Shown here piece by piece: positions 1 through 64,000 of a stretch of 64,000 nucleotides of DNA. Position 1 is the stretch's first letter; the number at the start of each line of letters is the position of its first letter. The translations under genes were made by a program, and so were the position numbers. The stretch is from Daejeonella lutea (GTDB lineage Bacteria > Bacteroidota > Bacteroidia > Sphingobacteriales > Sphingobacteriaceae), in assembly GCF_900168015.1 (NCBI RefSeq), contig NZ_FUYR01000004.1, positions 1 to 64,000 on the forward strand, read 5' to 3'. The notes beneath the pieces were generated by a model. The model worked only from the letters and a program-made list of their open reading frames with translations. It made no database searches and had not been told where the DNA came from.

Positions 1-65
1 AAGAATATATTGTTGTTTTCTTTCTCAAGTACTTTTTCCTGTATGTTAAGATATTAGTGAAGTTA

Positions 66-144
66 AACGTAATACGTTTTACGTTATACGTTGGAAAACG
101 GATAGGGTACGCTCGCAAGAACGTACAACGTATCACGTACAACT
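66..144. repeat. Heptamer array, ACGTTAT word, inverted pair
   Basis: Variants of the 7-bp word ACGTTAT run in the first half (about 66-92). Their reverse complements (AACGTAC type) run in the second half (about 118-144), around a short spacer. The block lies just upstream of the 5S gene. The same word family recurs in front of leuS at 63682-63813. Confidence 0.7.
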
Positions 145-154
145 TCCAAAACCT

Positions 155-263
<109 letters not shown>

Positions 264-274
264 AATTTTAAACG

Positions 275-309
275 AAAGCTCAGTACTTCATTGTACTGGG
301 CTTTTTTTG
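275..309 (+). terminator. Intrinsic terminator of the rRNA operon
   Basis: A 10-bp stem (277-286 with 293-302, one G-U pair) with a 6-base loop is followed by a run of T. It lies 12 bases after the 5S gene, as expected for the end of an rRNA operon. Confidence 0.9.
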
Positions 310-389
310 TGGACCGTGCTTTCGCTCAGCTAGAGCCAAGGGTGCTGTCCGACCCAGGAGGATGGGATGGTAGTTAATTGGAGCTTTTT

Positions 390-749
390 TCAAGATAGGA
401 TATTAAAGAAAAGAACCAGCCTGCTTCCTCCTGACAGTAAAAAGCAAGGAAAATTGAGAGTGATGCCGCTTGGATTAACAGCTGAATTTCTGTTTAGTGT
501 TAAAGAAAGCTCAGGGCTGTTCCTTCCTGCATAATACTCCATTCCTTTCACTATCCAAATAATCAACCAATCACCATAAACACCCCTATCATTGCTCTTT
601 GCTTTTAATACCATTTCAATGTCAAATACGCTATCTCTTTGTATTTGGTACAGAACCGGAAATCTTCCATATTCGTATATATCTGTAATATTTAGGATTG
701 AATATTTTTCGCATACTCGTTGGGTCAAATAATTCGTTATCTTGAACAT
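390..749 (-). CDS. Hypothetical protein (doubtful)
   Basis: A 119-residue open frame that I do not recognise. Its central part (residues about 25-85, with tryptophans and mixed charge) reads like a real soluble protein. The last 30 residues are low in charge and less convincing. Its start lies 25 bases from the start of the divergent subtilase gene, so the two would share a promoter region. No signal peptide or motif is visible. It could be a decayed fragment or a chance frame. Confidence 0.3.
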   Translation of the reverse strand: MFKITNYLTQRVCEKYSILNITDIYEYGRFPVLYQIQRDSVFDIEMVLKAKSNDRGVYGDWLIIWIVKGMEYYAGRNSPELSLTLNRNSAVNPSGITLNFPCFLLSGGSRLVLFFNILS

Positions 750-774
750 ACTTTGTATAAAAACTAATCAAAAA

Positions 775-2412
775 ATGAATTTTATTAAAAAACTATTATA
801 CACTGCAGCAGTGTTCGCACTGCCTTTAACGTCTTCTGCTCAGAGCAGTGATGAAAAGCCAAAAGAGAACTGGTTTAATCTTGACCTGAAAGCCGACGGA
901 ACTTTCGGGATTAGTACAGAACGAGCATACAGCGAACTGCTGAAAGGCAAAACTTCCAAAACAGTGGTCGTTGCTGTAATTGACGGTGGAATTGATGAAA
1001 ATCATGAAGACCTTAAACAGGTAATGTGGGTAAATCCAAAGGAGATTGCCGGGAATGGGATTGATGACGATAAGAACGGCTACATCGACGATGTTCATGG
1101 CTGGAACTTTATCGGTTCTGCAAAAGGAACGAATGTTCACCATGATAATATGGAAGTTGTTCGACTGATTAACAAACTGCAGCCAAAATATGCAGCTGCA
1201 CTTAACTCCACGCCATTCACTGAAGCCGAAAGGAAAGAGTTTCAGCTTTACAAAAAACTGGTTACGGACTACATGGAGAAACTTCAGCAAGCTCAGATGG
1301 GACTTCAAAATACCACGATGATCTTAAAGTATCTCGACGGGATCCTTGTTAAGATGGGTAAGACCGAGCCTACTATTGACGATTTCAATGCCTATAAGCC
1401 TGAAGGGGATATAGAACCACAGGTAATCAAGTTCCTCAAACCTGAAATTAAGAAAACCTCTTACCAGGAATTCAGACAAGAGCTTGAGGATGGATTGAAG
1501 CATTACGACACTCAGGTTAAATATCACTTAAACCTGGAGTTTGATCCGAGGAAAGATTCCGTTGGCGATAATTATGCTAACAGTAATGAGCGTATTTATG
1601 GAAATAATGATATAACCGGACCAGATGCTGAACACGGTACGCACGTGGCAGGAATTATTGCCGCCGTTCGGAGTAATAGCCTGGGTATTAAAGGTGTCGC
1701 AGATAATGTCAAGATCATGGCACTCAGAACCGTGCCTGATGGAGATGAGCGTGATAAGGATGTTGCAAATTCTATAAGGTATGCGGTTGATAATGGTGCA
1801 AAGATCATCAACATGAGCTTCGGTAAAGCGTATTCATGGGATAAGAAAGTCGTGGACGAAGCTGTAAAATATGCAGTTTCGAAAGATGTACTATTAGTTC
1901 ATGCAGCTGGGAATGATGGAAAGAATACCGAAAAAGAAGATAATGTGCCGAATCGTTTATTCGCTGATAGCACAGGGGTTACTATGGGTACTGCTGAAGG
2001 ATGGATTGAAGTTGGCGCATCGGGCTGGAAGAACGATGAGGATCTTGTAGCCTCTTTTTCGAACTACGGCGGTAAATCTGTTGATGTGTTTGCTCCGGGC
2101 GTAAAGATCAATTCTACCATGCCCGATTCTAAGTACAAAGAAAATGATGGTACAAGTATGGCGTCACCTGTAGTCGCTGGCCTGGCTGCCTTAATTCGTT
2201 CTTACTATCCTCAATTTACAGCTGTCCAGGTTAAGGAAATCATTATGAATTCTGTTACAAAAGTGGAGCAAAAAGTCAAGATCAGAGAGGAAGGAAGTTC
2301 TAATAAAGTTCCGGTTAGTCAGATATCTGTGTCTGGAGGAGTAGTTAATGCATATAATGCACTGCTTCTTGCTGAGAAAACAAACTCTACAGCTTCCGTG
2401 AAATCTAAGTAA
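775..2412 (+). CDS. Exported S8 (subtilisin-like) serine protease
   Basis: A secreted peptidase of the subtilase family, 545 residues. The start is set at 775 because the protein then begins MNFIKKLLYTAAVFALPLTS, a clean signal peptide ending near SAQS; an ATG eleven codons upstream would spoil it. The catalytic triad is visible: Asp in VVAVIDGGIDENHED (about residue 70), His in HGTHVAGIIAA (about 290) and Ser in GTSMASPVVAGLAAL (about 460). The oxyanion Asn lies in AAGNDG. About 190 residues between Asp and His form an insertion larger than in classic subtilisins; it probably carries family-specific surface loops. It stands alone, ends in a strong terminator, and likely acts in the periplasm or outside the cell on unknown substrates. 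Confidence 0.93.
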   Translation: MNFIKKLLYTAAVFALPLTSSAQSSDEKPKENWFNLDLKADGTFGISTERAYSELLKGKTSKTVVVAVIDGGIDENHEDLKQVMWVNPKEIAGNGIDDDKNGYIDDVHGWNFIGSAKGTNVHHDNMEVVRLINKLQPKYAAALNSTPFTEAERKEFQLYKKLVTDYMEKLQQAQMGLQNTTMILKYLDGILVKMGKTEPTIDDFNAYKPEGDIEPQVIKFLKPEIKKTSYQEFRQELEDGLKHYDTQVKYHLNLEFDPRKDSVGDNYANSNERIYGNNDITGPDAEHGTHVAGIIAAVRSNSLGIKGVADNVKIMALRTVPDGDERDKDVANSIRYAVDNGAKIINMSFGKAYSWDKKVVDEAVKYAVSKDVLLVHAAGNDGKNTEKEDNVPNRLFADSTGVTMGTAEGWIEVGASGWKNDEDLVASFSNYGGKSVDVFAPGVKINSTMPDSKYKENDGTSMASPVVAGLAALIRSYYPQFTAVQVKEIIMNSVTKVEQKVKIREEGSSNKVPVSQISVSGGVVNAYNALLLAEKTNSTASVKSK

Positions 2413-2430
2413 GAGCTTAAAGCTTAGAAC

Positions 2431-2465
2431 AAAAAAGGGTGCACCGTCAAGTGCACCCTTTTTTG
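2431..2465 (+). terminator. Bidirectional intrinsic terminator
   Basis: AAAAAAGGGTGCAC pairs with GTGCACCCTTTTTT around a short CGTCAA loop. The symmetric A and T tracts let it serve both the protease gene (plus strand) and the convergent lipoprotein gene ending at 2482. Confidence 0.9.
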
Positions 2466-2481
2466 TTGTTGAGCTATTCTA

Positions 2482-5400
2482 TTAAAAAGACATTCCTGTC
2501 TTCAGAGTAAGATATCGCCCTTCTTTAGAGAACCCATAACCGCTCGAGACTAATAACTTATTGTACAGATTCAGCCATACACCCGGTCCGTATCCCGAAT
2601 GCCAGGTGCTCTCTTCTGGTAGATCTGAATAAACACGGCCAGCATCATAAAATCCAAATAATCCAAAATCGCCTGTGAAAATGTAGTTCCTGAAGTGCGT
2701 TACCTTAAACCTGACTTCGGTGTTTTGATACAGGTACGACCGGCCTGAGAAACGATTGTTTCGGAAGCCCCGTAGGTTTGTATTACTACCCAGTGAGTTT
2801 GCCTGGAAGAACTTATAGTCGCCTAAATTTGTTGCTGCGCCAAACCTAATGGCCGCCGTAACCGGGAAGCTGAAATTCGGTGTGGCATAGAAGGAAATAT
2901 CACTCTTTAGTTGTGCATAACGATGTTTATTGCCCTGAAATTCATTGAAGTAATTGATCTGGCTGTTCCACCTGACTCCCGATCCAGGGAACAATGGATC
3001 ATCCACAAAATCGATATTGGCAAAAGAACGTATGGTTCCATAACGCGACGCTGACGCGATATCATCCTTCTCAGGAAAACTTGGTGAGGCCACGAATCGC
3101 AGTGCTGGCTTCTCTACCCGGAAGTACTCAAATCCAGGCCCGATACCAACACTGAAGACCTTAGTAAACCGGTGTTGCAGATATGCTGCAGTACTGAAGT
3201 TTTTAGTCCTTACCCTAAAGTAAGTAATGTTATCTCCGACATTTTCTGTTGAATTTCCTTCACCGTAGTAGTTAAATGTGTATTTCGGGCCATTGTATGT
3301 TGCTCGAATGATCAAATCCCAGTTGCGTTTGAATACTGAATAGAAGTCTCCTTTGTACCCGATAGTATATGCACCTGTGTGAGGGGCATAATTACCCAAA
3401 AGACTTTGGATTGAACTTGCCGGAGATTTTCTGAATCCATAATGTGTTTTACCAAAACCACCGCCGATGAATAGGCCATCGTCGGCATTATAGTCAAGTG
3501 ATGGTCTTATCCCGCCCTTGTCATACACAAATGAATTCACATTGTAATCGTTAACATAGCCTTCGGCAGACATTCTCAGGGCAGTATTCTCCCCACGGTT
3601 GATCACGTTTTTCTCAGTCTCAAGATCGTAATAGAATGATCTCCCTTTACCTAAGTCCGTGAAATTATCATTACCGTCGCCACCTACAACCCGTACTTTT
3701 ATCGGGCTTGAACTTGACCCGTCAATCAGAATACTGTCGCGTCCATTTAAAGCATAGATGTTGAGTTCTTTGGTTTCCGAGTTTAGGAAAGTCCGGTTGT
3801 AAAGCGGACGAGTGACGTTCTCGTTAGAGTCGATCTTATGCATGGTAAGTCGAGTGGTGTTTTCAAAACGTTCGATCCGAACAAACTCTTTTTTATCAGA
3901 TCCGGCAACAGTCACTTCTTTTGCCAGCACCTCGAAATATTGATCCGCAACAGAAACCAACTGTCCGCGTCTTGATTTTAATTTGTCGATGATCTCCTGT
4001 CCGGATGCATGATAAACTTCTGCTGGCATTTTCTTCACAGACAGTTCAATTACCTCATCAGTAAGATCACTCTGCACCTGCGTAGCAATCCGGCGCCAGT
4101 CTTCCCGTGTCAATTCATTTAGCAGGTTTCTGTCGAGATTACGCGCGGCGATAGATAGATCTGCCGGGTCTCCTATTTGTGGCAGGAACGATTGAATATC
4201 CGGCAATACCTTGCTTACCAGTTTAGGTATTAGTCCGTCGAATTTTGTAAATGCCTGATCTCTGTCTCTTGGTATCGGCCTGAAAATAACACCCCCTTCT
4301 TTCTTAAATTCTCCCCATCGCCACTGATCCTCATGCCTGTCCCAGTCACCAATGAAAATATCAAACAAACGGGATTTAAGGAACATTTCCTGATCTACTT
4401 CATTGTCATTATCATCCCGTAGTTCTTCATACATTTTAGGGGTGCTGACCGCGTTGTTGGCGTTACCAAATTCGCTGAAATCCGAAACGTCCTCGTCTGG
4501 GCGGGCTTCAATAAGACCAAATTTACCACCCACCTGTTGTATATACGGACCAAGCAATGTCGAATATGGCATATAAACCAGTTCCGGGTTCGTATGATAG
4601 ATACCAATTGCTTTTGCCATGTCAGGAACGATCAGCGCGCCATAGGGATGCGCCGAGGATATCTGATCCTGGATAAAATCTTCTGCAAATGTCTTAAGGA
4701 AACCCTCTGGAAGAAGCGCTGTTGGATTTTTAGCGATCGTCCGGAACTGGTAGATGTTTTTATCTTTTCCTTGAAGCTGGAGGCTGGTCGTTTGTTTACC
4801 ACCGCCCATTTTGATAGGGGTGAGGCCACCGCCAAAATTATTCAGATCAAGGTATTTAACAGTAATCGGTATCGCCCAGGTGTCGCGGTAGTGCTCACCA
4901 AACAGTTTTCGCTTGAACGGACCAGCTCCAAAGGTATCGCCGGCGACGATCACTTTCGTGCTGTCTACGTAGCTAATGCTTTTTTCTTCAGCGGTCTTGG
5001 CATCGGCCTTAGCCGGAATAGCATATAAAGGTGTCCTGTAAACAATTTTTCCGGTGGAGCCATCGTCTACCGGCTCCCAGAATTCAAGCCATGCCTGCCC
5101 ATTGTCATAATAATTCAGGCGGGCAAAACCCTGTGAACCACCGCCGTAAGAGAACAGGGCACCATTACCTTTGATCATCGTGGACGTTTTAGCACCTGCG
5201 CCGCTGATGATATGGTTGATGTCGTTGTATTTATTGAACTGCAGCGCGTGCTCATGCCCTGCTGCGATAACTACGTTCTTTTCGTCTTCAAGAATAGAAA
5301 GCAAACCTCTTTTCAATTGCTGATAATCCTTATTTGAAAGATCCTGACGCGAAATACCATATTGTCTCATCAGGGGATAAATTGCACCGATTATAGGAAG

Positions 5401-6252
5401 CGGAATATAATAGTTATCCCGTACCAGGGTTAATGGGAAAAGATAATCTTTAAGGGTATAGTAGCCGCCATGCCTGCCATTACTGAATAATGGGTGATGC
5501 TGAGCGATAATAATATGTTTGCCTTTGTTCCTTAAAACGATATCCTGAACTTGCTGGATCATTTCAAGACGTGTCGACACCGTACATCCGTTTTCCGGTG
5601 CCAGTGATTTTTCATGCTTTTGTAACCACCATTCCGAATCAATAGCGATGATCACCAGGTCATTATTCATCTGCACTTCCACGGGGCCTCCGCAGCCATT
5701 GCTGGGCATAAAAACATCCCCGGAATTCAGATATGCCTCAATGTATTGTTCCTGACGGTTTATTGCCTCCAGTCCACCTGGCCGACTCTCATTCCAGTCG
5801 TGATTACCCGGAACAAAGATCTTTTTCCCTTTGAAGTTCTTAACGACATTCATTTGTTCATTAATGCGGCGCTCCTTTTCCTTGCGGTCGGAGGCATCCG
5901 GCTCAGGCAAACCAGTTTCGTAAATATTGTCTCCCAGGAAAATAACAACATCTTCTGCATGTGAATTATTAACCACACCCGTATCCGGCTTTGCGTTAAC
6001 CCTCGAAGTGTCATGATGAAATACCTGCGACTGTAAAAGCTTGAGAACAGGTTCTTGCCGGTCTTCATCCGGAACACCGCCATCACCAAAAAGCCAGACT
6101 GAATACTTTAGTTTTAAGGTATCAGGGCTGTTAGCCTTTTCCCAGTTCGCCTGGGTTTTATCGTAAAAAGGCTTATAAGTAGTACAAGCCTGAATTGCTA
6201 AAACGCTTACAGCAATTAAAAAAAGGGCAGATCTGTTAAATTTAGTGCTCAT
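2482..6252 (-). CDS. Calcineurin-type phosphoesterase / kinase-like / beta-barrel lipoprotein
   Basis: A three-part outer-membrane protein of 1256 residues. Starting at 6252 gives MSTKFNRSALFLIAVSVLAI followed by QAC, a lipoprotein signal; the longer frame start would lack it. Residues about 50-340 are a metallophosphoesterase with GDGG (57), GDNIYE (104), GNHDW (151), QHHPLFSNGRHGG and GHEH (331). Residues about 915-1256 resemble an Omp85/surface-antigen beta barrel ending in a C-terminal Phe. Between them, about 560-670, sits IGDWDRHEDQW (635) followed by IPRDRDQAF (660), which recalls the catalytic and metal-binding motifs of CotH/FAM20-type secreted kinases. A GGDGND motif follows later. 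Its start overlaps the stop of the upstream gene by 11 bases, so translation is probably coupled. Substrate is unknown. Confidence 0.85.
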   Translation of the reverse strand: MSTKFNRSALFLIAVSVLAIQACTTYKPFYDKTQANWEKANSPDTLKLKYSVWLFGDGGVPDEDRQEPVLKLLQSQVFHHDTSRVNAKPDTGVVNNSHAEDVVIFLGDNIYETGLPEPDASDRKEKERRINEQMNVVKNFKGKKIFVPGNHDWNESRPGGLEAINRQEQYIEAYLNSGDVFMPSNGCGGPVEVQMNNDLVIIAIDSEWWLQKHEKSLAPENGCTVSTRLEMIQQVQDIVLRNKGKHIIIAQHHPLFSNGRHGGYYTLKDYLFPLTLVRDNYYIPLPIIGAIYPLMRQYGISRQDLSNKDYQQLKRGLLSILEDEKNVVIAAGHEHALQFNKYNDINHIISGAGAKTSTMIKGNGALFSYGGGSQGFARLNYYDNGQAWLEFWEPVDDGSTGKIVYRTPLYAIPAKADAKTAEEKSISYVDSTKVIVAGDTFGAGPFKRKLFGEHYRDTWAIPITVKYLDLNNFGGGLTPIKMGGGKQTTSLQLQGKDKNIYQFRTIAKNPTALLPEGFLKTFAEDFIQDQISSAHPYGALIVPDMAKAIGIYHTNPELVYMPYSTLLGPYIQQVGGKFGLIEARPDEDVSDFSEFGNANNAVSTPKMYEELRDDNDNEVDQEMFLKSRLFDIFIGDWDRHEDQWRWGEFKKEGGVIFRPIPRDRDQAFTKFDGLIPKLVSKVLPDIQSFLPQIGDPADLSIAARNLDRNLLNELTREDWRRIATQVQSDLTDEVIELSVKKMPAEVYHASGQEIIDKLKSRRGQLVSVADQYFEVLAKEVTVAGSDKKEFVRIERFENTTRLTMHKIDSNENVTRPLYNRTFLNSETKELNIYALNGRDSILIDGSSSSPIKVRVVGGDGNDNFTDLGKGRSFYYDLETEKNVINRGENTALRMSAEGYVNDYNVNSFVYDKGGIRPSLDYNADDGLFIGGGFGKTHYGFRKSPASSIQSLLGNYAPHTGAYTIGYKGDFYSVFKRNWDLIIRATYNGPKYTFNYYGEGNSTENVGDNITYFRVRTKNFSTAAYLQHRFTKVFSVGIGPGFEYFRVEKPALRFVASPSFPEKDDIASASRYGTIRSFANIDFVDDPLFPGSGVRWNSQINYFNEFQGNKHRYAQLKSDISFYATPNFSFPVTAAIRFGAATNLGDYKFFQANSLGSNTNLRGFRNNRFSGRSYLYQNTEVRFKVTHFRNYIFTGDFGLFGFYDAGRVYSDLPEESTWHSGYGPGVWLNLYNKLLVSSGYGFSKEGRYLTLKTGMSF

Positions 6253-7147
6253 GTGTAATTTCAATAATGTTCCCGATTCCTGACTTGCTTCCTTCGTTAG
6301 AAATATAAAGTTTGCCATTCGGAGCAAAGGCAATTCCCTCCGGCTGTTTGTATTCGACCCCGGAGAACTGAATAATCTGGTTCATCACTCCTTGTGGCGT
6401 TAAAATTATGATCAAGCCATTGAGCGATGAAAGGACGTATATCTCCCCGGTTTTCTCATTAAGAGTAATCGCTGAAGAGCGAAATACTTTATTCATGTTT
6501 TGGTTGCCGATAGCCTTGAGGAATTTTTTGGAACTTTCCTCCAAAGCATCCCCCTCAAATTGGGCAGAGATGTCGTCCAGCCTGATCGAAAATGCGGGTT
6601 CGGGATTAAATTTCATGGTTTTCAAATCAAAACCATAAATCTGCTTAGTTGTTTTATTCTCGTCCAGCCCATGTTCTTTTGGTGCGATGAGCAGGCGATG
6701 ATTTTTGGAATCGTATGCCATTCCTTCGATATCATTCTTCTTGGTAAAGGGGGTTGCAACCGTATTTACCACGGGGTTGGTGGATTCAAAATTCTTGATT
6801 TGTGTCAGTTTTCCTTCACTGGTAATGACATACATGTCTTTACCCACGCGAGCCAGGTCTTCATAATCCCCGGCACCGGCAAACGTCTGTTTTTTTATGA
6901 TTTTATTTTGCGGGAGATTATAATAGTATAAAATTCCTTCTTCATCCTGTATGGCAACCAATACAGTATCGCTCAAAAAAGTGATGCCTGAAATCTCGCT
7001 TAATTCAGGAGGAAGCTCGTGCACCGAGTTTTTAGTAGGAAAAATAACTTTAGAAGTAGGATCATCATTTGCGGCTTTTTCTGCAACAATAGGGTTATTG
7101 CACGATGCCAGCGCTATAATAATCAGCAGAGTAGCGTTTCTTATCAT
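6242..7147 (-). CDS. SdiA-regulated domain lipoprotein
   Basis: A 301-residue lipoprotein: the N terminus MIRNATLLIIIALASCNN has a lipobox (LASC). The rest matches the SdiA-regulated / phytase-like beta-propeller family, with repeated blades such as ELPPELSEISGITFL, DIEGMAYDSKNHRLLIAPKE and QPEGIAFAPNGKLYISNEG. These bind a central cavity, but the ligand is not established for this family. It is the first gene of a two-gene unit with the calcineurin/beta-barrel lipoprotein, whose start overlaps its stop. Both products would sit in the outer membrane or periplasm, so a joint role in phosphate-ester handling is a reasonable but unproven guess. Confidence 0.85.
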   Translation of the reverse strand: MIRNATLLIIIALASCNNPIVAEKAANDDPTSKVIFPTKNSVHELPPELSEISGITFLSDTVLVAIQDEEGILYYYNLPQNKIIKKQTFAGAGDYEDLARVGKDMYVITSEGKLTQIKNFESTNPVVNTVATPFTKKNDIEGMAYDSKNHRLLIAPKEHGLDENKTTKQIYGFDLKTMKFNPEPAFSIRLDDISAQFEGDALEESSKKFLKAIGNQNMNKVFRSSAITLNEKTGEIYVLSSLNGLIIILTPQGVMNQIIQFSGVEYKQPEGIAFAPNGKLYISNEGSKSGIGNIIEITHEH

Positions 7148-7270
7148 ATTTTATTAAATTCATTCTGAATGATTTGCCATAATCATACCAAAGCCGGGAA
7201 ATAAATAATATTATTAACGCATGATGGCATAGTTTTTACTATTAAGCATAAGAATTAACATAATTTATAT

Positions 7271-8449
7271 ATGAAGAGTAATACCATTGTTAAAGATGCT
7301 GCCGAATATGTTTTCAATTTATTCAAGGATAAATTGCCGGGAGATTATGTGTATCACAACTATAATCACACTGCTGAAACAGCCAAGGCATGTAAAAAGC
7401 TTTCTAAATCATACAATTTAACCAGCCGTGATTATGAAGTTTTGATGCTAGCAGCAATATTTCACGATACAGGATACATTACTACCTATGAAAATCACGA
7501 AGAAGAAAGCGTGAAATTTATGAAGGAGTACCTGACGGGAAATTACTCTGATGAGGATATCAGTGAAATTGAATCCCTGATCCTTTCTACTAAATACAGG
7601 ACAGTGCCCGACGGCTCCCTGCAGGAAATTCTGCACGATGCCGACTATATAAATCTGGGCAACAAAAGCTTTGATCATCGCGCCGACTTATTACGGATAG
7701 AATGGGAGCGTATTCTCCAGAAAACGTATACCGAAGAAGAATGGGCTCAGATTCAGCTTCAGTTTTTACTGGACACTCAGTTTAAAACCGAAGAGGCCGT
7801 CTTGAATTACAACGAGCAAAAGGAAATGAATATTCTGAAGCAACGCGCTAAAATAGATAAGTTCACCAAAGAATCAGATAAGGATAAGTCAAAAGCTAAG
7901 CCTGTAAAGGATGGCCGGGGAATTGAAACCCTATACCGTTCGGTTTATGATTACCATATCAGCCTGACTTCTATCGCTGATAACAAAGCAAATATGATGA
8001 TCAGTATTAATACTATCATCATATCAATTGTTATTACCTTATTTGGTACGGGCTTCACATTCTCCAGCCAAAGCGAATTCGCCAGTGTCCGATTTGTGTT
8101 TCCAATGGCGTTTTTGCTACTAACAAGTTTACTGGCAGTAGTATTTGCAATCCTTTCTGCGCGTCCTAACGTAACTACAAAAGAAAAGTACGAGCTAAGT
8201 AAAAAAGATAGCAGTATACTTTTCTTCGGAAATTTTGCGCAATTGCAACTGCGTGAATTTGTGGATAAGATAAAAGAGCTTAAACAGCAGAAAGACGAAC
8301 TTTATGAAAGTATGTCGATTGATATCTACTATCTGGGCAGCGTGCTGATCAGGAAGTATAACTTTTTAAGCTGGTCTTATAATATCTTTATGTTCGGGAT
8401 GGTGATTTGTGCGGTAGGTTTTGTGATAATTATGCTGTTTTCTTATTAG
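7271..8449 (+). CDS. HD-domain protein fused to a Pycsar-type membrane effector (PycTM)
   Basis: A 392-residue fusion. Residues 1-200 form an HD phosphohydrolase domain with metal ligands H33, H65-D66 (FHDTGY) and H122-D123 (HDADYINLG). Residues about 215-392 match the PycTM/DUF5706 effector family: the signature block RGIETLYRSVYDYH, then SIADNKANMMISIN, and three hydrophobic segments (about 242-264, 277-299, 371-392). In Pycsar anti-phage systems PycTM proteins impair the membrane when a pyrimidine cyclase makes cCMP or cUMP. Here the HD domain could degrade the signal or gate the effector; this is inference. The last 22 codons are present again as a remnant at 8588-8662. A cyclase-like gene lies tail to tail downstream. 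HD-PycTM proteins are common in Bacteroidetes, so a housekeeping role is also possible. Confidence 0.85.
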   Translation: MKSNTIVKDAAEYVFNLFKDKLPGDYVYHNYNHTAETAKACKKLSKSYNLTSRDYEVLMLAAIFHDTGYITTYENHEEESVKFMKEYLTGNYSDEDISEIESLILSTKYRTVPDGSLQEILHDADYINLGNKSFDHRADLLRIEWERILQKTYTEEEWAQIQLQFLLDTQFKTEEAVLNYNEQKEMNILKQRAKIDKFTKESDKDKSKAKPVKDGRGIETLYRSVYDYHISLTSIADNKANMMISINTIIISIVITLFGTGFTFSSQSEFASVRFVFPMAFLLLTSLLAVVFAILSARPNVTTKEKYELSKKDSSILFFGNFAQLQLREFVDKIKELKQQKDELYESMSIDIYYLGSVLIRKYNFLSWSYNIFMFGMVICAVGFVIIMLFSY

Positions 8450-8591
8450 GTTTAATAATAGCAGCAACTTCCGTGTCAGGGAGGAAGTCCATTTAATGAA
8501 GCGCAATGTACCGGTAGCCAACATCTCCCGGGTATTCGTAGCTTTCTCAGCCTGTGCGAAGTTTCTTCCAATGAAACCATCGCTGGAAGTT
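8430..8591 (-). pseudogene. Remnant of the C terminus of a DUF2652 cyclase-like gene
   Basis: Read on the minus strand in the frame ending at 8430, this segment gives about 54 codons that align without a gap to the last 54 codons of the intact cyclase-like gene (8643-9308), at an exact offset of 213 bp. Shared stretches include WFHW, LRTG, GDVGYRYI, MDFL, DTEV and a final KKTA. Two in-frame stops break it: TGA where the intact copy has a Cys codon, and TAA a few codons before MDFL. It overlaps the end of the HD-PycTM gene by 20 bases, the same overlap seen in the second copy. Confidence 0.85.
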
Positions 8592-8662
8592 ACCTCATCT
8601 TTATGTTCGGTATGGTATTCTGTTCCGTAGGATTGGTGGTGATTATGCTGTTTTCTTACTAG
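8588..8662 (+). pseudogene. Remnant of the C terminus of a PycTM gene
   Basis: On the plus strand this reads SYLIFMFGMVFCSVG then LVVIMLFSY and a stop. It aligns to the last 24 codons of the HD-PycTM gene (stop at 8449) at an offset of exactly 213 bp. The 22 codons from ATC onward differ at about 11 of 66 bases, with four silent codon changes and only conservative residue changes (I/F, A/S, F/L, I/V). That pattern resembles divergence of a working gene more than free decay. It overlaps the 3' end of the intact cyclase-like gene by 20 bases. Confidence 0.85.
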
Positions 8663-9308
8663 GTTTAAACATAGCAGAAACTTCGGTATCAAGTAGGAAG
8701 TCCATTTCATCCAGGGTGATATAGCGGTAGCCCACGTCACCGAGAAATTCATAGCTTTCGCATCCGGTTCTTAACTCCTCCCAGTGGAACCAGCGTTGCA
8801 AATTGTCTCTGTCCTTTATTTTGGACAGATATTTATCCGTTAATAGGATATAGTTGAAGTCCGGAATTTTGTTCTTCAGCAATTTATGTGCGATGATCAC
8901 ATCCTGACCTAACAGTTTGATCCTTCCTTTAATATTTGCAATGCTGATATCTCCGTAGTGTATGATGATTTTTAGCCCCAGCTGACTGTCGGCAAGATAC
9001 TTCTCATAATTTTCAGGGTCATTATTCTTAATTGAGGCTATAAAGTCAGAGAAGGTTTTGTAAAGGGCAGTACATTGAGCAGCCACCCGGCTCACAGCAG
9101 GTAACCTTCCGGTCTTATAAAAGAAAATCGCGTCACCTTCAATTTCCCCGATCTTCATCTTGAGCACATTGCAATCAATGAGTTTTCGCAGCAATGCCGG
9201 GATCACTTCCCTTGAGAATTGAATATCTGTAGTCGCTATAAATTTTGTAAAACCTGTTATATCGGGCACACAAAAGAATGCTGATTCAAGTTCGTCTTTG
9301 TTTTCCAT
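8643..9308 (-). CDS. Class III nucleotidyl cyclase-like protein (DUF2652)
   Basis: A soluble protein of 221 residues of the DUF2652 family, which has the class III adenylate/guanylate cyclase fold. Both metal-binding aspartates of class III cyclases appear kept: D16 in VPDITGFTKF and D59 in EGDAIFFY. The usual transition-state pair Asn/Arg in the GDxVNxAxRL helix is changed here to GQDVIIAHKLL, so Asn becomes Ile and Arg becomes Lys. Activity and base preference are therefore uncertain; it may use another nucleotide or only bind one. It lies tail to tail with the HD-PycTM gene, and a broken copy of its 3' end sits between them. This layout suggests a cyclase/effector pair, but that is inference. 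Confidence 0.78.
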   Translation of the reverse strand: MENKDELESAFFCVPDITGFTKFIATTDIQFSREVIPALLRKLIDCNVLKMKIGEIEGDAIFFYKTGRLPAVSRVAAQCTALYKTFSDFIASIKNNDPENYEKYLADSQLGLKIIIHYGDISIANIKGRIKLLGQDVIIAHKLLKNKIPDFNYILLTDKYLSKIKDRDNLQRWFHWEELRTGCESYEFLGDVGYRYITLDEMDFLLDTEVSAMFKPSKKTA

Positions 9309-9430
9309 ATCAGGTATTTACCTCGGCTAAATTGTACAACTAATATACCACCTTTTGATAATCAATATGGCGATAAGCGTACCACTTTTAACAATAGTCG
9401 TATTAATTTACAGATTTAACTTTAAATCTT

Positions 9431-11272
9431 TTAGAAAGATCTCAAAACGGACACTTTTCCATCCATGGAGGCAACAATAACCCGATTCTTCCCGATCACA
9501 TTCACCGTGTTGATCATGGAATTGTCCAGCTTATAGGCCCAATTGATTTTCTGAAGCGACGGGTCGATTGAATAAGTGACGCCGCTTTTAGTTCCGAAAT
9601 ATATACTCCCATTATTTTCAATAAGCATAGATGGTACATGCTCATACCCAAATCCACAATTCAATCGCCAGGCCAGTTCGCCTTTTGTCTTATTCGTTTT
9701 AAACGCTACAATCTCGTCGTTCATGGTTTTACCGTAAATCAGTTTGTTATCAGCGGAGATGCCAATTGACTCCCGGATTGTTGCTTCATTATTTCGCCAC
9801 AGGGTTTTGCCTGTTGCTGCATCTATTGCCGACAGGAATTTGTCGGGTGCAACTACATATACTACACCATCGTAAGCTACCGGGTTGCACATGGCCGGTG
9901 ATAAATGCCTCACCGCACTGCCATTATTCCATTTCCATAAAAGTGAACCGGTGGCTTTATCTAACGAATATAAATGTGTATCCCAGGATCCAAATATCAC
10001 TTTGCCCTCGTAAATCAGCGGTTTGCTCACTACTGAACCTGTCAGCCCTCCGAAACTCCAGATCTCCTTGCCCGTTCTGACGTCAATCGCCCTGAAGTGG
10101 CGATCACTGCCGCCCACATAGGCAATATGATTTTCAATGGTTACAGCGCCCAGGACCGATGCGCCGGTTTTCAAGGCCCAGTTCAGCTTACCGTTCTTAA
10201 CATTTAAAGAATAAATGCTGCCATCCCCGGATCCAATGACCAGGGTTTTGCCATCTACCGCTGCAGACGAATAGATCCCTCCGCCTGTTTGATATGACCA
10301 CACAGGCTTGCCGCTTTTAACCGACACAGCCTCGATCTTGCCGAGACTATTACCAAATATTACCAGGCCATGGGCATATGCTGGCGTTGAAACCACATTG
10401 GCGCTTGAATGATAAACCCATTCGGCTTTTACATTACGATACTTTTCATTGATTTCAAAAGAGGGCCGCGGATAATTTCCCTGTACAAAGGATCTTTTTC
10501 CCAGCGCAATCTTCCTCCACGGACGTATAGCTTTTGTTAAAGGGTTACGCTCAGCGAAAAGTACTGAATCCGTGCGCACGGTAACCAGGTTATAGGCACC
10601 GGTTTCGGCCTTTGCTCGAAGATTAGAACGGCCATGAGTTGCCGGTAAACCTTCAAAATCTGCCGCCTTATTATTATGGTGATGACCAGCAAGAACGAAC
10701 TGAGTATTGTATTTCTTCAACCGATCAGTGATCTCATACCAATTGTCGAGCTCATTGGTCAGCGGGTAATGATTCAAAAATACCAGGGGCTGCTCCTTAG
10801 GTGTTTTTGCCAATACGGAATCCAGCCAAACGACAGCATCACGTGGGATATGACCATCAGACATCCGCACATAAGGACCGGACGCGCAGCCGATAAAACG
10901 ATAGCCCTTATGATCAAATACAAATTTATCATAGCCAAACTCCCGGATAAAATCCACACCTCCTGATTCCGACCAGCCGCTGTCGTGGTTGCCGGGCACT
11001 ATATGATAAGGAATTTTGAGGTCGTTAAATATGCTCTTCGCCAGTTTGATTTCTTCAGCAGTTCCCATTTCAGTAATGTCTCCTGTGATCACTACGAAAT
11101 CCAGATCAGTCTGTGAATTCAAGTCAGCAATTGTGCGTCTTAGATCGTCGGCCGGCACCCCTGGATCAGTTGAGATATGCGTGTCACTCAAAAAGGCAAA
11201 TCTGAAAGGCTGCTGGGCGTTTGTAACAGTGAAATAGCAGGTGAAAAGTGCCAGTAAGATTAGTCGTTTCAT
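9431..11272 (-). CDS. Exported metallophosphoesterase with PQQ-like beta-propeller
   Basis: A 613-residue exported protein. MKRLILLALFTCYFTVTNAQ is a signal peptide. Residues about 22-260 are a calcineurin-type phosphoesterase with SDTHIS (about 30), GDITEMG (63), GNHDSGW (96), NHYPL (168) and GHHHNN (197), a full two-metal site. Residues about 285-613 are repeated WSY, WALKTG, WSFGG, WKWNNG, WRNNE and WRLNCG blades, as in PQQ/BamB-like eight-bladed propellers. The propeller probably binds substrate or a partner in the periplasm; the substrate is unknown. It is transcribed alone. It is the second calcineurin-type fusion in the first 11 kb, but differs in C-terminal domain from the one at 2482. 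Confidence 0.9.
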   Translation of the reverse strand: MKRLILLALFTCYFTVTNAQQPFRFAFLSDTHISTDPGVPADDLRRTIADLNSQTDLDFVVITGDITEMGTAEEIKLAKSIFNDLKIPYHIVPGNHDSGWSESGGVDFIREFGYDKFVFDHKGYRFIGCASGPYVRMSDGHIPRDAVVWLDSVLAKTPKEQPLVFLNHYPLTNELDNWYEITDRLKKYNTQFVLAGHHHNNKAADFEGLPATHGRSNLRAKAETGAYNLVTVRTDSVLFAERNPLTKAIRPWRKIALGKRSFVQGNYPRPSFEINEKYRNVKAEWVYHSSANVVSTPAYAHGLVIFGNSLGKIEAVSVKSGKPVWSYQTGGGIYSSAAVDGKTLVIGSGDGSIYSLNVKNGKLNWALKTGASVLGAVTIENHIAYVGGSDRHFRAIDVRTGKEIWSFGGLTGSVVSKPLIYEGKVIFGSWDTHLYSLDKATGSLLWKWNNGSAVRHLSPAMCNPVAYDGVVYVVAPDKFLSAIDAATGKTLWRNNEATIRESIGISADNKLIYGKTMNDEIVAFKTNKTKGELAWRLNCGFGYEHVPSMLIENNGSIYFGTKSGVTYSIDPSLQKINWAYKLDNSMINTVNVIGKNRVIVASMDGKVSVLRSF

Positions 11273-11454
11273 CAGTTTATATTTTTTCTTAAACTCGAAA
11301 CGAAACTAAGGATATTATATTGGTTCGTCCTTAATTCAATTAACATAATCTTTCCTTTTGAATACATCTTCACATCATCTAAAAAAATCAATTGAGGCAC
11401 TTAGAATAATGATTTCTGCCTATTGAATATTCGATATATTATTATATTTACTAG

Positions 11455-11466
11455 TCGAAATTTCGA
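11455..11466. promoter_or_regulatory. 12-bp palindrome upstream of PEGA-like gene
   Basis: TCGAAATTTCGA is a perfect 12-bp palindrome, 42 bases before the start at 11508 and in AT-rich DNA. It could be an operator half-site pair for a dimeric regulator, but no second copy was noticed, so this is tentative. Confidence 0.25.
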
Positions 11467-11507
11467 TAGCTAATCAAATAATTTTTTTAAACTTTAATTC
11501 ATTGCGT

Positions 11508-12815
11508 ATGAGAAATCTGCTACTGGTGTTAGGATTTTTATTGTTTTTTAGTGATGCGTGGGCGGATAAAACCATTACGATTTTTTGCAGCCCAAATCAG
11601 GCAACTATTTACCGTGTTCTTGCCAATAACTCTGAGGTGGCTTTAGGAACCGGAACTGCTGTGCTAAAGATCGATAAAGATGAACCTATTAAAATTGTCG
11701 TTCGTCTCGATGGCTATAAGCCGCTAGTTCGAACCTATGTAAATTCCAAATCGGTTACCTTGCCGAAAGAAGACCGGCTGGTGCTTGAAGACCGGCTTGT
11801 GCGGGTAAATGCTCAGCCGCATGATGCCAGGATTTTTATTAATGGTGTCGACCAGTCAACGAATTCAGGATGGGTTGAGGTCAAAAAAGACGCATCCATT
11901 ACTGTCGAAGTTAAGAAGGCTGGTTATTTTACAAAAGCTAAAACGTATCATAATCGTCAGGGGATGGATATTCCTCCGATTAATGAATCGATTGCGCTTA
12001 CTGACCGTTCAATGTTCGTTAAAACTGTCCCGGCAGATGTGCAGGTGGTTATTAACGGGAAAAAAGTCAGCGAAGGAAACACAGAAATTGTAATCCCAAT
12101 GGATGCTTGTGTAACCATAGAGTATGTAAAGGATGGTTACGTCACGGTAGAAAAGCAGTACTGTGCAAAAGAAGGACAGCCTGGGCCTCCAATAACGGAA
12201 AGCATTTCCCTTAAGGACAGGCAGGTCGCCCTGCGCACAACTCCCGAGGATGCCAGTATCAAGGTTGATGGACGTGTAATGGGCAAAGGAGAATACAAGG
12301 TGCGCGTGCCATTTAATCAATGTGTGGAAGTGATTGTTGAGAAAGCGGGATTTGTAATTTCCAAAAAGAGCTATTGTAATGAAGATGGTGTGCAGCCCCC
12401 TCCTATAGCAGAGCACCTGATCCTGCCACAGGATGAAGCCTTCATCAGTTCTGTTCAAAGCGACCAGGCAAACATCAACTTTACGATAGAAACCAGCAAG
12501 CCTGAAGCAGATGCATGGAAAGTTCTGAGCCAGATCACCATGAATTATTTTGACAATATTGAGCTGGCCGACAAAGAAACCGGATATATCCGCACAAGCT
12601 GGAACCTGAAAAATTTCCTTAACAACACAATCAGAACGCGGATTATAGTAAAACAGGCTGATATAATGCCTTTGAAATATTCTATTAAACTGGTGAGTGA
12701 GTATAGTGGTGAGGCCAAGACCAGTGTGAAGGAGGATGAATCGTATCTTCCATGGGACAGAATCCTGAACACATACAAGGACGTTATCTCGGAATTCCAG
12801 TCAAGGCTCAAATAG
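11508..12815 (+). CDS. Exported protein with PEGA-like repeats
   Basis: A 435-residue exported protein. ATG at 11508 is preferred over the TTG two codons earlier because it gives the signal peptide MRNLLLVLGFLLFFSDAWAD. The mature part holds four repeats of about 75 residues (near 20-95, 96-165, 166-240, 241-310). Each has the form of a short beta strand, a xxAxIxIxGxxxG turn, then IxVEVxKxGY, typical of PEGA-type surface domains, with the later ones sharing paired Cys (VTIEYVKDG...YCAKEG). The last 125 residues are a different domain, mixed alpha/beta, not recognised. PEGA domains are usually envelope structures; no catalytic residues are evident. It stands alone. Confidence 0.75.
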   Translation: MRNLLLVLGFLLFFSDAWADKTITIFCSPNQATIYRVLANNSEVALGTGTAVLKIDKDEPIKIVVRLDGYKPLVRTYVNSKSVTLPKEDRLVLEDRLVRVNAQPHDARIFINGVDQSTNSGWVEVKKDASITVEVKKAGYFTKAKTYHNRQGMDIPPINESIALTDRSMFVKTVPADVQVVINGKKVSEGNTEIVIPMDACVTIEYVKDGYVTVEKQYCAKEGQPGPPITESISLKDRQVALRTTPEDASIKVDGRVMGKGEYKVRVPFNQCVEVIVEKAGFVISKKSYCNEDGVQPPPIAEHLILPQDEAFISSVQSDQANINFTIETSKPEADAWKVLSQITMNYFDNIELADKETGYIRTSWNLKNFLNNTIRTRIIVKQADIMPLKYSIKLVSEYSGEAKTSVKEDESYLPWDRILNTYKDVISEFQSRLK

Positions 12816-12829
12816 CCTAAAAAAAACCA

Positions 12830-12870
12830 GGTGAGTCGTGGAGGTAGAATAATTCCTCCGCGATTCATTA
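12830..12870 (+). terminator. Possible hairpin terminator
   Basis: GAGTCGTGGAGG pairs with CCTCCGCGATTC around a 10-base loop (one A-C mismatch or G-U pair), just after the PEGA-like gene. The T tract after it is interrupted, so this is a weak call. Confidence 0.4.
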
Positions 12871-12968
12871 TTTCTTTTTCAAGAATGGCATAATATTAGT
12901 TAGCATCTCAGCAGACCGCAGAACAAATTCAAAATTTGTTCGTTAAATAAAGACAACACTACAAAATT

Positions 12969-13331
12969 ATGGCTGAAGAAACGAAAAAAGAGGTCGGTGA
13001 AAATAAGCATTTAACCACCGATGAGATCAGGGCGATTATAGATTTGGCCAAGCAGCCGGGACTGCGTTTTACCGTAGATCTGTACCTGCTGGATTACATT
13101 AAACACTGTTTCCTTGAAGACGGACAGTTATCGGCTAATATAGACAAGCTTAATTCTGCACTTGAGCACTTAGAAAATCCTGAAGCCAGGAAAGGTGTTG
13201 AGGATGTGCTAAGCAGCCTGAAGTGTGTACAAAGTGAATACAGCGAATATATTGAGGATATGCGGGTGCTTTCCAATGGCGAATATCCGGGTCCGCGCGG
13301 TGCTGGGCAGCTGGTCGAAACGATGAACTAA
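12969..13331 (+). CDS. Hypothetical cytosolic protein
   Basis: A 120-residue acidic, helical protein with no signal peptide or membrane segment. It begins MAEETKKEVGENKHLTTDE and has a compact core (about 20-105) ending near LSNGEYPGPRGAGQ. I do not recognise the family. It follows the PEGA-like gene by 150 bases and ends in a clear hairpin terminator. Codon use looks like that of the neighbours, so it is probably a real gene. Confidence 0.6.
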   Translation: MAEETKKEVGENKHLTTDEIRAIIDLAKQPGLRFTVDLYLLDYIKHCFLEDGQLSANIDKLNSALEHLENPEARKGVEDVLSSLKCVQSEYSEYIEDMRVLSNGEYPGPRGAGQLVETMN

Positions 13332-13344
13332 TAAGAGGATATTT

Positions 13345-13371
13345 AGGTCAGTACTTTTAACTGACCTTTTT
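13345..13371 (+). terminator. Intrinsic terminator, overlapping the convergent gene end
   Basis: AGGTCAG (13345) pairs with CTGACCT (13361-13367), followed by TTTT. It ends the gene stopping at 13331, and its right arm is also the last codons of the DUF2147 gene on the other strand. Confidence 0.75.
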
Positions 13372-13812
13372 GAACCTCATCGTTTTGCCGATAAATTCAA
13401 ATTGCCAGTAACCCTTCACGTTTAACACCCCATCATCATCCAGATAAGCCACGGAACTCCATGTTCTGCCGGTTTTTGCGTCATAGATCTTGCCATTCTC
13501 CCAGCGGCCATTTTTGGCGTTATATTCCAGCCGCGACAGAACCTGCATTCCTAATACCTTGCGTTTACGCAGCTTCGGGTCAGGATTGTTTTCGTCCAGG
13601 CGTGTAGCCATCGGCTTACTTGGATCATCATTATCTTTGAACCACAGCACCCTGCCTTTAAATTCATTACCCTCTTTGTACACCTGCACTTTAACATTCC
13701 GACGGGTCGACATCCACTGACCAAGTATAGCATCTGCACCAGGATTTGCTAATACGGGCATTACCCAAATTGCTACGGCAAATAGCAAGAAAAGAATTCG
13801 CTTTGACATCAT
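13357..13812 (-). CDS. Exported DUF2147 protein
   Basis: A 151-residue exported protein of the DUF2147 family. The N terminus (MSKRILFLLFAVAIWVMPVL, ALAN-type cleavage region) is a signal peptide; start could be either of two adjacent Met codons. Family hallmarks are ILGQWMS near residue 30, VQVYKEGNEFKGRVLWF (about 42-58), and WENGKIYDAKTGRTWSS (about 103-119), a small beta barrel. Function in the periplasm is unknown for the family. Its stop codon lies inside the terminator of the convergent gene. Confidence 0.85.
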   Translation of the reverse strand: MMSKRILFLLFAVAIWVMPVLANPGADAILGQWMSTRRNVKVQVYKEGNEFKGRVLWFKDNDDPSKPMATRLDENNPDPKLRKRKVLGMQVLSRLEYNAKNGRWENGKIYDAKTGRTWSSVAYLDDDGVLNVKGYWQFEFIGKTMRFKKVS

Positions 13813-13887
13813 ACTATAAAAGTAGTGAATAGCACAGGATATGTTATAAGATACTCCCGCAAGGCAACAAAATTACACTTTAATTAC

Positions 13888-14442
13888 TCAGGCTAACCTG
13901 GTGTACGCTGCATGAGCGCGTTCCGCCTGCTCCAGATGCCGGAGATTATGGTTTATCAGAAACTGGAATGTGTCGCCCAGCTTCATTCTGATCAAGCTGG
14001 AAATCGACGTAACGATCCTTACTTTATTCAAGCTTACCGCCCTGGAGGCATTCAGTAAATTGATCAGTTCCTGCTGCTGATCAATGAACCTATCGATAGC
14101 GGACTTATCCAGACTTGAGTTCAAAGGATTCTTGTCCTTAAAGGTTTTCATCTTATTCAGCTTCTCCTTTGGAAGCATGCTTTTGGCAAGATAGCCGCCT
14201 AAAAAGCCGCTGTTGAATTCCAAATCAGATGTGCTTTTAGATTCGCTGATTCGTCGTTTAATTTCCGGCAGGTAGTAGTCGCCGTACAGATTCAGGTGTT
14301 CCAGACACTCGAGCATACTCCAGGATGTCGCGTGGTCTTTCCAGCTTAAAGCCTGCAGCTCATAACTTTTAAATTTCTCAGCCCGGTTTATCATTAGCCG
14401 GGTTTGATCAAGCAGAGATTGTATTAGATCTTCGGATTGCAT
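13888..14442 (-). CDS. DinB-family protein
   Basis: A 184-residue four-helix-bundle protein of the DinB/DUF664 superfamily. The putative metal-binding His residues lie in WSMLECLEHLNLYGDYY (about 41-57) and NHNLRHLEQAERA (about 164-176). Members range from thiol transferases to proteins of unknown activity. It is 57 bases downstream of a Crp/Fnr-type regulator on the same strand, so the two probably form an operon; the regulator may control it. Confidence 0.83.
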   Translation of the reverse strand: MQSEDLIQSLLDQTRLMINRAEKFKSYELQALSWKDHATSWSMLECLEHLNLYGDYYLPEIKRRISESKSTSDLEFNSGFLGGYLAKSMLPKEKLNKMKTFKDKNPLNSSLDKSAIDRFIDQQQELINLLNASRAVSLNKVRIVTSISSLIRMKLGDTFQFLINHNLRHLEQAERAHAAYTRLA

Positions 14443-14499
14443 ATTGTCTTAAATTTTATGCAAGATTCTAAAAGGCTACAATTTAAATATTGATTGAAG

Positions 14500-15006
14500 T
14501 CAAGACTTTTTTAAACGTGACAGGGTTTCCGGGCTCATCCGCAGGTAATTGGCAATGTGGCGATTAGGTATTTCCTGGAACAGCTGCGGACTTCTTTTCA
14601 AAACACGGTTGTATCTCTCTTTTGGGGAGCTCGTCAGGATGTCTACCTCACGCTCCATCTGTTGAAGCACGAGCTGCTCCAGAATTTGTATCCAGAGCAG
14701 CTTATTAGTTTCACTGGCCAGGAACGCATCCATCTGCTGTTTGGTGATTACCTTAAGCTCAGTCTTTTTAATCGCCTGGATAAAAAGATCGGATGGGCGC
14801 CCTGTTAGAAACGAATCCAAGGCAACAATTAAATTTCCCTGGTATCCAAAACGGATTACCTGTTCCTCATAATCGTCCAGTACAAAAGCTCTTAAACTTC
14901 CGCTTTCCACATAATACACATTGGTGTCGATGCTGCCTTTAACTTTGAGATATTCGTTTCTATCGAGAACGATCGTTTTGGCAGCAAGGTCAATGATAGC
15001 TTTCAT
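14500..15006 (-). CDS. Crp/Fnr-family transcriptional regulator
   Basis: A 168-residue regulator. Residues about 5-110 form a cyclic-nucleotide-binding type beta roll (VYYVESGSLRAFV, RFGYQGNLIVALDSF). The C-terminal helix-turn-helix is short (IPNRHIANYLRMSPETLSRL, 147-166) and ends just after the recognition helix, as in many Bacteroidetes Crp-like proteins. The residues that bind cAMP in E. coli Crp are not conserved, so its signal is unknown. First gene of a unit with the DinB gene, and divergent from the LLM oxidoreductase gene (139-base gap). Confidence 0.87.
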   Translation of the reverse strand: MKAIIDLAAKTIVLDRNEYLKVKGSIDTNVYYVESGSLRAFVLDDYEEQVIRFGYQGNLIVALDSFLTGRPSDLFIQAIKKTELKVITKQQMDAFLASETNKLLWIQILEQLVLQQMEREVDILTSSPKERYNRVLKRSPQLFQEIPNRHIANYLRMSPETLSRLKKS

Positions 15007-15144
15007 CGGCAGTGTTTCTGATCATAAAGGTACTAATCCACCGAACAATTCATTTCCAGTTAAAGAATTTCCGGTTCTAAAAAGCTTGGGGCTGCTAAAG
15101 TAATTCCTGATAATCCTAACTTGCAGGTATATATTAAATATACA

Positions 15145-16173
15145 ATGGAAATTGGTATCGACAGTTTTGCTTCAGCGATGTATGGCTCCAATTCGCTCAC
15201 CAGCGTGGAAGCAATGGAACAACTACTTGAACGGATTAAGCTGGCCGACGAAGTTGGTCTGGATGTTTTCGGCATCGGGGAGCACCATAAAAAAGAATTT
15301 CTTGATTCGGCAACACCGGTCATTCTTGCTGCAGCTGCTGCACAAACAAGCCGCATCCGGCTAACCAGTGCCGTCACAGTATTAAGTGCCGCCGACCCGG
15401 TGCGGGTGTTTCAAAGCTTTGCTACACTCGACTTAATTGCAAAAGGCCGGGCAGAAATGGTAGTAGGCCGCGGCTCATCCATCGAAGCCTATCCCTTATT
15501 TGGATTCAACCTGAACGACTATGATGCACTCTTCCGTGAAAAACTGGACCTGCTCCTGCAAATCAGGGATCAGGAGTTTATCACCTGGTCGGGCCGCTTT
15601 CGTCCAGCCCTGAATAATCTGCCGGTTTACCCGAGGCCCGTTCAGGAAAAACTGCCGATATGGCTAGGTGTTGGCGGAACACCAGAATCTTTTGCCCGCG
15701 CAGGTACTTTGGGCATGCCGCTTATGGTCGCTATTATTGGCGGAGAAACGGAACGCTTTCGGCCGCTCGTTGATCTATATCGGGATGCCGGGGCACGGGC
15801 AGGATTTACTCCCGAACAATTAAAAGTAGGCCTTCATTCTCCAGGATATGTTGCGGCTGATGATTCTATGGCGGTTGATGAATATTATCCAGGGTATGCT
15901 GAGCTGTGGACACGATTAGGCCGGGAGCGGGGCTGGCCTCCTGTTACCCGTCCGCATTTCGATTCCCTCATGGGGCCGAAGGGTGTCCTGGTGGTTGGCG
16001 GACCGGAAAAGGTTGCTCAAAAGCTGCTGGCTCATAGTGAGTCGCTGGGTGGCATATCAAGATTTACCTTCCAGATGGATAATGCCGGATTAACGCATCA
16101 ACAACTAATGCGCTCGATTGAGCTGATCGGGACGAAGGTGATTCCGCTGGTGAAAGCAGGTGCTGAAAAATGA
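15145..16173 (+). CDS. LLM-class flavin-dependent oxidoreductase
   Basis: A 342-residue bacterial-luciferase-like monooxygenase. ATG at 15145 (MEIGIDSFASAMYG) is preferred; the frame opens upstream only with TTG. The TIM-barrel features include FGIGEHHKKEF (about residue 42), LTSAVTVLSAADPVRVFQ (about 75), EMVVGRGSSIEAYPLFG and a C-terminal VGGPEKVAQKL. It would use reduced FMN or F420-like flavin on an unknown substrate. The stop overlaps the ATG of the next gene (ATGA), so the two are translationally coupled. It is divergent from the Crp/Fnr-like gene, which may regulate it. Confidence 0.9.
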   Translation: MEIGIDSFASAMYGSNSLTSVEAMEQLLERIKLADEVGLDVFGIGEHHKKEFLDSATPVILAAAAAQTSRIRLTSAVTVLSAADPVRVFQSFATLDLIAKGRAEMVVGRGSSIEAYPLFGFNLNDYDALFREKLDLLLQIRDQEFITWSGRFRPALNNLPVYPRPVQEKLPIWLGVGGTPESFARAGTLGMPLMVAIIGGETERFRPLVDLYRDAGARAGFTPEQLKVGLHSPGYVAADDSMAVDEYYPGYAELWTRLGRERGWPPVTRPHFDSLMGPKGVLVVGGPEKVAQKLLAHSESLGGISRFTFQMDNAGLTHQQLMRSIELIGTKVIPLVKAGAEK

Positions 16174-17420
16174 TGAAGAAGGTTCTCCTCATTACTGTAT
16201 TCATTTTCCTGGTGGCTGCAGCTTCGGCGCAGAGAAAGAAAGCAATTTTTATAATTATCGATGGTGTATCGAAGGATGTCATCGAAAAAGTTGCCACACC
16301 TAACCTGGATGCCATTGCAGCGGAAGGAGGATTTCTCAGTTCATACCAGGGGGGTGAGCGCGGGGAGTATAACCAAACGCCGACAATTTCGGCACCTGGA
16401 TATAATAATGTGCTGACTGGGGTGTGGTTCAACAAGCATAATGTGCCAGACAATGCCATCAAAGCGCCCAACTATCATTACCCAAGCATCTTCCGGCTTT
16501 TTGAAGATCAGTATCCCGATAGACAAACCGCAATATTTTCGAGCTGGCTGGATAATCGTACCAAGCTTGTTGGTGAAGGCTTGCCTCAAACAGGAAATAT
16601 AAAACTGGATTATCACTTCGACGGACTTGAACTGGATACGGTGAAATACCCGCACGATAAGGGCCGGAACTACATGTCCGATATAGATCAGGCCGTTACT
16701 AACGATGCTGCGCGTTCAATCAGGGAGACCGGGCCCGATTTGTCCTGGGTATATTTGGAGTTCACTGACGATATGGGTCATCTGTATGGCGACAGCGATC
16801 AGTTCACCGATGCCGTAAAGCTTGCAGACCGGCGTGTGGGCCAGATCTGGGCAGCCATTAAAGAACGCAGGGAAAAATACAGGGAAGACTGGCTCATCAT
16901 AGTCACCACCGACCATGGCCGGGATGCGCAAAGCGGTCGCGGACATGGCGGGCAATCAGATCGTGAAAGGGCCGCATGGATGGTCACCAATGCAAAAGAT
17001 CTCAACCATCAGGCTAAACAAGCCGATCAGGTGAGTGCTGTGGACGTCCTGCCAACCATTGCCCGCTTTCTGGATGTGAAGCTATCGCTGCAGAACGAGC
17101 GGGAACTGGATGGAACACCCCTGATTGGGAATTTATCATTAACCCAGCTTAAAGCTATTCGTGCTGACAATAAGATCAACCTGAGCTGGCTGCCTGTCCG
17201 AAAGACCGGGAAAGTGAAAATTTGGATTACATCAAGTAATAATTACAAAATGAACGGTGCGGGCGATACGTATCGGCTTGTCGGCAAAGTGCCTGTGGGA
17301 GATGGTAATTACGTAATCGATGTAGGAAATCAGGCTCCTTCGGATTTTTACAAGATTTCTGTGCAAGGCAAATACAATACCCTTAACCGCTGGATAGTCA
17401 GTCCAGGCTCAAAGAACTAA
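16170..17420 (+). CDS. Exported alkaline-phosphatase-superfamily enzyme
   Basis: A 416-residue exported enzyme of the type I phosphodiesterase/nucleotide pyrophosphatase group. A signal peptide (MKKVLLITVFIFLVAAASAQ) starts at either of two adjacent Met codons. Metal ligands fit the superfamily: Asp in AIFIIIDGVSKD (about 30), DDMGHLYGDS (about 205), TTDHGRD (about 250) and GHGG. The nucleophile position in PTISAPGYNNVLTG appears to be Ser, where many phosphodiesterases of this group have Thr, so a phosphomonoesterase is possible. Overlaps the preceding flavin enzyme by four bases. Substrate unknown; it would act in the periplasm. Confidence 0.9.
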   Translation: MMKKVLLITVFIFLVAAASAQRKKAIFIIIDGVSKDVIEKVATPNLDAIAAEGGFLSSYQGGERGEYNQTPTISAPGYNNVLTGVWFNKHNVPDNAIKAPNYHYPSIFRLFEDQYPDRQTAIFSSWLDNRTKLVGEGLPQTGNIKLDYHFDGLELDTVKYPHDKGRNYMSDIDQAVTNDAARSIRETGPDLSWVYLEFTDDMGHLYGDSDQFTDAVKLADRRVGQIWAAIKERREKYREDWLIIVTTDHGRDAQSGRGHGGQSDRERAAWMVTNAKDLNHQAKQADQVSAVDVLPTIARFLDVKLSLQNERELDGTPLIGNLSLTQLKAIRADNKINLSWLPVRKTGKVKIWITSSNNYKMNGAGDTYRLVGKVPVGDGNYVIDVGNQAPSDFYKISVQGKYNTLNRWIVSPGSKN

Positions 17421-17500
17421 GTAGATTTTACGACTGAACACTCCATTTACTATTTGCCCGCTGGCCCTTTTTTCTTAATTTGCAATAGTAATCTTCCATT

Positions 17501-18031
17501 ATGAATAAGCATCGCATTTTTACTTTTATCCTTGTGTTGACCGTTTTGGCAACAGCATTCAGCAGCCAGGCCCAGACTACAGTATATATTGTCCGTCATG
17601 CAGAGAAAAATATGAAGGACCCTGCCTCTGCCGATCCGGCCTTGTCAATTGATGGGCAGGACCGCGCCAGAGACCTCGCGACACTCCTCCAGCCAAAGCG
17701 TCTGCTCGCTGCCTACGCCACCAACTCAAAAAGCAGTAAACTAACTGCAGAACCTTCGGCATACGGGCACGGTGTTAAGGTGCAGGTATATGATCCCACA
17801 GATCTTGCAGAGTTCGCTTCGACAGTACTCCGCCAGCATACCGGTGGAGCAGTGCTGATTGTCGCTGATCTGAATAACGTCCTGAACATGGTGGAAGCCT
17901 TTGGTATCAAGAGCACCATGCCTCCCCTAAATGCCGATGATTATAATTATCTCTTCGCGGTCACTGTAAACGGTGACTCCACACAGTTGATGATTACCCA
18001 GTATGGGAAGTTGAAGAAAACGGTTAAATAG
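17501..18031 (+). CDS. Exported histidine-phosphatase-fold protein, probably degenerate
   Basis: A 176-residue exported protein with signal peptide (cleavage near SQAQT). The phosphoglycerate-mutase/histidine-phosphatase fold is clear: VYIVRHAEKN carries the RH motif (about residue 32), followed by DGQDRARDLA. The second catalytic His, normally in a VxGHS motif, is missing: the matching position reads VLIVADLNNVL. The usual Arg of the SxxxRAxQTA motif is also replaced (TNSKSSKLTAEP). It may therefore be catalytically dead or a ligand binder. A TTAATTTGC promoter-like element lies about 25 bases upstream. Confidence 0.8.
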   Translation: MNKHRIFTFILVLTVLATAFSSQAQTTVYIVRHAEKNMKDPASADPALSIDGQDRARDLATLLQPKRLLAAYATNSKSSKLTAEPSAYGHGVKVQVYDPTDLAEFASTVLRQHTGGAVLIVADLNNVLNMVEAFGIKSTMPPLNADDYNYLFAVTVNGDSTQLMITQYGKLKKTVK

Positions 18032-18165
18032 GTTGACAGTTGAGGGTTGACGGTTGACAGTTGAGGGTTGACAGTTGACGGTTGATGGTTGACAGGGTCT
18101 GCTGTTCGGCTTTTCTGACTTAGCCATCCGACTTCCGACCTCAGACTTCCGACCTCCAACCTCCC
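18031..18165. repeat. Heptamer arrays, GGTTGAC and GACTTCC words
   Basis: Directly after the histidine-phosphatase stop codon, about nine copies of GGTTGAC/AGTTGAG-type 7-mers run to about 18095. After a 34-base spacer a second array of GACTTCC/GACCTCA 7-mers runs from about 18130. Both keep a 7-bp period. Confidence 0.75.
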
Positions 18166-18295
18166 AAGCCCCTGCCAAATACCGTAGAAATATTTGAAAA
18201 TAATTTGTTGCTTTGCCTCGAATTTCCTGTCAGATATTGATGGAAAACAAAGGCTGCTACGCCCGCCCACAATCGCTAGCATTAACAAGCGTATT

Positions 18296-20269
18296 ATGTC
18301 AACAAACCGTTCAAAAGTTTCAATTGCAGGACTGCTCATAGCCCTGGGTATCATCTTTGGCGATATCGGAACCTCTCCGCTTTATGTATTAAATGCCATC
18401 ATAAAAGAAAAGACGATCAGTGAGCAACTGATCATTGGGTCGCTTTCTTTGATCATATGGACCCTGACGCTGCAGACTACCGTAAAATACGTCATACTAA
18501 CCCTGCAGGCTGATAATAAGGGCGAGGGTGGTATTTTCTCGCTCTTCGCACTTGTCAGGAGAAGGCGCGGGAAATGGCTCGTATTACCCGCAATGATCGG
18601 GGGAGCAGCGCTGCTTGCCGATGGGATGATCACACCGGCGATTTCAGTTACTTCCGCTGTCGAAGGCTTGAAAAATGTACCTATACTTTCTGATATTTCC
18701 CAGACATCCATAATATACATCGTTATTGGGATCCTTACCGTGCTGTTCTTCCTGCAGCAATTCGGTACGGCTCTAATTGGAAGGTTTTTCGGACCAATCA
18801 TGTCGGTCTGGTTTATTATGCTGGCTTCCCTGGGCTTGCTCCATATTTCAGACGATCTTTCAGTGTTTAAGGCGTTCAACCCGTATTATGGAATACAGTT
18901 ATTGATCGAATATCCTAAAGGGTTTTACATCCTTGGCGGCGTGTTTCTATGTACAACCGGAGCTGAAGCCCTGTATTCTGACCTGGGTCACTGCGGCAAA
19001 TGGAATATCCGGTACTCCTGGATCTTTGTAAAGACTTGTCTTATTATCAACTATCTCGGTCAGGGAGCCTGGTTGTTGAGTCATTATTCAGGCAAACACA
19101 TTAGCAGCGAAATGATCGAAACAGGGTTCAATCCCTTTTATTCGGTTATGCCAGGATGGTTCCTGTATATCGGGATTATCATTGCCACAGCTGCAACCAT
19201 CATTGCCAGCCAGGCACTCATTTCAGGATCCTTTACCCTGATCAGTGAGGCGATGCGCCTGAATTTATGGCCGAAGCTCAGAATTAATTACCCAACGGAA
19301 GAACGCGGGCAGTTATATATCCCCGCAATTAACTCTATACTGTTTCTCGGTTGTATAGGGATAGTGATCTACTTTGGAAAAGCATCCAATATGGAAGCAG
19401 CATATGGCCTTGCCATCACCTTGTGTATGATCTCCACCTCACTGCTCTTTGCTAACTACCTGGTCATCAAAAGAACATCACCATTTCTGATTTATCTCTA
19501 CCTGCTGGTTTACCTTGCTATTGAACTGAGTTTCCTGGCCGCGAATATGGACAAGTTTCCGCACGGAGGCTATGTAACGGTTATTATTGGCAGCATTCTC
19601 TTTTATATCATGTACAACTGGTATACTACCCGCAAGATCAAAAACCGATACACTGAGTTTGTCGAGCTCGGGCATTATGTGCAGAAGCTAAAGGAACTTA
19701 GCAATGATACCAGTATCCCGAAATATGCAACGCACTTAGTGTACCTGACCAGCGCTGATAATCCCAAAGAGATTGAACACAAAACCATGTATTCCATTCT
19801 CTACAAGAAGCCCAAGCGTGCCGATATTTATTGGTTTATCCATGTGGATACGGTTGATGATCCTTACACCTGTGAATTCATCGTCGATCACATTGTCGAA
19901 AATGATGTCATACGAATAGAGTTCCGCCTCGGCTTTAGGGTTCAGCCGCGTATCAATTTACTATTCCGCAAAGTGGTGGAAAACCTGGTGCACAATAAGG
20001 AAGTTGACATCACCAGCCGGTATGACAGTCTTGAAAAAAGTAATGCGACAGGCGATTTCTCTTTTGTCGTGATGGAAAAATACCTGAGCAATGAGAACGA
20101 GTTATCCTTCCGCGACCGGGTGTTGATGAAAACTCACTTTTTCATTAAACATATCAGCCTATCTGAAGCATCTGCATTTGGCTTAGATACCAGTAATGTG
20201 GTCGTTGAGAAATTTCCGTTGATCGTAGCTCCGGTGGATAATATCAATTTGAAAAGGGTAAGCAAGTGA
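18296..20269 (+). CDS. kup: KUP-type potassium uptake transporter
   Basis: A 657-residue inner-membrane K+/H+ symporter of the KUP/HAK/KT family. ATG at 18296 (MSTNRSKVSIAGLLIALGII) is chosen because it is followed at once by the family signature FGDIGTSPLYVLNAI; the 34 residues upstream in the open frame look non-coding. About twelve hydrophobic segments fill residues 10-430, with conserved DNKGEGGIFSLFAL and GAEALYSDLGHCGKWNIRYSW. The C-terminal 200 residues are the soluble cytoplasmic domain. Length is usual for the family. It is monocistronic, with a heptamer array upstream and no clear terminator. Confidence 0.96.
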   Translation: MSTNRSKVSIAGLLIALGIIFGDIGTSPLYVLNAIIKEKTISEQLIIGSLSLIIWTLTLQTTVKYVILTLQADNKGEGGIFSLFALVRRRRGKWLVLPAMIGGAALLADGMITPAISVTSAVEGLKNVPILSDISQTSIIYIVIGILTVLFFLQQFGTALIGRFFGPIMSVWFIMLASLGLLHISDDLSVFKAFNPYYGIQLLIEYPKGFYILGGVFLCTTGAEALYSDLGHCGKWNIRYSWIFVKTCLIINYLGQGAWLLSHYSGKHISSEMIETGFNPFYSVMPGWFLYIGIIIATAATIIASQALISGSFTLISEAMRLNLWPKLRINYPTEERGQLYIPAINSILFLGCIGIVIYFGKASNMEAAYGLAITLCMISTSLLFANYLVIKRTSPFLIYLYLLVYLAIELSFLAANMDKFPHGGYVTVIIGSILFYIMYNWYTTRKIKNRYTEFVELGHYVQKLKELSNDTSIPKYATHLVYLTSADNPKEIEHKTMYSILYKKPKRADIYWFIHVDTVDDPYTCEFIVDHIVENDVIRIEFRLGFRVQPRINLLFRKVVENLVHNKEVDITSRYDSLEKSNATGDFSFVVMEKYLSNENELSFRDRVLMKTHFFIKHISLSEASAFGLDTSNVVVEKFPLIVAPVDNINLKRVSK

Positions 20270-20373
20270 GGTCGTGGGTTATGGAAATATCAATTGAATT
20301 CAATGACTGACTAATCAATCTTGCCTGATAGTGTAGGCTTAGAAATAATGTAATGTTAATGCTCGAAATGAGA

Positions 20374-20955
20374 TTAATTCGTCTTTTCCGAAATCTCAAT
20401 TACAACCTGGTCAAGTTCTTTAGCTGAGGTGAAGAGCAGATCTAACAATTCGGGGTTGGGCTCAGTGGTCTGCAAAAGAGTCGCAAGTCCAAGAATGTTA
20501 GCCAGAGGCTTGCGCACAACATGCGATTGGATAAACCCAATCTCTTCGAGCTGCGTCTCGGCATGACCGAGCTTATCTTTTGTAATAACCAGTTCTGAAA
20601 TATTGGTGCCGATGCAATATACACCACTTGGACTTCCGTCAGGTCCAAGGGTAGCCTGCATTTCCCAGCGGGTAGTTACAAAGCCACCTTGGCCGTCGTG
20701 CTTGCGCAGCGTAACCGGTACAAGTTCCTCAGGATGCTGCAAACATCGGTAGCCCGCAGCGGCGCATACTTCGATATCTTCAGGATGCAGGGTTACTGAA
20801 AATGATTGACCAAGGAGTGTTCCTCTCCCAAAACTGAAATTTCGGTCGTAGTTAGGGCTGACGTAGCTATACACGCTATTCAGGTCGACCGCAATGGTGT
20901 AAAAGTATTGGGAATCGTTGAGGAAGGTGTTTATTGCATTAATTGAAGTATCCAT
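20374..20955 (-). CDS. PAS-domain protein with histidine-kinase dimerisation-like helix, no ATPase domain
   Basis: A 193-residue cytosolic protein. Residues about 12-125 are a PAS/PAC sensor (YFYTIAVDLNSVYSYVSPN to CIGTNISE). Residues about 130-190 form a helical hairpin with a His in FIQSHVVRKPLANILGL, like the dimerisation/phosphoacceptor helix of histidine kinases. The ATP-binding domain that should follow is absent; the gene ends right after the second helix. Such truncated forms occur in Bacteroidetes and may act as phosphotransfer or scaffolding proteins. No regulator gene is adjacent. Confidence 0.78.
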   Translation of the reverse strand: MDTSINAINTFLNDSQYFYTIAVDLNSVYSYVSPNYDRNFSFGRGTLLGQSFSVTLHPEDIEVCAAAGYRCLQHPEELVPVTLRKHDGQGGFVTTRWEMQATLGPDGSPSGVYCIGTNISELVITKDKLGHAETQLEEIGFIQSHVVRKPLANILGLATLLQTTEPNPELLDLLFTSAKELDQVVIEISEKTN

Positions 20956-21514
20956 ACAGTATTAAAATTCATGTCGCACGGGCTGCGAATACAAATGGTT
21001 AAGCTGGTTCAGGGTGATTTTGTTTGCTGCGGATTGAAATTCCGCGTTTATACGTTCGGTCCGTGATTTTTGCGGTAGTGTATGAACTTAGATGCCAATT
21101 TCGAAGTTCCCATTAACCTTATCTTCACGCTATGCAATAATCCTGATTATTAGTCCCCTGCCCTCCGGCGGACAGGTTAATGCCTGGCTTTAAAATAAAC
21201 TTTTAGCAGAGTCTTCATACTTACCGCCTATTTCGCGTTCGGTGTACTGTCCACCCGGGTCGGACCTCACCATACTAACGGCACCATTCGGGATTAGAAC
21301 CCAATAACTGTAATGCACCAGTGTTTGTGTTTAAAGCAACAGTAAGCTATTGACCGTAAGGCAGGTCTTTCTTTGCCGTTTGAAGCAGTAATTGGTAATC
21401 AGTGATCTGGTCTGGGCGGAGAGCCAGGCGCTTATACCCTTTCCCGAAAAACCGCGTCAAGCCCGGGAAGATTTCCTAATAGTACGTGGCCACATACTCC
21501 AGGAGCCCTCCTTC

Positions 21515-21577
21515 GACTTCTGACCTCAGACCTCTGACTTCATACTTCTTACTTCATTCCTCTTTCTTCACTTCTCC
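21515..21577. repeat. Heptamer array, GACCTCA/TACTTCT words
   Basis: About nine consecutive 7-mers drift from GACTTCT and GACCTCA to TACTTCA, TTCCTCT and CTTCTCC while keeping the 7-bp step. A shorter relative lies at about 21721-21750. Confidence 0.7.
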
Positions 21578-21835
21578 ATAAGCAATCATTTAAATGGTTT
21601 ATATTTAATATTCATACCGGTACAATTTTCTTAGCAGGCATCATCCTACGTTTATCTCCCGTTCATCCCGGCCTTCCCTAAGTTCATTTTAAGCTCTCCC
21701 CATAGCTACCATCCCTCTCAGGCTTCTGACTTCTGACCTCTGACTTCATCTCCCTGCGAAAACCCGCAAACCTCCCCACCTTTCATTCCAGAACCTGCAC
21801 ATACACGCACTGATTCCAGCCTTCTTATCTAAGGG

Positions 21836-21873
21836 TGATCTCAGTGCTTAGACAGTGTGATCTCAGTGCTTAG
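21836..21873. repeat. Two direct copies of a 16-bp sequence
   Basis: TGATCTCAGTGCTTAG occurs at 21836-21851 and again at 21858-21873, a 22-bp period. No gene is near enough to make this an obvious operator. Confidence 0.6.
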
Positions 21874-22345
21874 GAAGGGTGAAGCCGTGAAGATCAAAAT
21901 GGAGTCAATTTGACTTAAAAGCTGCAGGTTTTTGCATGGCATCCTGCAAGACCAAATTTTCCACTCCCGTCGAAAAACGAAGAACGATTTTGTCTTTATG
22001 TCCGGGACAAACTATTTCGATTTGGGGGCTAGCAAGCGCAAAGTTCCCAATGCTCCCCAAAACTGAAGAACAAAATCATTCCTCTTTGCGGAACTATCGC
22101 CCCATTCACTCCGGAATACCGTTCCTATTTGCGGAACGGCACAGTTTCCATTTTCCTCCCTCATGCTTCCTGCTACCTGCATCATACCTCGTGTCTCCGG
22201 TCCATTTAATTAGGATTCACTAATTGTTCATTAACCCTTCACCGTTTTATCAAGGTATTTCAGTTTCTAATCATCCCACCTCTCTTTCTTTTTCGTACCC
22301 TTCACATCCCCAGATCGAACCTCATTTCTCCGATCTCTTTCAGTT

Positions 22346-22412
22346 TTCCACTTTCACTTTCCACTTTCCTCTTTCACCTTTCCTCTTTCACCTTTCCTCT
22401 TTCACCTTTCCC
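22346..22412. repeat. Heptamer array, TTTCACC/TTTCCTC words
   Basis: Alternating TTTCACC and TTTCCTC 7-mers repeat about nine times. This pyrimidine-rich array is strictly 7-bp periodic. Confidence 0.8.
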
Positions 22413-22459
22413 TCCCTATAATTTACTAAAATTCCTCCTCTTTTCCATGTAGAATGCAC

Positions 22460-22580
22460 TTTTACGAAATTTTCAATGCCGGTGAACTCACAATTATGAA
22501 ATCCGCAACGTCGGAACTTGACGAATTATGAAATTCGCAAGGCCGGCACTAACCGAATTATGAAATTCGTAATGAAGAAT
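22460..22580. repeat. Degenerate 31-32-bp tandem repeats with palindromic core
   Basis: Three to four units follow each other with a 31-32-bp period. The core CGAATTATGAAATTCG, a 6-bp stem with a 4-base loop, is perfect at 22522-22537 and 22554-22569. It is imperfect at 22491-22505 and traceable near 22465. A GCCGG-like motif separates the cores. Confidence 0.7.
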
Positions 22581-22716
22581 TCGCTTTATTTCGAGATTTG
22601 TAAAGAAAATGGGTAGAAATTCTGCGTGAAATTTGGATTTGCCTGTAAAAGTTTAGCTGCAAGTCAGAATCAGAATTGGCCAGCTTTAGAGTGTGTCGTT
22701 TTAGCGCAAATTTTAT

Positions 22717-23160
22717 TTACTGCTTCTTCTCATAAACAATAATCATACTCAGATCATTCCCTTCCACCGGCGCAATCCCATGTGAGCTCCCCGTCCTCGT
22801 TAAAATTGCATCACCTGGTTTGACTGGAAATTTCTCGCCGTTTAATGTGATCACACCCTTACCTTCAATGATATAGTATACTTCATCTTCAGTTTGTTGA
22901 TGATATCCGATCGCTGAACCCGACTTTAAGGTTCGCTTTTTAAATACGGTATGATAGCCAGGCGCTTTATCAAAGAAAGTATAACCTATGCTCTCGCCGC
23001 CTCCTTTATGTGGGCCGGGTTCCTTTTTCATAACCTGCTCATCACGTTCAAAAACATATTTAGCGGGATCAGATTTTGTGGGATCCGTCTGAGCCTGTGA
23101 TGATGATACACCTGCAATAAGGAGCGCAATTATGATTAGAATAGTCTTGGTGTTATGCAT
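22717..23160 (-). CDS. Exported cupin-domain protein
   Basis: A 147-residue exported protein. The start at 23160 (MHNTKTILIIIALLIAGVSS) gives a proper signal peptide; the longer open frame adds 13 unlikely residues. Residues about 65-140 form a single cupin barrel with motif 1 IGYHQQTEDEVYYIIEGKG and motif 2 PGDAILTRTGSSHGI. His and Glu of motif 1 and the His of motif 2 would hold a metal. It could be a small dioxygenase or a sugar/ligand binder. No operon partner. Confidence 0.87.
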   Translation of the reverse strand: MHNTKTILIIIALLIAGVSSSQAQTDPTKSDPAKYVFERDEQVMKKEPGPHKGGGESIGYTFFDKAPGYHTVFKKRTLKSGSAIGYHQQTEDEVYYIIEGKGVITLNGEKFPVKPGDAILTRTGSSHGIAPVEGNDLSMIIVYEKKQ

Positions 23161-23373
23161 CTGGTATTGTTGAAATATGATATGTCTGTTGATTAGCATT
23201 TTGACTTAATATACAAATTGCCTTCGACAGTGGGAACAAATGGATCGTACTGCGTGAAACGACTTACAACAGTTTTAAGGCATTCGGCCAGGTTCATTTC
23301 ATAAGAAAAGCCCACATTCCTGTGAGCTTTGAAAGTGGTTTTACCTACTGCCAGATCCCCCGGCGTTCAATCC

Positions 23374-23922
23374 TCAGCAACCTCTATTCTTACTAAAATC
23401 CCGTTTGAAAAGCACCTTATTAGGCTGCTCAATCACATCGCCCGATAATATTAAATAGGGATGATTTGGGGAGTAACCCGCGCTGCGGCTTTTTACCACG
23501 ATTCTGTCGTTAACTTTCAGGGTTTGTAACTTCTCGAAATCCTTAGGAATAAATTGCATCATGTATTTTTCCCCGGCAATTTCGACGATCAGCCATTTAA
23601 TTGATGCGGATTTTCCGTCGCGTTTAAAAGTTGTTGAAGTTACAACGGCGTTCATCGGGGAGAAATCCTTAATGTTCTTTCTAATCTTGTCGTGACTGGC
23701 ATGCACCTTTTTCCCGGCAGGAGAGGCTTCCCATAATTTATAATGTATACCATCTGGGGTATTTTCCCATTTCTTTCGGGCAGCTATACTAGCTTCCTTT
23801 TCGGCAGCAGTGGGGGCTTTCGGCTTAGTGGCTTTTTTATCATCGCGATTGGCAAATACGAATCCGCTTACCACAAGCATGGGTAAGATCAGCAGATAAA
23901 TGGTTTTTTTCATATGTTTCAT
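23374..23922 (-). CDS. Exported hypothetical protein
   Basis: A 182-residue exported protein. A signal peptide (MKKTIYLLILPMLVVSGFVF) begins either at 23922 or three codons later. A Lys/Ala-rich linker (about 28-50) is followed by a beta-rich domain (about 85-175) whose pattern, with IVVKSRSAGYSPNHPYLILSG, recalls an OB fold. I cannot assign a family or function. It stands alone between the cupin gene and a divergent lipoprotein gene. Confidence 0.65.
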   Translation of the reverse strand: MKHMKKTIYLLILPMLVVSGFVFANRDDKKATKPKAPTAAEKEASIAARKKWENTPDGIHYKLWEASPAGKKVHASHDKIRKNIKDFSPMNAVVTSTTFKRDGKSASIKWLIVEIAGEKYMMQFIPKDFEKLQTLKVNDRIVVKSRSAGYSPNHPYLILSGDVIEQPNKVLFKRDFSKNRGC

Positions 23923-24268
23923 ATCCTTTGAGTTTGAATAGTCAAATTTAGGCTTACTGCTGCTGCAACGAATGATTTGGGTTGTAAATAAAAATGTAAA
24001 TTATGTAAATTATGGTAAACAGGGCTTATAAGGATCGTACGTTTCTGAAAGTAACGGCGATGACAAGTGTGGTATCCTGTTGGTTTCCAGTCGGCGAGCA
24101 AGCGGACAAGATAATTTAATTGCTCACACTGTACCCGGCCAGATCTCTAGCAAGATACAGTAAGGTGCTGACATGAAAATTCAACTTATTCGTGTCATTT
24201 TTTTAAAATACCTAATAAAAGGTCTGGTAGCTATGGTCGGCTTATATATTTTTGCCAGAAAAAATGTG

Positions 24269-25042
24269 ATGAGAAATTTTAGAGTAATTAAAGCTATTCC
24301 AGTCGTTATCCTTGCAGTATTTTTAATGACCGGATTTTCAGGGTGTAAAAAGGTAAAAGATACGATTGAAGCAGCTTGGGAAGGCTATTGGGCAGGAGTA
24401 TTCGACCTCGGTGACGGGTGGCAGATTGAGCTAAGCGGCGACAGGGCAACATACGTTACTGCCGGTATTTCAAAAACTGGAACCAATGTGGGCGATTCAT
24501 TCGCCATCGGAATGGAATTAGTAGGCAATAATAAATGGAAGGGAAATATTAGAGATAAAAATGGTTTTGGATTTTTAGTTAGAGGTACTGCGGAAATAGT
24601 TAACAATAAACTTGTGATAACTCCCGACGGCGCTGCTCCTTACACGCTCAACAAGGGTGTTAAAAATACAGGCAGTTCGGGAGGGGGAACGGGTACTAAT
24701 GCTCAGACTTTATTGAATGAGAAAGTTGATGGTAAGCGGGGAGATCAAAAGATATATAAGGTTACTATCCCAACCGGTGTAAAGGTTTTGGAAGTGAGAA
24801 CAACTGAAGTTGCCGGCACTTATTATTACAATCTTGCTGACCTTTTTGTGAGTAAGGGTGTTGATCCAACGGTTAAACTTCTGCCAACTTATTCCTGGAC
24901 TGCCGATAAAGCCAGCGTTAATCCTAACCGGGAAGATGACGTTGTGGTGTTTCAAAATCCGGCCGCAGGAGTGTATCATATCATGTTATATGGATACAAT
25001 AGTGATTTTACGTCGCAGTTAGTTGTTAAGATTGAAAAATAG
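24269..25042 (+). CDS. Lipoprotein with C-terminal PPC-type domain
   Basis: A 257-residue lipoprotein. ATG at 24269 gives MRNFRVIKAIPVVILAVFLM followed by TGFSGC, a lipobox; the open frame extends 32 codons upstream but with no export signal at its front. Residues about 35-130 are a small beta domain (YWAGVFDLGDGWQIELSGD). A Gly/Thr-rich linker leads to about 150-257, which matches bacterial pre-peptidase C-terminal (PPC) domains: TLLNEKVDGKRGDQKIYKV and GVYHIMLYGYNSDF. PPC domains usually accompany secreted enzymes, but no enzyme domain is present here. A terminator follows the gene. Confidence 0.75.
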   Translation: MRNFRVIKAIPVVILAVFLMTGFSGCKKVKDTIEAAWEGYWAGVFDLGDGWQIELSGDRATYVTAGISKTGTNVGDSFAIGMELVGNNKWKGNIRDKNGFGFLVRGTAEIVNNKLVITPDGAAPYTLNKGVKNTGSSGGGTGTNAQTLLNEKVDGKRGDQKIYKVTIPTGVKVLEVRTTEVAGTYYYNLADLFVSKGVDPTVKLLPTYSWTADKASVNPNREDDVVVFQNPAAGVYHIMLYGYNSDFTSQLVVKIEK

Positions 25043-25073
25043 GGTAATTGCCACGCAGAAAGGATTGAAGCTG

Positions 25074-25100
25074 AAAGGGCTCTGAGAAGAGCCTTTTTAT
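25074..25100 (+). terminator. Intrinsic terminator of the PPC lipoprotein gene
   Basis: AAAGGGCTCT pairs with AGAGCCTTT (one bulged G), with a GAGA-type loop and a T tract. It is 32 bases after the stop at 25042. Confidence 0.8.
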
Positions 25101-25407
25101 GTAGCACCGAAAGCCGTCCGCCGGATGCGGATAAAACAACTGCGCTTTGTCCGGGAATTCCAGCCTTAATGATTGTCCAGACCTCATCCCTGCCTTTTGC
25201 ACTCTTTAGTTTTTTTTCTCTCTTCAAGGCTTCAGCTTTGGTCAGAAATTCTTCTGTGTATACGAGATCCAAGGGACGGAAATTTATTGTCCGGCCTTTG
25301 GTTGCAAGGTGATTGTGAGATTTGAGTCTTTCGTTGAGATCAGATGGGTATCCGATGTAGATTTTATTATGGCGAGCTGACTATAGAATATACACTTTAA
25401 ACACCAT
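25100..25407 (-). pseudogene. GIY-YIG nuclease-like gene with an early amber stop
   Basis: On the minus strand from ATG at 25407 the frame reads MVFKVYIL, then TAG, then SARHNKIYIGYPSDLNERL and on through KAEALKREKKLKSAKGRDEV. This is the small GIY-YIG superfamily protein (UPF0213/YhbQ-like). The stop stands where the family has Tyr of the first GIY-like strand (VYILYS), a single-base change. After about residue 85 the frame runs on without family likeness through the terminator of the facing gene, to a stop at 24976. The true 3' end is therefore unclear. Probably inactive. Confidence 0.8.
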
Positions 25408-25504
25408 ATCCTGATTAAAGCCCGCGGCAGGTGATGGTACAATGTTCGGGGAAACGCAGGATTTTTGATAGTATTGGTCCTTTGTAATGAGCCAACGGTT
25501 ACAA

Positions 25505-25531
25505 TAAAAAAAGCCACCGCAAGGTGGCTTT
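25505..25531 (-). terminator. Intrinsic terminator downstream of tRNA-Met
   Basis: On the minus strand AAAGCCACC pairs with GGTGGCTTT around TTGC and is followed by a T tract. It lies six bases after the tRNA 3' end. Confidence 0.88.
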
Positions 25532-25536
25532 ACATG

Positions 25537-25610
25537 TAGCGGGGAGCAGGATCGAACTGCCGACCTCAGGGTTATGAATCCTGCGCTCTAACCATCTGAG
25601 CTACCCCGCC
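25537..25610 (-). tRNA. tRNA-Met (anticodon CAT)
   Basis: A 74-nt cloverleaf on the minus strand: acceptor GGCGGGG with CCCCGCT (first pair G-U), D loop AGCTCAGATGGTTAGAGC, anticodon loop TTCATAA giving CAT, and T arm GGCAGTTCGATCCTGCT. CCA is not encoded. Since the first acceptor pair is a G-U wobble, it could be elongator rather than initiator; the G-C rich anticodon stem run of initiators is not present. Confidence 0.95.
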
Positions 25611-25777
25611 AAAATTATTTTTAAACAATCTTCTAACTTTTATTTGTTTGTCGTTTACAACGATTATATTGCTTGCCAACACCCTCTTAAAAGAGAGTTG
25701 CAAATATAGAGGAAATTACTTTTCTTTAGAAACTAATCATCAAAAAAAACGCCTCAAGCGAGTAAATATTTATAGGA

Positions 25778-26158
25778 ATGTCAGAAAAGAAGAAGTTTAA
25801 TGTTGAGTATGAAGTAAAATCATCTCCTAAAATATTGTTTGGTTTCCTAAACGAACCTAATGGCCTGGCTCAATGGTTTGCTGATGATGTGAACTATCGC
25901 GATCAGGTATACACCTTTACCTGGGATGGTGAGCAGCAAAAAGCCAAACTTCTTTCTATAAAGGAAAACAAGCACGTTAAATTCAAATGGCTTGATGATG
26001 AGCCGCATTGCTATTTCGAGATGGAAATTGTCCAGGATGAGCTGACGAATGACGTTGCTCTTTCCATAACCGACTTTGCCACTGATGATACCCTGCAGGA
26101 CCGGAAGCTCATCTGGGATAATCAAATCCAATACCTGGTAAGCGTCTTAGGAGCATAA
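25778..26158 (+). CDS. START-like domain protein
   Basis: A 126-residue cytosolic protein with the helix-grip fold of the START/Bet v1 superfamily, in the small form typical of Bacteroidetes (SSPKILFGFLNEPNGLAQWF near residues 14-33 and WDNQIQYLVSVLGA at the end). It may bind a hydrophobic ligand; no ligand is known for this subfamily. It lies 96 bases before the LptF/G gene on the same strand. Confidence 0.87.
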   Translation: MSEKKKFNVEYEVKSSPKILFGFLNEPNGLAQWFADDVNYRDQVYTFTWDGEQQKAKLLSIKENKHVKFKWLDDEPHCYFEMEIVQDELTNDVALSITDFATDDTLQDRKLIWDNQIQYLVSVLGA

Positions 26159-26173
26159 GGATTAAATTTTCTG

Positions 26174-26181
26174 TATTTTTG
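26174..26181 (+). promoter_or_regulatory. Bacteroidetes-type -7 element before LptF/G gene
   Basis: TATTTTTG fits the Bacteroidetes -7 consensus TAnnTTTG, 73 bases before the ATG at 26254. No good TTTG -33 element was found. Confidence 0.4.
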
Positions 26182-26253
26182 TGACTGAACTATTATGGGC
26201 GGCTTTTGCTGCACCATGATCTTTGCATTTGCTTAACGTACAATAGCCAATCC

Positions 26254-27687
26254 ATGAAGAAAGTACATGTATTAGTGTTAAAAGCCTTTATCAGGCCTTT
26301 TATCGTTACTTTTTTCATCGTAATGTTCATCCTGTTGATGTTATTTTTATTCAAATACATCGACGACCTGATCGGTAAGGGCTTTGAATGGTACGTAATT
26401 TTACAGCTCCTGATGTATGCCTCCGCTACCAATGTAGCCATGGCACTGCCCCTTGCAATCCTGCTATCTTCTATCATGACCTTCGGCAGCCTCGGCGAAA
26501 ACTACGAGCTGGTTGCTATTAAGTCGGCAGGTATTTCCCTGCAAAAGGCCATGATGCCGCTGATCATATCCGTGGGAATATTGAGTATCGGCGCTTTCCT
26601 GTTTTCTGACTATATGCTGCCCAAGGCGAATCTGAAGATGGGTTCACTATTGTACGACGTTAGGAATCAAAAGGCGGCTTTCCTCATTAAGGAAGGGATA
26701 TTTAATAACAGCATCCCCGGTTATGCCATTCGGGTGAAAAAGAAAGATGAGGATCAGACCCTTCATGATGTCAGGATATATGACCGCAATACCAGTAATG
26801 GTAACCTCAATGTGGTGCTTGCAAAGGAGGGTAATATGTACATGACCGACGACAACCAGATGCTGATATTAAAGCTGAAGGACGGGATGCGGTATGAGGA
26901 AACCCCCGGAACAAGCGGGACCTATAATCCAAGGCAGCGCCTGATGCGTACAGAATTTAAAGAAACCGAGCAGAAATTCGATCTTTCCAGTTTCGCGTTG
27001 AAACGCACAGACGAAGATCTTTTTAAATCGAATTACCAAATGATGAGTCTGAATCAGCTGAAAATGTACCGCGATTCATTCGAAGTAAAAGGGGATAGTA
27101 ACCTCCGATCAACGTATAAAGATATATCCCTGCTGGCCAAAACTTACAGGACCGATTCCCTAAGCCCCAAAGCTCCGGTTGTATTGAAGGGGAAGTATAA
27201 AGATGTGCTGGAGCTTGTCCCGAAAGACAAGCGCCTTGCTGCCGTAACGGGTGGAAAGGACCAGATCCGCACCGTAAGAGATGTGCTTGGACGTAAGGAA
27301 CTTTTTACTGCTGACAACAAGGTTCGCATCCGCGGATTTCTGATCGAGCTCAACCGGAAATTTACGCTGGCAGTTTCCTGCATGGTCTTATTCTTTATTG
27401 GAGCCCCCCTCGGCGCAATAATTCGTAAGGGCGGCCTCGGCTTACCTGTAGTGATGTCTGTTCTGTTCTTCCTGCTCTACCACATTATATCAACCATTGG
27501 TGAAAAGTACGCGAAAGACGGCTCCTTGTCCCCGGCGATGGGGATGTGGATTGCCATTTTCGTTCTCGCCCCCCTCGGTGCTTTCCTTACCTATAAAGCA
27601 ACTGTAGATTCCGTGCTTTTTGATGCGGATTTTTATAAGAGATTTTTTAAGAGGGTTTTTTCTAAGAAGACTGAGGTTACTGGTTAG
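26254..27687 (+). CDS. LptF/LptG-family LPS export permease
   Basis: A 477-residue inner-membrane permease of the YjgP/YjgQ family, the transmembrane part of the LptB2FG transporter that lifts lipopolysaccharide from the inner membrane. ATG at 26254 (MKKVHVLVLKAFIRPFIVTF) is chosen; the 16 residues before it in the open frame are unlikely. Three hydrophobic segments lie in residues 1-120 and three in about 375-465, with a periplasmic beta-jellyroll between (about 125-365). Conserved features include MALPLAILLSSIMTFGSLGE. Bacteroidetes often have both paralogues apart; which one this is cannot be told from the sequence alone. Confidence 0.9.
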   Translation: MKKVHVLVLKAFIRPFIVTFFIVMFILLMLFLFKYIDDLIGKGFEWYVILQLLMYASATNVAMALPLAILLSSIMTFGSLGENYELVAIKSAGISLQKAMMPLIISVGILSIGAFLFSDYMLPKANLKMGSLLYDVRNQKAAFLIKEGIFNNSIPGYAIRVKKKDEDQTLHDVRIYDRNTSNGNLNVVLAKEGNMYMTDDNQMLILKLKDGMRYEETPGTSGTYNPRQRLMRTEFKETEQKFDLSSFALKRTDEDLFKSNYQMMSLNQLKMYRDSFEVKGDSNLRSTYKDISLLAKTYRTDSLSPKAPVVLKGKYKDVLELVPKDKRLAAVTGGKDQIRTVRDVLGRKELFTADNKVRIRGFLIELNRKFTLAVSCMVLFFIGAPLGAIIRKGGLGLPVVMSVLFFLLYHIISTIGEKYAKDGSLSPAMGMWIAIFVLAPLGAFLTYKATVDSVLFDADFYKRFFKRVFSKKTEVTG

Positions 27688-27699
27688 TAGGTGGTAATT

Positions 27700-27930
27700 G
27701 TGAATTTGGGGCTGGTAGTTGGTGCTGGCAATTGGTAATCAGTAATCGGGTAATCAGTAATCAGTACTGGATGGTCTAAACGCTGCGCAGGAAGCTGATA
27801 GCTGATAGCTGACGGCCGATAGCAGGTAATCGGTAATCGGTAATCAGTATTCAGTAATCGGTAATCAGTGCTGGATGGTCTAAACGCTGTGTAAGAAGCT
27901 GATAGCTCATAGCTGATAGCAGGTATTACT
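27700..27930. repeat. Heptamer arrays GTAATCG and AGCTGAT in a 104-bp direct repeat
   Basis: Arrays of GTAATCG/GTAATCA 7-mers alternate with AGCTGAT 7-mers. The order GTAATCA array, CTGGATGGTCTAAACGCTG, AGCTGAT array is present twice, with the non-repetitive 19-mer at 27767 and 27871, so a compound unit was duplicated. The block begins just after the LptF/G stop codon. Confidence 0.8.
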
Positions 27931-28026
27931 TTCCGCCTCCTTCGTGTCCTTTTTGATAATTTAACCCAGGGGTTCCAGCTTGCTTGAATCGGAGTTCTCA
28001 TCTTTGCGCTCTTTGCGTTTAAACCG

Positions 28027-28100
28027 TCGGAAATCCACTTGTCGGAAATCCATCATACCTCATACCTCTTGCTTCCTACCTCCTCCTTCCTTCTGTCATT
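28027..28100. repeat. Dispersed 29-bp sequence followed by CATACCT heptamers
   Basis: The 29 bases at 28027-28055 contain TCGGAAATCC twice and are identical to 37942-37970. Both copies are preceded by a related stretch (GCGCTCT...GCG..T.AACC) and followed by a heptamer array; here the words are CATACCT, then CTTGCTT and CCTACCT. Confidence 0.8.
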
Positions 28101-28200
28101 CCCCACTCATTTTCCCTACCCCCAATACTCTTCCCAAACTATTTCCGTAAATTCGCCTCAATTTTAGCGGAGCACACCTTTCCGCCTTACACCCAAGCAT

Positions 28201-29406
28201 ATGTTTAATACGATTGAAGAAGCTATAAGCGATATAAAAGCAGGTAAAGTGATCATTGTTGTTGATGATGAGGATAGGGAGAATGAGGGGGATTTCCTGA
28301 CTGCCGCTTCGAACGCTACTCCTGAGGTTATTAATTTTATGGCTACACATGGCCGCGGACTGATATGTGCACCCCTTACCGAGGAGCGCTGCCAGGAATT
28401 GCGCCTGAACCTGATGGTGGGCAATAATACCGCGGTATTTGAAACGAATTTTACCGTATCGGTGGATCTCATCGGGCACGGATGTACTACGGGGATCTCG
28501 GCTTCCGACCGCTCTAAAACGGTGCAGGCACTGATTGATCCTACAACTAATCCAGAGGAACTGGGTCGTCCGGGGCATATTTTTCCCCTGATTGCCAAAA
28601 AGGGTGGCGTATTGCGTCGTGCGGGACATACGGAAGCTGCGGTCGATCTGGCCGAAATGGCGGGACTGCCACCGGCAGGACTCCTGGTTGAGATATTGAA
28701 AGAAGACGGGGAGATGGCTCGTTTGCCCGACCTCCTCATCATCGCCAAGCAGTTTAATCTGAAGATAATTTGTATTAAGGACCTCATCTCGTATAGGCTT
28801 AAAACAGAATCACTCATCAAGAAAGAGGTGGCTGTCAAGCTGCCAACGCAATGGGGTGATTTTGAAATGGCTGCTTATACCCAGATCAATTCCGGCGAAC
28901 AGCACCTTGCTTTGGTAAAGGGTGGCTGGGAGGAGGATGAAGAGGTTCTGGTGAGAGTACACAGCTCCTGTATTACTGGGGATATTTTCGGATCATGCCG
29001 ATGTGATTGCGGTCCGCAGCTGCATAAAGCCATGGAGATGATTGAACAGGAAGGCAAAGGTGTCGTGATCTACATGAACCAGGAGGGACGCGGAATCGGG
29101 CTGATCAATAAATTACATGCGTATAATTTGCAGGAAAACGGGGTAGATACAGTTGACGCAAATTTGCAGCTCGGCTTCCCGATGGATCAGCGTGATTACG
29201 GTATCGGCGCACAGATCCTGCGCAGCCTTGGAATCAAGAAGATGAAGCTGATGTCGAATAACCCGACTAAGCGTTCCGGCTTAATCGGATACGGTCTTGA
29301 AGTGGTATCTAATGTTCCAATCGAGATCCAGTCGAATGAGCACAATGAGCTTTATCTGAAAACCAAGCGGGATAAAATGGGACATACCATCATGAAGAAC
29401 AGTTAG
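28201..29406 (+). CDS. ribBA: Bifunctional DHBP synthase / GTP cyclohydrolase II
   Basis: A 401-residue riboflavin biosynthesis enzyme. The N half (about 1-205) is 3,4-dihydroxy-2-butanone 4-phosphate synthase with the acidic loop [11 protein letters not shown] (about 22-32) and [10 protein letters not shown]. The C half (about 210-400) is GTP cyclohydrolase II with the zinc-binding Cys triad in [20 protein letters not shown] (about 257-276) and NQEGRGIGL (about 296). Both active sites look complete. No FMN riboswitch was seen upstream. A 24-base element at 28132-28156 closely matches one in front of the Rrf2 gene at 47387. Confidence 0.96.
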
Positions 29407-29423
29407 TCGCATATTGGTTAGCT

Positions 29424-29590
29424 AACACAGAGGGCACAGAGAATTTTCACGGAGGACACAGAGTATGAATTTTAATATGTGTCACTTAAGCGTTAGAAAT
29501 TGTTGCGAACCAGTAAAAATGAAATAATGGACCGCGAGTATTAGTGATTATTTCGGTGTTCTCCGTGTTTTTCCTCTGTGGTCTCAGTGG
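29424..29590. repeat. Inverted repeat with CACAGAG / CACGGAG words
   Basis: The left arm (29424-29463) carries CACAGAG, GGCACAGAG and CACGGAGGACACAGAG. The right arm (about 29552-29590) carries the reverse complements (CTCCGTG, CCTCTGTGG). The loop is about 90 bases. This kind of word repeat is found scattered in genomes of many bacterial phyla. It sits between the convergent ribBA and TamB-like genes, so it could also act as a weak terminator. Confidence 0.75.
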
Positions 29591-29627
29591 TAAAATTCCT
29601 TGCGAAGCAACCAAAGTTCGAACTACC

Positions 29628-32600
29628 TTACTCATTCTTAGGCACTGCAGTTTCCTCAGGCTTTATAGCATCTTCCGGTTTAGTAGCAACCGAATTCGTC
29701 TTCGGTGTTTCAGACGCTTTGCGGCGCTCTTCACTACGGCTCTTGCCTAACAGAAACCCTAAAAGCTCATTCAGATCGTCAAAATCCTTTCTATATACTA
29801 ATCCTATTGCACTGACATAATCGCTGTTACTATTGATGTTCAGGAATGGGTTCCTGTTGTTCAACTTGTTAGAAGCCCTTAAGACAAGTGAGCCATCTTT
29901 TTTGATCAGGTATTGAGCCTCTACGTCACGAGCAACATCTGAGCCGCCGAAGACATTGAAATCCGCAAACGGATCATTGTTTGCCCTGCGGTCAGTGACA
30001 CCACCAGTAAGCACTAGCCGTTCATTGAGTAAGCGCAGCGTAGCACTCGCATCATTAAAGGACCGTATATTAAAATCGACGGTATTCAGGTTAAGATATT
30101 GCGAAATGACCGTATTCAAGCGGTTGAAAATCATTTCTGTTCCCGCGTTGAGGAATGTGGATTGTATCACATCAATACTGGCCCCGGAACCCTCAGCAAA
30201 GGAGCGTCTTACAATAAGGCTCAATGCCTGCTGGTTAACGTTGTTCACATCGTTAAAGTAAGACTGTAGTTCATCCTTGATGTAGGCGTCAGAGGGAAAG
30301 TTTATATCAAATGCAATGGTAGGGGTTAAAAGCGGTCCGCTAAGGTTCATGACTGCCTCTGATGGCACGCGTTGCTCTAATGGCGGACGACCCGCAGCAA
30401 TATACAGCGGACGTAAACTAGCCCGGACTTCATAGATAGCTTTCAGGTTAATAGCTGCTTCCTGCGGATTACCCGTCCACCTGATGGAACCACCTTCATT
30501 GATCTTAAAGACCTTGTTAATGAAGTCCTGAGCGGTAAACTCAAACTTTCCGCTGGTTATCAGGTAAGAGCCGAACATCTCAAAGTCGCCGAGACTGGTA
30601 ATATTGAGCCTGAGGTTTTCGGAGTTTCCGCGGCCTGAAAGTTTTCCGAGATCGGTTATGATATTCACCTCTGAAGCCTCATCGACCTGCAGCGACAAGT
30701 TCATCACCAGTCCTTTGAAAGAGGTTTCCTTAGGTTTGTTAAATGCAGAATCTTTCGCGACGAACGTGATAAAGTCGTTCTTGCTGACAGTTGCTGATGA
30801 GTTAAGCGGGATGGTAAATACTGTACCTTCTTCCGTCTTCGCATCTATATTAATGCGCATATCATTGGTCGGGCCGCTGAAGCTGAACACTCCGGTACCG
30901 AAAGCTGTACCATAATACAGCGGGTTATCTTTTGCTGTCGTATTCAAGGCCATAAATGGTTCGTTGGCCACGATATCGATCTGGATCTCCGGGTTCATTG
31001 GATTTGCCATATCGACCGTGCCATTGACAAGCGCTTCGGTATTATTTATGTCCCGTAGTTTAAGGCTGTTCAATACGATCTTACTATTTTCAACCTTGAT
31101 CTCGTCGGTTATCCGGTAGGGGGTTTTCAGGTAATTGACAATCATGCCGGCATCGTTAAACGCAACCGTACCGTTTATTTTCGGGCTCGTAAGCTTGCCC
31201 GTGACTTCCAGGTTTGCCGAGACCTTGCCATTCATGTCGGACACCAGGTTTTTCAGGAAGGGTTGGAAGATCACCACCTCATTCTCATTCATCATCACAT
31301 TGAGATCAAGGCTGTTCTCATCGCTGTTGGCATTATAGGTTCCATCAATCTCAAGTGTTTTCAGACCCTGGTTTTCAATATCGACATCGACATTGATCAG
31401 CTTTGTCGCATTGTCAAAACCGGCTTTCAGGGCGAGATCACCAATAAGCACTTTATTGTAATGCAGGGTGTCGATCGTTAATTCGGCTTCTACATCAGGT
31501 TTGGCCAGGATGCCGGCGAATTTCGCATCACCGTTCAACTCCCCGGTGAGGGCAATACCGCTGGGCAGAGTGAGCGGATTAAATGTGGTCAGCTTAAACT
31601 TATTGAACCCTATAAGAAGCTCGTCTGCAGGGTCTTTTGATATAATGCCGTCGATGGTCAGCATTTGATTATCCCGGAAGAGTTCAAAGCCGGTAATCTT
31701 CGTTCTCCGGAACAGGCTGAACTTTTCATTTGGTTTACGTCCTTCATCAAAACTGAAACTAACCTTCTCCTGGATCTTCCAGACTTCACGGTTAATGATC
31801 ACATCGGATGGCAGCACACTTAAGCGCACCTGCTCAGGCCCGCTCGATGTGAACTCTACCAGGGAGTTTAAATCCAGCTGGTTGGTGGCGTCCTTGTCAG
31901 ATAACTTAATGTTCAGGTTAAGGCTGTCGTTCCGCAGGATGTTCGCAATGTTGATATTCTTTATGTACAGGCTGTCGGTTATGTCGATACGATCAGAGGT
32001 GATAAAGATATTCATCGCCTCTGCTGAAGTACTCTCATCAATGATCAGGTTATTGATCTTGATCTTGTTGAATTGAATGAGCTCCGCAAAACCATTCAGG
32101 TTTGCGATGTTCTCAGCCGAAACAAATTTCCCATTGAAGCTAGCTCCCTCAGGTATTTGCAGTTCAGGCATGATTAGGGCCGCGAGCGGCTCAAAGTATT
32201 TGATCTTAAGCGTGAATTCAAAATTCTGCGGGCCCGGTTTTACATATTTAAGATTCAGCGATGGGATATACTGGGCTGCGACCGATTTGAAATAGGACGG
32301 GAATGTGTTCAAATCATACTCGCCCTTGATACTTGCGTCCAGGATATCCGATGCAATCTTCAGCTCCCGGTTGGCACCGAGGCCAATGGCACTTAGATTA
32401 ACCGAATCCACCACAAAGGAATTATCCGGATTTGTTATACGGATGCTGTTTATCGCGAAATTTCCCTGGATATTATCGAGGTTGGAACCTGTAAAATTAG
32501 TTTTCAGGTTGGCATCGATCTGCACGGTATCCTTTGTAAAATTCAGCTTGTGCAGGTTAGCTCCAAGTATACTAGCTGTGAAATTGAATATGGGAAGTTT

Positions 32601-34085
32601 AGGTTTCAGATCGACGCTGCCATCAAAATTTAGTTTGATGTTACGGTCGTTGACTTTAACCAGGCCCTTAAATAGCTTGTTATTAAAGCTGCCGTTCACG
32701 TTGATGTTACTGTACCGGTAACCGTTATAGTCGAAATACCGGATATCGCCACGAATGCGTTCCTGCAAACTGTTTACATTGAAACCGCTGCCGGTGATGT
32801 TTGCGGTAAGAGTCGTTCTGCCAAGGTCCCCGCGGTCAAGAAGCTCGCCGAGATTAAAATCGTAAGCTTTGACCAATCCGCTGTAGCGTGGATAGCCGGT
32901 ACCATCGATCTTCATGTTCATATCGGTCACGACGCGGCCAAGCCGGGTTTTAATTTCGCCCGATGCCGTAAAGTCGTTGGTAAAACCGGTAAATCTGCCT
33001 CTAAAGTTAACAGTCCCAAATTTCGAGGCGATAGGAGGGATCATAGATGCCCTGCGGCCCGTCGCTTTGGCGATGATCAGGTCGAGATCCTTCTTGTTCG
33101 TCGAGAGCTGATCAAATCTCAGATCCAGCCGGGTGCTTTTGAGGTTGGGAAGGCCCTTGATATTAAAATCGCCTTTCAGATAGGTTGCCTGTCCGCTCCT
33201 GATCGAGAAATTCTTGGCTTTAAGGTCGTTTACAAATCCGGTAGCATCTCCATCCACATCCATGATGATATTTGATTTGGAAAGCAGGGGAGCAAAATAG
33301 GTTACATCGGAGCTGTTTATCTTTGAATTATTGAAATGCACTTTCATGTACACCTTGCTAATGAACTTACCGAAATCTTTGAAAGAACCGTATTTCATTA
33401 ACAGGTAATCCGAAAGCCGCGAAGTAGGTGTCTCAAGCAGGAGATTGCTGAACTCCATCTGGTTGGTATCGATGGTCGCATCGGTGGTCAGGTTTTTAAG
33501 ATAAAAACCGCTCTTTTCACGCAGGGTGAGATTCCGGAATCCTGCCTTAACGAGGTGGTTTTTTGTATCCAGACCTAGAATAGTGGTACTCAGGTTACGC
33601 AGGTCAATGTCATTGAAGTTGACGCCCTCGACCGGCGTGGTATTGTTAAAGTTCTGGTACTTGAATGCAATGTTATTCAGGACGATCTTATCCATCGTAA
33701 CGTTATAAGGTTTACGCGGTTTCTTCCGAGGAGTAGGATCACCGGTATCAAAGTAATTGATTATAAATTGGAGGTTGGTAGCTGAATCACGGTACTGTTT
33801 AATATGGAACTTACCGTTATCCATTTGTATCGTATTGATGGAAACAATCCGCTGCTTGATAGAAAGCATGTTAAGGTCGACGGTAAGTTTAGGAGAGAAA
33901 ATGAGGGTGTCTTTTTCCCGGTCTTCAATGTACACGCTGTCGAGAACAACTGATTTAAAAGGCTTGATGTAAAGGCCACCAATTTCCACGCGTGTTTCCA
34001 GCTCCTTGGACAGGTATTTAGCAGCTTTCTTTGCTATATAGGTCTGTACACTACGATACTGAAGTGAAAAAATAAAAACTACCAC
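29628..34085 (-). CDS. TamB-like translocation and assembly module protein
   Basis: A giant envelope protein of at least 1485 residues of the TamB/YtfN (DUF490) family: an N-terminal membrane anchor, a very long repetitive beta-helix/taco-like region that may carry lipids or outer-membrane proteins across the periplasm, and a conserved C-terminal domain (about 1240-1440) with VNQQALSLIVRRSF. The start is a problem. GTG at 34085 cuts the anchor helix in half. Reading further upstream gives KKALKITLWILASLLLL, a normal anchor, but no ATG, GTG or TTG occurs before a stop at 34155. ATC at 34139 stands exactly where a Met is expected. It is divergent from tsaD. Confidence 0.88.
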   Translation of the reverse strand: MVVFIFSLQYRSVQTYIAKKAAKYLSKELETRVEIGGLYIKPFKSVVLDSVYIEDREKDTLIFSPKLTVDLNMLSIKQRIVSINTIQMDNGKFHIKQYRDSATNLQFIINYFDTGDPTPRKKPRKPYNVTMDKIVLNNIAFKYQNFNNTTPVEGVNFNDIDLRNLSTTILGLDTKNHLVKAGFRNLTLREKSGFYLKNLTTDATIDTNQMEFSNLLLETPTSRLSDYLLMKYGSFKDFGKFISKVYMKVHFNNSKINSSDVTYFAPLLSKSNIIMDVDGDATGFVNDLKAKNFSIRSGQATYLKGDFNIKGLPNLKSTRLDLRFDQLSTNKKDLDLIIAKATGRRASMIPPIASKFGTVNFRGRFTGFTNDFTASGEIKTRLGRVVTDMNMKIDGTGYPRYSGLVKAYDFNLGELLDRGDLGRTTLTANITGSGFNVNSLQERIRGDIRYFDYNGYRYSNINVNGSFNNKLFKGLVKVNDRNIKLNFDGSVDLKPKLPIFNFTASILGANLHKLNFTKDTVQIDANLKTNFTGSNLDNIQGNFAINSIRITNPDNSFVVDSVNLSAIGLGANRELKIASDILDASIKGEYDLNTFPSYFKSVAAQYIPSLNLKYVKPGPQNFEFTLKIKYFEPLAALIMPELQIPEGASFNGKFVSAENIANLNGFAELIQFNKIKINNLIIDESTSAEAMNIFITSDRIDITDSLYIKNINIANILRNDSLNLNIKLSDKDATNQLDLNSLVEFTSSGPEQVRLSVLPSDVIINREVWKIQEKVSFSFDEGRKPNEKFSLFRRTKITGFELFRDNQMLTIDGIISKDPADELLIGFNKFKLTTFNPLTLPSGIALTGELNGDAKFAGILAKPDVEAELTIDTLHYNKVLIGDLALKAGFDNATKLINVDVDIENQGLKTLEIDGTYNANSDENSLDLNVMMNENEVVIFQPFLKNLVSDMNGKVSANLEVTGKLTSPKINGTVAFNDAGMIVNYLKTPYRITDEIKVENSKIVLNSLKLRDINNTEALVNGTVDMANPMNPEIQIDIVANEPFMALNTTAKDNPLYYGTAFGTGVFSFSGPTNDMRINIDAKTEEGTVFTIPLNSSATVSKNDFITFVAKDSAFNKPKETSFKGLVMNLSLQVDEASEVNIITDLGKLSGRGNSENLRLNITSLGDFEMFGSYLITSGKFEFTAQDFINKVFKINEGGSIRWTGNPQEAAINLKAIYEVRASLRPLYIAAGRPPLEQRVPSEAVMNLSGPLLTPTIAFDINFPSDAYIKDELQSYFNDVNNVNQQALSLIVRRSFAEGSGASIDVIQSTFLNAGTEMIFNRLNTVISQYLNLNTVDFNIRSFNDASATLRLLNERLVLTGGVTDRRANNDPFADFNVFGGSDVARDVEAQYLIKKDGSLVLRASNKLNNRNPFLNINSNSDYVSAIGLVYRKDFDDLNELLGFLLGKSRSEERRKASETPKTNSVATKPEDAIKPEETAVPKNE

Positions 34086-34183
34086 AAGCAGCAGAAGACT
34101 TGCGAGTATCCAGAGGGTGATTTTTAGCGCTTTTTTGATATTTTTGTACTTTAGTCAGATAACACTTTTTACTCTATTTAGTT

Positions 34184-35182
34184 TTGGCAATTATACTCGG
34201 TATTGAATCTTCATGTGATGATACTTCTGCATCTATCTGTATAGACGGAGTAATATCATCAAACGTCATCGCAAACCAGCTTGTCCACCAAAATTTTGGC
34301 GGCGTTGTGCCAGAACTTGCCTCGCGCGTCCATCAGCAAAATATCGTCCCCGCAATTCACGAGGCGATATCTAAGGCAAAAATACACAAAAATGAGATCG
34401 ATGCCGTAGCTTTTACACGCGGTCCCGGTTTACTGGGGTCCTTACTAGTAGGAACGTCATTTGCCAAGGCTTTCGCATTAGCAAATAGTATTCCATTGAT
34501 CGAGGTTAACCACATGCAGGCTCATATCCTTGCTCATTTCATTGATGCGAAGCCAGCCTTCCCATTTATCTGCCTGACGGTATCTGGTGGTCATACCCAG
34601 ATCGTGCTCGTCAAAGATTACTTCGACATGGAAATTATCGGCCAGACCAATGACGATGCAGCAGGGGAGGCGTTTGATAAAACTGCCAAGATCCTCGGAC
34701 TTCCTTACCCGGGCGGACCCCTTATAGATAAATACGCAAAGGAGGGAAATCCACGTGCATATAAATTCCCGGAGCCTCAAATCCCCGGACTGGATTTTAG
34801 TTTCAGCGGATTAAAGACGTCTATCATGTACTTTGTACGCGATCAGGTTAAAGCCGATCCTGATTTCTTAGAGAAAAACATGAATGATATCTGTGCATCC
34901 GTTCAGGACAGAATCGTGTCTATTTTGCTCAACAAGCTAAAGAAAGCCGCTGCACAATATAACATCAAGCGCATTGCAATCGCTGGAGGTGTTTCGGCGA
35001 ACTCAGGCTTAAGAAACGGTCTTAACCAAACGGCCAAAGACCTGGGCTGGGAAGTATTTATCCCGCAGTTCCAGTATTGTACGGATAATGCGGGAATGAT
35101 CGCAATTGCCGGTTATTATAAGTACCTGAAGCAGGATTTCATTGGGCAGGACGTCGCACCGATGGCTCGTATGCCTTTTTAA
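34184..35182 (+). CDS. tsaD: tRNA threonylcarbamoyladenosine transferase subunit TsaD
   Basis: A 332-residue ASKHA-fold enzyme that transfers threonylcarbamoyl to A37 of ANN-decoding tRNAs with TsaB and TsaE. The start codon is TTG at 34184: it gives MAIILGIESSCDDTS, the standard N terminus, and no ATG lies nearby. The metal-binding HMQAHILAH (about residue 109) and VSGGHTQ (about 134) are intact, as is GGVSANSGLR (about 268). Length is normal. It is divergent from the TamB-like gene with only a short gap for both promoters, and is followed by a small membrane protein gene. Confidence 0.95.
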   Translation: MAIILGIESSCDDTSASICIDGVISSNVIANQLVHQNFGGVVPELASRVHQQNIVPAIHEAISKAKIHKNEIDAVAFTRGPGLLGSLLVGTSFAKAFALANSIPLIEVNHMQAHILAHFIDAKPAFPFICLTVSGGHTQIVLVKDYFDMEIIGQTNDDAAGEAFDKTAKILGLPYPGGPLIDKYAKEGNPRAYKFPEPQIPGLDFSFSGLKTSIMYFVRDQVKADPDFLEKNMNDICASVQDRIVSILLNKLKKAAAQYNIKRIAIAGGVSANSGLRNGLNQTAKDLGWEVFIPQFQYCTDNAGMIAIAGYYKYLKQDFIGQDVAPMARMPF

Positions 35183-35221
35183 ATTTGATACCTTTATACC
35201 GTTTAGAAAACCCACCCGATT

Positions 35222-35395
35222 ATGTTTAGCACGCCGAGTATCATCTTCTTCCTCATTTTCCTGATCCCGCTGATTGGGTTTTTAGTGTGGCTTATGAAAG
35301 AAGATAAACGTAAAGGTAAAATAGGACTGATGGTGTTAGGTTTTATGGTCATTGCCGGCATCATGTTCATGTACATCATGACCCGCGGTAAATAA
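35222..35395 (+). CDS. Small two-helix membrane protein (57 residues)
   Basis: ATG at 35222 opens a 57-residue frame ending TAA at 35393-35395. Two hydrophobic segments (about 5-25, IIFFLIFLIPLIGFLVWLM; and about 34-52, IGLMVLGFMVIAGIMFMYIM) flank a charged KEDKRKGK loop. That loop is Lys/Arg-rich, so it should face the cytosol with both ends outside. It lies 39 bases after tsaD on the same strand. Small proteins of this kind are often conserved in Bacteroidetes; I know no function for this one. Confidence 0.65.
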   Translation: MFSTPSIIFFLIFLIPLIGFLVWLMKEDKRKGKIGLMVLGFMVIAGIMFMYIMTRGK

Positions 35396-35588
35396 AATTC
35401 CCTGCGTATTTGTTTTGTTTCTAATCCGGTTAGCGTTGATAAACAGCCATTTACGGGCATTTTCTATCTTGTAGTTCACTCCTGTTAAGTCATTCTTTCG
35501 GTTGCGTTTCGTCCTGATTTTTATTTGGCAGGATATTGGATATTTAAGATTAAACTAAACGAATCAATAACATCAAAACTATAATCAG

Positions 35589-35852
35589 ATGGAAAATAAC
35601 AAGAATTCGAAGATCGCTCTGGCGATTGTAGCAGGAGTTGCAGCAGGTGCAGCAACCTGGTATTTTATGAGTACTGAAAACGGAAAACAAAATTGGTCTA
35701 CATTACTGAATACAGTAAAAGACGTTACCGATAAATTAATGGCTGCCGGTTCTGAGAAAGGCTCCATGTTAGCCGCTGCAGGCCGCGAAGCTTCAGAATA
35801 TATTGGAAGCCGGGCGAATGGCATCCTTGAGGATGTAAAGAAATATTCTTAA
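35589..35852 (+). CDS. YtxH-like small membrane-anchored protein
   Basis: An 87-residue protein with one N-terminal hydrophobic Ala/Gly-rich segment (IALAIVAGVAAGAATWYFMS, about 8-27) and an amphipathic helical tail with Lys/Glu (about 30-87). This is the pattern of the YtxH family, often linked with general stress in other bacteria. No partner gene is adjacent. It is followed by a strong terminator-like hairpin at 35967. Confidence 0.72.
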   Translation: MENNKNSKIALAIVAGVAAGAATWYFMSTENGKQNWSTLLNTVKDVTDKLMAAGSEKGSMLAAAGREASEYIGSRANGILEDVKKYS

Positions 35853-35966
35853 TACCTGATTCAGATCCACCCCCTGGCCCCCGCCAGCGGGGGAGACTGG
35901 GCGGCTAACCTAGTCGTTTTAATTAACTATCTATTATTTCGCAGAGTAAACCCCTATTAGGAATTC

Positions 35967-36012
35967 AAAAAGGGATTGACTGAGGCTATAGTCGCATTCA
36001 ATCCCTTTTTCC
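35967..36012 (+). terminator. Strong hairpin terminator
   Basis: AAAAAGGGATTGA (35967-35979) pairs perfectly with TCAATCCCTTTTT (35998-36010). The A and T tracts make it bidirectional. It lies 114 bases after the YtxH-like gene. Confidence 0.85.
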
Positions 36013-36069
36013 GTTTTAGTATGACATGAACTTCAACACGTTATAAGTTTCCGTCCAATCTCCTCCCAC

Positions 36070-36290
36070 CATCCTATCCTATACACTATACTCTACATCC
36101 TATGCATCCTATCATCCTATGCATCCTAGAATTCTATGGTTCCTAATCCTATGCATCCTATCATCCTATGCATCCTAGAATTCTATTGTTCCTAATCCTA
36201 TGCATCCTATCATCCTATGAATCCTAGTACCCTATGCCTTCTAGTCCAATAGTAATCCTACAATCCTGTAATCCTGCAAATCCTAATTGA
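36070..36290. repeat. ATCCTAT heptamer array with 49-bp higher-order repeat
   Basis: Many copies of ATCCTAT and GCATCCT fill this gap. A compound unit starting GCATCCTAGAATTCTAT at 36121 recurs at 36170, a period of 49, which is seven heptamers. The array stops just before the end of the esterase-like gene on the other strand. Confidence 0.8.
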
Positions 36291-36303
36291 GACAATCCTA
36301 ATC

Positions 36304-37605
36304 CTATTTCACTCCTAATTTACTTTGCAACCATCCTTCCATCCCTTCCCTCTGCTCCGGAAACTGCCAATGCCCCGTTTCCAGATAAAGCTTTAACGTT
36401 TTCGGTGCCGTGATCACATTATATGCCGGATGCATTGACGTTGGCGGGCAGGTCTCATCATTATAACCCCAGCTATACATTCCCGGAACTTTCAACAGCC
36501 TCGCAAAATTAACCACATCATAATATCCTGTGGTTCTGATTTTATCCTTTGCACTTGCTGTATTCACATTGTCCTTATTGAACATATGTGGCCAGCCACC
36601 AGCTCTACCAACCAAAAAGCCAGTCACATCACTTAAAGCAGGGTAGTAGGCTCCCAGGAATTTAACCCGGGGGTCCAGCGCTGCGGTAACAATTGATAAG
36701 GCGCCGCCCTGGCTTCCGCCGGTTACACCCAGGTTTACCCCGTCAAATTGGGGGAGACTAGTCAGGAAATCGTTGGCCCTAACACAACCCATATATACCC
36801 GTTTGTAGTAATACCTTTCCGGATCTTCGAGGTTAAATAATTGATAGCCGGATAATGCTCCGCCTGCCAGATTCGCATACTGACTCAGATCCATGTTTAC
36901 CGGAATGCCATGAATCCCGATTTCAAGGGTAATAACGCCCTTTTCAGCAGTTGCTATATCGCCATTATATGGCCTGATTCCCGCACCAGGGACTCTGAGC
37001 AAGGCTGGATATTTGCCTTCTTTTTTAGGAACACATAGTATCCCGTATAGTCTGGCACCTGGACGGAAGTTCTGGAGGTTTAAATGATAAACGTTTACGC
37101 TTTCTGTAGATCGTTCCGGCAGCAAGGTCATGCGCGCATCCATTGGGATCTTAGCAAGATCTGCTTTGGCTTTGTCCCAAAATTGGGTAAAGTCTGACGG
37201 AGCCGCCGCAGCCGGTTTAATCTGGTCAGGGTCGAAGCCTGCTGTGGCAAGTCCCCGGTATCTCTTACCATCAACTTCGGCATATACAATGCATCGCAGG
37301 AAACCCGGAGTGGTCATGGTTCCGCCATCGATTGTAACCTTGCCGTCTCTGGCCACAAGTGAATCACTTTTTACGGCAGGGAATCTTTCTGGTCCGACAT
37401 CATATTTGATCTTGGCATTTTGCAGCAAGTTGCCATACTGAATAATGCTGACCGTAAATTTTGCCTTTTCTCCTGTGTGGTAGGTCCAGTTTGTGTGATC
37501 CGGTGCCACAATAACTTTTACAAGCTGCTCAGCCGGTTGAGCAACAATTTCCTGGATCCCGGCAAATAGTAAAAGAACGAATAATGCTGGTCTGATATGT
37601 TTCAT
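36304..37605 (-). CDS. Exported acetylxylan esterase-like (CE7/AXE1) hydrolase
   Basis: A 433-residue exported alpha/beta hydrolase. Start at 37605 gives MKHIRPALFVLLLFAGIQEI and cleavage near VAQP; the longer frame adds 14 residues without sense. Residues about 20-120 are an N-terminal beta domain. The AXE1-type core has RVPGAGIRPYNGD (about 212), nucleophile Ser in GVTGGSQGGAL (about 292), Asp in WGYNDETCPP (about 378) and His in ETGHWQ (about 412). It would remove acetyl groups from sugars or polysaccharides in the periplasm. No polysaccharide-utilisation genes (SusC/D) are near. Confidence 0.88.
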   Translation of the reverse strand: MKHIRPALFVLLLFAGIQEIVAQPAEQLVKVIVAPDHTNWTYHTGEKAKFTVSIIQYGNLLQNAKIKYDVGPERFPAVKSDSLVARDGKVTIDGGTMTTPGFLRCIVYAEVDGKRYRGLATAGFDPDQIKPAAAAPSDFTQFWDKAKADLAKIPMDARMTLLPERSTESVNVYHLNLQNFRPGARLYGILCVPKKEGKYPALLRVPGAGIRPYNGDIATAEKGVITLEIGIHGIPVNMDLSQYANLAGGALSGYQLFNLEDPERYYYKRVYMGCVRANDFLTSLPQFDGVNLGVTGGSQGGALSIVTAALDPRVKFLGAYYPALSDVTGFLVGRAGGWPHMFNKDNVNTASAKDKIRTTGYYDVVNFARLLKVPGMYSWGYNDETCPPTSMHPAYNVITAPKTLKLYLETGHWQFPEQREGMEGWLQSKLGVK

Positions 37606-37701
37606 GAATTGAAAATTAATAGTGCAATAAGTTGCATTTAATTTCACAGATAACCAAACGATCTTCGTTCGTCAGGTATTCAGTGCGCAAAGTTTAGTCA
37701 T

Positions 37702-37734
37702 AAAAAAAGATGCTTACCCTAGGGGAAGCATCTT
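37702..37734 (-). terminator. Hairpin terminator, minus strand
   Basis: AAGATGCTT pairs with AAGCATCTT around CCCCTAGGGT and on the minus strand is followed by TTTTTTT. It is 280 bases beyond the recA stop codon, with repeats between, and is the first good terminator for recA. Confidence 0.8.
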
Positions 37735-37810
37735 GGAAATATTTCTAATCTACTATTTGGTAAGTCTGAAGTTTGTAAATTTTATTGAAGTGCACCCACC
37801 GCCTACTTTA

Positions 37811-37937
37811 CCGCAGAGTACGCAAAGTTTTACGCGGAGACCGCAGAGTTTTTCACTAGTTATCGAGTCGCCTACAATCACTTTTGCGCCCAGCCTCTGC
37901 GTGCTCCGCGTGTACTCTGCGCTCTCTGCGGTTGAAC
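37811..37937. repeat. Inverted repeat with CCGCAGAG / CTCTGCGG words
   Basis: The left arm (37811-37850) has CCGCAGAG, TACGCAAAG, TACGCGGAG and CCGCAGAG. The right arm (about 37895-37932) has CTCTGCGTG, CTCCGCGTG, TACTCTGCG and CTCTCTGCGG. Word length here is near nine. It resembles the element at 29424-29590. Confidence 0.75.
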
Positions 37938-37941
37938 CTTA

Positions 37942-38008
37942 TCGGAAATCCACTTGTCGGAAATCCATCAGACCTCAGACCCCAGACCTCAGACCTCAGA
38001 CTTCCGAT
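37942..38008. repeat. Second copy of dispersed 29-bp sequence plus CAGACCT heptamers
   Basis: 37942-37970 is identical to 28027-28055. It is followed by five CAGACCT/CAGACCC 7-mers that end just before the recA stop codon. A shorter piece (GTCGGAAATCCATC) recurs at 40320, again next to heptamers. Confidence 0.8.
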
Positions 38009-38014
38009 GGACGG

Positions 38015-39022
38015 CTACTTCTCCTCCAGATGCTCTGCCGTTACCGTCCCTTTAATCTTAGCTTCCAGTTCATCCATCAGATCCGGGTTATCCAAAAGCA
38101 GGGCTTTAACCGCGTCGCGGCCTTGTCCTAACTTGGTGTCGCCATAGCTGAACCAAGATCCTGCTTTTTTAATGATATCGAAGTCCACGCCAAGATCAAT
38201 GATCTCGCCCGCCTTTGAAATACCTTCACCGAACATTACATCAAACTCAGCGATACGGAAAGGTGGAGCAAGTTTGTTTTTAACAACCTTAACTTTAACC
38301 CGGTTTCCGGAAACTTCATCAGTATCCTTAATTTGAGAGATCCGTCTGATATCTAAACGAACAGATGCGTAGAATTTCAAAGCGTTACCCCCTGTAGTGG
38401 TTTCCGGGCTCCCGAACATCACTCCGATCTTATCGCGCAGTTGGTTAATGAAAATACAGCAGCATCCCGTCTTGGAAATGGTTCCGGTCAGCTTACGCAG
38501 GGCCTGTGACATTAAACGGGCATGTAAACCCATTTTAGAATCTCCCATTTCACCTTCGATCTCTGCTTTCGGAACAAGCGCAGCTACCGAGTCAATTACG
38601 ATAATATCAATAGCCCCAGAGCGGATTAAGTTATCCGCGATTTCAAGCGCCTGCTCGCCATTGTCGGGTTGAGAGATCAGTAAGTTTTCGATATCAACCC
38701 CAAGTTTGCTCGCATAAAATTTGTCAAAAGCATGCTCTGCATCAATGAAAGCTGCGATGCCGCCTTTCTTCTGTGCTTCAGCGATGGCGTGAATGGCCAG
38801 GGTTGTTTTACCTGATGACTCCGGGCCGTATACTTCTATAACACGTCCTTTTGGTAAACCGCCAATGCCTAAGGCAATATCAAGGCTGATTGAGCCGGTT
38901 GAAATAGACTCTATTGGTTCTACAGCATTGTCGCCAAGTTTCATTACGGTCCCTTTACCATATGATTTTTCAAGTTTGTCCAGCGTAAGCTGTAAAGCCT
39001 TTAGTTTATCTGTGTTGCTCAT
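38015..39022 (-). CDS. recA: Recombinase RecA
   Basis: The 335-residue RecA recombinase, which coats single-stranded DNA, drives strand exchange and triggers the SOS response. Walker A is GPESSGKTT (about residue 66), Walker B is [10 protein letters not shown] (about 140), and the DNA-binding loops carry [21 protein letters not shown], split as usual into L1, and [10 protein letters not shown] (L2). The C-terminal tail is acidic ([11 protein letters not shown]). Length is normal. It has its own promoter (39042-39049) and is followed by repeats and a terminator. Confidence 0.98.
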
Positions 39023-39041
39023 TATTTTAGTTTAATATGAT

Positions 39042-39049
39042 CAAAGTTA
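39042..39049 (-). promoter_or_regulatory. Probable recA promoter -7 element
   Basis: Read on the minus strand TAACTTTG matches TAnnTTTG exactly and lies 20 bases before the recA ATG. The -33 region is AT-rich with only a TTTA. No LexA-type palindrome was recognised. Confidence 0.5.
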
Positions 39050-39092
39050 TATTTATTTATTTAAATACTAAAAAAAATAGTAAAATAAATTA

Positions 39093-39872
39093 TCACTTAA
39101 AGTTATTTCCATCATCAGTTACCGGTCCTGACAATAATTTTATCTTATCTCCAATCTTTTTTGCCCGACTACTCTTTTTGGCAGTCGCTTTTTTCCGCTT
39201 CTGATCAGCTTCTGCCTTGAGCAGCGCTTTTACGGTTTGGCTTTGCTCATAATATTTGCAAAACCAGGTGAGCGGACAAATCTGGCATTTTGGATTGCGC
39301 GCAACACAAACATAGCGTCCGTGAAGGATCAACCAATGATGCGCTACATATATCTTATCCTGCGGTAAATATTTTACAAGTTGTTTCTCTACGGCAAGTG
39401 GGGTAGTTGCGTTTCTGGTGAGGCCGATACGATTAGCAACCCGGAAAACATGGGTGTCTACAGCCATTGCGGGCGCATTGAATACCACAGAAGCGATAAC
39501 ATTGGCAGTTTTCCTGCCTACACCAGGCATCTTTTGCAAGTCGTCAATATCTGCCGGAACGATGCCATTAAATTCATTGATGAGTTTTTGAGCCATCCCG
39601 ACAAGGTGTTTTGACTTATTGTTCGGGTAACTTACACTCCGGATGTATTGAAATACTTCTTCAGGGCTTGATTGGGAAAGGCTTAAGGGATCGGGAAAGC
39701 GTTCGAAAAGCGCGGGCGTTATCTGGTTAATACGCTTATCGGTACACTGTGCAGATAAAATTACGGCAACAAGCAATTCATAGGAATTAATATAGTTCAG
39801 TTCCGTTTCCGCATCCGGCTGATGGGAAGAAAAATAGTCGACAAATGCCTTATAGCGGTCCTTTCTTAGCAC
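39093..39872 (-). CDS. nth: Endonuclease III
   Basis: A 259-residue base-excision repair glycosylase/AP lyase. The helix-hairpin-helix motif (LQKMPGVGRKTANVI, about 113-127) with the catalytic Lys, the catalytic Asp in AVDTHVFRVANR (about 137), and the [4Fe-4S] cysteines in CVARNPKCQICPLTWFC (about 192-208) are all present. The C terminus is about 40 residues longer than E. coli Nth and very basic (KRKKATAKKSSRAKK), perhaps for DNA binding. It lies upstream of recA on the same strand, with a recA promoter between. Confidence 0.96.
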   Translation of the reverse strand: MLRKDRYKAFVDYFSSHQPDAETELNYINSYELLVAVILSAQCTDKRINQITPALFERFPDPLSLSQSSPEEVFQYIRSVSYPNNKSKHLVGMAQKLINEFNGIVPADIDDLQKMPGVGRKTANVIASVVFNAPAMAVDTHVFRVANRIGLTRNATTPLAVEKQLVKYLPQDKIYVAHHWLILHGRYVCVARNPKCQICPLTWFCKYYEQSQTVKALLKAEADQKRKKATAKKSSRAKKIGDKIKLLSGPVTDDGNNFK

Positions 39873-39924
39873 AGGTTAAAGATAGGAAGCGGCAGGAAAA
39901 TTCTGTTCTGAAATTACTAACAAT

Positions 39925-39953
39925 AAAAAAGCCAGCTCCTGAGCTGGCTTTTT
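39925..39953 (-). terminator. Strong intrinsic terminator
   Basis: AAAAAGCCAGCTC pairs with GAGCTGGCTTTTT with a CT-type loop. It sits ten bases after the stop of the 65-residue gene at 39963, and can also insulate nth. Confidence 0.88.
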
Positions 39954-39962
39954 GGGGAATTC

Positions 39963-40160
39963 TTACACCGTTTTTGAGTAGCTCAAAATTCGGGCAATAA
40001 CATCTTTGCCGGGGGTTTTAACTATGAGGTTCAGATTTTTCTTAATCGAATCATAGAATGATTGTTCCTCTTCCCCGAGCTCTTCGGGAATAGCAGTATG
40101 TTGTACCATGTCGTTTTGTAAAGAATTTGTTGTTGGAGTAGAAGTTTCTATCATAAGCAC
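39963..40160 (-). CDS. Small hypothetical protein downstream of ECF sigma factor
   Basis: A 65-residue soluble, acidic protein; start at either 40160 or 40154 (MIETSTP). It has an N-terminal polar stretch and a helical C-terminal half (EEQSFYDSIKKNLNLIVKTP, then VIARILSYSKTV). It lies 190 bases downstream of an ECF sigma factor gene on the same strand, where an anti-sigma factor might be expected, but it has no membrane segment or zinc motif. I do not recognise it. It ends in a strong terminator, which supports a real gene. Confidence 0.6.
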   Translation of the reverse strand: MLMIETSTPTTNSLQNDMVQHTAIPEELGEEEQSFYDSIKKNLNLIVKTPGKDVIARILSYSKTV

Positions 40161-40240
40161 CGTTTGGTTTTAATTTAAAACGTACTTAATTTACGAATGT
40201 TATACTGAACAGCAAATTTTTTACTATTTTTTATTTGGGA

Positions 40241-40363
40241 CCTGAAGTCGGAAGTCAGAGGTCTGAAGTCTGAGCTGGTGGAGAAGCTGGATGTCTACAG
40301 ATTTGATTAAAGGTCGGAGGTCGGAAATCCATCCGACCTCCGACCTCAGTCATCAGACATCAT
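40241..40363. repeat. Inverted pair of GAAGTCG / GACCTCC heptamer arrays
   Basis: The left array (40241-40276) has CTGAAGTCGGAAGTCAGAGG-type 7-mers. The right one (about 40332-40363) is the reverse complement (GACCTCC, GACCTCA). The right array runs into the last codons of the sigma factor gene. Confidence 0.75.
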
Positions 40364-40952
40364 TCTTCAAACTCAACTCCTTGCTCAGCATCATCTTCCG
40401 CAGGTTATTCAATGCATAACGCATACGTCCGAGTGCAGTATTAATGCTCACACCGGTGATGTCAGAAATTTCCTTGAAGCTTAGCTCACCGTAATGGCGC
40501 ATGATCAGCACTTCTTTCTGTTCAGCAGGCAGAAGGTGGATCAGCTCACGCAGGTCGCGGTGAGTTTGTTCGCGTATCATTTTATCTTCGGTACTTTCAT
40601 CATAGAATTTAAGTACTTCGAAAATATCAAAGCCATCAACCGTAGTAACTACCGGTGTCCGTTTTTCTTTCCGGAAATGGTCTATTACCAGGTTATGTGC
40701 AATTCTTATTACCCATGGAAGAAATTTACCTTCTTCGTTATACTTTCCGGCCTTAAGTGTATTGATTACCTTAATAAAAGTGTCCTGAAAAATATCTTCT
40801 GCGAGATAAGAATCCTTTACTAACAAATAAATGGAAGTGTAAATTTTGGTTTTATGCCTGCGGATTAATTCCTCCAGACTGGATTCCTGACCCTGTAAAT
40901 ACTGATGCACCAGATCCTGATCGCTCTTCGATTGAAGTTTTATAGCACTCAT
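40353..40952 (-). CDS. RNA polymerase sigma factor, ECF family
   Basis: A 199-residue sigma-70-family factor with region 2 (about 25-95: LIRRHKTKIYTSIYLLV, AEDIFQDTFIKV, FLPWVIRIAHNLVIDHFRK) and region 4 (about 135-190: LPAEQKEVLIMRHYGELSFK, GVSINTALGRMRYALNNLRK). No anti-sigma gene is adjacent. In this order a solitary ECF factor of this type is common and close to SigW-like general factors. Its own 3' end overlaps a heptamer array, which may shape the last residues (ELSLKNDV). Confidence 0.92.
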   Translation of the reverse strand: MSAIKLQSKSDQDLVHQYLQGQESSLEELIRRHKTKIYTSIYLLVKDSYLAEDIFQDTFIKVINTLKAGKYNEEGKFLPWVIRIAHNLVIDHFRKEKRTPVVTTVDGFDIFEVLKFYDESTEDKMIREQTHRDLRELIHLLPAEQKEVLIMRHYGELSFKEISDITGVSINTALGRMRYALNNLRKMMLSKELSLKNDV

Positions 40953-41127
40953 ACTCTAAAATCCCCTTTTATATAAAAATTCTCAAAAGTTAATTAAGTA
41001 GAGTTTATCCGATAGCGTTTCTCCTGTTTTAGTTTTATTGATGTGGTTGCTTACCCCAAATGAAACAATTATTTTGCCAATATCAAAGAATAATTAATCA
41101 ATCTTCTGTATTAAGCTCTTATACCCG

Positions 41128-41135
41128 TATTTTTG
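41128..41135 (+). promoter_or_regulatory. Probable uvrA promoter -7 element
   Basis: TATTTTTG matches TAnnTTTG, 60 bases before the uvrA ATG. A weak TTCTG lies about 20 bases upstream as a possible -33. Confidence 0.45.
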
Positions 41136-41195
41136 CACACCCTAAATGGGCATCTGTTTATATATACGAAATAAGAAAGAATATAGGTTTACCGA

Positions 41196-43994
41196 ATGAG
41201 CAAAGAAGCGGAAAAAGACCCGGGGAAGTTTATCATCATAAAGGGGGCGAGGGTTCACAACTTAAAAAATATCGATGTTGCCATTCCTAAGAATAAGCTG
41301 GTTGTAATTACCGGGATGTCCGGATCAGGGAAATCATCTCTGGCTTTTGATACACTGTATGCTGAAGGACAGCGTCGGTACGTGGAGAGCCTTTCTTCCT
41401 ACGCAAGGCAGTTTATGGGGCGTATGAATAAGCCTGACGTGGATTTTATCAAGGGAATTGCCCCCGCAATAGCCATAGAACAAAAAGTTATCACCAGCAA
41501 TCCGCGCTCTACGGTAGGTACTTCAACAGAAATATATGACTACCTCAAGCTTCTATTTTCCAGGATAGGGAGAACTATTTCTCCGGTTTCCGGCAGGGAG
41601 GTAAAGAAAGATACGGTTACCGATGTTGTGAACTTTATATCGAATTTAACACTTGATACATCTGTAACAATTTCGTGTCCGCTGCACGCGCATAACCACA
41701 GATCGCTAAAAGAAGAACTGGCAGTTCTCCTGCAAAAAGGTTTTACACGGGTGGTAATTGAGGATAAACTATCCAAAATTGAAGATCTGTTAGATGATAA
41801 GGCTACCGGCAATAAGAAGTCGGGCGATGATGTAGATGTGAAAATTGTCATTGACCGGGTATCAGTTGCTTCAGATGATGAAACGCTCAGCAGAATTGCC
41901 GATTCGGTCCAGACTGCCTTTTTTGAAGGTCGGGGCGACTGCCTTGTGGAAGAGAATGGTAATGTGCATGTTTTCTGCGACAGGTTCGAGCTCGATGGTC
42001 TGCGTTTTGAGGAGCCGACACCCAATTTCTTCAGCTTTAATAATCCATACGGTGCTTGTAAACGCTGCGAAGGTTATGGTAAAGTAATTGGGATTGATGA
42101 AGACCTGGTTGTGCCCGATAAAAGCAAATCGGTGTATGATGGAGCAATAGCCCCCTGGAGAGGTGAGAAAATGGGCGAATGGCTGAATAAGCTTGTTAAA
42201 AATGCTTTAAAGTTTGATTTCCCTATTCACCGGGCTTATAACCAGTTAACAGACGAACAGCGCAAGCTGCTCTGGACGGGTAACAGCTTTTTCAGCGGTC
42301 TGGATGAGTTTTTCAAGGAACTAGAAGCACAGACCTATAAAATACAGTACCGGGTGATGCTTTCGCGATACCGGGGTAAAACCACCTGTCCTGAATGTAA
42401 GGGCAGCCGTTTACGTGAAGATGCATCCTATGTGAAGATCGATGACCGGTCGATCACAGACATCGTATTAATGCCATTAGATAAGGCGTCTGAGTTCTTT
42501 GATACACTGGATCTGGATCCGGCAAGTCAAAAAATAGCCAAGCGGCTTTTGATGGAGATTGCTAACCGCATAAATTTTCTAAATGATGTGGGCCTGGGAT
42601 ATTTAACCCTAAACCGACTTTCAAATACCCTTTCAGGTGGGGAATCGCAGCGTATTAACCTAGCAACGTCACTAGGCAGTTCCCTGGTTGGTTCTGTTTA
42701 CGTACTGGATGAGCCGAGCATCGGACTTCACCCCCGGGATACACATCGACTGATAGGTGTGTTAAGATCGCTGCGGGACGTGGGGAATACAGTACTTGTT
42801 GTGGAGCACGAGGAAGAAATCATGCAGGCTGCGGATCATATTATTGACATTGGTCCGGAGGCAGGAACCCATGGAGGAAACCTTGTATTTACGGGAACTT
42901 TCGAAGAGATCCTTAAAGATGATGTCAGCCTGACCGGTAAATACCTGAGTGGCAGGAATTCTATTGAAATACCTAAGCAAAGGCGGAAATGGCACGATTA
43001 CATTGAAATAAAAGGTGCGCGGGAGAATAACCTGAAGCACGTGGATGTGAAATTTCCCTTGAATGTGTTAAGTGTGGTCTCGGGAGTGTCGGGCTCAGGA
43101 AAAACTTCCCTGGTGAAGCGTATCCTTCAACCCGCACTGCAAAAAGCAATAGGTAATTATTCTGGTGAACAAACGGGTTCATATGATTCCATTGGTGGTG
43201 ATTATGCCAAAGTTGAACAGGTTGAAATTGTAGACCAGAATCCTATCGGCAGGTCGTCTCGTTCCAACCCGGTTACATACGTGAAGGCATGGGATGAGAT
43301 CAGGAACCTCTATGCATCTCAGGGCCTTGCAAAAGCCTCAGGCTTGAAGCCCTCGGCTTTTTCATTCAACGTGGAAGGCGGACGCTGTGATGTTTGTCAG
43401 GGTGAAGGTGAAGTGAAAATTGAAATGCAGTTTATGGCGGATATTTTCCTGCCTTGTGAAGCCTGTGATGGCAAGCGTTTTAAACAGCACATCCTGGATA
43501 TTACCTATAAGCACAAGAACGTTTTCGAGGTGCTTGATATGACGATCGACGAGGCCCTTGAATTTTTTGAAAATGAGCCCAAGATCCTGACCAAAATAAA
43601 ACCTCTAGTAGATGTGGGGCTGGGATATGTTCACCTTGGACAATCATCAAACACGCTTTCCGGCGGTGAAGCTCAGCGGATCAAGCTTGCCTCCTTCCTG
43701 GTAAAAGGGAATAACAGCAGCAAGACACTTTTCATCTTTGACGAACCTACTACAGGTCTCCATTTCCACGATATTAAAAAGCTCCTTAAATCTTTTGATG
43801 CGCTAATCGATCAGGGAAACAGCATTATTGTGATTGAGCACAATATGGATGTCATCAAGTGCGCGGATTGGGTTATAGATGTTGGTCCGGAAGGGGGTGA
43901 TAAGGGAGGTAATGTGGTATTTGAAGGTACCCCTGAAGATTTGATCAAGGAGAAGAATTCGTATACAGGAAGCTTTTTGAAGGAGAGGTTTTAG
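41196..43994 (+). CDS. uvrA: Excinuclease ABC subunit A
   Basis: A 932-residue UvrA, the damage-recognition ATPase of nucleotide excision repair. It has two ABC modules: Walker A GMSGSGKSSL (about residue 43) and GVSGSGKTSL (about 633), signatures NTLSGGESQRI (about 477) and NTLSGGEAQRI (about 820), and zinc-finger Cys pairs in CKRCEGYGKV, TCPECKGSR and CDVCQGEGEV with CEACDGKR. Length matches the family. It is transcribed alone. Confidence 0.97.
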   Translation: MSKEAEKDPGKFIIIKGARVHNLKNIDVAIPKNKLVVITGMSGSGKSSLAFDTLYAEGQRRYVESLSSYARQFMGRMNKPDVDFIKGIAPAIAIEQKVITSNPRSTVGTSTEIYDYLKLLFSRIGRTISPVSGREVKKDTVTDVVNFISNLTLDTSVTISCPLHAHNHRSLKEELAVLLQKGFTRVVIEDKLSKIEDLLDDKATGNKKSGDDVDVKIVIDRVSVASDDETLSRIADSVQTAFFEGRGDCLVEENGNVHVFCDRFELDGLRFEEPTPNFFSFNNPYGACKRCEGYGKVIGIDEDLVVPDKSKSVYDGAIAPWRGEKMGEWLNKLVKNALKFDFPIHRAYNQLTDEQRKLLWTGNSFFSGLDEFFKELEAQTYKIQYRVMLSRYRGKTTCPECKGSRLREDASYVKIDDRSITDIVLMPLDKASEFFDTLDLDPASQKIAKRLLMEIANRINFLNDVGLGYLTLNRLSNTLSGGESQRINLATSLGSSLVGSVYVLDEPSIGLHPRDTHRLIGVLRSLRDVGNTVLVVEHEEEIMQAADHIIDIGPEAGTHGGNLVFTGTFEEILKDDVSLTGKYLSGRNSIEIPKQRRKWHDYIEIKGARENNLKHVDVKFPLNVLSVVSGVSGSGKTSLVKRILQPALQKAIGNYSGEQTGSYDSIGGDYAKVEQVEIVDQNPIGRSSRSNPVTYVKAWDEIRNLYASQGLAKASGLKPSAFSFNVEGGRCDVCQGEGEVKIEMQFMADIFLPCEACDGKRFKQHILDITYKHKNVFEVLDMTIDEALEFFENEPKILTKIKPLVDVGLGYVHLGQSSNTLSGGEAQRIKLASFLVKGNNSSKTLFIFDEPTTGLHFHDIKKLLKSFDALIDQGNSIIVIEHNMDVIKCADWVIDVGPEGGDKGGNVVFEGTPEDLIKEKNSYTGSFLKERF

Positions 43995-44084
43995 GCGGAA
44001 GGAAGTAAGAGGCAGGAGGAAGGAAGTAAGAGGCAGGAGGTAGGAAGTAAGATGTGGGAAGTAGGAAGTCAGAGGTCTGGGTTA
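43995..44084. repeat. GGAAGTA heptamer array at the uvrA stop codon
   Basis: Twelve or so 7-mers (GGAAGTA, AGAGGCA, GGAGGAA, GGAAGTC) begin at the very base after the uvrA stop. The first two groups repeat as a 21-bp triplet of heptamers. Confidence 0.8.
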
Positions 44085-44620
44085 ATTTTAAGGTTAAGTT
44101 TTCGAGCGGAATTTTTAATCATTTTTTTTAAAGGTGCTGTAATAGTTCTTCGGAGCTGATAGTCGCGCTGTTCGCTGCGAGTCCTCGCCAAGGATATCCT
44201 TATTCAATTTGAACGAACATAGTCGGCTGCGGGCTCTACGCTGTCATCGCGTTTATTATTAAAAGCAGCATTTCATCGCAATAGCTAAAAGCTGTGCAAT
44301 ACCTGACCCAAGAGATCCTGTCCGAAGTGTTTAAACCGGGGCGGAAGCGATAGCTTTTTTGCCAGTATAGATGTTGCAGGTTAAGACTCCATTTTTTGGC
44401 AAAAAACTAAAGCGTAGCACCGGACTATGGCATCCCAAAAGCTTCTGTCTCTGCTTTCCAAAAAGCCTCAACTCTTAATCCTTTGCACGACTTCCCGAAT
44501 TTAATAAGCTATAATTTTTCAGATATTACTGCCCTCATGATATTGGGCGTTTAATCTACTCTTCAAATTCAGGATTATTACTCGATATATTCTACTGTGC
44601 TGTAATAAAACTTATCCTGA
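44085..44620. other. Gene-free region with a long inverted repeat
   Basis: No coding frame convinces here. An imperfect inverted repeat pairs 44347-44363 (GCGATAGCTTTTTTGCC) with 44398-44414 (GGCAAAAAACTAAAGCG) around 34 bases. GC-rich words such as TCGCTGCGAG also recur. The remainder shows nothing I can name. Confidence 0.55.
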
Positions 44621-45718
44621 TCACCTCACCACCAACTTATTATCTTTAAACTTTCCGATCAAATAATCCGCATATCTCATAAACCCAAGGTCCGTCATGT
44701 GAGTACCATCAACCGTCCCCTCATTATCATCACCGATAGCATTGGCCGAACTTATGTAATAGAGCCCTTTCATTCCTTCCTTCTGGAGTTTTGCAAATTC
44801 AACTTTCAGGGCATTATTCTTATCCTCAAAAGATTTTTTAATGCTGGCTTCGAATGGTATCCGGGCGTATTCTATATTTTCAACAAAAACAATAGGTGTG
44901 GACGGGTTTTTAGCACGCAGGGCTTTTGCTAACGGCATTACACTGTCTGTAACTTGTTTCGGTGTCATGTTCGGAAGGCAGTCTATAACATAAAAGGATG
45001 CCTTGATTTTAGAAATAACGTCTACAACGGGCGGGTCCATTCGTCCATTCCCGCTAAAGCCGAAATTATAGCAGTCTACGTTCATTTTTCTTGAAATGAT
45101 GTTGGTGAATGCCATTCCGGGACGGGAAGCACATCCTCCCTGCAATATGCTAGTTCCATAAAAAACAATTGGCAGCAATGTTTCTGGATTCGGTTTTTTA
45201 ATATAGCTGGTGCTGTCAATACCGACTTCGAGGTGAGTTGTTCCGTCGTAAAGGGGGAGATATATCTTAAATTCGTGCTCGCCCGGAGCGAGGGAAGTGA
45301 GCAGGGTAGCCTCGTTTTCTATTGCAGTTGGCCGGCCGGTATTGACATAAACCCATTTGCCATTCACTTTACAGTACAGATCAACACCTTTAATTCCTGT
45401 AGATGCCATGTGATTGAGCTTGGTATCATTCAGAACACCCCATTTAACTTTTATCGACGGCGAGTTCGTGATAAACCTTGCTGTCAGCCCTGCTGAATTC
45501 TTGGAAAGGTCCCAGACAGCCTGTCGTACTTTGCCTTTTGATGCAAGGGGCAAGCGATCGTAAGGGCTTTCTTTTTCTGATTCAGGAATTCCCGTTCCTT
45601 CAATAAGAAAGCTTTCTTTACCATAATATTTGCTGTTGTCTTTTTTCGCAGGGGCTTCCTGGGCAATGCTTAACGAGTAAGAGCAGCACAATAGGAAAAT
45701 GTAAAAGCATCTTTTCAT
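44621..45718 (-). CDS. Exported SGNH/GDSL-type hydrolase
   Basis: A 365-residue exported esterase-like protein. Start at 45718 (MKRCFYIFLLCCSYSLSIAQ) gives the signal peptide. Residues about 30-175 are the N-terminal beta-sandwich typical of Bacteroidetes two-domain SGNH hydrolases. Residues about 180-360 hold the SGNH core: IVFYGTSILQGGCAS (catalytic Ser, block I, about 188), NFGFSGNGRMD (Gly, block II), IDCLPNM (block III) and DGTHMTDLG (Asp and His, block V, about 338). It may deacylate sugars in the periplasm. It stands alone. Confidence 0.9.
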   Translation of the reverse strand: MKRCFYIFLLCCSYSLSIAQEAPAKKDNSKYYGKESFLIEGTGIPESEKESPYDRLPLASKGKVRQAVWDLSKNSAGLTARFITNSPSIKVKWGVLNDTKLNHMASTGIKGVDLYCKVNGKWVYVNTGRPTAIENEATLLTSLAPGEHEFKIYLPLYDGTTHLEVGIDSTSYIKKPNPETLLPIVFYGTSILQGGCASRPGMAFTNIISRKMNVDCYNFGFSGNGRMDPPVVDVISKIKASFYVIDCLPNMTPKQVTDSVMPLAKALRAKNPSTPIVFVENIEYARIPFEASIKKSFEDKNNALKVEFAKLQKEGMKGLYYISSANAIGDDNEGTVDGTHMTDLGFMRYADYLIGKFKDNKLVVR

Positions 45719-45763
45719 TGTTGTTGATTTTTGTGGAAGCAATATAGAGGTTTTATGGCGAGG

Positions 45764-45899
45764 AATGAAGTCGGAGGTCTGATGTCAGACGTCGGAGTGG
45801 GTGGTAAATACTTCTATAATTGTATCTTTACATTTAGTCCAGATGTAGCAAATCATCAGACCTCCGACTTCAAACTTCATATCCCTGCCTCTGACATCA
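45764..45899. repeat. Inverted pair of GTCGGAG / CCTCCGA heptamer arrays
   Basis: The left array (45764-45803) and right array (about 45853-45899) are reverse complements in word and flank a 50-base AT-rich spacer. The right array ends at the base before the MFS gene start codon, so the promoter must lie in the spacer (TATCTTTA near 45824). Confidence 0.75.
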
Positions 45900-47153
45900 A
45901 TGACTGAACAAGCCACGTCCGCAAAAGACAAATTCTCATCAAATGAAATCCTCGTAATTCTGCTCCTGGCTCTGACTCAGTTTACCGTGGTTCTGGATTT
46001 TATGGTCATGTCGCCCCTGGGAGATATGCTGATGAAATCAATGGACCTTTCTACATCGCAATTTGGATTTTCTGTTTCTGCCTATGCATTCAGTGCGGGA
46101 TTGTCAGGGTTATTGACTGCTGGATTCGCGGATCGATTTGACCGGAAGAAGCTGCTGCTGTTTTTTTACATCGGATTTATTCTGGGGACTTTATTCTGCG
46201 GGCTGACGACTTCTTACCCGATGCTGCTTGCAGCAAGGATTTTCACGGGGCTCTTTGGCGGTGTTATCGGCTCTATTTCGATGGCTATTGTAACCGACAT
46301 TTTTCCAATAGAACGCCGGGGCCGTGTTATGGGCTTCATGCAGATGGGTTTTGGTGCCAGCCAGGTTCTTGGTATTCCAATAAGTCTGTATATCGCCAAT
46401 ATGTGGGGTTGGCAATCTCCATTCTTAATGATTGTTGGTTTGGCGACGATCATCTGGCTTGTTATTGTATTCAAACTTCAGCCAATAAACAAACACCTGG
46501 CCCTGCAAAGTGATCGTAGCGCGTTCAGTCACTTGTGGCATACAGTATCGAAGAAAAATTACCGCATAGGGTTTTTAGCTACCGCTTTTTTATCGCTTGG
46601 CGGCTTTATGATGATGCCCTGGGGCAGCGCCTTTGCTGTAAACAACCTTCATGTTACCGTTCATCAGCTTCCAATCCTGTTCATGTTTTCAGGAGTCTGC
46701 TCATTAATCATAATGCCTGTTGCCGGTAAGCTGAGTGACCGGTTTGATAAGTTTAAGCTTTTTACAATCGCTTCTGTATGGCTTAGTATCGTTGTGATCA
46801 TCTATACAAATATGGGTCCGACGGCATTTTGGCTGGTGCTAATAATGAATATCGGTTTTATGATCGGGATAATGAGCCGTATGGTTCCGGCAATAGCGCT
46901 TTCCTCGGCGCTGCCCGCTAAAGAAGATCGAGGGGCATTTATGGGTATAAACGCTTCACTCCAGCAGATTGCCGGCGGTGCAGCAGCTGCCGTCGGTGGA
47001 ATGATCGTGGTGCAGCAGGATAAGTTTAGTCCGCTGGAACACTATGATACTTTGGGTTATGTTATTGTCGTCCTTTCTGCGATTTCGATATTTCTGCTGT
47101 ACCGAGTTAGCGTTATTGTCAAAGCGCAGAAAAATGAAAATGGGAAAGGTTAA
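45900..47153 (+). CDS. Major facilitator superfamily transporter
   Basis: A 417-residue inner-membrane transporter with twelve hydrophobic segments. The loop between helices 2 and 3 has the MFS signature form GFADRFDRKKLLL (about 78-90), and its counterpart after helix 8 is GKLSDRFDKFKLF (about 277). It resembles drug/arabinose-efflux type permeases (DHA1-like), but the substrate is not evident. The start codon directly follows a heptamer array. No regulator gene adjoins on the same strand. Confidence 0.9.
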   Translation: MTEQATSAKDKFSSNEILVILLLALTQFTVVLDFMVMSPLGDMLMKSMDLSTSQFGFSVSAYAFSAGLSGLLTAGFADRFDRKKLLLFFYIGFILGTLFCGLTTSYPMLLAARIFTGLFGGVIGSISMAIVTDIFPIERRGRVMGFMQMGFGASQVLGIPISLYIANMWGWQSPFLMIVGLATIIWLVIVFKLQPINKHLALQSDRSAFSHLWHTVSKKNYRIGFLATAFLSLGGFMMMPWGSAFAVNNLHVTVHQLPILFMFSGVCSLIIMPVAGKLSDRFDKFKLFTIASVWLSIVVIIYTNMGPTAFWLVLIMNIGFMIGIMSRMVPAIALSSALPAKEDRGAFMGINASLQQIAGGAAAAVGGMIVVQQDKFSPLEHYDTLGYVIVVLSAISIFLLYRVSVIVKAQKNENGKG

Positions 47154-47156
47154 AAT

Positions 47157-47320
47157 GGAGAATCGAGAATTGAGAGTTGAGACCCGATAGCTATAGGGTG
47201 TGCTGGAGGAATAGGCCTGGCCCATAGCCGCAATGGTACGACACACCTGAAACCTGATACCTGAAACCTGATACCTGAAACCTGATACCCTGAGCCCTGA
47301 TACCCGACACCGGATACTTG
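47157..47320. repeat. GAGAATT and ACCTGAT heptamer arrays
   Basis: An array of GAGAATC/GAGAATT 7-mers begins right after the MFS stop codon. After a 45-base spacer an ACCTGAA/ACCTGAT array runs from 47245, decaying into CCCTGAT and CCGACAC words. The two arrays use unrelated words. Confidence 0.78.
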
Positions 47321-47436
47321 CTTCCAGTCACGAGCTACCCAACATCTCCTAATCCCGTGCTCGTTTCACGATGCTCGTTTCCCTTATCCCAAACTATTTC
47401 CGTAATTTGCAGATTAGTAAAAGCACATTTTGAACT

Positions 47437-47880
47437 ATGTTATCAAAAAAGACACGCTACGCTTTAAAAGCCCTGGTGGTATTAGGGAAGAATTTTGGTC
47501 AGGCACCCTTACAGATTTCAAGAATAGCTTCCGAAGAGAATATTCCTAAGAAATTTCTTGAACAGATCTTGCTCGACCTAAGAAATGCGGGCCTGCTTTT
47601 TAGTAAAAAAGGATCTGGAGGGGGTTACGGCCTTGTTAAAGACCCTGCGGAGATCTTCCTCGTGCAGGTGTTAAGACTTACCGGCGGCCCTGTTTCATTA
47701 CTTCCTTGCGTAAGTCTTAATTTCTACCAGAAATGTGATGAGTGTATCAACGAAGGTACGTGCGGAGTTCGCGATGTATTTCTCGATGTGAGGAATGCTA
47801 CTCTAAAAGTTCTGAGCGAAACAAGTATTGCTGATATCATCAAAAGGGAGAGTAAACTAGCAAATGACATGGGTTTGTAA
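47437..47880 (+). CDS. Rrf2-family transcriptional regulator
   Basis: A 147-residue regulator. Residues about 1-85 are the Rrf2 winged helix (SKKTRYALKALVVLGKN, IPKKFLEQILLDLRNAGLL, SGGGYGLVKDP). Residues about 88-112 carry four cysteines (LLPCVSLNFYQKCDECINEG then TCG), close to the cluster-binding region of IscR/NsrR-like proteins and also to CymR-type sulfur regulators. It lies directly upstream of the sulfate assimilation operon on the same strand, so it probably controls it, sensing either an Fe-S cluster or sulfur status. That role is inferred from position. Confidence 0.9.
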   Translation: MLSKKTRYALKALVVLGKNFGQAPLQISRIASEENIPKKFLEQILLDLRNAGLLFSKKGSGGGYGLVKDPAEIFLVQVLRLTGGPVSLLPCVSLNFYQKCDECINEGTCGVRDVFLDVRNATLKVLSETSIADIIKRESKLANDMGL

Positions 47881-47921
47881 AAAAAGTGCGGGATAGACTA
47901 CCATTTCTATATACTTTATAT

Positions 47922-47929
47922 TATATTTG
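47922..47929 (+). promoter_or_regulatory. Probable promoter -7 element of the sulfur operon
   Basis: TATATTTG matches TAnnTTTG. Its last base is only four bases before the ATG at 47934, so transcription should begin at or within a few bases of that ATG. The small leader ORF would then be read from a leaderless mRNA. The -33 region is weak (ATTTCT). Confidence 0.5.
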
Positions 47930-47933
47930 ACCA

Positions 47934-48008
47934 ATGAAATCAAAAAGCACCTATATGTTCACTGCTGTAATGACGAATTGTTGTTATATGGGATGCCTGG
48001 TTTCATAA
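47934..48008 (+). CDS. Cys/Met-rich leader peptide (24 residues)
   Basis: ATG at 47934 to TAA at 48006-48008 encodes a 24-residue peptide with three Cys (positions 16, 17 and 21, in TNCCYMGC) and four Met. Seven of 24 residues contain sulfur, far above chance. It lies between the Rrf2 gene and the sulfite reductase gene, begins just after a -7 element, and ends one base before a segment that can pair with the downstream terminator. I read it as the sensing peptide of a cysteine attenuator. Too short for homology; the call rests on position, composition and the RNA structures. Confidence 0.7.
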   Translation: MKSKSTYMFTAVMTNCCYMGCLVS

Positions 48009-48079
48009 TTGAAGAAGATTAGATATAATATTAAGTAATATACATAAACCTCTTCAACTCCGGTAGAAGAGGTTTTTTT
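48009..48079 (+). promoter_or_regulatory. Attenuator: antiterminator segment and intrinsic terminator
   Basis: The terminator stem is AAACCTCTTC (48046-48055) with GAAGAGGTTT (48066-48075), loop AACTCCGGTA, then a T run to 48079; the sulfite reductase ATG follows at 48094. TTGAAGA at 48009-48015, directly after the leader stop codon, is perfectly complementary to TCTTCAA at 48051-48057, the left arm of that stem. A ribosome at the stop codon would cover TTGAAGA and let the terminator form. A ribosome stalled on the Cys codons would leave it free and favour read-through. Confidence 0.72.
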
Positions 48080-48093
48080 GTACAAAATAAATA

Positions 48094-50193
48094 ATGGAGA
48101 GTTTCAGAACAGAATTAGAAAATCCAATCGTTCAGAAGGATATCATAGATCTCGAGAGAAAGATCAGAGAATTTCGTGAAGGCAAGATACACGATGAAAA
48201 ATTTCGTAGTCTTCGCTTAGCTCGCGGAATTTATGGACAAAGGCAGCCGGGTGTCCAGATGATCCGGATCAAACTGCCTTTCGGGAAAGTAACGTTTAAA
48301 CAAATACTGAAGATTGCAGATATTTCTGATGAGTATGCCAGCAGTAATCTCCATTTAACCACTCGTCAGGATATTCAGATCCATTACGTGAGTCTGGACC
48401 GCACACCCGAGCTATGGGCAAAACTTGAGGAAGATGACATAACCCTGCGCGAAGCTTGCGGAAATACAGTGAGGAATGTTACAGCATCGCCATCAGCGGG
48501 AATTGACCCGGCGGAGCCATTTGATGTTGCTCCATATGCTCATGCTACATTCAAGTATTTTCTAAGAAATCCTATTTGCCAGGAGATGGGCAGAAAGTTT
48601 AAGATAGCTTTCTCTTCCAGCGAGGCTGATAGCGCTTTCACTTATATCCACGATCTTGGATTCATACCCAAAGTTAAAAACATCGATGGCCAGGAAGTCC
48701 GTGGCTTTAAAGTGTTATTTGGCGGAGGTCTCGGAGCTCAGCCTGCCATTGCTCATGCAATCAACGACTTTCTGCATGAGGATGATCTTATACCTTATAT
48801 CGAAAGTACCCTGCGTGTGTTTGACAGACATGGCGAGCGGAACAATCGGAATAAGGCAAGGATGAAATTCCTGGTTGCTAAACTTGGCCTTGAAGAAGTT
48901 CTGCGTTTAATTGAAGAAGAAAAAACGGCAAATAAGTCGAGTAAGTTCGTTATTGATCGTGAGACAATACAGCTTCCGCAGATACCTGAACAGACCTCTT
49001 ATCCCGAGGTGATCATATCAGATCAGCAGCATTACGACAACTGGTTAAGGAGTAATGTCTTTGAGCAGAAACAGCAGGGATTTTACGGCGTTTACATCAA
49101 AGTCACTACCGGGGATATCCCTACTGCTAAAGCCCGGAAATTTATAGAGGCAATTAAGGACATTGTTGCTGACGAGATCAGGATCACCATTAATCAGGGA
49201 TTGCTTTTGAAATTTGTCAGGAAGGAGGCTTTGCCGCTGCTGTTTGAACGATTAAAAGAGCTAGATTTTGCCAAACCTGGATTTGACAGTGTTGCGGATG
49301 TTACAACATGCCCGGGAACTGACACCTGTAACCTCGGAATATCAAACAGCACGGAGCTTGCTCGGGTTCTTGAAGATCTAATTGAAGATGAATATGAAGA
49401 GCTTACCGACAACCAGGATATAAAGATCAAGATAAGTGGTTGTATGAACAGCTGCGGGCAGCATGGTCTCGCACAAATAGGATTCCACGGAAGTTCACTA
49501 AAGGCGGCCGGAAAAGTAGTTCCAGCTGCACAGGTTCTTTTGGGCGGAGGAACTCTGGGAGATGGACTGGGGCGTGCTGCAGAAAAAGTGATTAAGGTGC
49601 CATCTAAGCGGACAAAAGATGTTGTTCGCCTGGTACTTGACGATTATAGCCAGAATAAAGCTGGCGATGAGCTTTTCAACGACTTTTATGACAGGCTGGG
49701 TAAAGATCATTTCTATCAGCTTTTAAAGCCGCTTGCCGACCTCACTACACTTACTCCTGATGAATTCGTAGACTGGGGACATGAAGAAACCTTCTTTACA
49801 GCAATTGGTGTGGGAGAGTGTGCGGGAGTAGTGATCGACTTGGTTTCAACTCTGGTTCTTGAAGCTGAAGAAAAACTTCAATGGGCGATATCCTCGTTCG
49901 AAAACCAGGCATATGCTGATTCTATTTACCATGCCTATAGCGTATTAATAAGCGGTGCAAAAGCCCTTTTGCTGGATAAAGGAATCAATAGCAGTACACA
50001 AACCGGGATCATGCGTGATTTCGATGAACAATACAGAGATAGCCAGATTCTTGAAGGGATAGACAGCTTCACCGAACTGGCATTACAGATTAATAAAAAC
50101 GAGCCAACGCCAGAATTTGCACAGAATTATCTTGCATCAACAGTTGACTTCGTAAACAGAATTAAGATAGCAAAGGAGGCAGTTCAATTATGA
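48094..50193 (+). CDS. Sulfite (nitrite/sulfite-type) reductase with C-terminal HEPN-like domain
   Basis: A 699-residue siroheme/[4Fe-4S] enzyme reducing sulfite to sulfide. The N-terminal part has the ferredoxin-type half domains (LRLARGIYGQRQPG, NLHLTTRQDIQIHYV). The cluster cysteines are in TTCPGTDTCNLGISN (about 405-419) and SGCMNSCGQHG (about 448-458). After about residue 570 comes an extra helical domain (EAEEKLQWAISSFENQAYAD, then SIYHAYSVLISGAKALLLDKG) that resembles HEPN. Such a fusion is seen in Bacteroidetes, but its role is unclear. First structural gene of the sulfur operon; its stop overlaps the start of cobA. Confidence 0.93.
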   Translation: MESFRTELENPIVQKDIIDLERKIREFREGKIHDEKFRSLRLARGIYGQRQPGVQMIRIKLPFGKVTFKQILKIADISDEYASSNLHLTTRQDIQIHYVSLDRTPELWAKLEEDDITLREACGNTVRNVTASPSAGIDPAEPFDVAPYAHATFKYFLRNPICQEMGRKFKIAFSSSEADSAFTYIHDLGFIPKVKNIDGQEVRGFKVLFGGGLGAQPAIAHAINDFLHEDDLIPYIESTLRVFDRHGERNNRNKARMKFLVAKLGLEEVLRLIEEEKTANKSSKFVIDRETIQLPQIPEQTSYPEVIISDQQHYDNWLRSNVFEQKQQGFYGVYIKVTTGDIPTAKARKFIEAIKDIVADEIRITINQGLLLKFVRKEALPLLFERLKELDFAKPGFDSVADVTTCPGTDTCNLGISNSTELARVLEDLIEDEYEELTDNQDIKIKISGCMNSCGQHGLAQIGFHGSSLKAAGKVVPAAQVLLGGGTLGDGLGRAAEKVIKVPSKRTKDVVRLVLDDYSQNKAGDELFNDFYDRLGKDHFYQLLKPLADLTTLTPDEFVDWGHEETFFTAIGVGECAGVVIDLVSTLVLEAEEKLQWAISSFENQAYADSIYHAYSVLISGAKALLLDKGINSSTQTGIMRDFDEQYRDSQILEGIDSFTELALQINKNEPTPEFAQNYLASTVDFVNRIKIAKEAVQL

Positions 50194-50975
50194 TAATTTC
50201 CAAAACAAAACAAGAAGTAAAAGAACCAAGGATTACTTTGGTTGGAGCTGGCCCTGGCGATGCGGAGCTTATAAGTTTAAAAGGGGTTCGTATTCTTAAA
50301 TCAGCTGATGTGGTTTTGTATGATGCCCTTGTTAATAATGAACTGCTTGATTTCGCCCCTGAGCATGCCATGAAGGTATATGTGGGTAAACGGTCTGGTG
50401 ATCATTCCTATTCACAGGAAGCGGTCAATAAGCTGATGATCGATTATGCTTTAAACTACGGGCATGTGGTTCGTCTTAAAGGCGGCGATCCATTTGTTTT
50501 CGGCCGCGGATTCGAAGAGTTGGAGATGGCTGCATCTTACAGCATTCCTGCGGAGGTAGTGCCTGGTATATCATCAAGTATTTCTGTACCTGCCCTGCAG
50601 GGGATTCCTGTTACCCACCGCGGTACCAGCGAAAGCTTTTGGGTAATTACGGGTACAACTACCAGCGGAGAGGTGTCTAAAGACCTATATGCGGCAGCTA
50701 AAACCGATGCCACCGTGGTGGTATTGATGGGAGTCAGGAAATTGAAAGAGATAGCGGCAATATTCGAAGCAGAAGGAAAAGGACGATTACCCGTAGCTGT
50801 TATTCAGAATGGGTCAATGGCAAACGAAAAGGTTGTTGTTGGCACTGTTGCGACGATTGCTGAAGCTGCCGCTGATCAAAAGATAGGTGCACCGGCTCTA
50901 ATCGTATTTGGTGAAGTTGTTGGTTTACATGCGCTGTATCAGCCAATCCGTGCATTCTATGAGTGTTCTGAGTAA
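50190..50975 (+). CDS. cobA: Uroporphyrinogen-III C-methyltransferase
   Basis: A 261-residue SAM-dependent SUMT that makes precorrin-2, the siroheme precursor. Family motifs are VGAGPGDAELISLKG (about 18-32), YDALVNNELL, VRLKGGDPFVFGRG (about 92-105) and VPGISSSISVPALQGIPVTHRG (about 121). The start overlaps the sulfite reductase stop (ATGA). Together with the next gene it supplies siroheme for the reductase encoded just upstream. Its end overlaps the next start by 17 bases. Confidence 0.95.
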   Translation: MIISKTKQEVKEPRITLVGAGPGDAELISLKGVRILKSADVVLYDALVNNELLDFAPEHAMKVYVGKRSGDHSYSQEAVNKLMIDYALNYGHVVRLKGGDPFVFGRGFEELEMAASYSIPAEVVPGISSSISVPALQGIPVTHRGTSESFWVITGTTTSGEVSKDLYAAAKTDATVVVLMGVRKLKEIAAIFEAEGKGRLPVAVIQNGSMANEKVVVGTVATIAEAAADQKIGAPALIVFGEVVGLHALYQPIRAFYECSE

Positions 50976-51696
50976 AGAACATACCAATCTCAGCTCAGTT
51001 ACAATTGGAAATCAGTTGTTTCCTGTGTTCCTTAAGCTGAATGAGCTGAAGGTGCTGCTTGTTGGAGCGGGAAATATTGGTCTTGAAAAACTTAATGCCC
51101 TGCTTGCGAACAGTCCGGAGACACAGATAAGCATTGTTGCTGAAAGGTTTTTACCAGAGGTTATCGATCTTGCCGGTAAATTCCCTGGAATATATTCAAA
51201 CTACAGGAAATTTCAACCCAGCGATCTGGATGGTCAGGATCTGATAGTCATAGCTACCGGCGATAATGTTCTGAATGCAGAGATAAGGAGTTTGGCACGT
51301 GAACGGCACCTGCTTATTAACGTGGCGGACAAGCCTGAACTATGCGACTTCTATCTCGGGTCGATCGTAAAAAAAGGCGACCTGAAAATTGGTATTTCAA
51401 CGAACGGTAAATCGCCTACGATAGCTAAACGTTTAAAGGAGGTTTTTCAGGAGAATCTCCCCGATGAACTGGATATTAGTTTGCAGCAAATGAATCAGCT
51501 GAGAAATACGCTCAAAGGCGATTTTGCTCATAAAGTGACCGAGCTGAATAAAGTAACCGCGTCGCTGGTGGGTGCTGATACTAAAATATCAGCTCCTGAA
51601 AAAAGGAAATGGATATTATGGGGTACTGCATTGGGCATTATCCTATCACTGGTGCTCTATTCTGTTTTTAGCATCTTCGTTAATTTATATAAATAG
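50959..51696 (+). CDS. Precorrin-2 dehydrogenase / sirohydrochlorin ferrochelatase, membrane-anchored
   Basis: A 245-residue protein matching the N-terminal half of CysG (also Met8/SirC). Start at 50959 (MSVLSKEHTNLSSV) is preferred; the open frame reaches back into cobA. The NAD-binding site is VLLVGAGNIGLEKL (about 32-45), followed by LLINVADKPELCDFY and GISTNGKSPTIAKRL (about 150). An unusual feature is a C-terminal hydrophobic helix, KWILWGTALGIILSLVLYSV (about 217-236), which should anchor it to the inner membrane. It oxidises precorrin-2 and may insert Fe2+ to give siroheme. Confidence 0.9.
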   Translation: MSVLSKEHTNLSSVTIGNQLFPVFLKLNELKVLLVGAGNIGLEKLNALLANSPETQISIVAERFLPEVIDLAGKFPGIYSNYRKFQPSDLDGQDLIVIATGDNVLNAEIRSLARERHLLINVADKPELCDFYLGSIVKKGDLKIGISTNGKSPTIAKRLKEVFQENLPDELDISLQQMNQLRNTLKGDFAHKVTELNKVTASLVGADTKISAPEKRKWILWGTALGIILSLVLYSVFSIFVNLYK

Positions 51697-51720
51697 TATT
51701 TTTGCCGAAATGTCAATAAT

Positions 51721-52887
51721 ATGAAGGAATCATCCAAGTTTATCCGTACCCAAACCCCCAGATCATCTCAAAGGGAACATTCTGTGCCATTGTACCTTAC
51801 ATCAAGTTTTATGTTTGATGATGCGGAGCATGGAAGGGCAATGTTTACGGAGGAGGTTGAGGGTAATATTTATTCACGTTATTCAAATCCAAATACTTCA
51901 GAATTTATACAGAAGGTGTGCGACGCTGAGGGGGCAGAGGCCGGGCTCGCATTTTCATCCGGAATGGCTGCTGTTTTTGCATCCTTTGCAGGATTGTTGA
52001 AAAGCGGAGATCATATTGTTGCCTTTCGTTCTATTTTTGGCTCCACACACCAGTTGTTTACCCAGTTATTACCGAGATGGGGAATCACTACGACCTATGT
52101 GGATGCATCTAAGCCCGAAGATTTTGAAAAGGCTTTGCGTCCGGAAACTAAGATGGTGTTTTTAGAAACTCCTTCGAATCCTGGGCTGGAACTGGTTGAT
52201 CTGGAATGGCTTGGTGCATTGAAAAAGAAACATAATTTCATTCTTAATGTAGATAATTGTTTCGCCACGCCTTATCTGCAAAAGCCTGTTCAGTACGGTG
52301 CTGATCTTGTAAGCCATTCATCAACAAAATACATGGACGGTCAGGGACGGGTTTTAGGAGGCATTGTAGTTGGCCGTAAAGACCTGATCAAGGAAATGAT
52401 GTTCTTTATCAGACATACCGGGCCAGCAATGTCAGCATTCAATGCCTGGGTGTTTTCGAAAAGCCTGGAAACCCTGCCTGTGCGTATGGACCGCCATTGC
52501 AGTAATGCACTGAAGGTAGCCCAAGCTTTAGAAAAGCATAGCGACGTAGAAGTCGTCCGATATCCTTTTCTGCAATCGCACCCGCAGCATGATCTTGCAA
52601 AACGTCAGATGAAGCAGGGCGGCGGGATAGTGACTTTTATAATTAAGGGTGGAATGCAGCGTGCGATGAGTTTCCTCGATGCACTGGAAATGATCAGCTT
52701 ATCGTCTAATCTTGGTGATACACGAACTATTGCAACCCACCCGGTATCTACCACCCATTCCAAGCTTACAGACGAGGAACGAGCCCAGATTGGCATTTTC
52801 CCCGGCACAATTCGTATTTCGGTAGGACTTGAGGATGCAGAGGATATTATTGCGGATCTGGCCCGGGCTTTAGACAATTCAAAATAA
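51721..52887 (+). CDS. PLP-dependent sulfhydrylase (O-succinyl/acetylhomoserine type)
   Basis: A 388-residue fold-type I PLP enzyme of the Cys/Met metabolism family. The PLP lysine is in SHSSTKYMDGQGRVLGG (about 200-216), with ETPSNPG (about 149) and FSSGMAAVFA (about 80). In this operon, after sulfide production, it most likely fixes sulfide onto an activated homoserine (MetZ/MetY-like). Cystathionine gamma-synthase or lyase activity cannot be excluded. It starts 24 bases after the previous stop. Confidence 0.9.
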   Translation: MKESSKFIRTQTPRSSQREHSVPLYLTSSFMFDDAEHGRAMFTEEVEGNIYSRYSNPNTSEFIQKVCDAEGAEAGLAFSSGMAAVFASFAGLLKSGDHIVAFRSIFGSTHQLFTQLLPRWGITTTYVDASKPEDFEKALRPETKMVFLETPSNPGLELVDLEWLGALKKKHNFILNVDNCFATPYLQKPVQYGADLVSHSSTKYMDGQGRVLGGIVVGRKDLIKEMMFFIRHTGPAMSAFNAWVFSKSLETLPVRMDRHCSNALKVAQALEKHSDVEVVRYPFLQSHPQHDLAKRQMKQGGGIVTFIIKGGMQRAMSFLDALEMISLSSNLGDTRTIATHPVSTTHSKLTDEERAQIGIFPGTIRISVGLEDAEDIIADLARALDNSK

Positions 52888-52895
52888 ATTACATA

Positions 52896-53594
52896 ATGAG
52901 TACTCAGAATTTACTTCAGGAGATAAAGGGTTTAGGGATCGTAGAATCACTGAAGTACATCGCTGATAAATATCCTGGGCAAGTAGTATTCTCTACCAGT
53001 TTTGGATGGGAAGACCAGGTGATATCACATATCATATTTAAAAATGATTTGCCTATCAAGGTGTTCACCCTGGAAACAGGCAGATTGTTTCCGGAAACGT
53101 ACTACGTTTGGAACCGGACTCTTGAGATGTACGGAAAGCAAATCCACGCATATTATCCAAATACACTTGCTGTCGAAAACATGATCAGCACGAAAGGACC
53201 AAGCAGTTTTTACGAATCAGTGGAGAACCGTAAAGAATGCTGCGGGATTCGAAAAGTGGAGCCTTTAAAGCGGGCATTAGCAGGAAATTCGGTATGGATA
53301 ACAGGTATCCGTGCTGACCAGTCAATGAACCGTGAGCACATGGATAACGTGGAGTGGGACGAAGGCAATCAAATCTTAAAATATCACCCAATTTTTGATT
53401 GGACATTGGATCAGGTAAAGCAATTTATCAGGGAAAATAATATCCCTTATAATCCGCTGCATGACAAAGGTTTTCCAAGTATCGGCTGCGCCCCATGTAC
53501 TCGCGCTGTACGGGAAGGCGAAGATTTTCGTGCCGGAAGATGGTGGTGGGAAGATCAGAGTAAAAAGGAGTGTGGCTTACACACTACTACATAA
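52896..53594 (+). CDS. cysH: Adenylylsulfate (APS) reductase
   Basis: A 232-residue CysH-family reductase giving sulfite. The substrate loop is VVFSTSFGWEDQVI (about 29-42). Cys pairs in KECCGIRKV (about 113) and GCAPCTRAV (about 196-204) mark the [4Fe-4S] type that prefers APS over PAPS, and the catalytic Cys is in KKECGLH (about 225). This fits CysN lacking an APS kinase part. It follows the sulfhydrylase by eight bases. Confidence 0.94.
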   Translation: MSTQNLLQEIKGLGIVESLKYIADKYPGQVVFSTSFGWEDQVISHIIFKNDLPIKVFTLETGRLFPETYYVWNRTLEMYGKQIHAYYPNTLAVENMISTKGPSSFYESVENRKECCGIRKVEPLKRALAGNSVWITGIRADQSMNREHMDNVEWDEGNQILKYHPIFDWTLDQVKQFIRENNIPYNPLHDKGFPSIGCAPCTRAVREGEDFRAGRWWWEDQSKKECGLHTTT

Positions 53595-53613
53595 TATAAT
53601 TATTCATCGGGAA

Positions 53614-53666
53614 GTGCTCCCCTTCCTTAAAGTGGAGCTGTCCCGCGCATGCGGGACTGAGGGGTT
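53614..53666. repeat. REP-like palindromic element between cysH and cysD
   Basis: The block contains nested hairpins: GTGCTCC with GTGGAGC-type arms and GTCCCGCGCATGCGGGAC (53640-53657), ending in TGAGGGGTT. The wording GGAGCTGTC...GACTGAGGGG recalls short palindromic repeats common in Bacteroidetes intergenic DNA. It could slow decay or adjust the ratio of the mRNA parts. Confidence 0.55.
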
Positions 53667-53692
53667 TAAGGCCCACGTGATTTTAACAAAAT

Positions 53693-54598
53693 ATGACTAC
53701 ACAGGACACAACGTATTTAGACCAGCTGGAAGCCGAAGCAATTCACATATTGCGCGAGGTTGCCGGCCAGTTTGAAAAACCAGCTTTGCTGTTTTCCGGA
53801 GGGAAGGATTCGATAACACTTGTCAGGCTTGCAGAAAAGGCATTCAGGCCGGGGAAATTCCCGTTTCCTTTAGTGCACATCGATACCGGGCATAATTTTC
53901 CAGAGACGATAAGCTATAGGGATAAAATGATTGAGAGGCTGGGCGAGAAGCTAATTGTAGGGTATGTGCAGGATTCAATCGACCAGGGTAAAGTGATTGA
54001 GCAGACTGGTAAGAATGCCAGCAGAAATGCATTGCAGACGGTCACGTTGCTCGACACAATAGCTGCCAATAAGTTTGATGCATGTATAGGAGGTGCCCGC
54101 AGGGATGAGGAAAAAGCCCGTGCCAAAGAACGAATCTTTTCTGTTCGCGATGAGTTTGGGCAGTGGGATCCGAAACGCCAGCGGCCTGAGTTATGGAACG
54201 TGTACAATGGCAAGATCCACAAAGGCGAAAACGTTCGTGTATTCCCAATAAGCAACTGGACTGAGCTTGATGTCTGGAACTATATACGCAGGGAAAAAAT
54301 TGAGCTTCCAACCATCTATTTTGCCCACCAGCGTGATGTGATCACCAGGAATGGTCAATTGATGGCAGCGGCAGATTTCCTTAATATCGATGAACATGAT
54401 CGTATTGAGCACAAGAATGTTCGTTTCCGCACTGTCGGGGACATGACCTGTACTGCGGCTGTGGAGTCAGACGCATTTTTAATAGATGATATAATTGAAG
54501 AAATAAGGTCCTCAAAGATCAGCGAAAGAGGAGCCCGTATGGATGATAAAGTTTCTGAAGCTGCAATGGAAGACCGCAAAAAGGGAGGATATTTTTAA
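53693..54598 (+). CDS. cysD: Sulfate adenylyltransferase subunit 2
   Basis: A 301-residue ATP-PP-loop enzyme, the catalytic subunit of ATP sulfurylase. The PP loop is LLFSGGKDSITL (about 32-43), followed by HIDTGHNFPETI (about 63) and GGARRDEEKARAKERIFS (about 130). It works with CysN, whose ATG overlaps its stop codon, to make APS from sulfate and ATP. Length and motifs are normal. Confidence 0.96.
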   Translation: MTTQDTTYLDQLEAEAIHILREVAGQFEKPALLFSGGKDSITLVRLAEKAFRPGKFPFPLVHIDTGHNFPETISYRDKMIERLGEKLIVGYVQDSIDQGKVIEQTGKNASRNALQTVTLLDTIAANKFDACIGGARRDEEKARAKERIFSVRDEFGQWDPKRQRPELWNVYNGKIHKGENVRVFPISNWTELDVWNYIRREKIELPTIYFAHQRDVITRNGQLMAAADFLNIDEHDRIEHKNVRFRTVGDMTCTAAVESDAFLIDDIIEEIRSSKISERGARMDDKVSEAAMEDRKKGGYF

Positions 54599-55848
54599 TG
54601 GATTTACTTAAATTTTTTACAGCAGGAAGTGTCGATGATGGTAAAAGTACCCTAATCGGCAGACTTCTTTATGATAGTGAATCTATACTGGCAGATCAGC
54701 TGGAAGCACTTCAGCAATCCAACCGCAAAAATGACGATGGGACAATTGACCTTGCAATTTTAACGGACGGACTAAAAGCGGAGCGCGAGCAGGGAATTAC
54801 TATTGATGTCGCATATAAATATTTCCAGACCGATAAACGCAAATTTATCATTGCTGATACTCCGGGACATATTCAGTATACCCGGAATATGGTGACAGGT
54901 GCATCCAACTCTAATCTTGCCATCATTTTGGTAGATGCGAGGAATGGGGTTGTTGAACAAACAATCAGGCATTCATTTATAGTGTCGCTGCTGGAGCTGA
55001 AGCATGTTGTTGTTTGTATCAACAAAATGGACATGGTCGATTATAGTGAGCAGACCTTTAATGACATTCATAAAGCATATTCTGAGATCGCCACCAAGCT
55101 ACATTTAAATGAAGTTACCTATATCCCGGTTAGTGCGCTGAAAGGGGATAATGTTGTTAATGTTTCCGGTAATATGCCGTGGTATACGGGTAAGAGTTTG
55201 CTGGATCATCTCGAAACTATCGAAGTAAATGAAGATGAAAAATCCCCGCAGGCGCGTATGCCGGTGCAATGGGTCATCAGACCGCAGACGGATGAGCTTC
55301 ACGACTATCGTGGATATGCTGGCCGAGTGTCTAGTGGAAGTTTCCATGTGAATGACAAGGTTACTGTTTTGCCATCAGGGGTACGATCGGAGATCAGCAG
55401 GATTGAAACGTTTGGGCAGGACCAGGCTGAGATTCATAGCGGTATGTCAGTAACGCTTCATCTTAAAGATAATATCGATATAAGCAGGGGCGATATCCTC
55501 GTGAATTCTTCACATGAGCCGATAGTATCCCAGCTAATAGAAGCTGATTTATGCTGGATGGACACTCGACCGCTGGACGATTCGATGATGTACCTGATTC
55601 AGCATAACAGCAAACAAACGAAATGTAAGATCCGTGAAATTCTCCACAAAGTAAATATTAACACGCTAGATAAAATCCCAGCTGATAGCTTCCAGCTAAA
55701 CGATATCGGCCGGATTGTCATAAAAACCGCTGATCCTCTTGCATTTGACCTATATCATGAGAATAAGCAAAATGGGGGGGCCATACTCATTGACAGCCGC
55801 ACTAATTTGACTGTGGGAGCTTTGATGTTCAGGGCTTCAGTTGAATAA
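54598..55848 (+). CDS. cysN: Sulfate adenylyltransferase subunit 1 (GTPase)
   Basis: A 416-residue EF-Tu-like GTPase that drives APS formation. G motifs are GSVDDGKSTLIG (about 10-21), EQGITIDVAYKYF, DTPGH (about 87), NKMDMVDY (about 143) and the G5-like PVSALKGDNV. It ends after domain III and has no APS-kinase (CysC) extension, which agrees with the APS-type reductase encoded upstream. Its start overlaps the cysD stop codon (TAATG). Confidence 0.96.
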   Translation: MDLLKFFTAGSVDDGKSTLIGRLLYDSESILADQLEALQQSNRKNDDGTIDLAILTDGLKAEREQGITIDVAYKYFQTDKRKFIIADTPGHIQYTRNMVTGASNSNLAIILVDARNGVVEQTIRHSFIVSLLELKHVVVCINKMDMVDYSEQTFNDIHKAYSEIATKLHLNEVTYIPVSALKGDNVVNVSGNMPWYTGKSLLDHLETIEVNEDEKSPQARMPVQWVIRPQTDELHDYRGYAGRVSSGSFHVNDKVTVLPSGVRSEISRIETFGQDQAEIHSGMSVTLHLKDNIDISRGDILVNSSHEPIVSQLIEADLCWMDTRPLDDSMMYLIQHNSKQTKCKIREILHKVNINTLDKIPADSFQLNDIGRIVIKTADPLAFDLYHENKQNGGAILIDSRTNLTVGALMFRASVE

Positions 55849-55944
55849 TTTGCAAAGGATTAACTAACAAATGAGTAAGTTAGGCGATTAGCAATGTGCT
55901 GATTCGCATGCTCAATGGGTGATAGTATCTTAAAGTAAGCTAAA

Positions 55945-56364
55945 GTGAAAGTAGAATTAAAAAGAGTTAACGATGCGGTACATTTTGAAGGATCTGCGCC
56001 TTCATCGACAGTAAAGGTTCACATAGATGGCTCACCTGATATTGGTGGACAGGGGCTGGGTGTTAGACCTATGGAATTGGTGCTTATGGCCCTGGCTTCC
56101 TGTAGTTCGCTTGACTTCGTGAGCATCCTTAAAAAACAGAAACAGGACCTGCAGGATTTTTCTGTTTCCGTTGAAGGCCAACGCCGCGAGCAGATCCCGA
56201 CGATATTCACCAAAATCCACATGACCTTCAACCTCAAGGGCAGCGTTGATCGGGACAAGGCAAACCGTGCTGCAGAGCTTGCAGTCAAGAAATATTGCTC
56301 TGTACATGATATGCTTGAAGCGGGTGGGGTGGAGATTACATATTCGATAACTATTGGGGAGTAA
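55945..56364 (+). CDS. OsmC-family protein
   Basis: A 139-residue OsmC/Ohr-fold protein, possibly the last gene of the sulfur operon (96-base gap after cysN). The start is GTG at 55945 (MKVELKRVNDAVHFEG). The peroxidase cysteines are visible: one in LMALASCSSLDFVSIL (about 50) and one in VKKYCSVHDMLEAGG (about 118). It could reduce organic hydroperoxides, or act on thiols, which fits a sulfur locus. Confidence 0.87.
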   Translation: MKVELKRVNDAVHFEGSAPSSTVKVHIDGSPDIGGQGLGVRPMELVLMALASCSSLDFVSILKKQKQDLQDFSVSVEGQRREQIPTIFTKIHMTFNLKGSVDRDKANRAAELAVKKYCSVHDMLEAGGVEITYSITIGE

Positions 56365-56390
56365 TCCGGTACAGGGATCGCTTTAGGGAA

Positions 56391-56553
56391 AAGTATCAAG
56401 TATCAGGTATCAAGAAGCATCTCGGATTCCTGTCAGGATGAAGACGACTATGAGATAGTGAGGCCTTTTCAGTCAAGGGATTTTTAGTTTTTAACAAACC
56501 ATTTATCATTTCCGTCCCAATATCTTGATACTTGATACTTGGCTCTTGATCCT
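56391..56553. repeat. Inverted pair of AAGTATC / TTGATAC heptamer arrays
   Basis: AAGTATC and AGGTATC 7-mers at 56391-56419 face their reverse complements (CTTGATA, CTTGGCT) at 56521-56553 across a 100-base spacer. They lie between the OsmC and YceI genes. Confidence 0.78.
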
Positions 56554-56599
56554 TATTCATTCTTGACATTCAGCTTACATGTTGTAACATCTAATTTAA

Positions 56600-56607
56600 T
56601 ATTTTTG
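56600..56607 (+). promoter_or_regulatory. Probable YceI promoter -7 element
   Basis: TATTTTTG matches TAnnTTTG, 20 bases before the ATG at 56628. The -33 position has only a weak TTGACA-like stretch. Confidence 0.45.
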
Positions 56608-56627
56608 TTTAATCAAACTAAAACGAT

Positions 56628-57167
56628 ATGTCAGTAAAAACTAAATGGTCATTAGACCCAACTCACTCAGAGGTTCATTTCAAGGTAAAACACCTGGTGA
56701 TCTCTACGGTTACGGGTACTTTCAAAACATTTGACGGTAGCTTCGCAACAGAAAATGAAGATTTCACGAACGCAGAAATTAATTTTTCCCTGGATGTCAA
56801 TAGTATTGATACTAATCAGGAGCAACGTGATAATCACCTAAAATCAGGAGATTTCTTCGATGCGGAGAAATATCCGAAGATCACGTTCAAATCTACAGCA
56901 TTTACCAAGGATGGAGATGACTATGTTTTACAAGGAGATTTGAGCATTAAGGATGTTACCAAACCAGTGAAACTTAATGTTGAGTATGGTGGAACCGCGA
57001 CAGATTTTTATGGCAATGAGAAAGCCGGTTTTGAAATTACAGGAAAAATCAGCCGTAAGGAATTTGGTCTTACCTGGGATGCAGTAACTGAAGCTGGTGC
57101 AATTGTAGTTGGCGATGAAATCAAAATGAATATCAACGTTCAATTTGCAAAACAAGCTGAACAATAA
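56628..57167 (+). CDS. YceI-family lipid-binding protein
   Basis: A 179-residue protein of the YceI lipocalin-like family, which binds isoprenoid lipids. Hallmarks are WSLDPTHSEVHFKVKHLVIS (about 7-26), GSFATENEDF, HLKSGDFFDAEKYPKITFKS (about 70-89) and ISRKEFGLTWDA (about 141). It has no signal peptide, so this member should be cytosolic. A strong hairpin terminator follows at 57240. Confidence 0.93.
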   Translation: MSVKTKWSLDPTHSEVHFKVKHLVISTVTGTFKTFDGSFATENEDFTNAEINFSLDVNSIDTNQEQRDNHLKSGDFFDAEKYPKITFKSTAFTKDGDDYVLQGDLSIKDVTKPVKLNVEYGGTATDFYGNEKAGFEITGKISRKEFGLTWDAVTEAGAIVVGDEIKMNINVQFAKQAEQ

Positions 57168-57239
57168 ACTTGCTTATGCCATTGTCTGACAGCCTATTCA
57201 GTTAATAGCTGAAACTGTTCAAGACATGGGTTAATCGAT

Positions 57240-57274
57240 AAGGCTATTCGTGATGGGCGGATGGCCTTTTTTTT
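57240..57274 (+). terminator. Intrinsic terminator between YceI and LysE genes
   Basis: AAGGCTATTCG pairs with CGGATGGCCTT (two G-U pairs) around TGATGGG, followed by nine T. It overlaps the upstream part of the open frame of the LysE gene, which argues that LysE starts later, at 57286. Confidence 0.82.
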
Positions 57275-57282
57275 TACTTTTG
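57275..57282 (+). promoter_or_regulatory. Probable LysE promoter -7 element
   Basis: TACTTTTG matches TAnnTTTG and ends three bases before the ATG at 57286, so the transcript may be leaderless. It is packed directly behind the T run of the preceding terminator. Confidence 0.4.
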
Positions 57283-57285
57283 CGC

Positions 57286-57897
57286 ATGCTTTTTTTGAAT
57301 TTTCTGATTGGTGCAATCGTCAATTTTATCGGTTATGTCCCCTTAGGGAATGTGAACCTGACGGTTGTCCAACTGACGGTCAACCGTGGAGCTAAAGCAG
57401 CCATGTATTTTATTGTTAGCTTTTCCGTTGTTGAATTCTTTTTCACCTATACCATCATGTATTTCGCCGACTGGTTTGCCGCCCAGCAGCGCTTTCTTTA
57501 CTGGCTTGACTGGATACTGATATTTGTTTTTTTGATTCTGGGATTTTTAAGCTGGTTTAACCATCAAAAAGCCAGAGAAGTGAATTACTCGCTGAAAGAC
57601 AGTGTCCGATACGGCTTAATACTTGGAGTTGTAAATCCAATGCAGATCCCTTTTTGGATGATAGGCGGAACCTATTTGATTAGCAATGGATGGGTTGAAA
57701 CTGGCAATGGCGCATTGGCGGTGTTTAGTGCTGGTGCAGCTATAGGATCATTTTTTTGCCTGCTTGCCTTTGCCGAATTCAGTTCCTACCTGAACAAAAG
57801 ATTTGCTTTCAGCAGCAAAGTAATCAACAGAAGTATTGCAGTAGTTTTCTTTTTACTGGCGGGGTACCATGTTATTAAGTTGACGGTGGGGAGTTGA
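57286..57897 (+). CDS. LysE-family exporter
   Basis: A 203-residue inner-membrane protein with about six hydrophobic segments and the family motif YVPLGNVNLTVVQLTVNRG (about 16-34), the LysE/RhtB type amino acid exporters. The start at 57286 (MLFLNFLIGAIVNFIGYV) is preferred to the GTG at 57250, since that would place the terminator stem inside the gene. Substrate is not predictable. It ends at a short GTTGACAG heptamer trace and faces a convergent gene. Confidence 0.85.
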   Translation: MLFLNFLIGAIVNFIGYVPLGNVNLTVVQLTVNRGAKAAMYFIVSFSVVEFFFTYTIMYFADWFAAQQRFLYWLDWILIFVFLILGFLSWFNHQKAREVNYSLKDSVRYGLILGVVNPMQIPFWMIGGTYLISNGWVETGNGALAVFSAGAAIGSFFCLLAFAEFSSYLNKRFAFSSKVINRSIAVVFFLLAGYHVIKLTVGS

Positions 57898-57995
57898 CAG
57901 TTGCACTTCAAAAGATTAATGATGTGTTCAAATTATTTACAAAGCGAGCATGTCAAAATTCGGTCCTTGTAAGGACACTGTCAACTTTCCACTGT

Positions 57996-58835
57996 TTAAA
58001 TTCTCGTCCGTTCAAGATAATCCATATTATATTTCATGCTTTCCAGTGGAGTCTTTGCGTACTCCTCTTGCTCGATAAAGAAGTATTTTAATCCGGATTC
58101 GTTTTGGTTTTGAAGGACTTTGACAATGTCGAGGCCGCCTTTCCCAAATTCAGTGCTATGCTTTTTTTGGAGGTCCATATCTTTAAGATGCCACAGCGGG
58201 AAACGTCCTTTGTATTTTTTGAAGTATTCCAGAGGGTCATTTCCGCTTGCAACTACCCATCCCAAATCCAGTTCCATATGCACTAGTTTAGGATCGGTGT
58301 TATCCATCAGGACGTCATAAAGAACCTGGCCGCCAACCTTCTCGAATTCGTAATCGTGGTTATGGTACCCAAACTTTAATCCCATTTTTCTGCATTCCTC
58401 ACCGCTGCGGTTGAAAACTTCGGCAGTCTGCTTATAATTATCAATGGTCTGTCCCGACTTTGGCATGCTCGAGCAGATCAGATACTCTTGCCCGGCTTCA
58501 GCTGCATCCTCCATGGTTTGTTGCCATTTGGCGTCTACCGCAACATGCCCGCTTCTTAAGGTCATACCGAGATCCTTGCACTCCTGCTTCATCTCTTTCC
58601 CTGTTAAGCCGTAGTAATTGCCTTTTGCACTTCTGGCAGATTCTATTTGTTTGATACCCAGATTTGCCAGTTGTTTTAATGTGCCTTTGGCATCTGCAAG
58701 CATTTCAGTTCTTACAGTATATAATTGAATGCCCGGGTTTTTGATTCTTGCCATGGCGAAGGTAAGCTCAGGAAGAATCATTGAACCGAGTGCCAGTGCT
58801 CCGGCAGACTTTATAAAATGACGGCGTGTTTTCAT
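57996..58835 (-). CDS. Exported sugar phosphate isomerase/epimerase-like protein
   Basis: A 279-residue xylose-isomerase-like TIM barrel. Start at 58835 gives MKTRRHFIKSAGALALGSMI, a Tat signal with the twin Arg followed by HFIK; 33 extra codons upstream make no sense. Metal ligands are likely Glu in IKQIESARS (about 68), HNHDYEF (about 170), HMELDLGW (about 197), WHLKDMD (about 227) and the Glu of FIEQEEYA (about 260). Bacteroidetes have many such Tat-exported proteins acting on sugars or inositol. Substrate unknown. Confidence 0.88.
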   Translation of the reverse strand: MKTRRHFIKSAGALALGSMILPELTFAMARIKNPGIQLYTVRTEMLADAKGTLKQLANLGIKQIESARSAKGNYYGLTGKEMKQECKDLGMTLRSGHVAVDAKWQQTMEDAAEAGQEYLICSSMPKSGQTIDNYKQTAEVFNRSGEECRKMGLKFGYHNHDYEFEKVGGQVLYDVLMDNTDPKLVHMELDLGWVVASGNDPLEYFKKYKGRFPLWHLKDMDLQKKHSTEFGKGGLDIVKVLQNQNESGLKYFFIEQEEYAKTPLESMKYNMDYLERTRI

Positions 58836-58909
58836 AAGTGCTAGTTTGGAGATGAAATTAGGGTTTTTGCGGGGGAAAAGGAAATTGAAATGATAATGAG
58901 ATTTACGGC

Positions 58910-59953
58910 TCACTTCAGGAATTCTAAATTCCAAATCTTCTCTGCTTTCCTGCCGATCAGCCAGAATGACAACGCAAGAACAGCGAAGAAAATTGTTTTA
59001 TCAGTGATGTCCCATAGGTACTCAAAATACCGGCTGTACAAATTGATTAAGAGGAATGTTATTCCAAACTCGCGGGCGATAAGATCTTTGTTGCGGAGCC
59101 CGTATGCGGTGAATGCAATTGAAACTATAACTGAGATTATGCCCCAATAAAGCAGATCAATTTGTTTGACTTTCATCCAGTCTTCGAGCGTTGCAAAATT
59201 GCCGAAGATCGACAGGAGCCACAATGAAATAAATAGATAAAGAAGTCCTATGATGTAGGTAAGATTACGGAACTCATTTATTTTCTGGATCCTCAACATG
59301 GCAAAGCTGAAAGCTACCAGAAGCCCCCCAAACGCTACGAAACGGAGCGGGTAGTTCATTCCCAGGAAATAATGACTCCAGTCAGTCTGGTAGCCGGTCT
59401 CTGTACCAAACCAGCTTCCAAGGGATACAAGGGCGAAAGCCCAGATCAGACCAGAACGAAACTTTAATGCCAGCAGGGCATAAACGATTACAGAAAGGAG
59501 GAATAGGATGGAAAAATGACCTTTGCCATTGTCGAATGTTTTTCCAAGATAAGCAATGCAGCATGCGGTGAGCAGTATGCCGAAGAAAACGATCGCCTCA
59601 TTGCTGAAAACACGTTCAGGGTATCTGTTCTTTCGTTTGCTGCCTTCGTACAAAAGTCCTGCGGCTAATAATCCGGAAATAAGGCTAATGATAATGTCGG
59701 GAGTATCGTATAGTTTTTCGAGCCAGGTGATTACTACGTCATCGATTATCAATGATGCTATGGCGATAATGCCACAGGCCAGGGCAACCCAAAACGAATA
59801 CTGAGCTAAACGCTTCCAGTCAAAGCCTTTTACTTCATAGGACGTATGTAGCTTTTCGGCTGTCGCAGAATCTATAAGTCCTTCGGATTCCCATTTACGG
59901 ATAGCGGAATCCAGAAACTCGCTTTCCTGCTTGTCAAGGTTTAATTTGGCCAA
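58910..59953 (-). CDS. DUF2157 membrane protein
   Basis: A 347-residue inner-membrane protein. Residues about 1-45 are a soluble helical part (FLDSAIRKWESEGLIDSATA) typical of DUF2157; about nine or ten hydrophobic segments follow from 50 to the end. The function of the family is not known. It lies downstream of ribF on the same strand with a 35-base gap, so it may be the last gene of the ftsX-ribF cluster. Confidence 0.85.
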   Translation of the reverse strand: MAKLNLDKQESEFLDSAIRKWESEGLIDSATAEKLHTSYEVKGFDWKRLAQYSFWVALACGIIAIASLIIDDVVITWLEKLYDTPDIIISLISGLLAAGLLYEGSKRKNRYPERVFSNEAIVFFGILLTACCIAYLGKTFDNGKGHFSILFLLSVIVYALLALKFRSGLIWAFALVSLGSWFGTETGYQTDWSHYFLGMNYPLRFVAFGGLLVAFSFAMLRIQKINEFRNLTYIIGLLYLFISLWLLSIFGNFATLEDWMKVKQIDLLYWGIISVIVSIAFTAYGLRNKDLIAREFGITFLLINLYSRYFEYLWDITDKTIFFAVLALSFWLIGRKAEKIWNLEFLK

Positions 59954-59988
59954 TGCTTTATTATAGGTAAAGTATAAATTTAAGCTTT

Positions 59989-60930
59989 TTAGATCAAAAT
60001 CGATCTAACTGCTTCTTCATCTTTAGCCAGTTGGACTTTTAACGCTTCAAGCGAGACGAATTTCTCATCCGGGCGGATGAAATTAAGGAAGTTAATCCGA
60101 ATGGTTTGGTTGTAAATATCCTGGCTGAAGTCAAAGATATTCACCTCTATATTATGCGTCATTCCGTTTATTGTTGGCCGGTGACCAATGTACGCCATCC
60201 CTTTGAGACACTGAGCATCTCCGCTATCCCTGTTTATCTCCACATTAACGGCATATATTCCGTCGGATGGAATGAGTTTATAAATTTCCTCGACAAATAA
60301 GTTAGCTGTAGGGAAGCCCAGAGTACGACCGATCTGATCGCCTTTAATGACTTTTCCGGTGAGGTGAAATGGGTATCCTAAGAAATCATTTGCGGTTCTG
60401 ACGTCACCGCTAAAAATTGCCTGGCGGATCTTGGAGGAGCTGACCGCAACATCATTGATGTCCTGTTCAGGGATCTCTTCCACCTCAAATTTAAAGTCCG
60501 AAGAAAATTTTTGAAGATGCTCTAGCCCACCTTCACGATCCTTTCCGAAACGGTGATCGTAACCGATAACAATATGTTTAGTCCCGATCTTGTCGAGTAA
60601 AACCTTACGAATGTATTCCTGCGGGGAAAGATTTGAGAAATCTCTCGTAAAAGGTGTGATGATAAGGTGATCGATCCCAAGCGCTTCCAGCCTTTCTGCT
60701 TTTTCCTGCATTGTCGTGATAAGCTTAATCGCTTTGTCTTCCGGGTGGAGGATCATTCTCGGATGAGGGAAAAATGTCAAGATAACCGTTTCTCCATTTT
60801 TTTGACGGGCGATTTCCTGAAGTCTGCTTATAATTTTTTGATGCCCGATATGCACTCCATCAAACGTACCAATAGTAACCACAGCGTTGCTGATCTTTGA
60901 AAACTCATCGATGTGATTATATATTTTCAT
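59989..60930 (-). CDS. ribF: Bifunctional riboflavin kinase / FAD synthetase
   Basis: A 313-residue enzyme converting riboflavin to FMN and FAD. The N half is the nucleotidyltransferase with VTIGTFDGVHIGHQKII (about 18-34) and GYDHRFGKDREGG (about 126). The C half is the kinase with KVIKGDQIGRTLGFPTANL (about 192-210) and GMAYIGHRPT. Length is normal. It sits 35 bases after truB, an arrangement also seen in many other bacteria. Confidence 0.96.
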   Translation of the reverse strand: MKIYNHIDEFSKISNAVVTIGTFDGVHIGHQKIISRLQEIARQKNGETVILTFFPHPRMILHPEDKAIKLITTMQEKAERLEALGIDHLIITPFTRDFSNLSPQEYIRKVLLDKIGTKHIVIGYDHRFGKDREGGLEHLQKFSSDFKFEVEEIPEQDINDVAVSSSKIRQAIFSGDVRTANDFLGYPFHLTGKVIKGDQIGRTLGFPTANLFVEEIYKLIPSDGIYAVNVEINRDSGDAQCLKGMAYIGHRPTINGMTHNIEVNIFDFSQDIYNQTIRINFLNFIRPDEKFVSLEALKVQLAKDEEAVRSILI

Positions 60931-60965
60931 GGTTTAAGGAATGGCAAAATTAAACTTTTCGCGTA

Positions 60966-61691
60966 TTATTTAAGCTTGTCCTGTTCTTTCAGAGCCTTAA
61001 TATGATTTACAAGTTCCATCACGCCGAACGCATCCGCAACATGGTAATCCCCGCTTTTGGTGCGTCGGAGGCTGCTCAGATAAGCGCCATTGTTAAGCGA
61101 TTTGCCAAAGTCATACACCAGCGATCGAATGTAAGTTCCCTTACTGCAAACCACTCGAAAATCAATTTCCGGCAGTTCGATACGGGTCAGTTCAAATACG
61201 CTTATACTAACCTTCCGGGTTTTTAGTTCTACATCTTCGCCCCGCCGAGCTTTCATATACAGACGCTCGCCATCAACTTTTACGGCTGAATGTGCTGGCG
61301 GATATTGATCCAGTTCGCCAGTAAACATTCTCGTTTTTTCATGAAGTTGTTCCGTGGTAATCTGGCTTATGTCGAATGTCTCGTTGACTTCGGTCTCCAT
61401 ATCATACGAGGGAGTACTTGCCCCTAAGGTCATGGTTCCGGTGTATTCTTTTTCCTGGGCCTGAAATTCGTCAATCTTTTTGGTAAGCTTCCCGGTACAA
61501 ATGATCAGGAGGCCGGTAGCCAGCGGATCAAGGGTGCCCGCGTGTCCGACTTTAACCTTAATTGGTTTGAATGAATTGCGAATCTTCCCGACAACATCAA
61601 AGCTTGTCCATTTATACGGCTTATTGATGAGGAGCATCTCACCATCGGCAAAATTGAATTCAGGGAACTCTTTCGTGGTAATTTCGTCCAT
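60966..61691 (-). CDS. truB: tRNA pseudouridine-55 synthase
   Basis: A 241-residue pseudouridine synthase making psi-55 in the T loop of tRNAs. Start ATG at 61691 overlaps the TGA stop of uppP (TGATG); the TTG one codon before is rejected. The catalytic Asp lies in VGHAGTLDPLATGLLI (about 48-63); KEYTGTMTLG, QYPPAHSAVKVDGERLYMKA and CSKGTYIRSLVYD are also typical. It lacks a PUA tail, as usual for shorter forms. Confidence 0.96.
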   Translation of the reverse strand: MDEITTKEFPEFNFADGEMLLINKPYKWTSFDVVGKIRNSFKPIKVKVGHAGTLDPLATGLLIICTGKLTKKIDEFQAQEKEYTGTMTLGASTPSYDMETEVNETFDISQITTEQLHEKTRMFTGELDQYPPAHSAVKVDGERLYMKARRGEDVELKTRKVSISVFELTRIELPEIDFRVVCSKGTYIRSLVYDFGKSLNNGAYLSSLRRTKSGDYHVADAFGVMELVNHIKALKEQDKLK

Positions 61692-62485
61692 CAAATCACT
61701 TGAAGATCATGTCCGGAGAGGAGTAATATTAAAAGGATGCCCCCAACGATTATCCGGTACCATCCAAAAAGGCGAAAGCCATGCTTTTGCAGAAATGTTA
61801 TGAAGTACTTAATCGCAAGCATCGCAATTAGAAATGCTACGACATTGCCTATAATTAAGAGGTTGATTTCTTGTGAACTGATCACATATCCATCTTTGTA
61901 GAAGTCGTATAGTTTCTTAGCTGTTGCTCCGAACATTGTAGGAACAGCCAGGAAGAAGGAAAACTCCGCCGCCGCTTTCCTGCTTAATTTTTGAGCCATC
62001 CCGCCTACAATTGTGGCTGCCGACCGGGAAGTTCCAGGGATCATTGAAAGGCACTGGAATAATCCGATCTTAAAAGCTGTTGCATAGCTAATCTCACTGG
62101 TGTTGTCAATCGTGCCATTCTTGAACCATTTGTCGACGAAGAGCAGTATTACCCCACCAATAAGTAGTGCAATAGCTACAGTAAGTGGACTTTCAAGGAG
62201 TTCATCAATCTTGTCGCTCAGAAGCATTCCAAAAAATACGGCTGGCAGGAAGGCCACCAGTAATTTGAAGTAAAAGTCAAGTGTTTGAAAAAAACGTTTG
62301 AAATACAATACGATAACTGATAAAATAGCTCCGAGCTGAATGGCAACAGTAAATAGCTTTACAAATTTATCAGATTGAATACCCATCAAAGATGAGCCCA
62401 GAATCATGTGCCCGGTAGAAGAAACTGGAAGAAATTCAGTCAGGCCTTCAATGATTGCCAGAACAATAGCCTGAAATACCGTCAT
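61691..62485 (-). CDS. uppP: Undecaprenyl-diphosphate phosphatase
   Basis: A 264-residue BacA/UppP membrane enzyme recycling the lipid carrier of cell-wall synthesis. The motifs [19 protein letters not shown] (about 11-29) and [15 protein letters not shown] (about 152-166) hold the catalytic Glu, Ser, His and Arg. About eight hydrophobic segments. It overlaps its neighbours on both sides, so it is tightly co-translated. Confidence 0.96.
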
Positions 62486-62721
62486 TAATTATTATTTGCC
62501 GGTTTTTTAAGAATAGCCACAAATCCTATGGCAAACCCGATCAGCACGATGATAGGAGCAATGATAATTTTGCTTGTGCTATAAATATCCGTATCTCCAG
62601 CCATGACTATAAATCCCAGAATGACTACAACGATGCTGACGATCATGAGCCTGTAATTAGCTTTTTGGAACACAAAAGGTTCCTGATTGGTTTCCTTAAC
62701 CGGAGTGTTTTTCTGTGCCAT
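62485..62721 (-). CDS. DUF3098 membrane protein
   Basis: A 78-residue protein with two hydrophobic helices (about 29-43, and 52-70) and a polar N terminus ([20 protein letters not shown]). DUF3098 is a Bacteroidetes family found between ftsX and uppP, probably a partner of the cell-division or envelope machinery, but its role is unknown. The stop and start codons overlap the genes on both sides. Confidence 0.88.
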
Positions 62722-63605
62722 TATCTATAAAGGTCATGTGATTTTAATCGAAGAAACTTGCTAACTGCGAAGTAGGTGCTCAAGCCGGAAATAAGGATTC
62801 CAATACCGATGACCCCGAGGAAAACGATAAGGAATTCGAACCAGTTCCGCAAAATTACCATTTCCGGAACCTGTTGCTGTGCGAAATATAATGTGAGCAG
62901 GAGCAATATGATAGCAATCAAGCCGGCAAGCAGTCCGTGGAAAATTCCATATGCTAAAAAGGGTTTCCTAATGAAACTCCTTGTCGCACCAACCAATTGC
63001 ATACTTTTTATCAGGAACCGCTGAGAGTAAATTGCAAGTCTTATAGTGTTGTTAATCAAAGCCACAGCAATGATCAGTAATATGCCCGCAAAGGCTAGAA
63101 TAACCAGTCCGATTCCCCTGATGTTCTGATTAACCATATCGATCAGTGATTTCTGGTATATAACTTCTTTCACTAAAGGGTTTTTGGTTAGTTGTTCAGA
63201 GAATGCCTTAATACTTTGGTTATTCGCATAGTCGGCTTTCATATACACGTCTATTGAAGACAGGAGGGGGTTATAACCCAAAAAATCTACGAAATCCTCA
63301 CCAAGGTCTTTTGTCAGATTTCTCGCGGCGAGTTCCTTGCTTACATATTGCGTTTTTAAAACGTAGTTATTGGCATCGAGCTGTTTTTGAAGAGCTGTAA
63401 TGTCCACTTCCTTTGCTCCTTCATTTACAATGATGTTCAATACTATATTTTCTTTCACGTAGTTGGAAAGGTTTTTCGCATGAACCAGAATAAGACCCAA
63501 CAAACCAGTCATAAGCAAAACCAGTGCAATGCTGATTACTGTGGATACATAAATGGTTTTGGTTTTTCTGGATGAGGTACTCGCTTCGAATTCTTCCATG
63601 AACAT
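62721..63605 (-). CDS. ftsX: Cell division permease FtsX
   Basis: A 294-residue FtsX: one N-terminal membrane helix (about 20-42), a periplasmic domain (about 45-165) and three C-terminal helices (about 170-285), with KSMQLVGATRSFIRKPFLAYG (split over about 194-214) as the family loop. With the ATPase FtsE it couples division to peptidoglycan hydrolysis. ftsE is not in the window. Start at 63605 or at the second Met two codons later. First gene of the ftsX-DUF3098-uppP-truB-ribF unit. Confidence 0.93.
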   Translation of the reverse strand: MFMEEFEASTSSRKTKTIYVSTVISIALVLLMTGLLGLILVHAKNLSNYVKENIVLNIIVNEGAKEVDITALQKQLDANNYVLKTQYVSKELAARNLTKDLGEDFVDFLGYNPLLSSIDVYMKADYANNQSIKAFSEQLTKNPLVKEVIYQKSLIDMVNQNIRGIGLVILAFAGILLIIAVALINNTIRLAIYSQRFLIKSMQLVGATRSFIRKPFLAYGIFHGLLAGLIAIILLLLTLYFAQQQVPEMVILRNWFEFLIVFLGVIGIGILISGLSTYFAVSKFLRLKSHDLYR

Positions 63606-63681
63606 ATATTATATCCGCGAAAATAAAGATTTCACTTTAGAATGAGCGCTTATATGAGTTAAAAATTGTTAAAGGGGGTGA

Positions 63682-63813
63682 GTTGTACGTTATACGTTGT
63701 ACGTGGTACGTTGCGAGACGGAAAGACGGACTCTTAACCAGGACGTTTTACTGGGCATTTGGTACGCAGGAGGAAACTTATAACGTATAACGTACAACGT
63801 AAAACGTTTTTTG
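63682..63813. repeat. Inverted pair of ACGTTAT heptamer arrays
   Basis: ACGTTAT, ACGTTGT and ACGTGGT 7-mers at 63682-63712 face AACGTAT, AACGTAC and AACGTAA at 63779-63808. They fill the gap between the divergent ftsX and leuS genes and use the same word as the array at 66-144. Confidence 0.8.
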
Positions 63814-63838
63814 TAATTTCGCACCTTAGTTTTACAAA

Positions 63839-64000
63839 ATGGATTATCAATTCAGAGACATAGAGAAGAGGTGGCAGGGATTTTGGGCAGAGAACCAGAC
63901 GTTTAAAGTAGATAATAATTCAACTAAACCCAAGTATTATGTTCTGGATATGTTTCCATATCCCTCCGGAGCAGGCCTGCATGTCGGACATCCGCTTGGT
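63839..64000 (+). CDS. leuS: Leucyl-tRNA synthetase, N-terminal part (cut by window end)
   Basis: The first 54 codons of a class I synthetase: [20 protein letters not shown], then [20 protein letters not shown] with the HIGH-type motif (HVGH, about residues 49-52). The frame runs open to the end of the window. ATG at 63839 follows a TAATTTCGC promoter-like element by about 20 bases. It is divergent from ftsX. Confidence 0.95.

Follow-up and report, generated by a model that had tools for sequence, protein, structure and literature searches.

The stretch of DNA analysed here, called the window below, covers positions 1 to 64,000 (64,000 nt) of contig NZ_FUYR01000004.1 of Daejeonella lutea, and the region of interest is the 213-nt gap between the gene of an Rrf2-family regulator and the sulfite reductase gene that follows it. 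The genes and features of the locus are given below in window coordinates.

47437–47880, plus strand: Rrf2-family regulator gene, 147 aa (TIGR00738, 108.5 bits, above the cut-off)
47907–47919, plus strand: CTATATACTTTAT, A/T-rich stretch adjoining the promoter, similar in relatives
47922–47929, plus strand: TATATTTG, fitting the TAnnTTTG consensus of the Bacteroidota −7 promoter element
47934–48008, plus strand: leader ORF, 24 codons and a stop (MKSKSTYMFTAVMTNCCYMGCLVS), recurring in relatives as a Cys leader
47979–47984, plus strand: Cys16-Cys17, putative control codons TGT TGT
47994–47996, plus strand: Cys21 codon, 12 nt 5' of the antiterminator strand
48009–48015, plus strand: region 2, TTGAAGA, putative antiterminator strand (5' side), adjoining the stop codon
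48046–48079, plus strand: intrinsic terminator, regions 3 and 4 plus a T-run (folding, −13.1 kcal/mol)
48051–48057, plus strand: region 3, TCTTCAA, able to pair with region 2 or inside the terminator
48094–50193, plus strand: sulfite/nitrite reductase-type hemoprotein with a C-terminal HEPN-like domain, first gene after the putative attenuator
50190–50975, plus strand: uroporphyrinogen-III C-methyltransferase, siroheme synthesis (NF004790 and TIGR01469, above the cut-off)
50974–51696 (5' boundary provisional), plus strand: siroheme synthase N-terminal type, precorrin-2 dehydrogenase (TIGR01470, above the cut-off)
51721–52887, plus strand: O-succinylhomoserine sulfhydrylase-like enzyme, methionine branch (NF006003, 505.4 with 522 needed; PF01053)
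52896–53594, plus strand: APS/PAPS reductase CysH (NF002537, above the cut-off)
53693–54598, plus strand: sulfate adenylyltransferase subunit CysD (TIGR02039, above the cut-off)
54598–55848, plus strand: sulfate adenylyltransferase subunit CysN (TIGR02034, above the cut-off)

According to these profile matches, the genes behind the putative attenuator serve cysteine and methionine synthesis, and because of their spacing and common strand, those from the sulfite reductase gene through cysN presumably form a single operon. The regulator encoded upstream is CymR-like, with a score against the CymR model NF047409 (80.9 bits, 195 needed) that lies below the cut-off. The HEPN domain (PF05168, 26.0 bits with a cut-off of 22) occupies residues 587–646 of the sulfite reductase (window 49852–50031) and is an odd partner for such an enzyme. 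Additionally, a short repeated stretch, cctgaaacctgatac, was seen by eye at 47220–47310, between an upstream transporter-like gene and the Rrf2 gene.

In the window, TATATTTG is followed after 4 nt by the ATG of the leader ORF. The TAnnTTTG motif is described as the −7 element of Bacteroidetes promoters, and 5' untranslated regions shorter than 10 nt are reported for only about 3.7% of cases in B. thetaiotaomicron (PMC7366714). Because the promoter element lies only 4 nt from the ATG, transcription probably starts within a few nucleotides of the start codon, and the leader would be nearly leaderless. The 24-codon ORF with three Cys and four Met codons that had been predicted is present at 47934–48008, with Cys at codons 16, 17 and 21 and Met at codons 1, 8, 13 and 19. 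Among the 580 ATG-initiated ORFs of 15–40 codons in the window, seven have at least three Cys codons and a CysCys pair; these represent five different stops, and two of the seven are the leader itself read from two starts.

Folding also confirmed the predicted terminator at 48046–48079, ahead of the sulfite reductase start at 48094: the 64 nt from 48016 fold at z −3.65, and the 95 nt from 47985 at z −2.1. A simple terminator scan, which allows loops of up to 8 nt, missed this hairpin because its loop, counted from the uninterrupted stem, is 10 nt long. The perfect complementarity between TTGAAGA and TCTTCAA was found as predicted, with A+T-rich DNA between TTGAAGA and the hairpin. Shuffling the spacer of the window produces a perfect 7-base complement in 2.4% of cases, and the helix of seven base pairs has a single-locus shuffle p of 0.063.

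These elements suggest the following mechanism. RNA polymerase would start at or next to the leader ATG, judging from the promoter element, and a ribosome would trail it through the 24-codon leader. With ample Cys-tRNA, the ribosome would reach the stop codon and cover TTGAAGA (48009–48015), so that the hairpin at 48046–48079 would form and transcription would terminate. With scarce Cys-tRNA, the ribosome would stall at codon 16, 17 or 21 and leave TTGAAGA free to pair with TCTTCAA (48051–48057) as soon as the latter is made, allowing read-through into the sulfite reductase gene and the rest of the operon. The enzymes would thus probably be made only when cysteine is short. The start site, operon, translation, stalling, masking and response to cysteine are all predicted here from sequence.

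Since one locus is only suggestive, the DNA upstream of sulfite reductase genes was gathered from relatives, and the comparison set out below puts the features well beyond chance. A search of the window's family, in which 131 of 151 genomes matched, provided 30 loci, and a search of genome contigs provided the best 80 of 584 loci; 40 further family loci (one of only 48 bases) were added by position, a class-level search gave 31 loci from other families, and nine more family loci were included. After removal of near-duplicates, 158 upstream regions were retained, 127 from the window's family and 31 from other families, of which 157 were long enough for folding analysis. The genomes sampled comprise 70 of the 131 matching family genomes and nine further ones, and the class-level matches G330 and G396 were left out. 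Later, 47 more other-family loci and 13 longer stretches of loci already sampled were added. Note that the loci are related, and the shuffle p-values given below therefore overstate independence.

To choose ORFs blind to their Cys content, we took the first ATG within 30 nt after the promoter element and accepted ORFs of 8–45 codons, which yielded 61 ORFs from the 88 loci with TAnnTTTG at least 100 nt before the gene. The remaining 27 promoter-bearing loci were dropped for having no ATG within 30 nt or an ORF whose length or closeness to the gene was outside the bounds, and four of them carry GTG at the 4-nt position. With either ATG or GTG counted as a start, the distance from TAnnTTTG is exactly 4 nt in 35 of the 88 loci, the window included. 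In the 61 ORFs, Cys ranks first among all residues (149 of 1237 codons, 12.0%; TGT 79 times, TGC 70 times), and a CysCys pair occurs in 43, with 4.2 expected and a maximum of 10 in 200 dinucleotide shuffles. The presence of at least one Cys codon (57 of 61 ORFs, against 44.7 in shuffles with a maximum of 56) is less telling. Cys accounts for 12.0% of codons in frame, 8.0% in frame +1 and 1.8% in frame +2, and the fact that it is not rare in frame +1 counts against the attenuator reading. The Cys richness holds under this Cys-blind choice in relatives, and a chance origin of the ORF was rejected.

Met is likewise over-represented in the leaders (108 against 46) and adjoins the Cys run. Outside the Cys run it makes up 75 of 776 codons, whereas shuffles give 25.8 (maximum 36), and chance was rejected as an explanation of the Met codons as well. 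In the 43 CysCys leaders, Met is densest within three codons of the Cys run, both before it (32 of 129) and after it (18 of 125), and thinner farther away, at 21 of 395 codons upstream and 4 of 129 downstream. The leader may accordingly report on methionine too; the clustering may reflect Met sensing, internal starts or a constraint on the RNA. Beyond the Cys/Met stretch, little similarity between the peptides is visible by eye, as is the case for attenuator leaders.

Strict terminator-like hairpins were detected in 74 of the 158 upstream regions and in none or one whenever these were shuffled (five rounds). Folding gave 81 of 157 regions a hairpin with an energy of −9 kcal/mol or lower, and 56 of these have an ORF with CysCys ending nearby (41 loci in the window's family and 15 in other families). 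For these 56 loci, the mean score of the alternative helix was 15.8, compared with 12.8 in shuffles (sd 0.34) and 13.4 with partners swapped between loci (sd 0.33; maximum of 200 swaps, 14.3), with individual loci reaching p < 0.05 in only 13 of the 56. The 5' strand of the helix typically starts about 15–17 nt after the last CysCys, with a median distance of 17 nt (interquartile range 14–19), whereas its position relative to the stop codon spreads more (interquartile range −11 to +2). In 51 of 56 loci, the distance of the strand from the last CysCys is 9–24 nt, against a shuffle mean of 21 and maximum of 31, this range having been picked post hoc on the same 56 loci; the window, with a distance of 24 nt, is at its edge.

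The range was fixed beforehand for a second set, consisting of 22 of the 37 other-family modules, the other 15 being in the first set already; some of the 22 share genomes (as the other module) or families with the first set. In it, 20 of the 22 modules lie within 9–24 nt, with a null mean of 8.0 and maximum of 15. The helix score was 19.5, against 12.7 in shuffles (sd 0.49) and 14.7 with swapped partners (sd 0.75, maximum 17.3), and 14 of the 22 modules reached p < 0.05. A stalled ribosome shields roughly the first dozen nucleotides downstream, and a spacing of 9–24 nt is therefore what the mechanism demands; stall geometry is the best explanation for the kept distance between Cys codons and helix. 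At the same time, the helix strand begins at or after the end of the ORF in 24 of the 56 loci, among them the window, where it follows directly after the stop, and before the end of the ORF in 32, in some by up to about 40 nt, a position that simple masking by a ribosome at the stop codon does not fit.

The pairings were followed column by column in alignment A3, which contains 25 Mucilaginibacter-type loci (L030 and the poorly aligning L053 were left out). The helix between regions 2 and 3 is paired in 74% of the cells (93% in its inner half and 55% in its outer half) and in 39% at most when slid by one to three columns, and the terminator is paired in 100%. The covariation score exceeded all 500 shuffles for both helices. 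Pairs of the 2:3 helix with changes on both sides numbered four, against 3.3 in shuffles (204 of 500), which is no excess. A region-3 column with C or U covaries with G or A both in region 2 (19 of 20 scorable rows) and in region 4 (21 of 25 rows). The covarying columns change only three to four times on the sulfite reductase tree, giving two independent pairs, too few for significance; both pairs are concordant with region 2, and an average of 1.4 of the 2 with region 4. Between clades, the helices are wholly different (TTGAAGA:TCTTCAA, GTGGTTG:CAGCCAC, TGACTG:CAGTCG, GCGGAAG:CTTCCGC and TGGAAAGCCT:AGGCTTTCCA), a difference captured by the swap test. Of the conservation that the original prediction expected among relatives, the Cys codons and both pairings were thus recovered, while independent covariation events proved few and many loci lack the device.

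For the window, nascent RNA running from behind CysCys to the terminator loop has the antiterminator as its minimum-energy fold, which is unexceptional taken alone (z −1.47, matched in stability by 17 of 200 shuffles). With the 3' arm included, the fold switches to the terminator, the more stable structure at equilibrium; therefore, the switch would be decided kinetically, during transcription, as in classical cases.

Modules consisting of a Cys leader and a terminator are found well beyond the window's family. Among the 78 loci from other families, 25 have one module or more, 12 of them two, with none or one found in shuffles (five times), and the families with a module amount to 14 of the 24 other families examined. 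The 53 remaining other-family loci have no module by the criterion used, including all those from f54 (12 of 12), f12 (8 of 8), f15 (5 of 5) and f68 (4 of 4). This strict criterion misses likely cases, such as L249, which carries MKFTNNQNLNSYMMCMMMCCCMRSDAGGYLAE and yet was scored as having none. Within the window's family, the device is missing from all 23 informative loci whose sulfite reductases are more distant (58–61% identity), namely L112–L135 without L123. In 21 of these 23, CTATAG occurs within 40 nt before the start codon and resembles the stretch beside the window's promoter.

The 12 loci with two Cys leader-terminator modules in series belong to seven families (L156/L240, L157/L241, L239, L159, L162, L194, L196, L209 and L243–L246); the window itself has a single module. 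TAnnTTTG stands 9–18 nt before the first leader in 11 of the 12, the twelfth having only 8 nt of DNA there, and does not occur between the first terminator and the second leader in any of them. A single transcript therefore probably meets both attenuators. The helix strand starts 1–5 nt after the stop codon in 8 of the 12 first modules and 4–42 nt before the ORF end in the 12 second modules, and stop-codon masking does not always account for the latter. In these second modules, the antiterminator may be opened by the ribosome as it moves along, during synthesis of the terminator. In L209, over 300 nt separate both modules from the start of the sulfite reductase gene. We lean towards the view that, across the class, many sulfite reductase operons are under attenuators reading Cys and Met codons together, and that at least seven families place a pair of them, answering to one signal, in series behind a single promoter, so that the two read-through probabilities would be multiplied and the switch made steep.

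In relatives, the leader ORF recurs with its bias towards Cys, and so do the terminator, the alternative helix and the distance of that helix from the Cys codons. We consider it very probable that a ribosome-mediated transcription attenuator precedes the sulfate-assimilation operon in the window and senses tRNA-Cys in its charged form, perhaps charged tRNA-Met too; the comparison supports the attenuator mechanism originally predicted, as the Cys codons, the terminator and the alternative helix are found again in other genomes. The hairpin cannot be assigned to the end of the Rrf2 gene only, a possibility that was rejected because it lies downstream of the leader ORF and has a 5' arm that matches sequence around the leader stop. 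Control of translation, or of transcript decay, by a polycysteine ORF as in mycobacteria, with the hairpin incidental or a processing site, has a precedent in the leaderless polycysteine ORFs reported to act by translational attenuation (PMC9031893, PMC13236596), and the start arrangement here, with ATG or GTG 4 nt after the promoter element in those 35 of 88 loci, is similar. This explanation seems improbable to us, since an intrinsic terminator recurs between leader and gene and the alternative helix pairs with the 5' arm of the terminator better than shuffled or swapped partners do.

Still less credence is given to the leader being a functional small Cys-rich peptide, for example a metal-binding one, whose terminator merely ends its own short transcript. 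That a small Cys-rich ORF is found again in relatives, flanked by a promoter and a terminator of its own, would agree with such a function, but the peptides have little in common outside the Cys/Met stretch (by eye), and the kept spacing between Cys codons and helix would be unneeded for it; that the ORF always precedes a sulfite reductase gene is no evidence, because the loci were chosen so. The least likely explanation is that the ORF is untranslated and that a riboswitch or a protein-binding leader senses a sulfur metabolite or the Rrf2 protein. The Rrf2-family gene directly upstream and the similar promoter-adjoining stretch in relatives speak for it, whereas the alignments show in-frame Cys codons, not an aptamer-like core, as the recurring element. 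A search of 47881–48093 against Rfam gave no match at the gathering threshold to a riboswitch, a T-box or any other family, and the best leader-strand match in a permissive search reached 24.7 bits with 50 needed. The TATATTTG promoter is kept without leader and terminator in several members of the window's family, L016, L017, L076, L091, L096 and others (by eye), and Rrf2 control, if any, is therefore more likely exerted at initiation. The CTATATACTTTAT-type stretch, which may be an operator of the adjacent Rrf2 regulator, is also partly kept in relatives even where leader and terminator are missing.

Elsewhere in the same genome, two of the three matches to cysteine synthase-type genes were examined by eye and have no leader-terminator module. 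At one of them, L254 (G000:C2), the short ORF MMLSNCCVTINPHSC was rejected as a chance occurrence, as it ends upstream of TAATTTTG and no terminator follows; TAATTTTG itself stands 4 nt before the apparent ATG of the gene, whose transcript may be nearly leaderless too. Upstream of hisG at L252 (G000:C4), the ORF MNKVFTHHVHFHHRFAAMVK, followed by its stop codon and lying behind TATATTTG, is a candidate histidine leader, with no clean intrinsic terminator seen there. This candidate suggests that the organism uses leader peptides elsewhere too.

Leader-peptide attenuators of the trp/his type are known from Proteobacteria. The device proposed here resembles them in its short ORF rich in codons for the end product, its intrinsic terminator, its mutually exclusive antiterminator and the predicted masking of region 2 by a ribosome at the stop codon. 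It differs in that cysteine (perhaps together with methionine) would be sensed, in its Bacteroidota promoter, in an ORF that is probably nearly leaderless, in the folds of the window, which contain no 5'-side hairpin overlapping region 2, and in the occurrence of two modules in series in some relatives. Another case of transcription attenuation by a leader peptide is that of M. tuberculosis ilvB1 (PMC13236596). Polycysteine leader ORFs of Actinobacteria were predicted earlier, with no conserved terminator hairpins reported for the cys leader regions of Mycobacterium in that account (PMC1262725), and were studied by Canestrari et al. 2020 (as cited in PMC9031893 and PMC13236596). They share with the leader described here a short ORF ahead of cys genes in which Cys codons form a run close to the stop. 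A leaderless start is reported for the mycobacterial leaders and is probable in our case. In contrast to the mycobacterial leaders, which are reported to act on translation, a terminator and an antiterminator recur here.

The original prediction knew of no described example in the phylum, and this held in part. For Flavobacterium psychrophilum, attenuation by leader peptides was inferred from structured 5' regions of amino-acid operons (PMC9723704), which involves the same phylum and the same general mechanism; the genes named in the account of that work are pheA and hisG, not cysteine or sulfur genes. Among the matches listed in a search of open-licence papers, we noticed no Cys-specific attenuator in Bacteroidota, and a search of such papers for Rrf2, sulfite reductase and cysteine in Bacteroidetes found nothing. 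Two leader ORF attenuators within one leader mRNA are described for Salmonella mgtCBR, where they are reported to answer different signals, ATP and proline (PMC3641672), whereas both modules in the relatives of the window are Cys-rich. The kind of device is thus a known one, and its novelty would consist in a cysteine-sensing attenuator of the terminator type in this phylum, a leader that is probably leaderless and a serial form in relatives.

If the proposed mechanism is true, the class would gain a defined cysteine sensor for sulfate assimilation and, with it, a ready reporter. The device would also tie a probably leaderless start to attenuation outside the Actinobacteria, and would do so with a terminator that the mycobacterial leaders reportedly do without. 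The serial arrangement poses the question of what value a second attenuator adds for the same signal.
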